NCBI GenBank assembly: GCA_016931175.1
Contig: JAFGFH010000021.1
Span: 1 to 42,556 of the forward strand
DNA: 42,556 bases
Source: Nanobdellota archaeon
Lineage (GTDB): Archaea > Nanobdellota > Nanobdellia > Tiddalikarchaeales > Tiddalikarchaeaceae
Reading direction: 5' to 3'
Shown here: piece after piece, positions 1 to 42,556 of the stretch
How positions within the stretch are numbered: position 1 is the stretch's first letter
How the letters are laid out: the number at the start of each line of letters is the position of its first letter
Notes under the pieces: model-generated
Seen by the model: only the letters and a program-made list of their open reading frames with translations
The model's database searches: none
Told to the model about the DNA's origin: nothing
Made by a program: the position numbers and the translations under genes

Positions 1-5
1 AAAAA

Positions 6-437
6 TTATTCCTGCTCATCCAGTGCTTGATTAACTAAACTATCTGCAACTTTTATGAAACTATTAGTCCTGTTAACATGGCTGTATTTGACACTGTCAA
101 AAGAAGACTCTTTTTTCTTAACAATAACAAACAATTCTAATAATCTCTTATCATGAATCTTGTACTCACCTGTTAATTGCTTAATCATTAACTCACTGTC
201 AGAGTAGCAGATAATATTTTTGCAACCAACATCAGCAGCCATGCTTAACCCTTTAATCAAAGCATTATACTCTGCCCTGTTATTAGTTCCAAAACCCAAG
301 AATTTTTTATACTCTCTAATAATCCTGCCTGATTCATTAACTAACACTACACCTATAGCACTAAGACCAGGATTGCCCCTGCACCCGCCGTCACTGTAAA
401 TGCTGCAATTTTTCATTAATACAAGAATAAAAAACAA
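6..437 (-). CDS. rnhA: Ribonuclease HI family protein
   Basis: IYSDGGCRGNPG...NNRAEYNALIKGL...SDSELMIKQLTGEY: canonical RNase H DEDD-type motifs. Confidence 0.9.
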   Translation of the reverse strand: MFFILVLMKNCSIYSDGGCRGNPGLSAIGVVLVNESGRIIREYKKFLGFGTNNRAEYNALIKGLSMAADVGCKNIICYSDSELMIKQLTGEYKIHDKRLLELFVIVKKKESSFDSVKYSHVNRTNSFIKVADSLVNQALDEQE

Positions 438-536
438 TGATTAATAAAAATTACTGAATTAGAAAGGTTTAAAAAATAATCATTCCCTTTAATCTTTTTG
501 TCGAAGAAAAAAAAGAAAAATAGGTGATTTTTTTTA

Positions 537-2042
537 ATGAATAAAATTAAAGAATCCCCGGTTAGGGATTCGAAGAGTAAGATAATTGAATTAAAACCAA
601 AGGATTATTTCAAAGGAGTTGTTAAAATTCTTAGAAAAACCCAGCCAGGCCCGGTAATCTTTACAATAAGCGACGGTTACGGAGCAGTTGATGCAATGGT
701 TAAAGACTCTGTTTACAAGACAGGAGACGTTGTTTACGTAACAGGCCCGGTTAATGAAAGAGCAGGCACTCTCCAGGTTGAGATAAAAACAATAAAACAG
801 TCGAACACTGATTTTAACAAAATAATAGGGGATAAGAGCGAGCCAGTGCTTAAAGATTTCAGCATAAAATCTGAAAGGTACGAGGTTATGAAACCAGTAT
901 TCTTGCAGGTTGCAAAGAGAATAAGAAGAGCAGTTCTCGAGAACCAGCCAATACTTCTACGGCACCATAATGACTCTGACGGTATAAACGCAGCACTAGC
1001 TGTTGAAACAGCTTGCAAAATGCTTATGAAAAAGATTGGCATAAACCCTGAGTTTAACATTTACAGAAGCCCAAGCAAAGCCCCTTTTTACGACACTGGC
1101 GACGTTTTCAGAGACTTAGTGTTATCAAAGAGGATGACAGAGATTCATGAGCAGAAGAAGCCGTTAATAATAGTTGTAGACAACGGTTCCACACCAGAAG
1201 ACTTGTTCAGCTTTAAAATCTTGAAACAAACAGGGCACGAGTGCATAGTAGTAGACCACCACAATCCAGTAATAATAAAGGATTCTAAGAGTTTAGTATG
1301 CCCTTACTTGTCAATGCACTTAAACCCTTACCTTTTCGGCTTGGACAGCCAGACTAGTGCGGGAATGCTATGCTACGAATTAGCAAGATTCATTAATGAA
1401 GAATTCAGCAATCCCTTAATGCCTGCAGTTGCAGCAATAAGCGACCACTGCGAGATAAAAGAGACTGAAGATTACATAAAAAATAGTAAAAAACAAAGAG
1501 AGGAATTAAAGAGAACAGGCATAGCAATAGACTTCACAGCTCATAATCTCAGATTCGACTCGGGAAAAGGAGTATTTGAGGAATTATACGCGAACCCTGT
1601 AATGGTTGAATTAATAAATGAAGAGGTTTCAAAGAGCGTTGAGAAGCAATTGCAAAGCACGATGCCTTACTTGAGAACATCAGAGATTAACGGTGTAACC
1701 TTTTCCTACATAGACCTTGAAAAGTATACCATGAGATTCACTTACCCAACACCTGGGAAAGTAATAGGAATGATACACGACTTAGTTGCTGAAGGCAGGG
1801 ACAACACTCCAGTGTTAACAATAGGCTACTTGTCAGACATGATAATAATAAGAGCAACCCAGCCAGTAATGCCTGTTCAGCACTTGATTGAAGTCTTAAA
1901 ACATAAGATGCCTCAGGCAAACGTGGACGGAGGAGGCCATGAAATGGCAGGAACAATAAAATTCGTGCCAGCCCACTTAACAAGCATACTAGAGCTTATA
2001 AAAGAAGAATTAAGGCAATTAGACATGCAAAAACTTTATTAA
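537..2042 (+). CDS. DHH/DHHA1 family phosphoesterase, RecJ-like, with N-terminal OB-fold
   Basis: RHHNDSDGINAA, IIVVDNGS, CIVVDHHNP and C-terminal GGGHEMAGTIKF motifs; N-terminal OB-like region. SD-like ggtgat upstream. Confidence 0.85.
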   Translation: MNKIKESPVRDSKSKIIELKPKDYFKGVVKILRKTQPGPVIFTISDGYGAVDAMVKDSVYKTGDVVYVTGPVNERAGTLQVEIKTIKQSNTDFNKIIGDKSEPVLKDFSIKSERYEVMKPVFLQVAKRIRRAVLENQPILLRHHNDSDGINAALAVETACKMLMKKIGINPEFNIYRSPSKAPFYDTGDVFRDLVLSKRMTEIHEQKKPLIIVVDNGSTPEDLFSFKILKQTGHECIVVDHHNPVIIKDSKSLVCPYLSMHLNPYLFGLDSQTSAGMLCYELARFINEEFSNPLMPAVAAISDHCEIKETEDYIKNSKKQREELKRTGIAIDFTAHNLRFDSGKGVFEELYANPVMVELINEEVSKSVEKQLQSTMPYLRTSEINGVTFSYIDLEKYTMRFTYPTPGKVIGMIHDLVAEGRDNTPVLTIGYLSDMIIIRATQPVMPVQHLIEVLKHKMPQANVDGGGHEMAGTIKFVPAHLTSILELIKEELRQLDMQKLY

Positions 2043-2066
2043 ATATTAGTATTATTTCTAATTATT

Positions 2067-2873
2067 TTGAGGCCTGAAATAAGTTTTGTAATACCAACTT
2101 TTAATGAAGAAGCGTATATTGAGAAAACACTCATCTCATTGAAGAATCAGAAAACAAAGATTCCCTACGAGATAATAATCAGCGACTGCAAAAGCAGCGA
2201 CCGAACCCTTGAAATAGCCAAAAAATACGCGGATAAGATAGTATCAGTGGAAAAGAGAGGCATCGGCGTTGGCAGGAACGCTGGAATTAAACAATCCAGT
2301 GCAGAATACATAGTAAACACTGACGCTGACACGATATTCCCGGAAGACTTTGTTGAAAAAGTGTACCCCTTGTTTAAATCGAAAGAGTACGTTGGGTTCT
2401 ACTGCGGCAAGTGGGATTACTACACGGGAAAATCATTAATACTTAAACTATTGACATTACTAGCTTCCACATTGTTAGTATTATATTCAAAGATTCAGTC
2501 TGTTAAGAATACTACAACCCTGCCAGGCTGGTGCTTGTGCACGCAGAGGTGGGTTTTTGACGCAGTAGGAGGATTTGATGAAGACACCAGCAAGTGCGAA
2601 GACGTGAACTATAGTTATGCCATAGAAGTATTAGGCAAGAAGTATTACTACTCCCACATAAACGTGCGCTCGTCAGTCAGAAGGTTTGAAAAAAGCCTGC
2701 CTGAAAGTTACGTTCATTACAAAACTTTAGGGCATGGACCTTTAAACTGGTGGCGTGACCTTGCAAGAGAGAGCAGGAATCCTTACCTTGGAGTCTTAGG
2801 ATTTAGGATAAAAAAAAGATTCATAATAGCAACACTATTCTTGTTAACAATAACGATAAGATTAATATTCTGA
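2067..2873 (+). CDS. Glycosyltransferase family 2 with C-terminal hydrophobic segment
   Basis: ISFVIPTFNEEAYIEKTLISL...IISDCKSSDRTLEIA...NTDADTIFP: GT2 motifs. TTG start. Confidence 0.88.
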   Translation: MRPEISFVIPTFNEEAYIEKTLISLKNQKTKIPYEIIISDCKSSDRTLEIAKKYADKIVSVEKRGIGVGRNAGIKQSSAEYIVNTDADTIFPEDFVEKVYPLFKSKEYVGFYCGKWDYYTGKSLILKLLTLLASTLLVLYSKIQSVKNTTTLPGWCLCTQRWVFDAVGGFDEDTSKCEDVNYSYAIEVLGKKYYYSHINVRSSVRRFEKSLPESYVHYKTLGHGPLNWWRDLARESRNPYLGVLGFRIKKRFIIATLFLLTITIRLIF

Positions 2874-2874
2874 A

Positions 2875-3714
2875 TCAGCACAATTCTCTAATCTTTTCAA
2901 GATACCTTAACCTGTCATCCGGCATTAAACTAATTATTTGGTCAATAACCCTCTGCTTCTCATCATCCCGGATTAAACCCTCAAAGACTAACTCATTAAA
3001 CATTTGCCTTTCATTAATGAAGAAGATTACGTAATTAACCTCTCCCCAATCAATACCAGCATTTGTGTTGAATCCTAAACTCTTAGCCGATTTCTTTAAC
3101 AATTTAACCTCTCTCTTAAATAATCCGCTTTCTAAAAGAACATCCCTTAAACATAAGGTATCAAAGAATCTAATAATGTTAAAACCGTTCTCAAAACCTT
3201 CAAACAAGGGTTTAAGAACAGGATAGCAAGCGTTTGATAATAAGTTAACCATCTTTGCAGAATAATCAAAAACAGCCCTCTTTAAAGGAGTTTTTAAATC
3301 ACTGCTCTCAGCAAGAGTTATAATATAATCCTCTCTTCTGTCAACACTGTAATACTCTAAAAAAACTTCAAGAACAGCTTCCTTTCTTATATCTTCAGGA
3401 CTTTCTAAATCACAAAAACCTCTTAAAGCGTCAGGAAGCAGAAAATTATTATACTCGTCAGGTTTTTTAATATAAGCTTCAGCAATTGACTGGAAAGACT
3501 TAACGCACTCGATCAAGTAAACAACTAAACTATTAATATTTAAACTAATATACTCAGCCTTTTTGCCAGGATAATTACAGGACTCTGGGAAAAAAGGAGT
3601 GTTAAAAAATTGTTTATTAATAATGTTAAAAAAGAAACCAGTAATGTCTTCATACTCAAGCAAAGGAGCTACCTCTAAACTCCTTATTCTCTCATAAACA
3701 AGGTTTTCAATCAC
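2875..3714 (-). CDS. Uncharacterised, predicted mostly alpha-helical protein
   Basis: Full-length ORF filling the gap between neighbours; no recognised motif. Confidence 0.6.
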   Translation of the reverse strand: MIENLVYERIRSLEVAPLLEYEDITGFFFNIINKQFFNTPFFPESCNYPGKKAEYISLNINSLVVYLIECVKSFQSIAEAYIKKPDEYNNFLLPDALRGFCDLESPEDIRKEAVLEVFLEYYSVDRREDYIITLAESSDLKTPLKRAVFDYSAKMVNLLSNACYPVLKPLFEGFENGFNIIRFFDTLCLRDVLLESGLFKREVKLLKKSAKSLGFNTNAGIDWGEVNYVIFFINERQMFNELVFEGLIRDDEKQRVIDQIISLMPDDRLRYLEKIRELC

Positions 3715-3797
3715 CAGAGTATTCTAAAAATTATTACTTAAAAACCTTGCTGAATATTAGAAAAAAACTTAACTTAATAATTGTTCAATCAATACTT

Positions 3798-4175
3798 ATG
3801 CAGGCAACAGTATTATCACTTAAACAGCCATGGGCGGAACTAGTAGCTTCAGGAAAGAAAAGTATAGAGCTGCGCTCCTGGAATACTAAACACAGAGGCT
3901 TATTCTACATTCACGCATCCAATAATATAGATAAAGAGAAATGCAGTGAATTAAGAATGAACATTAATGAATTAGTTACAGGAGCAATCATAGCTAAAGC
4001 TGAACTATTAACTGTTAAAAAATACGATACTAAAAAAGAATTATTAAAGGATTCAAAAAAGCACTACGCAGAGGATTATAAAACCCCCTGCCACGGTTTC
4101 TTACTGAATAATATTAAAAGGATAAAACCAGTTTACTGCAAAGGAAGACTCGGCTTTTGGAAAATAATCATTTAG
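3798..4175 (+). CDS. ASCH domain protein
   Basis: ATVLSLKQPWAELVASGKKSIELRSWNTKHRGLFYIHAS: ASCH signature. The ORF track starts at 3747 (TTG), but the ATG at 3798 fits the domain start and has an AT-rich promoter upstream. Confidence 0.85.
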   Translation: MQATVLSLKQPWAELVASGKKSIELRSWNTKHRGLFYIHASNNIDKEKCSELRMNINELVTGAIIAKAELLTVKKYDTKKELLKDSKKHYAEDYKTPCHGFLLNNIKRIKPVYCKGRLGFWKIII

Positions 4176-4491
4176 CATACTTTGAAGCAGTGAAGTCAAT
4201 AATGGCTCCGTAAGCTATGCCTGCAAAGAAACCCATCCAGTCCCGTAAACCAGTGGATAATAGGAAAGCCAAGCTTATAAGAAGTCCGAAAACAACCCCT
4301 CTTAATAATACGCCCTTCTTAATCTTAGGAAGAACTCCAATAACTACACCCATTAGAACACGATTATACCAGGTTGCGAACAAGAACAATTCATTTCCTT
4401 CAAAACCTAGTCTTCCGCCAACACCAATAATGCAGAAAATTCCAAGCAAAGCACCGGCTAATACAGCTAAAGGTAAACGCTTAATCTGCAT
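4168..4491 (-). CDS. Small integral membrane protein (about 4 TM)
   Basis: Hydrophobic segments in the minus-strand frame; the plus-strand ORF here is a Pro/Lys-rich mirror. Confidence 0.65.
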   Translation of the reverse strand: MQIKRLPLAVLAGALLGIFCIIGVGGRLGFEGNELFLFATWYNRVLMGVVIGVLPKIKKGVLLRGVVFGLLISLAFLLSTGLRDWMGFFAGIAYGAIIDFTASKYAK

Positions 4492-4524
4492 GAGTAAAAA
4501 ATAATAATTAATAAGTTAAATAAT

Positions 4525-4899
4525 TTATGCTCCCAAGTATAAGAAAGCAGCAGTAACTAAGACGCCAGCTATTAAAGCCATTGTAAGCAGAACATAATTA
4601 GCCCACTTCTTCTGCCTTAACTCTTTGGTTAACTTAATCTTCTTGCCGTATTTTTGCTGAAGGGCTTGGCCAATAGCAACGCCTAACGCCACTCCTAATG
4701 CAGGACCTAGAGCTATGTTTCCTAAAGCAAGACCAATAGCAATACCTAACGCCAAACCAATACCAATGCCTTGCATCATATACTTGTCTTCGTAAGTGTA
4801 CTTGTCAGCCTCTAACTTCTTTTTAACAAAAAACAAGCTGAAACCCGCTAATAAAACAATTGTTAAAAGAATTATTCCGGAAATAATTGTCCACACCAT
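4525..4899 (-). CDS. Membrane protein with glycine-zipper repeats
   Basis: N-terminal TM, then IGIGLALGIAIGLALGNIALGPALGVALGVAIGQAL repeats and a second TM. Confidence 0.7.
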   Translation of the reverse strand: MVWTIISGIILLTIVLLAGFSLFFVKKKLEADKYTYEDKYMMQGIGIGLALGIAIGLALGNIALGPALGVALGVAIGQALQQKYGKKIKLTKELRQKKWANYVLLTMALIAGVLVTAAFLYLGA

Positions 4900-5062
4900 G
4901 AAATTCTAATTAAGTAATTAATTAAAAAGATATGTCTTCTCTGCTGTGAATCAAACCATTGCGGGGAAAAAAAACGTTTGTTAAAGCACTGCATTATTTC
5001 CAGCAATCCGGATAATACTTGTTTGAAAAATATTTTTAAAGAACTAATCATAGATAAAAGAT

Positions 5063-5542
5063 ATGAAAAAAACACTCTTATTAATCTCAGCAATCTTAGT
5101 GCTCGGCTGCACTCAGAACTTGATGATAAAAGCAGGAGATAACGTGACATTAGATTATGTTGGCAGGTTAAGCAATGGTTCAATCTTTGACACTTCAGAA
5201 GGCGGCACGCCTTTAAGTTTCACAGCAGGCAATGGTGAAGTAATCAAAGGATTTGACGACGCAGTAATAGGCATGAGTGTTGGAGAGGAGAAGATTTTCA
5301 CAATACCAGCTGCGGATGCTTACGGAGAATACAATCCTGAATTCGTAATATCTTACAATACGAGCGACATACTGGAAGCAGTCCAGCAGGAGATTTACGA
5401 AGGATTCTACGTTCAAACAATGGAAGGTTATATAGGACAGGTTACAAGCACTAACGAGAACGAAACACTCGTAGACTTCAACCACCCGTTGGCAGGCAAG
5501 GACTTAACTTTCACTATAAGAATAATTGGCATTAATACATAA
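5063..5542 (+). CDS. FKBP-type peptidyl-prolyl cis-trans isomerase, predicted lipoprotein
   Basis: Lipobox-like LVLGC; VTLDYVGRLSNGSIFDTSEGGTPLSFTAGNGEVIKGFDDAVIGMSVGEEK typical of the FKBP/SlyD class. TATA-like tttttaaag about 25 bp upstream. Confidence 0.9.
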   Translation: MKKTLLLISAILVLGCTQNLMIKAGDNVTLDYVGRLSNGSIFDTSEGGTPLSFTAGNGEVIKGFDDAVIGMSVGEEKIFTIPAADAYGEYNPEFVISYNTSDILEAVQQEIYEGFYVQTMEGYIGQVTSTNENETLVDFNHPLAGKDLTFTIRIIGINT

Positions 5543-5543
5543 T

Positions 5544-5783
5544 TCAACCAATGAAGTGCTTGATTACTAAACCTATTATTACTAAAAGGCAGTAAGCAGA
5601 GAATATAATGAATAGTATTGTTACAAGAATAAGCTGCAATTGCATCTCTAAAACAGTAACTCCTCCGGTGAAATTGCTTAATGAATATAAAACTATAGGC
5701 ACCAGGAAAAGAATGAAAAGAACAACCATCACCCTCTGCAGCTTATCTGACAATTTGATAAAATTCGCTATTTTCTTATTCAT
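5544..5783 (-). CDS. Small two-TM membrane protein
   Basis: Two hydrophobic helices in 79 aa; convergent with the FKBP gene. Confidence 0.55.
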   Translation of the reverse strand: MNKKIANFIKLSDKLQRVMVVLFILFLVPIVLYSLSNFTGGVTVLEMQLQLILVTILFIIFSAYCLLVIIGLVIKHFIG

Positions 5784-5837
5784 AACTTAAAATAAGCAAC
5801 TAAATAATTATAAGCTCTTCCATGATTAAAATCTAGT

Positions 5838-6815
5838 ATGATAAGAGTTGGTTACGCGTGCATTAACACCAGCATTAACTGCACTTCAAGCAGCACCTTC
5901 AGATTAAAGAATTATTCAAAAGAAAGATTCATGGAAACCGTTAAATCAAACCTTGAATGTTTGAAGAAAATACTTGAATTTAATAATAAAAAAGGCATTA
6001 AGTTCTTCAGAATAACCAGCCAGTTAATACCCTTCGCTTCACACCCCGTTTGCAGTATAAAATGGCAGCAATTTTTTAGTGAAGATTTCAAAAAAATAGG
6101 AGAATACGTTAAGAAGAATCATATGAGGATAACTATGCACCCGGACCCATTTATAGTGTTAAACTCTCCAAGAAAAGAGGTTGTTAATAAAAGCCTGAAA
6201 GAATTAAAATACCATTCCCAACTCTTGGAAAGCATGCATTTAAGCAGTGAAAACAAGATAGTAATTCACGTAGGAGGCGTTTACGGGGATAAGAACGCGT
6301 CCATTAAAAGGTTTGTAAAAAACTATAATAAATTAGGGAAAATGCTTAAGAAGAGACTGGTTATTGAAAACGATGACTCTTCATATTCTTTAATGGATTG
6401 CTTGAAAATAAGCGATTTGACAGGAGTGCCAGTAGTTTTAGACGTTTTACACCACGAGATATTAAATAATAATGAATGCCTGAAAGAATCCTTTCAAAAA
6501 GCAGCAAAGACGTGGAAAATAAAGGACGGAAAGCCAATAATACACTACAACGAGCAGAAAAAAACAGGAAGGAAAGGTTACCATTCTGAAACAGTGAACG
6601 TTACAAGATTCAATAAAATAATAAAACCTTTAATAAAAGAAGACTTTGACGTAATGCTGGAAGTTAAGGATAAGGAGAAAAGCGCGCTTAAAATACTAAA
6701 AAAAACCTTTTTAATTAGTCAATTGATTATAAATAACTATGAAAAAGGTTGCATTAATCGTTCTAAGTGCATTAGTTGCACTTATGGGATTAGCAGAGAT
6801 TACAGGAATAATTAA
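5838..6815 (+). CDS. uvsE: UV damage endonuclease, UvsE/UVDE family
   Basis: RVGYACIN..., FFRITSQLIPFASHP, ITMHPDPFIVLNSP, IHVGGVYGDK, LVIENDD, GVPVVLDVLHHE: UVDE TIM-barrel motifs. Confidence 0.9.
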   Translation: MIRVGYACINTSINCTSSSTFRLKNYSKERFMETVKSNLECLKKILEFNNKKGIKFFRITSQLIPFASHPVCSIKWQQFFSEDFKKIGEYVKKNHMRITMHPDPFIVLNSPRKEVVNKSLKELKYHSQLLESMHLSSENKIVIHVGGVYGDKNASIKRFVKNYNKLGKMLKKRLVIENDDSSYSLMDCLKISDLTGVPVVLDVLHHEILNNNECLKESFQKAAKTWKIKDGKPIIHYNEQKKTGRKGYHSETVNVTRFNKIIKPLIKEDFDVMLEVKDKEKSALKILKKTFLISQLIINNYEKGCINRSKCISCTYGISRDYRNN

Positions 6816-7068
6816 TTTCGGAACCGAGCCAGTATGGCACGCTTGGCTTAAAGTAATAGTAGGCTTGTTAGGAGTAGCTGTTCCATTCGTAATGGAAAAG
6901 CAGATTAACCTGGCACTCTACATAGTAAGCGGCGGTTTGGCTGTAATGGGAGTCTTAGGCTTAATCCCTGGATTGAACTATGCAGTAGAACCAATATGGC
7001 ACCCAGTACTAAAATTAGTAGCTGGTGGCGCAGGACTCTACATAGCATACATGAAGAAGAAAAAATAA
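6739..7068 (+). CDS. Small membrane protein with internal duplication
   Basis: Two similar units: ITGIINFGTEPVWHAWLKVIVGLLGVAV and LIPGLNYAVEPIWHPVLKLVAGGAGLYIA. TATA-like tttttaatt about 27 bp upstream of the ATG, inside uvsE. Confidence 0.75.
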   Translation: MKKVALIVLSALVALMGLAEITGIINFGTEPVWHAWLKVIVGLLGVAVPFVMEKQINLALYIVSGGLAVMGVLGLIPGLNYAVEPIWHPVLKLVAGGAGLYIAYMKKKK

Positions 7069-7149
7069 TTAAACAAAATTTTTTTTTATTCTAATTTTTT
7101 ATTTTTTTTTTATATTACAAAAGTATAAAAAACATTGATTTATAATAAA

Positions 7150-7638
7150 CTCTTTATGAAAAAGACGAGTTTTGACTGGACTAAACTATTAATATCAATA
7201 ATTATAGGATTCTCTCCAGGAATAATAGGCGGATTATTCACTTACCCTGCAATACAAGGATGGTATACTACTCTTGTTAAAACACCTGTTACGCCCCCTA
7301 ACTGGTTATTTGGCCCAATGTGGTCCACACTTTACTTACTAATAGGAGTATCCTTCTACTTCATATGGAAGAAGGGTTTTAAGACACCTCAGTCTAAGCT
7401 TGCATTAACAATCTTCAGCATCCAATTATTTCTGAACGCGTTATGGAGTGTTATATTCTTCGGATTGCAGGAATTATTATTCGGACTTATAGAAATAATA
7501 TTCTTATGGTTCTTCATAATAGCAAACATTGTTGAATTCAGGGAGATTGACAAGAAAGCAGCTTACTTAATGCTGCCCTACCTTGCATGGGTTACTGTAG
7601 CAACAATACTTAACCTATCAATAGTATTGGTTAATTAG
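7150..7638 (+). CDS. tspO: TspO/MBR (tryptophan-rich sensory protein) family
   Basis: YPAIQGWYTTLVKTPVTPPNWLFGPMWSTLYLLIGVSFYFIWK...LNALWSVIFF: TspO signature. Exact start is uncertain (ORF track 7135; ATG at about 7156 also possible). Confidence 0.88.
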   Translation, partial: LFMKKTSFDWTKLLISIIIGFSPGIIGGLFTYPAIQGWYTTLVKTPVTPPNWLFGPMWSTLYLLIGVSFYFIWKKGFKTPQSKLALTIFSIQLFLNALWSVIFFGLQELLFGLIEIIFLWFFIIANIVEFREIDKKAAYLMLPYLAWVTVATILNLSIVLVN

Positions 7639-7691
7639 TTCCAAAACAATTTCAGAAAACTTTTAATAAAATCAAGCATTTTATATTAAAT

Positions 7692-8222
7692 ATGATGCCT
7701 TACGAGCCTTTAATGGTTGAGCACGGTTTAATTAAGAAGATGTTTAATCTCATCAACAAAAAGGTTTCTAACATGTTAAAAACCGGAAAAGCAGATACTA
7801 ACTTTGTTGACATATTCTCAGACTTTTTCATAACATACGTTGACGTAGCCCACCATGGTAAAGAAGAGAACATACTATTCAACGAACTATTGAAGAAGAA
7901 CCTCACACCAGCTCATAAGAACATGATGAACGAATTGCTGGAAGAGCACAAGACTGGCAGGAGAGTAGTAGAAGAGCTTATAAATTCAAACAAAGCTTAC
8001 ATGGAAGGAAGCCAGAAAGAATTTAACAATATAATATCAAGACTAAAAGACTTTATTGATATTTATTCAAAACACGTTGATAAAGAGGATGATGATTATT
8101 TCATAAAAGTAATGGATTACTTCACGCCTCAAGAAAGGGAAAAGATAATACAGAACTTCTGGAGGTTTGACATAAAATTAGTGCATGAAAAGTATAAGGA
8201 AATACTTGACATGCTGGAATAA
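7692..8222 (+). CDS. Hemerythrin HHE cation-binding domain protein
   Basis: EHGLIKKMF, DVAHHGKEENILF, EHKTGRRVVEEL, KHVDKEDDDYF motifs. Confidence 0.85.
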   Translation: MMPYEPLMVEHGLIKKMFNLINKKVSNMLKTGKADTNFVDIFSDFFITYVDVAHHGKEENILFNELLKKNLTPAHKNMMNELLEEHKTGRRVVEELINSNKAYMEGSQKEFNNIISRLKDFIDIYSKHVDKEDDDYFIKVMDYFTPQEREKIIQNFWRFDIKLVHEKYKEILDMLE

Positions 8223-8253
8223 ACGTTTTAAATATTCAAGAGGTTATTGATTC

Positions 8254-8640
8254 ATGGCAAAGAAGAAGGATTTAAACCATTTAATAAGCAATCAAGCAGA
8301 CGTTTTTATAATAATATCCGTAGCTCTTGGTATAATAACTCTTATTGTAATAATGGCATTATTAATGCTGAGCACTGGCTCAACAATTAACCAGGTTTAT
8401 TACTGCACAAGTGATGATACCGGCAACACTATGAGCATAGAACAAGCAGTTAATCTAATGAAGCTTGGTGAATGCGCAGGCGCAAAAATGAATGGCGATT
8501 ACTACTGCAATTCTTTTACAGGAACTTGGTGGATAGACATTGAAACGGTTAACACTCCAAGCGGCTGCAACCCCGCATGCGTAGTAAGCGTGGACACTGG
8601 AGAAACTAGTATTAATTGGCGCTGCACGGGATTAATCTAA
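8254..8640 (+). CDS. Single-TM, Cys-containing exported or surface protein
   Basis: N-terminal TM IIISVALGIITLIVIMALLML followed by a Cys-rich polar domain; TATA-like ttttaaata about 25 bp upstream. Confidence 0.6.
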   Translation: MAKKKDLNHLISNQADVFIIISVALGIITLIVIMALLMLSTGSTINQVYYCTSDDTGNTMSIEQAVNLMKLGECAGAKMNGDYYCNSFTGTWWIDIETVNTPSGCNPACVVSVDTGETSINWRCTGLI

Positions 8641-8703
8641 TCCTATGCCTTCAATTCCGTATTTTTAAAAACTTTTTATACAACCAGTTATTATTAAAAT
8701 ATT

Positions 8704-9165
8704 ATGAGATTCAATTACTTAAAACCCATGAATCTTGCAATTTTAAACCTTTCAGGACTATTCCTGCTGGGGTTAATCACATCAAGAAGAGTAGTAACTT
8801 TTTTTGACGTTTTATGCATAGCCTTTGGGGGAGTGCTGGCGCTGGTTTTTATATTATCAATAATAACAACGCATAAGATGAAGCAGATGGTAATGGACCC
8901 TGACGAGGTTAACAAGGTTATAACCACAGGCATTTTCAAATACTTGCGGCACCCAGTTTACGCAGGAATAGTTTACATGAATATTGGTTTCATCTTCTTT
9001 TTCAGGTCCCTTGTTCTTATTCCTTTAATAGTTTTCTTCTCACTATTATGGTATTATGAAGCAAGGTATGAAGAGCAGGTTTTAATCAGAAAGTTTGGCG
9101 CAAAATACAAGAATTATATGAAAAAGACAGGCATGTTTTTTCCTAAGATTAGATTAGGGGAGTGA
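8704..9165 (+). CDS. Isoprenylcysteine carboxyl methyltransferase-like membrane methyltransferase
   Basis: VITTGIFKYLRHPVYAGIVYMNIGF...YYEARYEEQVLIRKFGAKYKNYMKKTGMFFP: ICMT/PEMT motifs. Confidence 0.85.
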   Translation: MRFNYLKPMNLAILNLSGLFLLGLITSRRVVTFFDVLCIAFGGVLALVFILSIITTHKMKQMVMDPDEVNKVITTGIFKYLRHPVYAGIVYMNIGFIFFFRSLVLIPLIVFFSLLWYYEARYEEQVLIRKFGAKYKNYMKKTGMFFPKIRLGE

Positions 9166-9437
9166 ATTTGCTCCACGCCTTTGTTAAAGGAAGAGTGCAG
9201 GGTGTTTTTTTTAGAGCAAAAACCAAGGCTTTAGCTGAAGATTTAAGCCTGAAGGGATGGGTTATGAACCTGCCAGACGGCAGAGTAGAAGTTAAAGCAG
9301 AAGGTGATAAGAATAAACTTACTGAATTCCTTGAATACTTAAGGAAAGGTCCTAAGAACGCATTTGTGGAAGAGGTTGAATTCTATTACGAAGAGGATGA
9401 GAACTTCAAAGAATTCTCTGTCCGATATATAACTTAA
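9162..9437 (+). CDS. acyP: Acylphosphatase
   Basis: VKGRVQGVFFRAKTKALAEDLSLKGWVMNLPDGRVEV: acylphosphatase signature; GTG start overlapping the upstream stop. Confidence 0.92.
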   Translation: MNLLHAFVKGRVQGVFFRAKTKALAEDLSLKGWVMNLPDGRVEVKAEGDKNKLTEFLEYLRKGPKNAFVEEVEFYYEEDENFKEFSVRYIT

Positions 9438-9472
9438 TAATTTTTATTAAATACCTTTAATTAATTTTATTT

Positions 9473-9856
9473 ATGGTGCTTACTGCCAAGGTATTAATAG
9501 TTGAGGACGAAGCACTAGTTGCGAGAGACTTAGACGTTCGTTTAAGAAAGATGGGTTTCAAAGTTACGGGAGTAGCATCTACAGGAAAAGACGCAATCAA
9601 GAGCGTTGAAAAAGAAAGGCCGGATGTTGTATTAATGGATATATACTTGAAAGGAGCAATCACGGGTATCGAAGCAGCCAAAGATATTTGGAAAAGATTT
9701 AAGGTTCCAGTAATATACGTTACAGCTTATAGTGATGAGAAGACTGTTAAGAAGGCTATGGAGACAGGTCCAATAGGGTACATACTGAAGCCTATTGATG
9801 AGAAAGAGCTTTTTTCTGCTCTGGGCCAGGCGCTTGACAGTAAAGACTTAAAGTAA
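9473..9856 (+). CDS. Stand-alone response regulator receiver domain
   Basis: VLIVEDEALVARDL...VVLMDIYLKG...VIYVTAYSD...GYILKPID. Confidence 0.92.
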   Translation: MVLTAKVLIVEDEALVARDLDVRLRKMGFKVTGVASTGKDAIKSVEKERPDVVLMDIYLKGAITGIEAAKDIWKRFKVPVIYVTAYSDEKTVKKAMETGPIGYILKPIDEKELFSALGQALDSKDLK

Positions 9857-9885
9857 TCCTTAAATAAAATCCAACTATTTTAATA

Positions 9886-12213
9886 TTGACGCATAATTCC
9901 AAATCTGAATATAAGACTTTATTCAATACATTAAGCGATGCAATCTTAATCTTTGATTCTAGAGGAAGATTAAAGGACTTAAACAAAGCAGCTTTGAAGC
10001 TCTTTAAACTTAATAAAGTTAAAAGTTTAGGAGCGAGTGTTTTCTCTCTTATTAAACTTTCAGTAATTAAATTGCCTGAAGATATTATATCAAATCTTGT
10101 AAAAAGAACAAAAAAATTATTGGCAGGCAAAGAATTAGAGCCAATAGAGTGGAAATACACTGATTCAAGAGGCAATAATAGGTTTATAATAGGCGCTCCT
10201 TCAATAATTAAAGAGAAATGCAGGTTCGCTGGATTCTCAGTCATATTCAAGGAGGTTACTAATTATAAGAACATTGAAAGAGAATTAAAATCGAGAATTG
10301 AGGAACTTAATTTATTATCCAACATACTTACAGAACTTGTTGCTCTTTCAAATAAAGAGAACATATACAAATTCATATGTGAAAAGATTGGAAGCGTAAT
10401 TCCTGAAGCTAATATTGTTTCCGCTTTTTATGAAAAAAACACGGGCAAGGTTACAGTTAATTACTTAAAGCTAAGAAAACAAGCATCCCTCCTTGAACGC
10501 AGAAGTATTAAATTATTGATTAATGAATCTTTCCCTTTTGTTTATGGTTCTGCGAAAAGCCGCAGACATTATGACTTCTTTAAACTAACCAATGCAAAGG
10601 TTAAAAAATCGCTTAAATCAGTTCCTAAATTAGTTTTTGATAATTTGTTCAAACTAGTGCCTAACCTTTACCAACTATTATTGTATAATAAAGGAAATCT
10701 TGAACTAATAATTACCATACAGCAGAGAAGAGAGCTGGAAAACTACGAATTAATTCACGCTTTAGGAAGCATATTATCAATAGCGCTTGAAAAGAAGAGT
10801 GATTCTGCTAAGATAATTAGAAGTGAGGAGAGATACAGGAGTGTAATAAGATCAATACCTGTTGGGATGCATTTTTATGAATTGAAAAATAATAATCTTT
10901 TTTTAACCGGCGCTAATCCTGCTGCAGACAAAATACTTAAGATTAAACACACCAAATTAGTTGGCAAAAAAATACTTGAAGCATTCCCGGGCTTAAAAAA
11001 TACTAGAATTCCTGAATACTACGTTAATGTTGCTAAGACTGGCAAGTTATGGATTTCTAAACAAGTTAATTACGAAAAGGGCAGAATTAAAGGAGTGTTT
11101 GAAGTTCATGCGTTCAAAACAGGCCATAATAAGATGGCTGCAAGTTTTCGAGAAATATCTAAAAGAATTGAAGCTGAAAATAAATTAAGAGATAGCGAGC
11201 AAAAATTCAGAAACATTGTTAAGAACACTCCTGGAATGGTTTACATAGGCTTCTCTGAATGGAGAGCGCAAATACTTTCAGGATGCAAGCCTTTAACAGG
11301 TTATAATACTAGTGATTTTGAAGCTAAGAAAATATCATGGACTGACTTAATACATAAAGAAGACAAAAATAAGGTATTAGAAGACGCTTTAAAACTAAAC
11401 AAAAAACCTGCAGAAATAATTCAGGTTTACAGGATAATTACCAGGGAAAAAGTTTTGAAATGGGTTGAGGACAGGAAGAGTTCATTTTTCAAAGAAGGTA
11501 AATTCGCCGGCGTTATCGGCGTAGTATTTGACATAACTGAAAGGGTGCAAGCAGAGAAAGAGGTTAAAAAAGCAAATATTGGTTTAAAGAAATCATTGGC
11601 AGAGAAAGAGTTTCTGCTTACAGAACTGCACCACCGCGTTAAGAATAACATGCAGGTAATCATCAGCCTTCTTAACCTGCAGGCACAAGCTTCAAGTGAA
11701 CAGAAAATAGTTGAACTATTGAATGAGAGCAGGAACAGGATTCAAGCCATGGCATTCATTCATGAAATGTTATACAAATCCAAAGATTTGAAAGAAATAA
11801 ACTTTTCAGACTACGTTACTGAATTAGTTAATTACTTAATTAACTCTTACGGTTTCAGCCGGAAAAACTTAAAAATAAAGATTAATATTCAAAAATTAAA
11901 TTTCAATATAGATAATTCGATTTATTTGGCACTTCTGCTTAACGAGTTAGTATCAAACTCTTTGCAGCACGCGTTCACAAAACAGAAGAAAAAAGAAATT
12001 GAGATAAGAATGAAGAGAAAAGCAGGTAAAACGTATGAACTAGTAGTCAGCAATTCAGGCGTTAAATTCCCATCTTATATTAATATAAGAGGGGCAAAAA
12101 CTTTAGGGTTGCAGTTAGTTAATATGATAGTTGACCAATTCCGCGGCAAAATAAGTCTTGACAGAAGCAAAGGAGCATCTTTTAAAATAGATTTGCACAT
12201 AAATAATTCTTAA
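9886..12213 (+). CDS. Multi-PAS sensor histidine kinase, HisKA_2 type
   Basis: Several PAS-like segments; ELHHRVKNNMQVIISLLNLQA (HisKA_2) and NELVSNSLQHAF (HATPase N-box). TTG start. Confidence 0.88.
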   Translation: MTHNSKSEYKTLFNTLSDAILIFDSRGRLKDLNKAALKLFKLNKVKSLGASVFSLIKLSVIKLPEDIISNLVKRTKKLLAGKELEPIEWKYTDSRGNNRFIIGAPSIIKEKCRFAGFSVIFKEVTNYKNIERELKSRIEELNLLSNILTELVALSNKENIYKFICEKIGSVIPEANIVSAFYEKNTGKVTVNYLKLRKQASLLERRSIKLLINESFPFVYGSAKSRRHYDFFKLTNAKVKKSLKSVPKLVFDNLFKLVPNLYQLLLYNKGNLELIITIQQRRELENYELIHALGSILSIALEKKSDSAKIIRSEERYRSVIRSIPVGMHFYELKNNNLFLTGANPAADKILKIKHTKLVGKKILEAFPGLKNTRIPEYYVNVAKTGKLWISKQVNYEKGRIKGVFEVHAFKTGHNKMAASFREISKRIEAENKLRDSEQKFRNIVKNTPGMVYIGFSEWRAQILSGCKPLTGYNTSDFEAKKISWTDLIHKEDKNKVLEDALKLNKKPAEIIQVYRIITREKVLKWVEDRKSSFFKEGKFAGVIGVVFDITERVQAEKEVKKANIGLKKSLAEKEFLLTELHHRVKNNMQVIISLLNLQAQASSEQKIVELLNESRNRIQAMAFIHEMLYKSKDLKEINFSDYVTELVNYLINSYGFSRKNLKIKINIQKLNFNIDNSIYLALLLNELVSNSLQHAFTKQKKKEIEIRMKRKAGKTYELVVSNSGVKFPSYINIRGAKTLGLQLVNMIVDQFRGKISLDRSKGASFKIDLHINNS

Positions 12214-12292
12214 AAAGCGTATTAAGCAACGCGTGAAAAAAATAGGGTTGGAATAAAAGTCTTTTTAATTTGTTAATATTTCTTTAAACATA

Positions 12293-14176
12293 ATGAGAAA
12301 ATCACAATCCGCCCTTGAATACTTAATGGTTTACGGCTGGGTTTTTATAATAATAGTAGTGGTTGGAGCAGCGCTCTTCTTACTTGGCGTTTTCGACCCT
12401 AATTCAGACTTGTCAGCAAAGACAGAGGAAAGCTTCAGCCTTGATGATATCGGCGTATACGACCACCAGTTATTAATTAACGGCACATGGGTGCTTAGCT
12501 TATACTCTAGGGGTTACGATGTTACAATAACCAAGGTTATAATAGGGAATGAGAGTTTTAACTTCAACCAGTTCATAACACCCAGTTCGATAAAGACGAT
12601 AACAGGCAACCTCTCAGGCTTCAAAAGCAGTTTCGGAGACATTTACGAGTACGAAATGCATATAGAGTATATTAGGCAAAGCAGTGAGATGAGCCACACA
12701 GCTTCAGGAGTATTTACAGGAATCGTTGAAGCAGGCAGTCTTCAAATAATAACAATACAGCAGGCAGGCAGCTTTTATCAGACAACGCAAGCAGACTTCA
12801 GCCAGGGAACAACCAGTTCAACAGATGTAACATTTATTCCTGACAGCGTAGTGCTCTCTGCTAAGACTGGATGGTTTGACAATAATTACAAGAACAGGAT
12901 AACAGCGATTCTAACTGAAGAGTCAGGAAACACTTTAAACAATTATCCTGCAAGTATTACAATCAACACTCAAGCGTTAATAACCGCAGGAAAGATGCAG
13001 AACGACGGTGATGACTTGAGAATAGTAGTGGACGGTGTTGAAGTTCCAAGACAGTTTGAACCAGGCACGTTAAACACTGCAGCATCTAAGATATGGTTCC
13101 TTGCCAACCTTTCAAGTTACGAGTCCAAACAGGTTCAAATCTATTATAATAATTTTCTTGCGCAAGCGCCTGTTTACGGAACAGATTTATCTTACTCTGC
13201 TGGAACCAGCGGATACTTTGAAAACAGCAAATTATACGCGAGGATAGGCAACAATAATAATCCGAACAATTGGGGTTTTGACACAATATATGCTAAAAAC
13301 ATAGGAAGGGACTTGGTAAATTATTACTCTTACTTATTCAATCGGGATAACAGCCAAACTCATACAGTAACAAGCAGCGCAGAAGGACCAGTATTCGTAG
13401 AATTAACAATGACTGGTTCAGGAAACGAGTTAAACCAAGGCCCTTTAGTTTACAGGCTATACTCTAAGAATAATTTTATAAGATGGCAGTATGACAGTGT
13501 TGTACTCCCAGGGCAGAGTTTCTATATTGGAACGGATAATACTGAGATTAACAAGTTCGAATCAAATAATATAATTCACACATTAGGAAATTATACTTAC
13601 ACTAATCTTCAAAACTCTTATGTAAGACTCTTCAACGAGTCCAGCAATTACGGTATAGTTATGACATCTCCTGTTTACTTAAACCAGGCAGTTGTTACTA
13701 GCAGTGATGAAGAGTGGATGGGCTTAAGCAATAACACTCAAGTCAGTGTTGAATACTTTGACTATTACATTGGAGCTTACACTTTGCAGGACTGCTCAGT
13801 TCTAGCACAGATAAGCAATAACCAGGCTTTGCAGACATTATTATCAGAGGATTCTGTTTATCAAAGCAGCGGCGAGTTCACAAGCAATGCTTATAAAACA
13901 GGAGTATTAAACCCTGATTATACAATACTATACTTTGCAGGAGAAGAGAACGCTTACACGGATATAAAACTGAGGTTAAGAACTGCTTCAACAGAGGAAG
14001 GATTGGCATCAGCTTTATGGTATGGTCCCACAAGCACAACGGATTATTACACTTTGAATTCAACAATAAACAATGTTCATGACGGTGACGAGTGGCTGCA
14101 GTACAGAGTTTACTTATCAAATATCAACGGATTATACACCCCTGTTTTAGATTACGTCACAATTAATTACTCTTAA
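12293..14176 (+). CDS. Class III signal peptide protein with DUF2341-like domain (large pilin-like surface protein)
   Basis: MRKSQSALEYLMVYGWVFIIIVVVGAALFL (class III prepilin leader); WFDNNYKNRITAIL...DLRIVVDGVEVPRQFE...KIWFLANLSSYESKQVQIYYNN (DUF2341-like). Confidence 0.8.
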   Translation: MRKSQSALEYLMVYGWVFIIIVVVGAALFLLGVFDPNSDLSAKTEESFSLDDIGVYDHQLLINGTWVLSLYSRGYDVTITKVIIGNESFNFNQFITPSSIKTITGNLSGFKSSFGDIYEYEMHIEYIRQSSEMSHTASGVFTGIVEAGSLQIITIQQAGSFYQTTQADFSQGTTSSTDVTFIPDSVVLSAKTGWFDNNYKNRITAILTEESGNTLNNYPASITINTQALITAGKMQNDGDDLRIVVDGVEVPRQFEPGTLNTAASKIWFLANLSSYESKQVQIYYNNFLAQAPVYGTDLSYSAGTSGYFENSKLYARIGNNNNPNNWGFDTIYAKNIGRDLVNYYSYLFNRDNSQTHTVTSSAEGPVFVELTMTGSGNELNQGPLVYRLYSKNNFIRWQYDSVVLPGQSFYIGTDNTEINKFESNNIIHTLGNYTYTNLQNSYVRLFNESSNYGIVMTSPVYLNQAVVTSSDEEWMGLSNNTQVSVEYFDYYIGAYTLQDCSVLAQISNNQALQTLLSEDSVYQSSGEFTSNAYKTGVLNPDYTILYFAGEENAYTDIKLRLRTASTEEGLASALWYGPTSTTDYYTLNSTINNVHDGDEWLQYRVYLSNINGLYTPVLDYVTINYS

Positions 14177-14209
14177 TAACAGATTTTTTAAATCTCAAAT
14201 TATTGTTTA

Positions 14210-14908
14210 ATGTTTATGGTTATTAAAACCAGCATACCAAAACTTGATGAGATAACATCAGGAGGTTTAACAGAGGGTTCAACAGCAATACTTTGGTCAA
14301 AACCAGGTGTTGAAAACGCGCCTTTCGCTTACAAGACAATAATTCAAGCATTAAAGAACCATGCGTCAGTTGCTTACCTAGTTAATAATAAGAGCCCTAA
14401 AATGGTAAGGAAGGAATTGCTTAAAGGAGGCTGGGATTCTTCAAAGTATGAGAATCATAATAAGTTATTCTTCATAGACTCTTATTCTAAATTGTTTAAT
14501 CAATCTGCAAAAAACAAGTTCTTTGTTGAAGAACCTAAAAAGATTAAAAGTGTTATAGAAAGCATTAACACTTGTTTTAAAGATGTGAAAGGTAAGAAAT
14601 TGTTAGTAATCGATGACTTGTCAACTATTTTCCACTTGTGCGGAACCCGCAGCATGAAAGAAATATTATTATTGAAAAAAGAATTGAATAAGAAAAAAAT
14701 AACCACGTTATTCATGTTCACAGAATGGCCTTATGAGAAGCGCGTAATTAATGATATCAGGAGATTAAATGACGTTGTTGTAAACATAAACGCTTTTGAG
14801 GACAAGGTTATTATAAGAAAGTATTACTCTGTTGAAACAAGAAAGAAGTCAATTGCTAAAGAAATACCTTTTGAGATAACAAGCAAAGGAGTATTAAATC
14901 ATAAGTAA
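14210..14908 (+). CDS. RecA-superfamily/KaiC-like ATPase-fold protein with degenerate P-loop
   Basis: TSIPKLDEITSGGLTEGSTAILWSKPGVENAPFAYKTIIQAL and KLLVIDDLSTIF resemble the KaiC/RadA core; the GKT of Walker A is absent. Confidence 0.7.
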   Translation: MFMVIKTSIPKLDEITSGGLTEGSTAILWSKPGVENAPFAYKTIIQALKNHASVAYLVNNKSPKMVRKELLKGGWDSSKYENHNKLFFIDSYSKLFNQSAKNKFFVEEPKKIKSVIESINTCFKDVKGKKLLVIDDLSTIFHLCGTRSMKEILLLKKELNKKKITTLFMFTEWPYEKRVINDIRRLNDVVVNINAFEDKVIIRKYYSVETRKKSIAKEIPFEITSKGVLNHK

Positions 14909-14954
14909 ATAATATGTGATAAGCTTTTTAATAAACTAAACACTAATAGTTTTT

Positions 14955-15194
14955 ATGGCAAAAGCAAAAAAATCAGATAAGGTTCTCTTCTCTGATAATA
15001 TTGGAATGTTCTTCTTAGTAGGAGCAACAAGAGCACTCGTAGTAATGTTCACATGCTTGGTGTCAATGTGGCTGGTGTCAATATTCACGACACTGATTGA
15101 CATGAGTATAATGGTAATAGTGAGTGCAGGAGTAGGAATTGCATTCGGGACTATGAGAATATTTGATTTGACTCTTGAAGAGATGTCAAAGTAA
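14955..15194 (+). CDS. Small two-TM membrane protein
   Basis: 79-aa hydrophobic ORF with ctttttaataaac TATA-like element about 27 bp upstream. Confidence 0.6.
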   Translation: MAKAKKSDKVLFSDNIGMFFLVGATRALVVMFTCLVSMWLVSIFTTLIDMSIMVIVSAGVGIAFGTMRIFDLTLEEMSK

Positions 15195-15224
15195 GAAGAA
15201 GATTTATTTTTTCTCTTTTTTTTT

Positions 15225-15243
15225 TATATCTATTACAGATATA
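15225..15243. promoter_or_regulatory. Inverted repeat TATATCT-N5-AGATATA upstream of the nrd operon promoter
   Basis: 7-bp perfect arms with a 5-nt spacer, just after a T-rich stretch (terminator-like) and about 25 bp before the nrd TATA box. Confidence 0.45.
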
Positions 15244-15263
15244 TGCACTGTTATGTGATAATC

Positions 15264-15271
15264 TTTAAAAA
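15264..15271 (+). promoter_or_regulatory. Putative TATA box for the nrd operon
   Basis: tttaaaaa; predicts a start site near 15292-15296 and a roughly 40-nt leader. Confidence 0.5.
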
Positions 15272-15305
15272 CAATGATTAACTTGTAGTAAGGATAAGCT
15301 TTTTA

Positions 15306-15324
15306 CCCCAATAGGTTGGGGAGG
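15306..15324 (+). promoter_or_regulatory. Leader hairpin overlapping the nrdR-nrdD Shine-Dalgarno
   Basis: CCCCAA-tagg-TTGGGG perfect 6-bp stem; the 3' arm GGGG runs into the SD GGAGG (15320-15324), 11 nt before the ATG at 15336. Confidence 0.5.
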
Positions 15325-15335
15325 TTGATAAAGTA

Positions 15336-17723
15336 ATGAAATGTCCTTACTGTTCAAGTTCAAAATTAAAAGTTATAGACAAGAGAGCTGTAGCAGATAA
15401 TAAAAACTGGCGCAGGAGAGAGTGTTTAAACTGCAGCAGGAGGTTCACAACTTACGAGAACGTTGAAAACGTTAAAATAATTGTTACTAAAAAAGACGGT
15501 TCCAGCAGGCCTTTTGACAAGAACAAGATAGTTAAGAGCATAATCAAAGCCAGGAGCAAGAAGACACTGCCTGACGAGCAGATAGAAGTAATAGTTGATG
15601 ACATAGAGCGCAGAATAATAGCTGAAGGCAAAGATGAAGTAACCAGCACTGAAATAGGAGAATTAGTTCTTGAACAATTAGAAAAAGTAGACCCAGTAGC
15701 TTACATAAGGTTCGCAAGCGTTTTCAGGCAATTCAATGACATAACTGGTTTCCAGAGAGAACTGGCAAAACTTAAGGTAAAGAAAAGGGTTGAATCAGTA
15801 ACTGACACGACTGACCTCTTACTGCAAGTAACGAGCAGCAACGAGGAATTAAACGACTGGGACAGGTCAATGATAGTTAAAGCATTAATGAAAGAGACTA
15901 CGCTGAGCGAGTGGCAGGCAACAGAGATAGCAGAAGAGGTTGAAAAGAAACTATTATCATCTAAGCTGGCACAAGTCAACACTAACTTAATCAGGGAGCT
16001 TGTTAACAACGAACTTGTTCTTAAGGGTTTCACTGACCAGTTAACGAGCCAGAAACTGATAGGAATGCCTGTGTATAATTTGAAGCAGATACTCTTCAGC
16101 AGAAGCAAGGACAATTCTAACATAAAGAACAATAATCCTGAAGCAGTGAACTTAGCAATAGCAGACAACAGCTTGAAACAATTCGCGTTAGACAACGTGT
16201 TCAGCAAAGAAGTAGCGCAGGCTCACCTTACAGGAGCCATACACCTGCATAACTTAGGATTCATAACAAGAGTTTACTGCAGCGCGCACAGCGTTGAGTA
16301 CATAAAAAAGTACGGAATCCAGGACATACTCACAGTTAATACTACAGCAAAGCCGGCAAGCCACGCAGCCACTTTAACAGGCCACATTCTCACTTTTCTT
16401 ACAGCAATGCAGACTTACTACGCTGGAGCGTTAGGGTTCAGCTACGTGAATATTGCATACGCGCCTTTTCTTGTAGGAAAGAGTTACAAGCAGATGCTTC
16501 AAGAAGCTCAGAACTTAATCTTTGCAGTAGCGCAGGGAGCTTTCAGCTGGGGAGGCCAAACCCGCTTCGTTGACTTCAACGTCCACTTAGGAGTCCCTTC
16601 ATACTTAAGAGACGTTCCAGCAATAGGGCCTAAAGGCCAGTATACAGGCAAGACTTACAAGGATTATGAGAAAGAGGCTCAAATGTTTGCCAAAGCAATG
16701 CTTGAGGTTTGGAAGGAAGGTGACAGCCAGGGCAAAGTATTCACCTTCCCTAAATGTGATTTGCACATAAGCAAGGAATCGTTCACAGACCCTGGTCAGA
16801 AAGAATTATTATTATACGCTTGCGAGGTAGCGTCTCATAACGGCAGCCCTTACTTCATCTTTGACCGCGACGAGGTAGTCTTGTCAGCGTGCTGCAGGTT
16901 AAGAACAAGAATCAATGACGATTACGTCTTAAAGCATCCTGAGAGTATGAGGTTCTGCGGTTTCCAGGTAGTCACGCTTAACCTGCCCCAAGCAGCTTAC
17001 CGCGCAGGCAGGAATAATATAGAAGGATGCATTTCAGAGATTAACAAGACAATGGACTTAATACTCAAGGCGCATCTTGAAAAGAAAGCTTTCACTAAGC
17101 AGATAATGAATAAGCCTGGAACACCGTTGTGGCAGATAGGCAAGACGGCAATGGACGGCAGGCCTTACGTTGACCTGGAAGACTGCACTTACATCTTCGG
17201 ACTCATAGGATTGAACGAGTGCGTGAATTACTTAACAGGGGAAGCATTGCATGACAGCGACGACGCTTACAAGTTAGGGCTTAAAATCGTTTCAGCCATG
17301 TATTTGCGCATTAAAGAGTACGAGAAGAGGTACAACTTGAAATTCAGCCTTGAAGAGACGCCTGCAGAAGGAGCCAGTTTAAGGTTCGCGAAACTCGACC
17401 TTAAAAAATTCAAAGAGGCTAAGGATTACGTCAGGGGTAATATTGAAACTGGAGAGGTTTATTACACTAACAGTATACACTTCGAAGCTGACGCGCCAGT
17501 AGACATATTCGAGCGTATAGAGAAGCAGGGCAAGTTTAACAGCATAATCGAGAGCGGTTCTATAACACACGTATTCACGGGAGAACAAAGACCTGATGCT
17601 GAAGCGATATTTTCTTTAATTAAGAAGACTTGGGATAATACTCAGAGTGCTCAATTAACAATAAGTCCTGAGTTTACTGTCTGCAATGATTGCGGCAGGA
17701 TAAGCGAGGGTTACGGGAGGTGA
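15336..17723 (+). CDS. nrdD: Anaerobic (class III) ribonucleoside-triphosphate reductase with N-terminal NrdR fusion; C-terminal glycyl-radical segment missing from this ORF
   Basis: N-terminus MKCPYCSSSKLKVIDKRAV...RRRECLNCSRRFTTYE...PFDKNKIVKSI...VDPVAYIRFASVFRQF is NrdR-like (Zn-ribbon + ATP-cone); body has NrdD motifs (AHLTGAIHLHNLG, SHNGSPYFIFDRDEV, SACCRLR). ORF ends ...SPEFTVCNDCGRISEGYGR* before the glycyl-radical site. Confidence 0.93.
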   Translation: MKCPYCSSSKLKVIDKRAVADNKNWRRRECLNCSRRFTTYENVENVKIIVTKKDGSSRPFDKNKIVKSIIKARSKKTLPDEQIEVIVDDIERRIIAEGKDEVTSTEIGELVLEQLEKVDPVAYIRFASVFRQFNDITGFQRELAKLKVKKRVESVTDTTDLLLQVTSSNEELNDWDRSMIVKALMKETTLSEWQATEIAEEVEKKLLSSKLAQVNTNLIRELVNNELVLKGFTDQLTSQKLIGMPVYNLKQILFSRSKDNSNIKNNNPEAVNLAIADNSLKQFALDNVFSKEVAQAHLTGAIHLHNLGFITRVYCSAHSVEYIKKYGIQDILTVNTTAKPASHAATLTGHILTFLTAMQTYYAGALGFSYVNIAYAPFLVGKSYKQMLQEAQNLIFAVAQGAFSWGGQTRFVDFNVHLGVPSYLRDVPAIGPKGQYTGKTYKDYEKEAQMFAKAMLEVWKEGDSQGKVFTFPKCDLHISKESFTDPGQKELLLYACEVASHNGSPYFIFDRDEVVLSACCRLRTRINDDYVLKHPESMRFCGFQVVTLNLPQAAYRAGRNNIEGCISEINKTMDLILKAHLEKKAFTKQIMNKPGTPLWQIGKTAMDGRPYVDLEDCTYIFGLIGLNECVNYLTGEALHDSDDAYKLGLKIVSAMYLRIKEYEKRYNLKFSLEETPAEGASLRFAKLDLKKFKEAKDYVRGNIETGEVYYTNSIHFEADAPVDIFERIEKQGKFNSIIESGSITHVFTGEQRPDAEAIFSLIKKTWDNTQSAQLTISPEFTVCNDCGRISEGYGR

Positions 17724-17731
17724 AAGGGTTA

Positions 17732-17920
17732 ATGGGAGAGGCGAGATGCAAACATTGTAATAGTAAGAACGTATATGGAATAAGCAGGGTAGTAGGCTAT
17801 TTCAGCAAGATAAATGATTGGAACAAGAGCAAGAGTGCAGAGTTCAAAGACAGGCAGAAAGGCAATTACAAGGTTCCAGCTGAACAAGCAGGTGAAGAGA
17901 AGGTGGCAGTTAAATGCTAG
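17732..17920 (+). CDS. Separate C-terminal glycyl-radical domain of NrdD (second half of zinc knuckle + RVVGYF radical loop)
   Basis: MGEARCKHCNSKNVYGISRVVGYFSKINDWNKSKSAEFKDRQ matches the usual NrdD C-terminus (CPxCG...YSRVxGYxxPVxxWNxGKxxEFxxR). SD GGAGGTGA at 17716-17723, 8 nt before the ATG. The ORF track start at 17690 is upstream of this likely start. Confidence 0.88.
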   Translation: MGEARCKHCNSKNVYGISRVVGYFSKINDWNKSKSAEFKDRQKGNYKVPAEQAGEEKVAVKC

Positions 17921-18162
17921 TTAAAATATTCGTTCAAGAGAATTGCCCTAATTGTCCTCAATCAAAGGAGTTAGGCAAGCAGTTATTAAACGACGGAGTC
18001 AGTGTTGAATTCCACGACGTTCGCACAACTGAAGGCTTAGCGGAGAGCTTAATGTTTGACGTTTTAAGCACGCCAAGCACTGTAATATTAAAAGAGAATA
18101 AAGTAGTTCAATCATTCTTAGGCGCCACGCCTAAAATAGAAGAGGTGAAGAAGTGGTTATAG
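17914..18162 (+). CDS. Glutaredoxin/NrdH-like thioredoxin-fold protein
   Basis: KIFVQENCPNCPQSKELGKQLL...STPSTVILKENKVVQSFLG: CxxC redox motif and cis-Pro TPS. Confidence 0.88.
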   Translation: MLVKIFVQENCPNCPQSKELGKQLLNDGVSVEFHDVRTTEGLAESLMFDVLSTPSTVILKENKVVQSFLGATPKIEEVKKWL

Positions 18163-18839
18163 TTAAGGGAATAATAGAGAGCAGTTTCATAGATTATCCT
18201 GGAAAGATATCACTAGTAGTTTTCACTGCAGGGTGCAACTTTCACTGCCACTACTGTCATAATCCTGAACTAGTGAATCCTGAACCTCCATTCATGGCAG
18301 AAGATAAAGTGTTTAAACTAATAGATAACAAGAAGGAATGGATTGACGGAGTAGTAATCACAGGAGGAGAACCAACCCTTCACCAGGACTTGCCTCTTTT
18401 CATCAAGAAGATAAAAGAGAGAGGGCTTTTAGTAAAACTTGACACTAACGGTTCAAACCCTGAAATGATTAAAGAATTAACGGATTCTAAAATAGTTGAT
18501 TACTTAGCTATGGATGTTAAAGCTCCTTTGGAAAAGTACGAATCCGTTACTCAAATTAAGGTTAAGACGGAAGACTTGAAGAAGAGCATACAATTAATTA
18601 AAGAGTCAGGTATTGATTACGAGTTCAGAACTACCATACTGCCTTCATTATTGAACGAGAAGGATTTGGTAAAGATAGGATACTTATTGGAAGGAAGCAA
18701 ACTCTTAGTATTGCAGAGTTTCAGGAATGAGGTAACACTGGACGAGTCTTATAACACTCAGCCGAGTTATTTAAAGCCAGAGATGGAGCACTTCGTGCGC
18801 GTTCTTAAACCTTATTTTAAAAAAGTAATTTCAAGATAA
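18153..18839 (+). CDS. nrdG: Anaerobic ribonucleotide reductase activating enzyme (radical SAM)
   Basis: SSFIDYPGKISLVVFTAGCNFHCHYCHNPEL (CxxxCxxC), VVITGGEPTLH; GTG start with GAGGTGA SD. Confidence 0.92.
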   Translation: MVIVKGIIESSFIDYPGKISLVVFTAGCNFHCHYCHNPELVNPEPPFMAEDKVFKLIDNKKEWIDGVVITGGEPTLHQDLPLFIKKIKERGLLVKLDTNGSNPEMIKELTDSKIVDYLAMDVKAPLEKYESVTQIKVKTEDLKKSIQLIKESGIDYEFRTTILPSLLNEKDLVKIGYLLEGSKLLVLQSFRNEVTLDESYNTQPSYLKPEMEHFVRVLKPYFKKVISR

Positions 18840-19722
18840 CAGAAGAGACTACTAATAATACGAATGTTATTAATGATATCTCCCAGAACGAATCAATAGG
18901 TAAAGGCACGTTCATGCCGAAAAAACCGCTGATAATCGTTGGAATAACCATTAAGGCACCGATGATTGTGAGCCTGTAAATCTGCTCGTTCATCTTATTG
19001 CTGAGATTAGTAGTGTACAAGTAATTAACATTATTAACAGCTTCCTTAATTAATTCAACATAGTCCTGCATGTATAATACCCTGTCCTCGAAGTGGTGGC
19101 CGAAGTATTTCAAGTTAAGCGCTGGAACAGCACTGTTCTGAATCTCCTTAATAACCTCCAAGTCCCCTCTTAACAGTTTAGACGTGAAGAACAAGTGCTC
19201 TTTAACCAGGTTAGCTTTGCCAAGCAAAGCCTTCTTAGCCTTATTCTTAGCAACTAATAACTCCATGGCTTCAACGTCCTCCTCTAACTCTTCCAGTTTC
19301 TTAATACTCCTCTCAAGCAAAGCATCTATCATTAATGAGAATATGCTCGTAACGCCTGAAACTTTCTGAACACCCTTGTGAACGTTTTCAAAGACCTTGT
19401 TTATAGTCTCACTCTCCTTGCTAGTAATAGTTATAACCTTGCTCTTGGAAACTATTAGCGTTAACTGCAAAACATCTTCTTTTTTGGAAGGAAAACTCAA
19501 AACTATTACTGAGAATTCATCATGCTGCGTGATATTAGGCCTCTGCTCCTCCAATAAGTCCTCAATAAAACCGTTTCCTTTGCCAAGAAGCCTTGCCAGT
19601 ATCCTCTCAATACTCGCGCTTGAACTGAAATTAACCCACTGCAAACTCTTGCTGTTAAAATCAAAATCACTGCCTGTCTCTTTAGCCTTGAAATTCTTGT
19701 CAAAACTAAGGGTCTTAACCAT
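18817..19722 (-). CDS. corA: CorA-family magnesium/cobalt transporter
   Basis: C-terminal two TMs with IPTIISGFFGMNVPLP (GMN motif). Confidence 0.9.
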   Translation of the reverse strand: MVKTLSFDKNFKAKETGSDFDFNSKSLQWVNFSSSASIERILARLLGKGNGFIEDLLEEQRPNITQHDEFSVIVLSFPSKKEDVLQLTLIVSKSKVITITSKESETINKVFENVHKGVQKVSGVTSIFSLMIDALLERSIKKLEELEEDVEAMELLVAKNKAKKALLGKANLVKEHLFFTSKLLRGDLEVIKEIQNSAVPALNLKYFGHHFEDRVLYMQDYVELIKEAVNNVNYLYTTNLSNKMNEQIYRLTIIGALMVIPTIISGFFGMNVPLPIDSFWEISLITFVLLVVSSVILKLLF

Positions 19723-19767
19723 GAAACAATTAATGCATTGGAGGATTTAAATAATTAATTCTTTTTT

Positions 19768-20703
19768 TTATTTAACAATCCAGAATGACAACAAGTACAA
19801 GCCTATCAGCAGTAATGAACTCTTCCTGTCAATCTTCTTGTTAATTCCGAAGAAGAGGATTACAATAATAGAGACTAATACTAAGTATCCTCCTGTTGGA
19901 ATAATAAGATTGGATTCAATAATGTTAGGTCTGAATATTGGACCCAAACCCATGCTTAAAGTAACGTCTGTAATATTGCTTCCTAAAATGTCGCCTACAA
20001 AAATTTCATACTCTTTCTTCTTAATCGCTGATATGCCGACGAAGAGTTCAGGAATGCTCGTGCCTAATCCGACTGCGAAGAAGCTGACAACGTATTCAGG
20101 AATGCCTATCTGCTCGCTGAAGAAAACTACTGAGTTGACGAGAATAACTGAACCAATTATTAATCCTATAAGGCTTAAACCCAAGTATAAGCTGTACTTC
20201 TTCCACAATTGGGAGAAGACGAAGTCCTTCTCCTCAGTAACTATGTACTCTTTCTTCGTAACACTGTTGCTGATAATGTAATACAATGCTACGTAAGTCA
20301 CTGCAAGAATTGCGCCGTTAATCCTCGTAATGTAGCCTTTCTCAATAATACTGTAAGCTATTATTGTAGATATTATTACTCCGCTTCCGAGAATAAACAA
20401 GTTCTTCCTTTCAACCTTAACCTCTCCGCTTATTAAAACGCTTAAACCAAGAATAAGGGTAATCTGCGATATTGACGAGCCTACGGCGTCGCCAACGTTA
20501 ACGTCTCCGTGGCCTAAGATGGAAGAAGTGATTGAAGTGCTTATCTCTGGAATACTAGTGCCAATCGCTATTGCGAGTATGCCGATAATAATCGGTGACA
20601 CGCGCAGTATCTCACCCAGTTTAGTGCCGTAGTTAACAACCAAAGGGCTTAAATATATGAGTATGACTAGTCCAATAACGAAGCCAATAATCTCTAATAT
20701 CAT
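19768..20703 (-). CDS. Sodium/calcium exchanger (CaCA family)
   Basis: Two inverted alpha-repeats: AIAIGTSIPEISTSITSSILGHGDVNVGDAVGSSI and AVGLGTSIPELFVGISAIKKKEYEIFVGDILGSNI. Confidence 0.93.
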   Translation of the reverse strand: MILEIIGFVIGLVILIYLSPLVVNYGTKLGEILRVSPIIIGILAIAIGTSIPEISTSITSSILGHGDVNVGDAVGSSISQITLILGLSVLISGEVKVERKNLFILGSGVIISTIIAYSIIEKGYITRINGAILAVTYVALYYIISNSVTKKEYIVTEEKDFVFSQLWKKYSLYLGLSLIGLIIGSVILVNSVVFFSEQIGIPEYVVSFFAVGLGTSIPELFVGISAIKKKEYEIFVGDILGSNITDVTLSMGLGPIFRPNIIESNLIIPTGGYLVLVSIIVILFFGINKKIDRKSSLLLIGLYLLSFWIVK

Positions 20704-20767
20704 GCTTATTAAGAATAGATGCCAAGTCTTTAAAAGTTTTTAAGCAGAAAAAACTAAATAGTAATTA

Positions 20768-21949
20768 ATGAAGAAGCCTGAACTTTTAGCACCGTGCCAT
20801 GACTGGCCAACCTTAATAGCCGCGGTTGAAGCCGGAGCTGACGCAGTTTACTTCGGCGTGGAGAGGTTTAACATGCGCTTGAAGGCTAAGAACTTTAATT
20901 CAAAGGATTTACCAAAAATAGTGAATTACTGTCATGAGAATAAAGTCAAATCCTACTTAACTATTAATTCAATAATTTACGAGCCTGAATTGAAGAGTGC
21001 AAAAGAACTAGTTAAGAAGGCGAAACAGGCAGGCGTTGATGCATTAATAATCCACGACTTAGCACTAATACCAATCTGCAAGATTTTTAAAATACCCTTT
21101 CACATCAGCACTCAAGCCAGTGTATCAAATAGTGCAAGCGCTAACTTGTTCAAACAATTAGGCGCGAGCAGGGTAATACTAGCGAGAGAGGTGCAGTTAA
21201 AGGACTTGAAGAAGATAGTCAAAAATAGCAAGATTCCGGTTGAGGTCTTTATTCACGGAGCCATGTGCGTGTCAGTCTCAGGCAGGTGCTTCTTCTCGCT
21301 CTCAATGTACGGCGAATCAGCTAACAGGGGAGAATGTATGCAGCCTTGCAGGCAGAAGTGGACTGTGAAGAACGAGGATGCTGAAATGGTTTACGACGGT
21401 GAGCGTTTTTTGAACGCTAAAGACTTATGCACTATCACTTTTTTGGACAAATTAATCAAGACAGGAGTATCCTCGTTAAAAATTGAGGGCAGAAGAAAAG
21501 ACGCGAACTATGTTAATACAGTAGTAAGTGTTTACCGCGAAGCAATAGATGATTATTCCAAGAAGAAATTGCATAATTGGCTTGAAAGATTAAAATCAGT
21601 GTTTAACCGCGGATTCTCCACTGGCTTCTACTTAGGCAAACCCAAACCATCAGATGTTGAGTTGAAGAGCGACGGCACAACTTCCACGCACAGGAAACAA
21701 GCAGTTGGTGTTGTCAAGAATTATTATCCTAAAGCAAAAGCTGCAGAGGTTTACTTAAACCATGCAGGATTGAAAATAGGAGACACTATTATTTTTGAAG
21801 GAAAAACGACTTTTTTAAAACAAGAGATTGAATCCATGCAAATCAGCAAAAAAACAATCAAGAAATCAGTCAAAGGGCAGAGAATTTCCTTGAAAATAGA
21901 TTCCAAAGTCAGGAAAAACGACCAAGTATACGTGGTAAAAAAGATTTAA
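20768..21949 (+). CDS. Peptidase U32 family protein
   Basis: MKKPELLAPCHDWPTLIAAVEAGADAVYFGVERFNMR..., EVFIHGAMCVSVSGRCFFS, NRGECMQPCRQKW: U32 signatures. Confidence 0.92.
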   Translation: MKKPELLAPCHDWPTLIAAVEAGADAVYFGVERFNMRLKAKNFNSKDLPKIVNYCHENKVKSYLTINSIIYEPELKSAKELVKKAKQAGVDALIIHDLALIPICKIFKIPFHISTQASVSNSASANLFKQLGASRVILAREVQLKDLKKIVKNSKIPVEVFIHGAMCVSVSGRCFFSLSMYGESANRGECMQPCRQKWTVKNEDAEMVYDGERFLNAKDLCTITFLDKLIKTGVSSLKIEGRRKDANYVNTVVSVYREAIDDYSKKKLHNWLERLKSVFNRGFSTGFYLGKPKPSDVELKSDGTTSTHRKQAVGVVKNYYPKAKAAEVYLNHAGLKIGDTIIFEGKTTFLKQEIESMQISKKTIKKSVKGQRISLKIDSKVRKNDQVYVVKKI

Positions 21950-21977
21950 AAGCCACAGAGTTTTAAGAATTAATTAT

Positions 21978-24920
21978 ATGGCTGACAAGTATACTTCATT
22001 ATCTGAGGAAGAGATTCAAGGATTATTAGAAAATATTCAAAAAAATAAGTTAATAAATGAAAAAAAAGAATTAGATTTAGACATCTTTAATGACAGTCTT
22101 AAGGCCGCCAGTGAGAACTTAGGCACTATTATACCCAGTATTGTTGAGGTCAGCAAGGAGCAGGTTGCCATTATTAACCACGGGTTAGAAGGTGTTATTA
22201 ACTTCGTAAGAGCATTCCAGACAGTGAATACTACATTTGCTGTAATGGCTGAGAATACTGGAAACCCTGACAAGTTTAACAAGTTCGTTAACAAGTTAGA
22301 CCAGGTTACTGATTTGGAGAAAAGGATAGTAACCGATGTTAAAGACTCATTAATTAATCTCGGAGCATTACTTAAGGAGACTATAAAAGAGACAGCTGTT
22401 TACTATGCAGCTCTTGGAAAGATAATATACTCAGACAGTGAAGAGGTAATAAACCTATCATATAAAGCAGACCCTGCTTTAAGGTCTAAAATAAGAGAGT
22501 TGTACCAGAGAAAAGAAGTAAACCTGCCTAAGACTATAACTACAAAGTTAGGACTGGTTCAAATAATACAATCTCTTGAAAATGTAAGCAAAGAGATAAA
22601 GAAGATACCTGACAGGGACTTGGAGTATTATACTATTAAGGCAGCTAGGAAAGGAGCAGAGAAACCGATTGAGATTAGTCTTGACATTGATGTAATGAAG
22701 ACATTAAAGTCATTAAGCGGTGAATTATTATCCTCTCTAACAAGGGTTGGATTATTAGTCAAAGACCAGGATAATAATGTTCAAATGCTGAAATCAGAGG
22801 TCTTCGCAGAGAACCTGATTGCTCAATCAGGTATTGATGAAACCACTAAAGCATTAGAAGGGATTGAAAAAGACATTGACGTTGTTAAGTTCTTCAAAGA
22901 CAGGGCAAGAAGATTGTTCGAACTAAAGAACATGAAAGTTGAAGACAAACACGCTGCAGCATTGTTCAAAGAGTTAGCAATAACTAAAAAGGATGAGAAC
23001 AAGGCAAGAGAACTGCATGATGACATTGTCAAGAACCAGATTAAACACATCACAACTATTGTAAGAGCATTCGCTGAGATAGTATCATTATGGGGCCACC
23101 AGGTTGACAGCGAGATACACATAGGACAAGTCGCTGACAAGACAGCAATAGCTTTGAAGAAACTGACAGAGGTTGAGTTAAAACTTGACTCAAACGCTAA
23201 TACTGAATCATTATTAATAACAAGAGATACTCAAGAGTCTATAGAGAAGACTTGTGCCAAGGCCAAAGACTTGAAAATAGTAGGCAAAGTAATGCAGTTC
23301 TTACTGCAGAGATTAAAGACAGTAGTAGGATTCAATGAGAGCCTTGAAAAGGATTTAAGATACTTCTCACAGCAGAAAGCAAGCGCTGAGGACTACAAGA
23401 ACAGGCACTTGGAAGGAATTAAGGAGTTAATCTATGAAAGATATCCTAAGATGAGCAAGAACGTCAGCCAGATAATAACTAATTTCAACAACAGTTTAAG
23501 CAAGATAACTGACAATAGGAATATTTTTGAAAACAAGAGATTGTTTGACGAGTTCGCTTCAAACTATGCTCTCATAAACGCTTCATTGAACGAGTTCAAG
23601 AAGGAATTAACCAAGGTTAACCTTTCAGATATTACTGTGGAAAACTTTGAACAATTATGCACGGAACTGCAGGGTTCAATGGGAGATGTAGGATTTAATC
23701 TCAAAAACTTGTTCACCAAACTTAACAGTTTAACAAATACGTTCTCGAATGATATTAACAACTTCATGCAGATATCCGACGCTTACAAAGAGTTTGTCAA
23801 GGAGATGGCGCCGATGCTTGACTTCATAAGATACATAGTTGACTACCAGAAGAAACTGGTTGGCGAGAAGATTGAAGTCAAGGTAATGAACTATAAGATT
23901 CAAGGATTCCAGAAATTATTCAGCGAGCTTGAAGCCATGCAGAAAGAACAGGCCGGGCTTGAGAAAGAACTTTATGATGTAATGAAGAGTGTTGGCTTAA
24001 CAAGAAGTTCAGAAATGGTTTACCAGAGTTATACCAAAAAATTGGATGAAGACTTCAGAGGCTTATTTGGAGAGATGCAGACTTACCTTAATGAATACTT
24101 CAGCGACAAGGCAAAGATAGACGAAGCTTACAACCTCGTAAAAACGCATCTTCAAAGATTTGAGGTTGACTTCAGGGATTATAATAACAGGTTAAAAGGC
24201 GCCAAGGTAGGATTCTTCCAGAAACTGTTCAAGACTCAGAGTTATAAGACGAGCGAGTTCTGGGATGACTTGAAGAATACGAAGAAATCACTTGAGAAGT
24301 ATGACAAAATCGTTGATAAATTAAGAAAGACAAGCATAAATGTTGAAAAGATTTCCAAGGCAGACAATAACGTTGTTAAAAAGTTCTGCGACTTTTCAGT
24401 AATACTAGTAAACGATTTACTGCTTGGTTTGAAGGACTTAGTTAACGAGTTATACACAGTATATAATGTAATGTTCTTGGTTGTAAACAATTTAAAGATA
24501 CTAGTGAGTTCAGAGGGAACAAGCGAGGATAAGCAGGGCAATTATATTGAAAATTTCAATAAAATGCTGCAAGAACTTAAGAAAATGAATGAGAATATAT
24601 CAAAGGCAGAGGATAAGACCTTTGACCTTGAAGAGTTTGATGTTCTGCCTGTTCAGAGCATGCTTGAAGCACTAAATAAGGTAACAGATTTTTCAAACAT
24701 TGCAAACGTTACAGAAGACCAGAGAAACACTATTAATAAAGAGAAGCAGGAGATAGAGAAGAGCGTGCTCTTTGTTAAGAACGGCTTGTTAGAGTTTTTC
24801 TCCAAGTTCTTAATTGATGTTTACGATACCAGAATGGAGTCCGCCTCTGATAAGGAAAAGACTAAATTGAAGGATCAGAAGAGCAAGTATTTAAAACTCT
24901 TAAAAAACTTGAATAAGTAA
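21978..24920 (+). CDS. 980-aa predicted coiled-coil cytoplasmic protein of unknown function
   Basis: Single long ORF, highly charged alpha-helical composition, no TM or signal peptide and no P-loop seen. Confidence 0.75.
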   Translation: MADKYTSLSEEEIQGLLENIQKNKLINEKKELDLDIFNDSLKAASENLGTIIPSIVEVSKEQVAIINHGLEGVINFVRAFQTVNTTFAVMAENTGNPDKFNKFVNKLDQVTDLEKRIVTDVKDSLINLGALLKETIKETAVYYAALGKIIYSDSEEVINLSYKADPALRSKIRELYQRKEVNLPKTITTKLGLVQIIQSLENVSKEIKKIPDRDLEYYTIKAARKGAEKPIEISLDIDVMKTLKSLSGELLSSLTRVGLLVKDQDNNVQMLKSEVFAENLIAQSGIDETTKALEGIEKDIDVVKFFKDRARRLFELKNMKVEDKHAAALFKELAITKKDENKARELHDDIVKNQIKHITTIVRAFAEIVSLWGHQVDSEIHIGQVADKTAIALKKLTEVELKLDSNANTESLLITRDTQESIEKTCAKAKDLKIVGKVMQFLLQRLKTVVGFNESLEKDLRYFSQQKASAEDYKNRHLEGIKELIYERYPKMSKNVSQIITNFNNSLSKITDNRNIFENKRLFDEFASNYALINASLNEFKKELTKVNLSDITVENFEQLCTELQGSMGDVGFNLKNLFTKLNSLTNTFSNDINNFMQISDAYKEFVKEMAPMLDFIRYIVDYQKKLVGEKIEVKVMNYKIQGFQKLFSELEAMQKEQAGLEKELYDVMKSVGLTRSSEMVYQSYTKKLDEDFRGLFGEMQTYLNEYFSDKAKIDEAYNLVKTHLQRFEVDFRDYNNRLKGAKVGFFQKLFKTQSYKTSEFWDDLKNTKKSLEKYDKIVDKLRKTSINVEKISKADNNVVKKFCDFSVILVNDLLLGLKDLVNELYTVYNVMFLVVNNLKILVSSEGTSEDKQGNYIENFNKMLQELKKMNENISKAEDKTFDLEEFDVLPVQSMLEALNKVTDFSNIANVTEDQRNTINKEKQEIEKSVLFVKNGLLEFFSKFLIDVYDTRMESASDKEKTKLKDQKSKYLKLLKNLNK

Positions 24921-24921
24921 A

Positions 24922-25452
24922 ATGAAGATCACAATCTCCGGCGACTTAGGCAGCGGGAAATCAACGGTTGCTAAAATAATAGCTGAGCGTTTGAAACTCA
25001 AGTATTACAGCACTGGAATGATGTTCCGCAAACTAGCTAATGATATGAAATTATCATTGAAAGACTTGACGGAATTAGCAGAGAAGGATTCCAGGATTGA
25101 CAAGCGAATCGATGACTACCAGAAGAAACTCGGACGAACAGAAGACGATTTCATACTGGAAGGCAGATTAGGCTACCACTTCATACCAGACAGCATAAAA
25201 ATCTACTTAAAGGTTACTCCGGAAGAAGCAGCGAGGAGAATACTATTAAACCAGCGCAGCGACGAGTTATACAAAGACTTGCCTGAAGCTATTAAGTCAA
25301 TAAAGGAGAGGCGCAAGAGTGAACTCTTAAGATACAAAGAGTTGTACAAACTCAACCCTGAAGATGAATCTAACTATGACTTAGTAATAGATACAACTCC
25401 AATACCTGCAGAGCAGGTAGCGGAGAAGATAATAAAATTTACTTGCCCTTAA
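24922..25452 (+). CDS. cmk: Cytidylate kinase
   Basis: MKITISGDLGSGKSTVAKIIAERLKLKYYSTGMMFRKLA...RRILLNQRSDE: archaeal Cmk-like NMP kinase. Confidence 0.88.
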   Translation: MKITISGDLGSGKSTVAKIIAERLKLKYYSTGMMFRKLANDMKLSLKDLTELAEKDSRIDKRIDDYQKKLGRTEDDFILEGRLGYHFIPDSIKIYLKVTPEEAARRILLNQRSDELYKDLPEAIKSIKERRKSELLRYKELYKLNPEDESNYDLVIDTTPIPAEQVAEKIIKFTCP

Positions 25453-25666
25453 CCTTCTTAGCACCCTGCCTTAAAGCCTTAGCCAAATCAGTCAAGCCCT
25501 TAGACAAGTCACTCTTAGCTTTCTTAACAACCTTGCCCTCCTTGTACTTAACCTTAATCTTTCCAAAGTCGCGCTTGATAACGCTTGCAATGTTGTTAAT
25601 CATCTTGCCAATATCCTTAAGAGCTGCCTTAGTCTCCTTTTCTAAATCAGATTTTTTTGCAACCAT
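25439..25666 (-). CDS. Small Lys-rich basic protein
   Basis: 75 aa, strongly basic (KIKVKYKEGKVVKKAKSDLSKG...RQGAKKVKGK); fills the gap between cmk and the DUF2207 gene. Confidence 0.55.
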   Translation of the reverse strand: MVAKKSDLEKETKAALKDIGKMINNIASVIKRDFGKIKVKYKEGKVVKKAKSDLSKGLTDLAKALRQGAKKVKGK

Positions 25667-25700
25667 AAACTAGAAATAAGCAGTAGTTGTTTTAAAGCTT

Positions 25701-27545
25701 TTACCTGGCTCCTCCTCCTCCCCCGCCGTGGCCTCCGCCGAAACCTCCTCCTCCTCCTCCGAAGCCGCTGCGGCCCCCGCTGCTCCTGCTTCTAACACTA
25801 CTGGACATCATAGTCGAATGCAGTGAGGAGTAGAAATGAGGATGGTAATACAAGACTGCCATGTTGCTGTTCTTAGCAAAGTCAGGCACTTGAAGTTTCA
25901 TAACCTTAATAACATTATCAGCCACTCCCAAGATGATAGCGTAAACTAGGAACTGCTCCCACATTATAATACTCTGAGGAGGATGCTCTTTAAGCAAAGA
26001 GTAATCCTTCAAGAACTTCTTGAAATTATTCCACTTCAACTCGAAATTCCTGCCCTTCTGAGTCCACTTGCCAAGAACTTTCCTGCTAATCAGATTAAGA
26101 ACAACAACAGTAATGAAAGAGATAATGAAAGCAGTGCTTATTATGGAGCCAAAAGCTAAACTAATCCCTCCCATTAAACCAATCATGTGAATTAATAGAA
26201 AACCATTAATGAAGATTCCAACAATTAAGTTCTTCCTGGATACTAAGAAAGAGACAATAATAAAAGGCAAGTAAATTAGTAAAGGAAAAACTATGAAAAG
26301 GTTTGCAAGATTAGTTGTTAAAAGCGTAACAATAGAGATTATAGTTAAAATAGCAGACCATTTAAGGAACTCCTTGTTGCCTTTGTCAATAAAGTAATCC
26401 TCTTTCTTAAACGTCTCCGAAACAGCTTCTTTAAAAGACTTAATCGTCTTCTGGAAACTCTCACTATCACTGTAAGACTGAAGCTTCTTCTTCATACTAT
26501 TCCAGTTAACAGTATTATCCTTTTCAGCGTATTTAAACAAGAATGTTAAGACCTTATCCTCGTAATCAGTTAATTGAATCGCGTCTTTCTTGTCATTGTG
26601 TATTTGAATAATAACATTCTTCTCATCACCCTTGAAGCTGAGAATCTTCATCCTTGCAAGGTCAAACATTGTAGCAATGAAAGCCTCCAAGATTGGTTTG
26701 CCGTCATTATGCGAGTTAAGAATAGCACTGACTATTGCAGGACTGTCACTGGTAGGAGGGTTCCTCTCATAGACACCCATGTATTCAACAACTAATTCCC
26801 TTCCATACTTGTTGTAAACAATCCAGAATAGAACAGGAGGCCAGATTACGAAGATTATTGCAAAAAAAATCTCCATAAATTGCTTAACTGCGTAATAAGT
26901 CTCCATAGCTTTTATCTCATCAGCTTGTGTTCCTTCATGAACATCAGCGTATCTAGTCTCGCTTAAGGGTGCGAAAGTGGCTTGTGCTTCAATCCAGTGG
27001 TTTGCGGGAACACCGTTAGCAGTGTAATAGATTACATTGCCAGTGCTGTTGTAAACGTTTCCAGTAACCTGGTTGTGAATCCAGTACTCTCTGACGTCAG
27101 AAGGCAGAGTAATTGTAGCAGTTAAGGTTGTAAGCCTTTCCCAATCCGCTCCCCAGAACTGGAAGTGCAAACTGCTGATATCATCGTAGACGTCAACGAC
27201 TTTATCCATAGTGTAATCCATTACAACAGTGGTTTCCTTGTCGCACTGGTAATCCCTGAAGTAGAACTCGTAAATATAGTAATCAGACTGTCTCTCACGC
27301 GACTCAGTGAAGACCTCACTTGAAGAGCCTTGGAAGCTTATAATGTCAGACTCGCTGAACAAAGGAATCTCCCTGTAAATCACACTGTAGCAGCCGTCAA
27401 AGTGGAAGGTTAACTCTTCCCTTACACTAACCAAACCGTCATCAGCAACGTTTACTTGAACATCCGCGCTTTTAATAAAGAAACTTTTTGCAAAAACAGT
27501 AGAGAAAGATAATAGTAAAAGCAATAAAACCAGCTTCTTCTTCAA
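25701..27545 (-). CDS. DUF2207 family membrane protein with Gly-rich C-terminus
   Basis: Signal peptide, VQVNVADDGLVSVREELTFHFDGCYSVIYREIPL, TM segments and the GGGGGGFGGGHGGGGGG tail; overlaps LemA gene by 4 nt. Confidence 0.85.
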   Translation of the reverse strand: MKKKLVLLLLLLSFSTVFAKSFFIKSADVQVNVADDGLVSVREELTFHFDGCYSVIYREIPLFSESDIISFQGSSSEVFTESRERQSDYYIYEFYFRDYQCDKETTVVMDYTMDKVVDVYDDISSLHFQFWGADWERLTTLTATITLPSDVREYWIHNQVTGNVYNSTGNVIYYTANGVPANHWIEAQATFAPLSETRYADVHEGTQADEIKAMETYYAVKQFMEIFFAIIFVIWPPVLFWIVYNKYGRELVVEYMGVYERNPPTSDSPAIVSAILNSHNDGKPILEAFIATMFDLARMKILSFKGDEKNVIIQIHNDKKDAIQLTDYEDKVLTFLFKYAEKDNTVNWNSMKKKLQSYSDSESFQKTIKSFKEAVSETFKKEDYFIDKGNKEFLKWSAILTIISIVTLLTTNLANLFIVFPLLIYLPFIIVSFLVSRKNLIVGIFINGFLLIHMIGLMGGISLAFGSIISTAFIISFITVVVLNLISRKVLGKWTQKGRNFELKWNNFKKFLKDYSLLKEHPPQSIIMWEQFLVYAIILGVADNVIKVMKLQVPDFAKNSNMAVLYYHPHFYSSLHSTMMSSSVRSRSSGGRSGFGGGGGGFGGGHGGGGGGAR

Positions 27546-28084
27546 AAACTCACACCCTTATAATCAGACTTCTCGCTGAAAGGCTCAGCAGTCTTCAAAC
27601 CCATAATGTTCCCTATTAAAGAAAAAGGGAATGACTGCAGTCTAGTGTTGAACTTGAACACTACATCATTATAGAACTGCCTAGCGTAAGCAATCTTGTC
27701 TTCAACGTCTGTAATCTCCTCCTGCAAGAGCTTGAAGTTCTCATTAGCCTTAAGCTCAGGATAATTCTCAGCAACTATGAAGAACCTTGTTATTAACTTG
27801 TTAATCTCCTGGTTCAACTCGTACTTCTTGCTTACGCTCTTGCTGTTGTCAATAGCAGTTCTTAACTTAGTAATCTCTGTAAGCGTAGTCTTCTCGTACT
27901 TGCTGTAACCCTTAACTACTTGCACAAGCTTAGGTATTAAGTCGCTTCTCTTCTTCAACTGCACGTTAATCTGAGCCCATGCATTGCTAACCCTGTTATT
28001 CAAAGTAATGAAACTATTATAGACTAGTATTGAGAAGATAATAACACCAATTATTACTAATCCAACACCTGCTAAAACCATCAT
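27542..28084 (-). CDS. lemA: LemA family protein
   Basis: YNSFITLNNRVSNAWAQINVQLKKRSDLIPKLVQVVKGYSKYEKTTLTEI...AENYPELKANENFKLLQEEI. Confidence 0.93.
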   Translation of the reverse strand: MMVLAGVGLVIIGVIIFSILVYNSFITLNNRVSNAWAQINVQLKKRSDLIPKLVQVVKGYSKYEKTTLTEITKLRTAIDNSKSVSKKYELNQEINKLITRFFIVAENYPELKANENFKLLQEEITDVEDKIAYARQFYNDVVFKFNTRLQSFPFSLIGNIMGLKTAEPFSEKSDYKGVSF

Positions 28085-28914
28085 TTTTGTATAACCTCTG
28101 ATGCTTTAATAATCTTATCACAATCCTCCCTAATCCTTCTGACTTCATCATTGTTCAAACCAATCTTTCTGAGAAGAGAATCGCTGACCTTAATAACCTC
28201 TGTGATTAAGAGTATGTTATTCTTGCTGAGCAAGCTGAAGGTTCTCTTAGAAACACTTGGCAGTAAAGTAACAGGGTAGTAATGGAACTTGTCAACTATG
28301 TAGCTTAAACTATCCTTGCCTTTATGCTTCCAGCTTATCATCTTAATATCCCAATAATCCGCGTACTTTAAACAATCATCTGAGAACTTAGTATTAGTAG
28401 CAATCCACAACTGTTTAAAATTATTGCTTTTCCTCTTCCTGCCTGCCTCAACAAGGTCAAGAAACCTGGCGTGAGAATATAACACGTCCTTAATACTCGT
28501 AGTTATCCCCCCGCTGTTGTGATACTTGCATTCTATGAAGAAATCGCTTCCTACAACATCCAACTCGTGAGGGATGGTCATGCTCTCATAAACCTGCCGC
28601 GTCTCAACCAGAGTTCCCTGCTGGATTAATATCTTTGCAATGAAGTCTTCAAACGCGTAACCGTCAGGGCCAAGACTCATAATTGACTGTTTAAGACTGT
28701 AAATGCTGGCAGCGTACTTGTTCTCGTACTTCTTAACGAGTTTGTAAATCAAGCGGTACAATCTATCAGTTGATATTAAATCATAATTCTTTTCAAGAAT
28801 CTTGTTAATAACGGTTTCTATAGTCTTCTCGCTAACACCGCTGTTCCTTAAACTATTCTCAACCTTGCTGGTATCAAACTCTTCAACCTCACCGTTCCTC
28901 TTAGTAACCCTCAT
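28081..28914 (-). CDS. ATP-cone domain fused to PD-(D/E)XK (Mrr-like) nuclease, C-terminal HhH-like region
   Basis: VTKRNGEVEEFDTSKVENSLRNSGV...YAASIYSLKQSI (ATP-cone); FEDFIAKILIQQG...HELDVVGSDFFIECKYH (D...ECK); C-terminal ITEVIKVSDSLLRKIGLNNDEV HhH-like. Confidence 0.82.
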   Translation of the reverse strand: MRVTKRNGEVEEFDTSKVENSLRNSGVSEKTIETVINKILEKNYDLISTDRLYRLIYKLVKKYENKYAASIYSLKQSIMSLGPDGYAFEDFIAKILIQQGTLVETRQVYESMTIPHELDVVGSDFFIECKYHNSGGITTSIKDVLYSHARFLDLVEAGRKRKSNNFKQLWIATNTKFSDDCLKYADYWDIKMISWKHKGKDSLSYIVDKFHYYPVTLLPSVSKRTFSLLSKNNILLITEVIKVSDSLLRKIGLNNDEVRRIREDCDKIIKASEVIQK

Positions 28915-28950
28915 AGTAATAGAATAGTTTAAACCAGTAAATTAAAAGCC

Positions 28951-31776
28951 TTACTGCTTTAATCTAATACCAGCACTAACCTTTGCATCGTTAATCTTGA
29001 ACTCTTTCATCTTAGGCAAACTCTCGTGCTTAACACTATCTGCTTGCACGGATTTCATAATACTCTTCTTATGCTCTTCAAAACTCTTATTAATCAAATC
29101 ATCACCAGACTTCAAGTAGAGTATTACCCTGTCCTTAATCGTTAACTTCATCTCTTTCCTTAAATTATTCAAATGCCTTACAAGCTCCCTTGCAATGCCT
29201 TCTCTTTGAAGTTCAGGAGTGATAACAGTGTCCAATTCAACATTAAACCCGGTTCCCTTCTTGAAGATAACACTCTTAACATTCAACTCGTCCTTGATTA
29301 ATTCAACGTATTCCTTGCTTAAAGCATCACACACAACTGTTAAAGTGTTTAAAGCCTGCTTTACAGGAATCTTATTCTTATCCCTCTCATCCAAAGCTTT
29401 GCTAGTAATCTGCTTAACAATCTTCATATTATCAGTAACTGCTTCGCTTATCAATAATGAATCGAATAAAGGCCAAGTGTCCAAGTGAACGCTCTCAAAC
29501 AAGTCCTTGTTTAAACCTCTGAATCTTTGGTAAATCTCTTCAGTAATGAAAGGAGTAACTGGCGCCATTACTTTAATAGTATTCATTAAAGCGTAAGCAA
29601 GCGTCTTAACTGCGGGTTTGTCGCCGTCTCTTAACCTGTCCCTGCTTCTTCTCAAATACCAAGTGCTTAACTCGTCAATGTATTCTATTATTAACTCGCA
29701 CGTCTTCAAAGTGTCATAATCATTCAAGGAATTAGTAGTGTTCATTACTAACTCATTAGTCCTGCTTATAATCCACTGGTCGAGAACGTTCTTTGAAGAA
29801 GAATCATTAAACTCCTTATTATTCCCGCAGAACATGAAGTAAAAGTTTGCAACATTGCCCAGCAATAAGACTACTTTCCTGTAAACCTCTTTCAAGCCTT
29901 CTTCTTTGAAGTTAATATCCTGCCCTCTCATAACTTGTGAATACATGAGGAAGAAGCGCATAGCATCAGCGCCGTACTTGTCAAACATGATATTAGGGTC
30001 TGGGAAGTTCTTCTTGGATTTGCTCATTTTCTGCCCGTCAGCAGCTAAAATGTTGCCAGTGACTACGACGTTCTTGAAAGGCGGTTTTTTAAGTATTAAA
30101 ACTCCTATGACGTGCATGTAATAAAACCAAGCCCTTACCTGCGCAATATACTCTGAGACAAAATCAGCAGGATAGTTAGTCTTGAACCATTCATTGTTCT
30201 CAAAAGGGTAATGTTTTGCAGCGTAAGGCATGCTACCGCTCTCAAACCAGCAGTCAATAACCTCAGGAATCCTCGTCATTGTTCCAAAACACTTGCTGCA
30301 CTTCAAGTGAATCTTATCAACACTGTCCTTGTGCAAATCAACAACCTTGCCTAATTTTTCAACACTCTTCTCTCTTAACTCTTCAATACTGCCTATTACT
30401 TCAATTTTGCCGCACTTACTGCACCTCCAAACAGGGATTGCAGTAGCCCAGAACCTGTTCCTGCTAATAGTCCAGTCAGGAGCAGTCTCTATAATATACT
30501 TGAAACTGCCCTCTTTCAATGTTTCAGGATACCAGTTAATCAGCTTGGCTTGTCTTAAAAGTTCAGGCTTAACCTTTTGAATATTAATAAACCAGGAATC
30601 AACAGCGTTGTAAATCAACGCTGTCTCGCACCTGTAACAGAAAGGGTAAGAGTGCGTGTGGTCCTTAGCAGAGAATAATAAACCCTTGCTTTCCAAGTCT
30701 TTCAATACTTCCTTGTCAACCTTCTTAAACCATAAACCTTTCCAATCATCAGGACCAACTTCTAACTTTCCCTTGTCATTAATGTGCTGAATCATCGGCA
30801 GCTTGTATTTCTTAATCATTTCAAAATCGAACTCACCGTATAATGCCATGTGAACAATACCTGTACCTTCTTCAGAACTGACCTGTTCTCCGCCGTCAAT
30901 AACAGTGTAAGCGTTAGGTTCACTGATTAACTTGTACAAAGGAGTGTAATGCTTGCCTAACAACTTCTTGCCCTTAAAGGTTTCCAGAACCTTATAACTC
31001 TCCTTAACAGATTCCAACCTGTCTTTCGCGATTATCAAACTCTCTTTTCCAACCTTAATCTTAACATAATCCATCTTTGAATTAACAGCTAATCCAACAT
31101 TGCCTATTAGTGTCCAAGGAGTCGTAGTCCACGCCAGTATAGAAGCATCCTCTTTATCCAGTTTGAACTTAACAACCGGACTCTTGTCAGTAACATCCTT
31201 GTAACTCTTGTCCATAGCAATCTCAGCCTTTGCAACAGGAGTCTCACACCTCGGGCAATACATTAGTATCTTCTTGCCCTCGTAAACGTAACCGTCATCG
31301 TATAATTTCTTGAATATCCACCAAATAGTCTCCATGTAAGTATTATCCATAGTCTTGTAACTATTATCAAACTCTATCCACTTGCCCATCCTGTCAACTA
31401 TCTTACCCCACTCTTTTGCGAAGAATAAGACCTTACTCCTGCAGAACGCGTTAAACTTGTCAACTCCGTACTCTTCAATACCTTTCTTCTCCTTAATACC
31501 TAACTCCTTCTCTGCAATATTCTCAATAGGCAAACCGTGGCAATCCCAACCCCACTTTCTCTCACACCTGAAACCCTTCATAGTCCAATACCTTGGGAAG
31601 ACGTCCTTGCTAGTCAAGCCGAGTATGTGGCCGTAGTGAGGCAGTCCTGTAGCGAAAGGAGGACCGTCATAGAAAACGTACTGCTTGTTAAGACTCCTGT
31701 TATCAACGCTTTTCTTAAATATCTTATTCTTCTTCCAAAACTCGAGTATATTCTTCTCAGTCTCCAAATGAGTCAT
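28951..31776 (-). CDS. ileS: Isoleucyl-tRNA synthetase
   Basis: FYDGPPFATGLPHYGHILG (HIGH), WGWDCHGLPIE, DGQKMSKSKKNFPDP (KMSKS). Confidence 0.97.
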   Translation of the reverse strand: MTHLETEKNILEFWKKNKIFKKSVDNRSLNKQYVFYDGPPFATGLPHYGHILGLTSKDVFPRYWTMKGFRCERKWGWDCHGLPIENIAEKELGIKEKKGIEEYGVDKFNAFCRSKVLFFAKEWGKIVDRMGKWIEFDNSYKTMDNTYMETIWWIFKKLYDDGYVYEGKKILMYCPRCETPVAKAEIAMDKSYKDVTDKSPVVKFKLDKEDASILAWTTTPWTLIGNVGLAVNSKMDYVKIKVGKESLIIAKDRLESVKESYKVLETFKGKKLLGKHYTPLYKLISEPNAYTVIDGGEQVSSEEGTGIVHMALYGEFDFEMIKKYKLPMIQHINDKGKLEVGPDDWKGLWFKKVDKEVLKDLESKGLLFSAKDHTHSYPFCYRCETALIYNAVDSWFINIQKVKPELLRQAKLINWYPETLKEGSFKYIIETAPDWTISRNRFWATAIPVWRCSKCGKIEVIGSIEELREKSVEKLGKVVDLHKDSVDKIHLKCSKCFGTMTRIPEVIDCWFESGSMPYAAKHYPFENNEWFKTNYPADFVSEYIAQVRAWFYYMHVIGVLILKKPPFKNVVVTGNILAADGQKMSKSKKNFPDPNIMFDKYGADAMRFFLMYSQVMRGQDINFKEEGLKEVYRKVVLLLGNVANFYFMFCGNNKEFNDSSSKNVLDQWIISRTNELVMNTTNSLNDYDTLKTCELIIEYIDELSTWYLRRSRDRLRDGDKPAVKTLAYALMNTIKVMAPVTPFITEEIYQRFRGLNKDLFESVHLDTWPLFDSLLISEAVTDNMKIVKQITSKALDERDKNKIPVKQALNTLTVVCDALSKEYVELIKDELNVKSVIFKKGTGFNVELDTVITPELQREGIARELVRHLNNLRKEMKLTIKDRVILYLKSGDDLINKSFEEHKKSIMKSVQADSVKHESLPKMKEFKINDAKVSAGIRLKQ

Positions 31777-31822
31777 AATATTAAAAATAGTAATTTTGCT
31801 CTTATTTAAGCCTTTTTGATTT

Positions 31823-32425
31823 TTAAACAGCTAAAGCCTTTGTTTTAATAATCTTGTAAGACCTGTAAATTAAACCAATAACTGCCATTACTAGAAAAAC
31901 GCTGCTAGTAACAACCATTAATTCATTGTTGAAATCAGTGCCTATGCTCTTAGCATGGAAGTAGATTAAGAAGAATAAAGCGTAATTGAACAAGTGAATT
32001 ATTTTCCAAACATTATAATCATACCTTACTTTGAAGAAGTATTTCAAGTCACTGGTGAAGACAGTAATAATCATAACGTATAAAGCAATAACTCCAAGAA
32101 CTACTCCTAAACTAGCTTCGAGCATTAACACGTCCAATAATCCGAGACTGTAAGCCTTAACCATGCCGTGAACTAAAGCAAGGAATAAGGTGAACAAGCC
32201 CAAGTAATTATGAGATTTGAAAACTATTAAAGGATTAAAATTGTTCTTAAAAAAATTTCTGAAACTGCCAAGCATTAACTGCACGAAAGTGTTCACGAAA
32301 GCAACCAATCCAATCAAGCGCAGGTAAAAAGAAGCAGTATTTGAAAAGTTAGAGAAAACTAAAACTAGCGGGATAATATACGCAGTTAATAATCCTAGTA
32401 TAACCAATAATTTAACCAATTTCAT
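31823..32425 (-). CDS. Ferric reductase-like transmembrane protein
   Basis: HNYLGLFTLFLALVHGMVKAYS...WKIIHLFNYALFFLIYFHAKSIG: His pairs in TM helices. Confidence 0.7.
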   Translation of the reverse strand: MKLVKLLVILGLLTAYIIPLVLVFSNFSNTASFYLRLIGLVAFVNTFVQLMLGSFRNFFKNNFNPLIVFKSHNYLGLFTLFLALVHGMVKAYSLGLLDVLMLEASLGVVLGVIALYVMIITVFTSDLKYFFKVRYDYNVWKIIHLFNYALFFLIYFHAKSIGTDFNNELMVVTSSVFLVMAVIGLIYRSYKIIKTKALAV

Positions 32426-32457
32426 AACTTGAAGAACGTATTGATATTTTTTATAAG

Positions 32458-32862
32458 TTATTGCTCTATTATTACAGGAAAACTAACATCCTCTCTAGTA
32501 ACCTTTGAAACCCCGCTCGCCATTGTTTCCTTTTTCCTGCCGAACTGCCAAGAACCTTTAGGAAAATTCTCGAAACCGTTCCTGAAAGGTATTAAGTAAA
32601 CCCATCCAAAATCGTGGACATTCTCCTCTTTAAAACCTTCAATTCTTAACTCTAAAGGAGACGATTCACTGACAAAATAACGGTATATTAAAGTAGAACC
32701 CTTGTTTGAGTAAATAGCCTTCAAAACAGCTATTTGAGGATTATCAGTTGCGTAAACCCAGCCATCTCTTCCAGGATTAATGCACCACCCAAACATTTTA
32801 GGAGAACCGTGAAGCAAGTAGCCCAGTTCTACCATTCGAGTTAAGTGTTCAACTACTCCCAT
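32458..32862 (-). CDS. Uncharacterised protein with ADP-ribosyltransferase-like HGSP/YATD motifs
   Basis: GYLLHGSPKMFGWCINPGRDGWVYATDNPQIAVLKAIYSN resembles ART-fold H/Y motifs; weak. Confidence 0.5.
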   Translation of the reverse strand: MGVVEHLTRMVELGYLLHGSPKMFGWCINPGRDGWVYATDNPQIAVLKAIYSNKGSTLIYRYFVSESSPLELRIEGFKEENVHDFGWVYLIPFRNGFENFPKGSWQFGRKKETMASGVSKVTREDVSFPVIIEQ

Positions 32863-32912
32863 GATATAAAATACGAGAAAATCCTGCTTAAAAATCTTAT
32901 GTAGTAGAACTC

Positions 32913-33662
32913 TTAATCGTTATCTACTCTTGGCGCTAATATAAACGCTAGTGAGAGTTTGTCCTGCGTCTTGTACTCAATCTCCATCAAGTAATTAGTC
33001 TTGAACCTGATGCGCGTATCCTCGCTGACTTTATCCCCGCGCATTATCTTCTCCAAATACTCTAACGAGTACTTAGATGACTGCTCCTCTTTGTAAGTCA
33101 AATTCTTCAATGCAGGACTGTCCTTTGTCAACTCCTGCTTAACATTGTTCAAGTCACCTGATGCGCTGATAACGAACTTGTTAGGAGTAACCGTGAACAA
33201 GGCGCAGTCACTGACCATCTGGCAGTTCTTAACCGCTTCCCTTAAAACGTTATTGTCTAATATTATCTCGCCCACGAATTCAGGAACTGGAATCTTCTGC
33301 TCTTTTTCAGGATTCTCTAATAATGCAACAACGAATTCCCTGTTCATGCTGCCCTTCATTGAAATCTTCAAACTGCCAGTCTCAGACTGGAGTTCAATAA
33401 TCACCTTATCACTCTGCCTTGCCCTCTTCAACACTTCAAGGAAGTAATCAAGATTAACTGTTAATTTAACATTGCTTGGAACCTCGTACTGGGTGAAACA
33501 GGTTGGAAGCATCTGCAATACAGTCATTGCAACAACGGCGGGGTCAATAGCTTTCAAAACCATGCCCTTGGGTGAGAACTCGAATGTGGCTTCATTAATC
33601 AAACCACTTATAGCATCAAGGCTGTCCCTAAGCAATGTTACATCATTCATTACAATCTTCAT
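32913..33662 (-). CDS. pcn: DNA polymerase sliding clamp (PCNA)
   Basis: LLRDSLDAISGLINEATFEFSPKGMVLKAIDPAVVAMTVL...LNNVKQEL...IEYKTQDKLSLAFILAPRVDND. Confidence 0.95.
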   Translation of the reverse strand: MKIVMNDVTLLRDSLDAISGLINEATFEFSPKGMVLKAIDPAVVAMTVLQMLPTCFTQYEVPSNVKLTVNLDYFLEVLKRARQSDKVIIELQSETGSLKISMKGSMNREFVVALLENPEKEQKIPVPEFVGEIILDNNVLREAVKNCQMVSDCALFTVTPNKFVISASGDLNNVKQELTKDSPALKNLTYKEEQSSKYSLEYLEKIMRGDKVSEDTRIRFKTNYLMEIEYKTQDKLSLAFILAPRVDND

Positions 33663-33744
33663 AGTTTATTCTGCCCCCCTTCTGTTTCTGTAAGTATAAT
33701 GATATGAAAAATACCCTGCTTTAAAAATCTTTATATTCAAACTC

Positions 33745-33936
33745 TTAAGAAAAATTGCCCATGAATAATAATACCTTAACGAACTTCTTAACCTTGTCAA
33801 AAAATCTCCCGAATCCTAAGAATCCGTACCTGAAAGCGTGAACCAAGTGGCAGAGGATGAATCCTGCAAGGAAAACAATAGCGCTTGATGTAGGATTATC
33901 ACTAAGCATTGTTAAAATATCATCTATTAATGCCAT
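33745..33936 (-). CDS. Small single-TM protein
   Basis: 63-aa ORF with one hydrophobic helix in an otherwise empty slot. Confidence 0.4.
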   Translation of the reverse strand: MALIDDILTMLSDNPTSSAIVFLAGFILCHLVHAFRYGFLGFGRFFDKVKKFVKVLLFMGNFS

Positions 33937-33963
33937 GAGTAAAAAATAATAGCCACTCTTTTA

Positions 33964-34326
33964 TTAAACTTTTGATAAGTCTAAAAACTTGTTATAATAT
34001 TCAATGTTTAAACCGTTAAAGTCTTGAACAATCTCTCCCCTGAGTTCGAAACCGTCCTCGAAGCCCATAACTAAACCAATAACTCTAACAATCTTTCCCA
34101 ATTTCAAGTCCTTTAATTGAGCCTCATTGTTTAATAACACGCTAACCTTGTCTGTGCCGTCATCAATTGTGAAGAACAAACTCTTACTGTCAATGTCTAC
34201 AACAGTTCCGATTATTGAAACCCTTAAATCCTCTTCTTTTTTAATACTGGATATCTTTCTTATCTTAGCAACCGCTCTCTTCTTAGTATTATCCTTTTCT
34301 TTCTCCATTACGAGTAATCCCTCCAA
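33964..34326 (-). CDS. OB-fold nucleic acid binding protein
   Basis: VSIIGTVVDIDSKSLFFTIDDGTDKVSVLLNNEAQLKDLKLGKIVRVIGLVMGFEDGFELRGEIVQDF: OB-fold pattern. Confidence 0.8.
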   Translation of the reverse strand: MEGLLVMEKEKDNTKKRAVAKIRKISSIKKEEDLRVSIIGTVVDIDSKSLFFTIDDGTDKVSVLLNNEAQLKDLKLGKIVRVIGLVMGFEDGFELRGEIVQDFNGLNIEYYNKFLDLSKV

Positions 34327-34625
34327 GTGTGCTCACAAGCAACGCATCTGAAGAACTTAGTTGCAGGCTCATCAGCAGCCCTGGTTTGAATAATCCAGTA
34401 AAAAGCCTTCATCTTACCGCACTTAGGGCACTTCTGCCTAACAGTAGGCAACTCATCAGCCTCCTTCTTGTCAACAAAGTATAACTTATCCTTTTTAGGA
34501 TTAACGCTGACTATTTTGATATCACTGCTCCTGCTGCTCGTTCCGCACTTCCTGCAGATAAACTTAACCTTTCCCTTTTCATTCTTTTCAGGTATTAGAA
34601 GACTTTTGCACTTTTTGCAAAACAT
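34308..34625 (-). CDS. tfs: Transcription factor S (archaeal TFIIS-like)
   Basis: MFCKKCKSLLIPEK...FICRKCG and CPKCGKMKAFYWIIQTRAADEPATKFFRCVACEHTWRDYS. Confidence 0.95.
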   Translation of the reverse strand: MFCKKCKSLLIPEKNEKGKVKFICRKCGTSSRSSDIKIVSVNPKKDKLYFVDKKEADELPTVRQKCPKCGKMKAFYWIIQTRAADEPATKFFRCVACEHTWRDYS

Positions 34626-34661
34626 AACTCAATTCAAGATGGACTGGACTTATAAACTTAT

Positions 34662-35192
34662 CTATATCCCAAGCAAGAGATACATCCAATACCTCGGCAA
34701 ACCAATTAAAGGAAGCTTAATAAAAGCTTCACCAAGTATTTCATTAATATTCTGGTCAAAAACGTAACTAACAGGGTTATTATCTCCTTTAGTGGTTAAG
34801 TTTTCAACATTCACTAATCTGTGAACCAGTTTGTCAGGATAGTAAGGGCTGTAAAAGACTATAACGTCGCCTACTTCGTAAGAATCCTTCTCCTTCACTA
34901 GTATAACATCACCAACGTTTAAACCATTACTGTGAGGAAAGTGTTCAATCTCATCAGCAGTATAGTTCAATTTTTCAAAATAATCATAATAATAATATTG
35001 TTCAAAACCGGCGTGCTCCATGCTTGGAGTCATAATCGCTACAACATCACTTAGTCCTGTAATGAAAAGAAAAGCAGGGAATAATACGTACTTGAAAGCG
35101 AAATAAGTGATTATTATAAAGAATACGTAACTGATTAAGCTGTTGTCCTCCCAGTAGAACTTCCAGAACTTCTTAAACACGTTCTCTTTCAT
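34662..35192 (-). CDS. Signal peptidase I, archaeal/S26B type
   Basis: IMTPSMEH (catalytic Ser), VGDVIVFYSPYYPDKLVHRLVNV (His in place of bacterial Lys), TKGDNNP. Confidence 0.9.
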   Translation of the reverse strand: MKENVFKKFWKFYWEDNSLISYVFFIIITYFAFKYVLFPAFLFITGLSDVVAIMTPSMEHAGFEQYYYYDYFEKLNYTADEIEHFPHSNGLNVGDVILVKEKDSYEVGDVIVFYSPYYPDKLVHRLVNVENLTTKGDNNPVSYVFDQNINEILGEAFIKLPLIGLPRYWMYLLLGI

Positions 35193-35446
35193 TTTATTAT
35201 TAGAGATTTCAAGTCCTTAATAGCCTCGTTAATACTGTTCTTAAGAACCTTCTTAGGGTCTCCTTTCTTGGTTCTAACAATTAAGGTACTCTTGTTTATT
35301 AAAGGATGAGGCTTGTTATAACCAGCGAATTCAACATCACTGTCTTCTAATAACTTCTTCTTAAGCAAGTTAAGCAAGGTATGCGCGTCTCCTTCAAAGC
35401 TTAACTCGAGAAAGTTCTTCTCTTCGTTAACAACTTCAAGATTCAT
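35189..35446 (-). CDS. rpoL: DNA-directed RNA polymerase subunit L
   Basis: LELSFEGDAHTLLNLLKKKLLEDSDVEFAGYNKPHPLINKSTLIVRTKKGDPKKVL. Confidence 0.93.
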   Translation of the reverse strand: MNLEVVNEEKNFLELSFEGDAHTLLNLLKKKLLEDSDVEFAGYNKPHPLINKSTLIVRTKKGDPKKVLKNSINEAIKDLKSLIIK

Positions 35447-35471
35447 AGCTATTATTTATGGTAAAACATTT

Positions 35472-35477
35472 TTTAAA
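35472..35477. promoter_or_regulatory. Shared bidirectional TATA-like element between rpoL and nop5
   Basis: TTTAAA is self-complementary; centre is about 28 bp from the rpoL start (35446, minus) and about 26 bp from the nop5 ATG (35500, plus). Confidence 0.5.
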
Positions 35478-35499
35478 TCTTTTTATCCTTAATAATAGT

Positions 35500-36372
35500 A
35501 TGAAAAACGCTTTAGAGCTCTTTAAAAACAGGGATGTGAAGGGTTTAAGCAGTTATTACGAGAATAATACGATTATTGGCAGCTTGGACACTAGTTCACT
35601 TATACCTTCAGTATTCAAAGACTTTAAAGAGTATAAGAGTTTCATGCACGAGTTCACAGTAAAGAATAGTATAGAAGCAGTCAGGAATAGCATGGTCAAG
35701 GATGAACTCGTCAGCGTATACGTTAACTTCCTGAACGTTCTTGATGAGTTAATAAACGCTTGGTTCGAGCGAGTGTTCGAACTATTCACACTATACTATC
35801 CTGAAGCAAGCATTAAAGCGCAGGACTTGAACACGTTCACTAAGATAACCAGTATAGACAAGAACTTGCTCAGCAAATTATTCAACGTTGATATTAAGAG
35901 CATGGGTTTAAGCTTTGAAAAACAAGACGTTTTATTGTTAGAGCAGTCGATTAACACTCTTAACTCATTAATCTCTCAGAAGAGTGATTATGAGAAGAGA
36001 ACGATTGAAGTCACTGAAGAGATAGCTTTGAACACTGCCAAAGTCGCGGGAGCAATCGTTGCTGCAAAACTAATAAGCGCTGCAGGCGGATTGAAAAGGC
36101 TTTCTTTAATGCCAAGCAGCACTATACAAGTAATCGGTGCGGAGAAGGCACTATTCAGGCACTTGAGAGGCAGGAAGGCGAAGCCACCAAAGCACGGCAT
36201 AATATTCCACTCTTCTTACATCAGCGGAGTGGACTTAAAACACAGGGGTAAGATGGCAAGAGCATTAGCCAGCAAGATAAGCATCAGCTCTAAAGTGGAT
36301 TACCATAAAGGAGAAGAGATATGGCCTAAACTAGTTAAGGGTTTGGATGCTAAATTAAAGGGATTGAAATGA
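35500..36372 (+). CDS. nop5: Nop5/Nop56-related C/D box sRNP protein
   Basis: LFNVDIKSMGLSFEKQD...VAGAIVAAKLISAAGGLKRLSLMPSSTIQVIGAEKALFRHLRGRKAKPPKHGIIFHSSYI: Nop domain. ATG at 35500 preferred over the upstream ORF start at 35458. Confidence 0.95.
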   Translation: MKNALELFKNRDVKGLSSYYENNTIIGSLDTSSLIPSVFKDFKEYKSFMHEFTVKNSIEAVRNSMVKDELVSVYVNFLNVLDELINAWFERVFELFTLYYPEASIKAQDLNTFTKITSIDKNLLSKLFNVDIKSMGLSFEKQDVLLLEQSINTLNSLISQKSDYEKRTIEVTEEIALNTAKVAGAIVAAKLISAAGGLKRLSLMPSSTIQVIGAEKALFRHLRGRKAKPPKHGIIFHSSYISGVDLKHRGKMARALASKISISSKVDYHKGEEIWPKLVKGLDAKLKGLK

Positions 36373-37013
36373 ACAAGACTAATTACGCGCACGTATTCAA
36401 GCAAGGCAGTGAGTTTTACACGAAGAGCTTGGTTAAGGACCAATCTGTTTACGGAGAGAAAGTAATCGACGGATATTACAGGGAATGGGTGCCTGACAGG
36501 AGCAAACTAGGCGCTGCAATGCACAAGAATTTGAGAATCTTCCCTTTCAAAAAGGACTCAATAGTGTTATACTTAGGCGCTAGTTCCGGAACTACTTGCA
36601 GCCACATAAGTGATGTAGTAACAGAGGGTGTAATCTTCGCAGTAGATTTAGCGCCAAGAATATTCTACAAATTCGTTGAATTAAGCAAATCAAGAGAGAA
36701 CCTGATGCCAGTACTCGCGGACGCCTTGCACCCTGAAGCTTACGCTTACGTTCCCCAAGTTGACGTAGTCTTCCAGGATATTGCGCAAAGAGACCAGTTA
36801 AGCATCTTCTTCAAAAACGTTGACTTATTCCTTAAGAAGGGAGGAACAGGAATGCTCGCAGTGAAGTCAAGAAGCGTAGACGTTACCAAGAATCCTAAAG
36901 AAGTTTTCAAGACTGTGAGAACAGCATTAAAGAACAGGTACGAATTACTCGACGAGCGCGGACTCCAGCCTTTTGAGAAAGACCACATGCTCTTTGTAAT
37001 CAGAAAGAAGTAG
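36369..37013 (+). CDS. flpA: Fibrillarin-like rRNA/tRNA 2'-O-methyltransferase
   Basis: YREWVPDRSKLGAAMHKNL...VLYLGASSGTTCSHISDVV...VFAVDLAPR..., VVFQDIAQRDQ; 4-nt overlap with nop5. Confidence 0.97.
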   Translation: MNKTNYAHVFKQGSEFYTKSLVKDQSVYGEKVIDGYYREWVPDRSKLGAAMHKNLRIFPFKKDSIVLYLGASSGTTCSHISDVVTEGVIFAVDLAPRIFYKFVELSKSRENLMPVLADALHPEAYAYVPQVDVVFQDIAQRDQLSIFFKNVDLFLKKGGTGMLAVKSRSVDVTKNPKEVFKTVRTALKNRYELLDERGLQPFEKDHMLFVIRKK

Positions 37014-37995
37014 GCCTTAATTCTATCTTGTCACTGAATAATTCAGCAAACTCAGGAGCCTTGCTTTTATCCCCTATTTTGTCAAAGTATAAGAATCCTT
37101 TTTCTGCCTTGCTTAAGACTACGCTTCCCAGTATTTGTCTAGCATCATCAAGCGTTGCCTCACTAGTATGATTAACTATGAATAAATCCTGCTGGTGCAA
37201 GTACTTAGCATTATCAAGTTTCACAACTGCAGCATTAGCATTAAAGCAGGCGCCAGTTAATTCATTCCCTTGAATTAAAGGAAGGCTTTTGATATTAACT
37301 GCGGAAAGCAAGTCTTCTCCAGCGAAGTCAGCGTCAAGTATTCTCTTAATAACACTATCTCTCTTTTCGTAGCGTGATTTGTCAACAACTGCTCTCTTAA
37401 TCTTCCTTGAAAAATCGTTATAACAAACAGAGTATTTATCCATCTCTTCAAGAGCACTGCTTGACCCGGAATGCATAATATCTTTAATAACGCCTTCCAA
37501 ATCATCTTCTTCAAGCATTCTAACACCTGCAATCTCAAAATTCTTAGGCCAGTTAAACCTGGTATTATCATCTTTCTTAACAATAATACTCTCATTAGGT
37601 CTTAAAGCGTAATTCTTAGCCAATAAGTCAACCGCTCTGTCAACACCAATATTCCCTTCATAATCCTTGCATTCAATAAGCATAAGATAAGCGTTGCTTC
37701 CCCTGTCACTAATCCTGATATCACTAGCACCATTATTTATCAAATTCAGCGTTTTATCATTAACAACTGCTACGTCAATCTCGTGGCAGCCAATAACAAC
37801 ATTCTTTAAAATCTTGAATTCAGGCATGTAAAGCCAGTGATCCAGCACGCCTGCAGGGTAAGGATTCATACTCTCAGCTGACTGGAATACTACTCTATGA
37901 GTATCCTGCTCAAAACTTCTTCCCTTCAGGTTATTAAACGCTCCAGTGCTGATATAATCTCTTCCTGCCATAACCTGAAATAGAGATTTTTTCAT
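37000..37995 (-). CDS. Putative PD-(D/E)XK nuclease-like protein
   Basis: [14 protein letters not shown]...[24 protein letters not shown]...(I)ECK pattern typical of the restriction endonuclease-like fold. Confidence 0.6.
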
Positions 37996-38031
37996 TTAAA
38001 AATCCTATTATGGGATGTTTTATAGCAATTC

Positions 38032-38068
38032 TTTTAAATGAGTCGATTATTCTATTAGTTCAACTAAT
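38032..38068 (+). promoter_or_regulatory. Thermosome promoter: TATA box (38032-38039) and palindrome ATTAGTT-C-AACTAAT (38054-38068)
   Basis: TTTTAAAT TATA; 15-bp palindrome centred at 38061, about 25 bp downstream, at the expected start site. Confidence 0.55.
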
Positions 38069-38084
38069 TAGGGGTGATTATAAT

Positions 38085-39737
38085 ATGAGTAATACAGTAC
38101 AACCAATATTCATACTGCCAGAGGGTTCTAACAGGAATACTGGAAGGGACGCTCAGAGGAATAACATATCAGCAGCAATAGCTGTAGCTGAAACAGTGAG
38201 GACAACTCTTGGACCTAAGGGTATGGACAAGATGCTAGTTGACGCCTTAGGAGACATAATAATAACTAATGACGGGGTCACTATCTTGGAAGAGATGCAG
38301 GTGAACCATCCTGCAGCTAAGATGCTCGTAGAAGTATCAAAGACTCAGGAGCAGGAAGTAGGAGACGGCACAACAACTGCAGTAGTGTTAGCAGGCGAGT
38401 TGTTGAAGAAGGCTGACGAATTATTGGACCAGAACATTCACCCAACAGTGTTAACTAATGGTTACAGAATAGCCAGCTTGAAAGCTATGGAGATACTGCA
38501 GTCATTTGCTGAAAGTGTTAAAGTTAATGACAAGAAGATGCTTGAAAAAGTAGCAATTACTGCAATGACTGGCAAGAGCGCGGAGATTGCAAGGGAGAAA
38601 CTAGCAGACATGATAGTTGAAGCAATCGGCACTATTACAGAGACTAACGGCAATGACATATTCATTGACAGGGAAGCTTTGAAGATTGAGAAGCGGACCG
38701 GCGGAAGCGTTGATGACAGCGAACTAATAAAAGGTATAGTGATAGATAAGGAAAGGGTTCACGCTGATATGCCAAGAAAAGTAGATGACGCTAAGGTATT
38801 ACTGCTTGACGCAGCACTTGAGGTTAAAGAGACTGAAAAGGATACTCAGATTAGAATCACGAGGCCTGAAGAATTGCAGGCGTTTCTTGAACAAGAGGAG
38901 CGCATGCTTCACAGTATGGTGAAGAATGTTATAGAATCAGGAGCTAACGTAGTCTTCTGCGAGAAGGGAATAGATGACACAGTGCAGCACTTGCTTGCTA
39001 GGAAGAAGATTTACGCGTGCCGCAGGGTAAAAAAGAGCGACATGGAAAAATTATCCAAAGCAACAGGCGCGAAGATTGTAAATGAAGTGGATGAGATAAC
39101 AAAGGAAGACATCGGATTTGCAGGACTCGTTGAACAGAAAAAGATTGGCGGAGAAGAGATGACTTTCGTTGAAAAGTGCAAGCACCCTAAGAGTGTAACT
39201 TTATTAATCAGGGGCGGAACCGAGCACGTAATTGACGAGATTGAACGAGCAATCGTTGACTCAATCGGCGACATTATCAGCGTAATCAAGGATAATGGCA
39301 GAATAGTCGCAGGAGGAGGAAGTGCTGAAATTGAGGTCAGCAAGCAGTTGAACAATTACAGCGATACATTGAAGGGAAGGGAGCAGTTGGCTGTTAAAGC
39401 CTTCGCGCAAGCATTAGAGGTTATTCCAAGAACTCTTGCAGAGAATGCAGGAATAGACCCGATAGATATACTCGTAGCTTTGAAGGCAAAGCATGAGTTA
39501 AAAGACGGTTACGACTTCGGGCTTAGCGTGTTTGACGGAGCTGTTAAGAACATGAAAGAGTTGGGAGTAATAGAGCCTTTAAGAACAAAGGTTCAAGCGA
39601 TTAACAGCGCTACTGAAGCTGCTATAATGATACTAAGAATAGATGATGTTATAGCATCAGGAAAGGACAGGAGTCCTCAGATGCCTCCTGGCGGAATGCC
39701 TCCAGGTATGGGTGGTATGCAGGGAATGGGAATGTAA
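38085..39737 (+). CDS. thsA: Thermosome (group II chaperonin) subunit
   Basis: [74 protein letters not shown]-rich tail. ATG at 38085 with GGGGTGAT SD is preferred over the 38010 ORF start. Confidence 0.97.
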
Positions 39738-39809
39738 GATTTCCCTAACATTTTTCTTTTATCTTTTTAACAAATCTTATAAATATTCACCCCTTATTTC
39801 TATTCTATC

Positions 39810-40379
39810 ATGGTTGCTAAAAAAAAGACTGCTAAGAAGACTGCTAAGAAGAAGACTGCGACTAAATCAAGCGTTAACAAAGAGATTAAAGCATTAAAGG
39901 AGCAGTTAGACGTATTCAAATCCCAGATGAGGGAGTCGAGCAGCGCCAAATTAGAGCAGAACATTGAAGATTTAAGCGAGCAGTTGAACAAGATGGTAAG
40001 CATTAACATTAACTTACAGTCTAAGATGACGGAATTACTAATCAAAGTTACAGACTTGATAAGGGAGAACAGGGAATTAATAAGCTTATTAGAAGAAGCG
40101 AGTTCTGGAGAGGAAGAGGAAGGAGAAGCGAATAAAGCATTTGATTCTGAGATTATGCTTGTGGAATTGAAAAAGATTGAAAAGAACACGAGCGACTTAA
40201 CAGCAGAAAACGTTAAATTAAACGATTACATAAAAAGAATGTATACTAAATCCCTTTTAAGCAAGGCGATAAAAGGCAAGGTTGAATCTTCTCCAAAGAA
40301 AGAAGAAGAGGAGCCAGTAGAAGAGGAAGAGGAAACACCATTACCTTTCCCAGAGGAGGCGAACATAAGTGGACTCTAA
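39810..40379 (+). CDS. Coiled-coil protein with Lys/Ala-rich N-tail and acidic C-terminus
   Basis: MVAKKKTAKKTAKKKTATKSS..., heptad-rich middle, PKKEEEEPVEEEEETPLPFPEE tail. Confidence 0.75.
   Translation: MVAKKKTAKKTAKKKTATKSSVNKEIKALKEQLDVFKSQMRESSSAKLEQNIEDLSEQLNKMVSININLQSKMTELLIKVTDLIRENRELISLLEEASSGEEEEGEANKAFDSEIMLVELKKIEKNTSDLTAENVKLNDYIKRMYTKSLLSKAIKGKVESSPKKEEEEPVEEEEETPLPFPEEANISGL
39827..39850 (+). repeat. 12-bp perfect tandem duplication (gactgctaagaa x2) encoding KKTAKKTAKK
   Basis: Direct reading of the sequence; a third degenerate copy follows after a 3-nt insertion. Confidence 0.8.
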
Positions 40380-40824
40380 AGCTATAACACCAATCGTATC
40401 AATAATACTTTTACTAATGATGACTGTATTCGCGAGCACTGCAGCTTACTTGTGGATGAACAGCATACAATCAAGCATTCAAGAAAACGTTCAAAGCAAC
40501 CTGCAGGAGAGTTTCACAGGACAATTAACTAGTTTCACTCTAATTTCAACGATTTGCAACGCGACATCGGATAATATTACTTTGATAATGATGAATACTG
40601 GAAGCGTTGACATAAGCAGCGGAGACTTGGTCGTATCATTATCAAGCACTACTGGTTCAACACTTGAAATAATAATAGATTCAGGTTTTGCAGGAATCGA
40701 CGCAGGCGACACAGTGAGTTTAGAGTTAGAATCAGATTATGGTATTACAGAAAGCAGCAGGTACACTGTTAAAGCAACAGTTCCAGGCGGAACAATGATG
40801 AGTGACTCTTGCCAAGGGCAATAA
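40369..40824 (+). CDS. Archaeal type IV pilin-like protein
   Basis: GTG start; MDSKAITPIVSIILLLMMTVFASTAAYLWM resembles the archaeal pilin N-terminus. GGAGG SD upstream. Confidence 0.8.
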   Translation: MDSKAITPIVSIILLLMMTVFASTAAYLWMNSIQSSIQENVQSNLQESFTGQLTSFTLISTICNATSDNITLIMMNTGSVDISSGDLVVSLSSTTGSTLEIIIDSGFAGIDAGDTVSLELESDYGITESSRYTVKATVPGGTMMSDSCQGQ

Positions 40825-40855
40825 TTTAAAACATACGAGTTTCTAATTTTTAATT

Positions 40856-42376
40856 ATGAATAATAAAGCTCAGGGAGGCCCGCCTCTTAACATGATAATA
40901 ATAGGAGCTTTAGTCTTAATAGTGTTCATAATACTCGGCACCTTGATTGTTACAAGAAGCCTTGGAATAAATGATTTATTACTAGGTATTAAACCTCAGG
41001 CTGAAGCAGTCAGTTACACGAGCGTTATCAGCGAGTGCTACAGCAGGTGCAGGACAATGGAGAATATTGTAGAATTCGATTACAGGTCAATGACGCAGGA
41101 AGACATGGAGAAGATTCCCAACTTCTGCTGCGAAGGAGGAGATACTAACGGAGACGGCGTAATAGGTGATGAAGAGATATGCGCGACACTATACCAGGAC
41201 TGCATAATAAGCGATTATACTCCGAAAGTTTTCTGCAAAGGAGTGGTTAACATTGAAGGAATAGCTCAGCCAATAGCTTACGATTTCACAATAGTAAAGG
41301 ATTATAACAGGGAAGGGTGCGGGGGAAGCGCTTACTGCACAGGCAGCTTATGCTTATGCTGTGACACTAGAGGAGAAGCAGTTATTAGTTTAAGCTGCCC
41401 TTTCGTTTACACTAATAATGGAGAAGATTGGAGTTTCGAGCATGAGAGTTACGGCTTCGCAGTAGTCAAGGAGTGGGAGTACGCGAGTTACGAAACCCTT
41501 AATCACTTAACTCCTGTTAATAACACGTTACAATTGCAGTTAAGGGAGGAGTTGCCTGAGACGAGTTACACTAACAATTTCGAACTAGTAAGAGTAACTC
41601 ACCCAGTTAATACTAGTGTCATGCCTGACTTGCACGGCAAGATTCATACAATAAAGAATCCAGTAAGTTATACTTCATTAACCGGCAACTTGTCCGGCTA
41701 CGTTGAGTCAAGAACGTTCACGTTCCCTAATTTAGGAAGTAATCCTAAACTCTTATTAGAGGTTAAGGAGTCAGGACTGGTGCGTGAGAGCGGTATAAAA
41801 CTCGTGGAGATGCTGGGAAGCAATAATTTAAACTTTTTTTACTCAATTATTGGTTTCGAACCCTTAAAGTCATTATTCAAGGATTGGAGGGAAGAGATTG
41901 CTGAGGTTAAGGTCAGCGTATTAGTTGATAACGAGTGGGTAGTTGTTGACAGTTTCGGAGTAGGAGGTTCTAAGTGGAATAGTATACTAATATCCTTGCC
42001 AATCATTGAAGCTGACGAGTATGTTGTGAGATTAGAGAATACTGTTGAAGCTTACGATTACGACTCCGTTTTAATGGATTTCTCGAATGAAGAAGTTGTT
42101 GAAACAGTAAATCTTGAACCAGTAATGTTGCAGGATTCATTAAGATTTGATGACACTAATTACTTGAAACTAGAACAGGGAGACTACGTGAACATCTCAT
42201 ACAACGCGCTGGATTGTCCAGCAAATAAGGCGTGCTCTTACGTTGTCGGCGTGAAAGGCTACTATCACATCACGCCGCCAAACAGTGAGAAAAAATTAAC
42301 ACCAAACTTGTTAATAAAAGTCTTCGACTTCATAAATAACCCTGAAAGAACAGTAGAGTATTGTTTGCTGGAGTAA
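40856..42376 (+). CDS. Membrane-anchored surface protein with EF-hand-like Ca-binding loop
   Basis: N-terminal TM MIIIGALVLIVFIILGTLIV; DTNGDGVIGDEE EF-hand loop; Cys-rich segment and beta-rich ectodomain. Confidence 0.7.
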   Translation: MNNKAQGGPPLNMIIIGALVLIVFIILGTLIVTRSLGINDLLLGIKPQAEAVSYTSVISECYSRCRTMENIVEFDYRSMTQEDMEKIPNFCCEGGDTNGDGVIGDEEICATLYQDCIISDYTPKVFCKGVVNIEGIAQPIAYDFTIVKDYNREGCGGSAYCTGSLCLCCDTRGEAVISLSCPFVYTNNGEDWSFEHESYGFAVVKEWEYASYETLNHLTPVNNTLQLQLREELPETSYTNNFELVRVTHPVNTSVMPDLHGKIHTIKNPVSYTSLTGNLSGYVESRTFTFPNLGSNPKLLLEVKESGLVRESGIKLVEMLGSNNLNFFYSIIGFEPLKSLFKDWREEIAEVKVSVLVDNEWVVVDSFGVGGSKWNSILISLPIIEADEYVVRLENTVEAYDYDSVLMDFSNEEVVETVNLEPVMLQDSLRFDDTNYLKLEQGDYVNISYNALDCPANKACSYVVGVKGYYHITPPNSEKKLTPNLLIKVFDFINNPERTVEYCLLE

Positions 42377-42470
42377 AATCTCATATTTAAATATATCGAC
42401 AACCCACTATATTTTTATATTACCTTTGTTTAGTTTTTATATTACTAGTGATGGGGGAGCCTTTGCCAAT

Positions 42471-42556
42471 ATGAAGCGGTTAGTTCTCGCTTCAGTAATA
42501 TTTTTCTTTACTGTTATCTGTCCAGTTTTCGCAGCCACTTGTTACACTCAAGACCA
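42471..42556 (+). CDS. Partial CDS of an exported protein (truncated by the window end)
   Basis: ATG followed by MKRLVLASVIFFFTVICPVFAATCYTQD: signal peptide; runs off the window. Confidence 0.6.
   Translation, partial: MKRLVLASVIFFFTVICPVFAATCYTQD

Follow-up and report, generated by a model that had tools for sequence, protein, structure and literature searches.

The window, a stretch of 42,556 nucleotides, comes from a Nanobdellota archaeon (genome G000), a draft assembly of 887 kb in 26 contigs that is 97% complete. It contains an operon, with all features on the + strand, in which the core is followed by the radical subunit, thioredoxin and NrdG. The core gene (15,336-17,723, stop codon TGA at 17,721-17,723) encodes an NrdR-NrdD protein of 795 residues, a class III ribonucleotide reductase (RNR) without a glycyl-radical loop. 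Pfam assigns Zn_ribbon_NrdR to residues 1-41, an ATP-cone to 49-135 and NRDD (PF13597, E 3.5e-115) to 259-790. Among the TIGRFAM models, TIGR00244 (NrdR) covers residues 1-146 (E 5e-46) and TIGR02487 (NrdD) scores above its cut-off. The NrdR part (zinc ribbon and ATP cone, 15,336-15,773) is thus a regulator fused to the N-terminus of its target enzyme; full-length matches in several other families suggest that this fusion also exists elsewhere in the class.

The finger loop of the core carries the double cysteine of SACCRL (C519-C520, 16,890-16,895), which is invariant in the alignment of the split relatives and, from the role of these residues in class III enzymes (PMC9669993), is the expected thiyl-radical site. 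The first CxxC of the zinc knuckle, CNDC (C783/C786, 17,682-17,693), is also on the core chain, which ends just after this region with FTVCNDCGRISEGYGR, or CNDCGRISEGYGR, before its stop. A Shine-Dalgarno (SD) sequence, GGAGGTGA (17,716-17,723), overlaps the stop codon and ends 8 nt before the ATG at 17,732. From this ATG a small ORF of 62 residues (17,732-17,920), in the -1 frame relative to nrdD, reads MGEARCKHCNSKNVYGISRVVGYFSKINDWNKSKSAEFKDRQKGNY... and contains the second CxxC, CKHC (17,747-17,758), and a SRVVGY loop. Both zinc pairs were read in the sequence and in the relatives. Gly22 of RVVGY (codon 17,795-17,797), where the radical is expected, is invariant in the small-ORF alignment, and the loop around it lines up with the glycyl loop in P. 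copri NrdD (PDB 8p23). The stop codon of the small ORF overlaps the ATG (ATGCTAG) of a thioredoxin/glutaredoxin-like gene (17,914-18,162, Pfam Thioredoxin_3), which in turn overlaps the gene of an NrdG2-type radical-SAM activase (18,153-18,839, TIGR02495, E 3e-60).

The small ORF matches Pfam NRDD with an E-value of 2e-10. PF13597 is the sole Pfam match both for it and for two of the stand-alone copies described below; PF01228 is not matched. Of the 562 positions of the NRDD model, the big chain accounts for 1-517 and the small chain for 521-561, i.e. the two ORFs together form one NrdD, cut once. Since the C-terminal glycyl-radical domain is on an ORF of its own and not in the same chain as the core, we file the enzyme as a two-chain variant of class III RNR.

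Direct reading of the junction bears out the original prediction, made from the letters of this DNA, that nrdD ends after the first CxxC, that the second CxxC and the radical loop lie on a separate ORF, and that the SD contains the nrdD stop codon. The prediction also held that joining the chains restores the canonical spacing. Laid end to end, the chains have 14 residues between the CxxC pairs in the window and 14-24 in five split relatives, compared with 10-13 in fused relatives, so the spacing is only near canonical. Reading the intervening bases as a small inserted cassette in a gene that is otherwise canonical fits only loosely. The window scan gave no Rfam match and no tRNA, and hence no known intron or RNA element; an intein is unsupported, as the gap at the junction is 8 nt. 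The same genome also contains an uninterrupted NrdD (contig 20, L002:1363-3417), followed by its own thioredoxin-like gene, so the split enzyme is not necessarily essential there.

The junction in relatives and the initiation signals of the small ORF

We read the junction in all the close relatives that encode the window-type NrdD to its end: G001 (same genus), G002 and G003 (same family) and G011 (another family). G004 was left out because a contig end cuts its nrdD. In all four, the core stops after CxDCGxxSxGYxR (a few codons later in G002) and a short ORF with CxxC and RVVG[YF] follows. The relative frame is -1 in G000 and G001, and +1 in G002, whose nrdD runs past the next ATG before it stops; in G003 and G011 the two ORFs share a frame with only stops between them. 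That the break recurs in five genomes, with stops and frames that differ, goes far beyond chance. Of the relatives with an uninterrupted gene, G020 (L007) is the nearest, and split and fused forms thus adjoin in the tree. Among the relatives the core is 62-75% identical over its full length, and purifying selection on the small ORF is strong (pN 0.17-0.27 vs pS 0.56-1.05). We regard it as practically certain that the split in the window is real.

As a separate observation, G002 (contig CABMEV010000003.1, L004:3058-3060) has an in-frame TGA at the first cysteine of SACCRL, where its relatives have TGC or TGT. This may be a selenocysteine, an inactivation or a base error; G002 also has a class I/II RNR.

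Frames, gaps and start sites were compared over 66 split loci, with an SD match defined as at least 5 nt and ATGs inside the cores as controls. The frames of the small ORF relative to the core are distributed 21/22/23 (chi-square p 0.96), and the gap between the two has a median of 9 nt and a range of -71 to 281 nt; neither a conserved relative frame nor a shift or stop site was found over these loci. The start codon is ATG in 62 of the 66. An SD precedes the small ORF in 34 of 39 loci of the window's own phylum, compared with 6.4% of the control ATGs, and in 6/6 and 4/4 loci of two other archaeal phyla. For the archaea overall the count is 44/49, vs about 7% of the controls (6-9% by group), and in the bacterial phylum only 6/17. 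In G145, three ORFs lie between the core and the radical ORF, in a cluster that also contains thioredoxin-like and NrdG-like genes. Random frames together with an SD and an ATG fit independent initiation, and do not fit a programmed shift or readthrough. The original prediction of an evolved, translationally coupled split, and not an error, is thereby supported: what the close relatives carry is the split, in all three frames, with SD sites and under purifying selection, and not an uninterrupted nrdD.

Distribution, position of the cut and stand-alone copies

Four phyla, in which nearly all the genomes sampled are metagenome-assembled, were searched with profiles of the radical domain. The domain lies in a short ORF (<150 aa) in 49/98 genomes of the window's own phylum, and in 10/52, 15/45 and 29/47 genomes of the phyla whose records are labelled Euryarchaeota, Aenigmatarchaeota and Patescibacteria, respectively; the denominators are the genomes with the domain in a short or a long ORF. 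The Patescibacteria-labelled phylum is bacterial, as DnaA is found in 10 of its 11 tested genomes. None of the tested genomes of the Aenigmatarchaeota-labelled phylum has DnaA, and of those of the Euryarchaeota-labelled phylum only G503, which may be contaminated. Most short cases were read base by base. The majority have an NrdD core directly upstream, and the remainder are stand-alone copies. The small ORF, 62 residues in the window, has 40-130 elsewhere. The split recurs mainly in small-genome lineages, and at most loci core and radical ORF are adjacent, with one copy of each.

Two split subfamilies can be told apart by the position of the cut. Type A, that of the window, is cut between the two CxxC pairs, so that the core keeps the first and the small chain has the second (10 loci). 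In type B, the core mostly carries C..H and CPxC and the small chain a single cysteine (40 loci), or the cut falls within the second pair (13 loci). A third form of about 100 aa has a conserved N-terminal half and TRVTGFFSKVxSWNKGKxGELKER, and no CxxC. It adjoins a core that keeps both zinc pairs in G608 (L199), and is alone in genomes with a fused NrdD (G503, G493, G562 and the WOR-1 bacterium G478). Modelled alone, its N-terminal half is predicted by AlphaFold with moderate confidence and its radical loop as disordered (pLDDT <50), and the model was therefore not used for fold searches. Two fused NrdDs extend past the radical domain: that of G080 (L012:10-3105) with a glutaredoxin/thioredoxin-like extension (QFGKEGCHTCKNL), and that of G144 (L190) with a similarly long one.

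A tree of 98 cores, calculated without the radical domain, requires 11 changes between split and fused forms, nine of them forced by well-supported branches; a smaller core tree requires 10 changes, seven forced. The changes may have gone in either direction, and some may be refusions. That the cuts keep falling near one domain boundary suggests that separation is tolerated or favoured at this site. Residues 676-739 of P. copri NrdD, its radical domain, are mobile and are believed to shift as one rigid body (PMC11226230).

The number of radical domains is in some genomes higher than that of cores: three with one core in G363 and G380, and two with one core in G365, G122, G422 and G401. G503, G493, G562 and G478 have stand-alone copies besides a fused NrdD, a combination that resembles PFL and YfiD of E. 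coli. Several stand-alone copies lie beside genes of the stress response. That of G401 adjoins a FUR-family regulator and three rubrerythrins; that of G122 glutaredoxin, peroxiredoxin and ferritin; that of G608 rubrerythrin and desulfoferrodoxin; that of G489 has a rubrerythrin 9 nt downstream; and that of G562 a prismane-family gene nearby. In G478, which has two full-length NrdDs besides the stand-alone radical ORF, the copy (L241:4710-5003) is located between prismane/Hcp and feoAB (FeoA, FeoB), with Rrf2 nearby. This copy was checked by its sequence (GGRNVDQITRVTGYFSRVSGWNKGKLGELNQR) as a possible chance match, and was kept. About 6 of roughly 16 stand-alone copies have such neighbours (binomial tail 2e-5 to 3e-3 if 4-10% of all genes are assumed to lie near such functions); these genomes have 0-6 rubrerythrin matches each. 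About 10 of the 16 are without an obvious stress neighbour and lie beside ribosomal-protein, GTPase and unrelated genes. By eye, the stand-alone type-A radical ORFs on L134 (G365) and L136 (G325) are near apparent ribosomal protein genes; G325 yielded no NrdD core of any kind.

Of the 40 genomes whose radical ORF is split off or separate, 31 lack a class I/II large subunit. One of them, G041, is a single contig rated 100% complete; its RNR genes comprise one core and one separate radical ORF, and none of class I/II was detected. There, unless deoxynucleotides are scavenged, the two-chain enzyme very likely serves as the working RNR.

The AlphaFold2 model of the G011 chain, read through the junction, has a pLDDT of 83, and the junction (<50) is among its few low-confidence stretches. 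Foldseek places class III RNRs first (8p2s, E 2e-31; T4 1h7a), with NrdR at the N-terminus. As this model ties the chains together, it says nothing about the association of free chains.

Proposed assembly, possible exchange and alternative explanations

According to our best reading, the locus encodes, with a probability of roughly 0.8, a class III RNR that is made as two polypeptides; its radical subunit could be replaced after oxygen damage. The core chain would provide the NrdR zinc ribbon, the ATP cone, the ten-stranded barrel, the finger-loop cysteines and the first zinc pair, and the glycyl-radical subunit the second zinc pair and the radical loop. Both would be translated independently from one operon, coupled by the SD that overlaps the core stop. 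We infer that the small chain then docks on the core, where the loop would enter the barrel and NrdG would place the radical on the glycine. In type A the zinc site would join the chains, as the original prediction held; this is consistent with the pairs being divided in the 10 type-A loci. Finally, oxygen would cleave the chain at the radical glycine, so that the small chain alone is lost and a fresh copy may take its place. This last step is the least certain of all, and we consider the odds on it even.

The components are those of characterised class III enzymes. The NrdDs of P. copri (8p23), T. maritima (4u3e) and phage T4 (1h7a) share the ATP cone, the barrel core, the finger-loop cysteines, the zinc pairs, the RVxGY loop and the NrdG partner. 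In the characterised enzymes, however, the glycyl-radical domain is part of the same chain (PMC11226230, PMC9669993), whereas in the window it is a second polypeptide, and NrdR is fused N-terminally. RNRs of two polypeptides from one operon are known from the class II NrdJa-NrdJb of Pseudomonas, described in 2015 as the only split RNR in non-viral organisms (PMC4520616). That enzyme is B12-dependent, and its second chain performs disulfide exchange and does not carry the radical. Interrupted nrdD and other RNR genes also occur in phages, with introns, inteins, homing endonucleases or unexplained fragmentation; in the parts of that source consulted, no conserved separate radical domain is described (PMC3653736). 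Our viral scan, for which a single profile spanning every type proved too variable, gave one weak relative and three phage records; in the record inspected, that of the Oceanotoga phage, the loop is within the annotated class III RNR gene. The open-access full-text literature on split or separate class III RNRs contained no cellular split NrdD, and a report elsewhere is possible.

The closest parallel to an exchange is found in pyruvate formate-lyase (PFL). Oxygen cleaves glycyl-radical enzymes at the glycine, and GrcA/YfiD and T4 Y06I, small stand-alone proteins with a glycyl-radical loop, repair PFL by replacing its C-terminus (PMC8683613). The stand-alone NrdD-type domains near oxygen-stress genes are similar to these. 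They differ in being of the PF13597 type and, at most loci, the obligate partner of a loop-less core and not an extra spare; the small ORF of the window itself adjoins a core without a radical domain of its own. Copy number, the genomes with fused plus stand-alone forms and the stress neighbours point to a replaceable cofactor. They favour the analogy to YfiD/GrcA drawn in the original prediction, which stays an inference. In our judgement the chances are even that class III RNR in many small-genome archaea and bacteria works with exchangeable glycyl-radical subunits, some of them stand-alone and linked to stress, which would enter a radical-less core once oxygen or nitrosative damage has occurred.

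The strongest competitor is a neutral gene fission, in which the split is real and functional but the chains are permanently assembled, with no role in exchange or repair. It has somewhat less than an even chance; this estimate overlaps with that for the best reading, because both have two chains and differ on exchange only. The concentration of splits in small-genome lineages speaks for it, as do the split genes known in Nanoarchaeota (PMC3655853) and the single adjacent pair of core and radical ORF at most loci. Against it stand the gains or losses, nine or more, that unrelated subfamilies have undergone, always with the break near the same domain boundary, and the surplus radical ORFs of some genomes, some of them beside oxygen-stress genes.

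It is improbable that the split copy of the window is a decaying duplicate whose work is done by the uninterrupted NrdD of contig 20. The presence of that full-length gene is in its favour, but the core is conserved over its full length in the relatives, the small ORF is under purifying selection, the operon is intact with thioredoxin and NrdG, and in other genomes no RNR besides the split one was found. Still less probable is a programmed frameshift, bypassing or stop-codon readthrough that yields one conventional chain. The shared frames of G003 and G011 would allow it, but not the random frames and variable gaps of the 66 loci, the proper SD and ATG before the second ORF in archaea, the three intervening ORFs of G145 or the copies on other contigs. 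An error of sequencing or assembly in a normal nrdD, conceivable in a draft of 26 contigs, is excluded by the relatives: the break recurs in these independent genomes, where sequences, stops and frames differ.

The separate radical form occurs in roughly one of every two NrdD-bearing genomes sampled from the phylum of the window, and a bacterial phylum has it as well. ORFs of 40-60 aa are easily missed in annotation, and such cores may therefore look broken. Spare parts for enzymes other than PFL have so far only been suggested (PMC8683613), and the present loci are named candidates for this open question. They also offer a natural route to studying the radical domain as a separate molecule. 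If the exchange is true, class III RNR would join pyruvate formate-lyase as a glycyl-radical enzyme served by spare parts.
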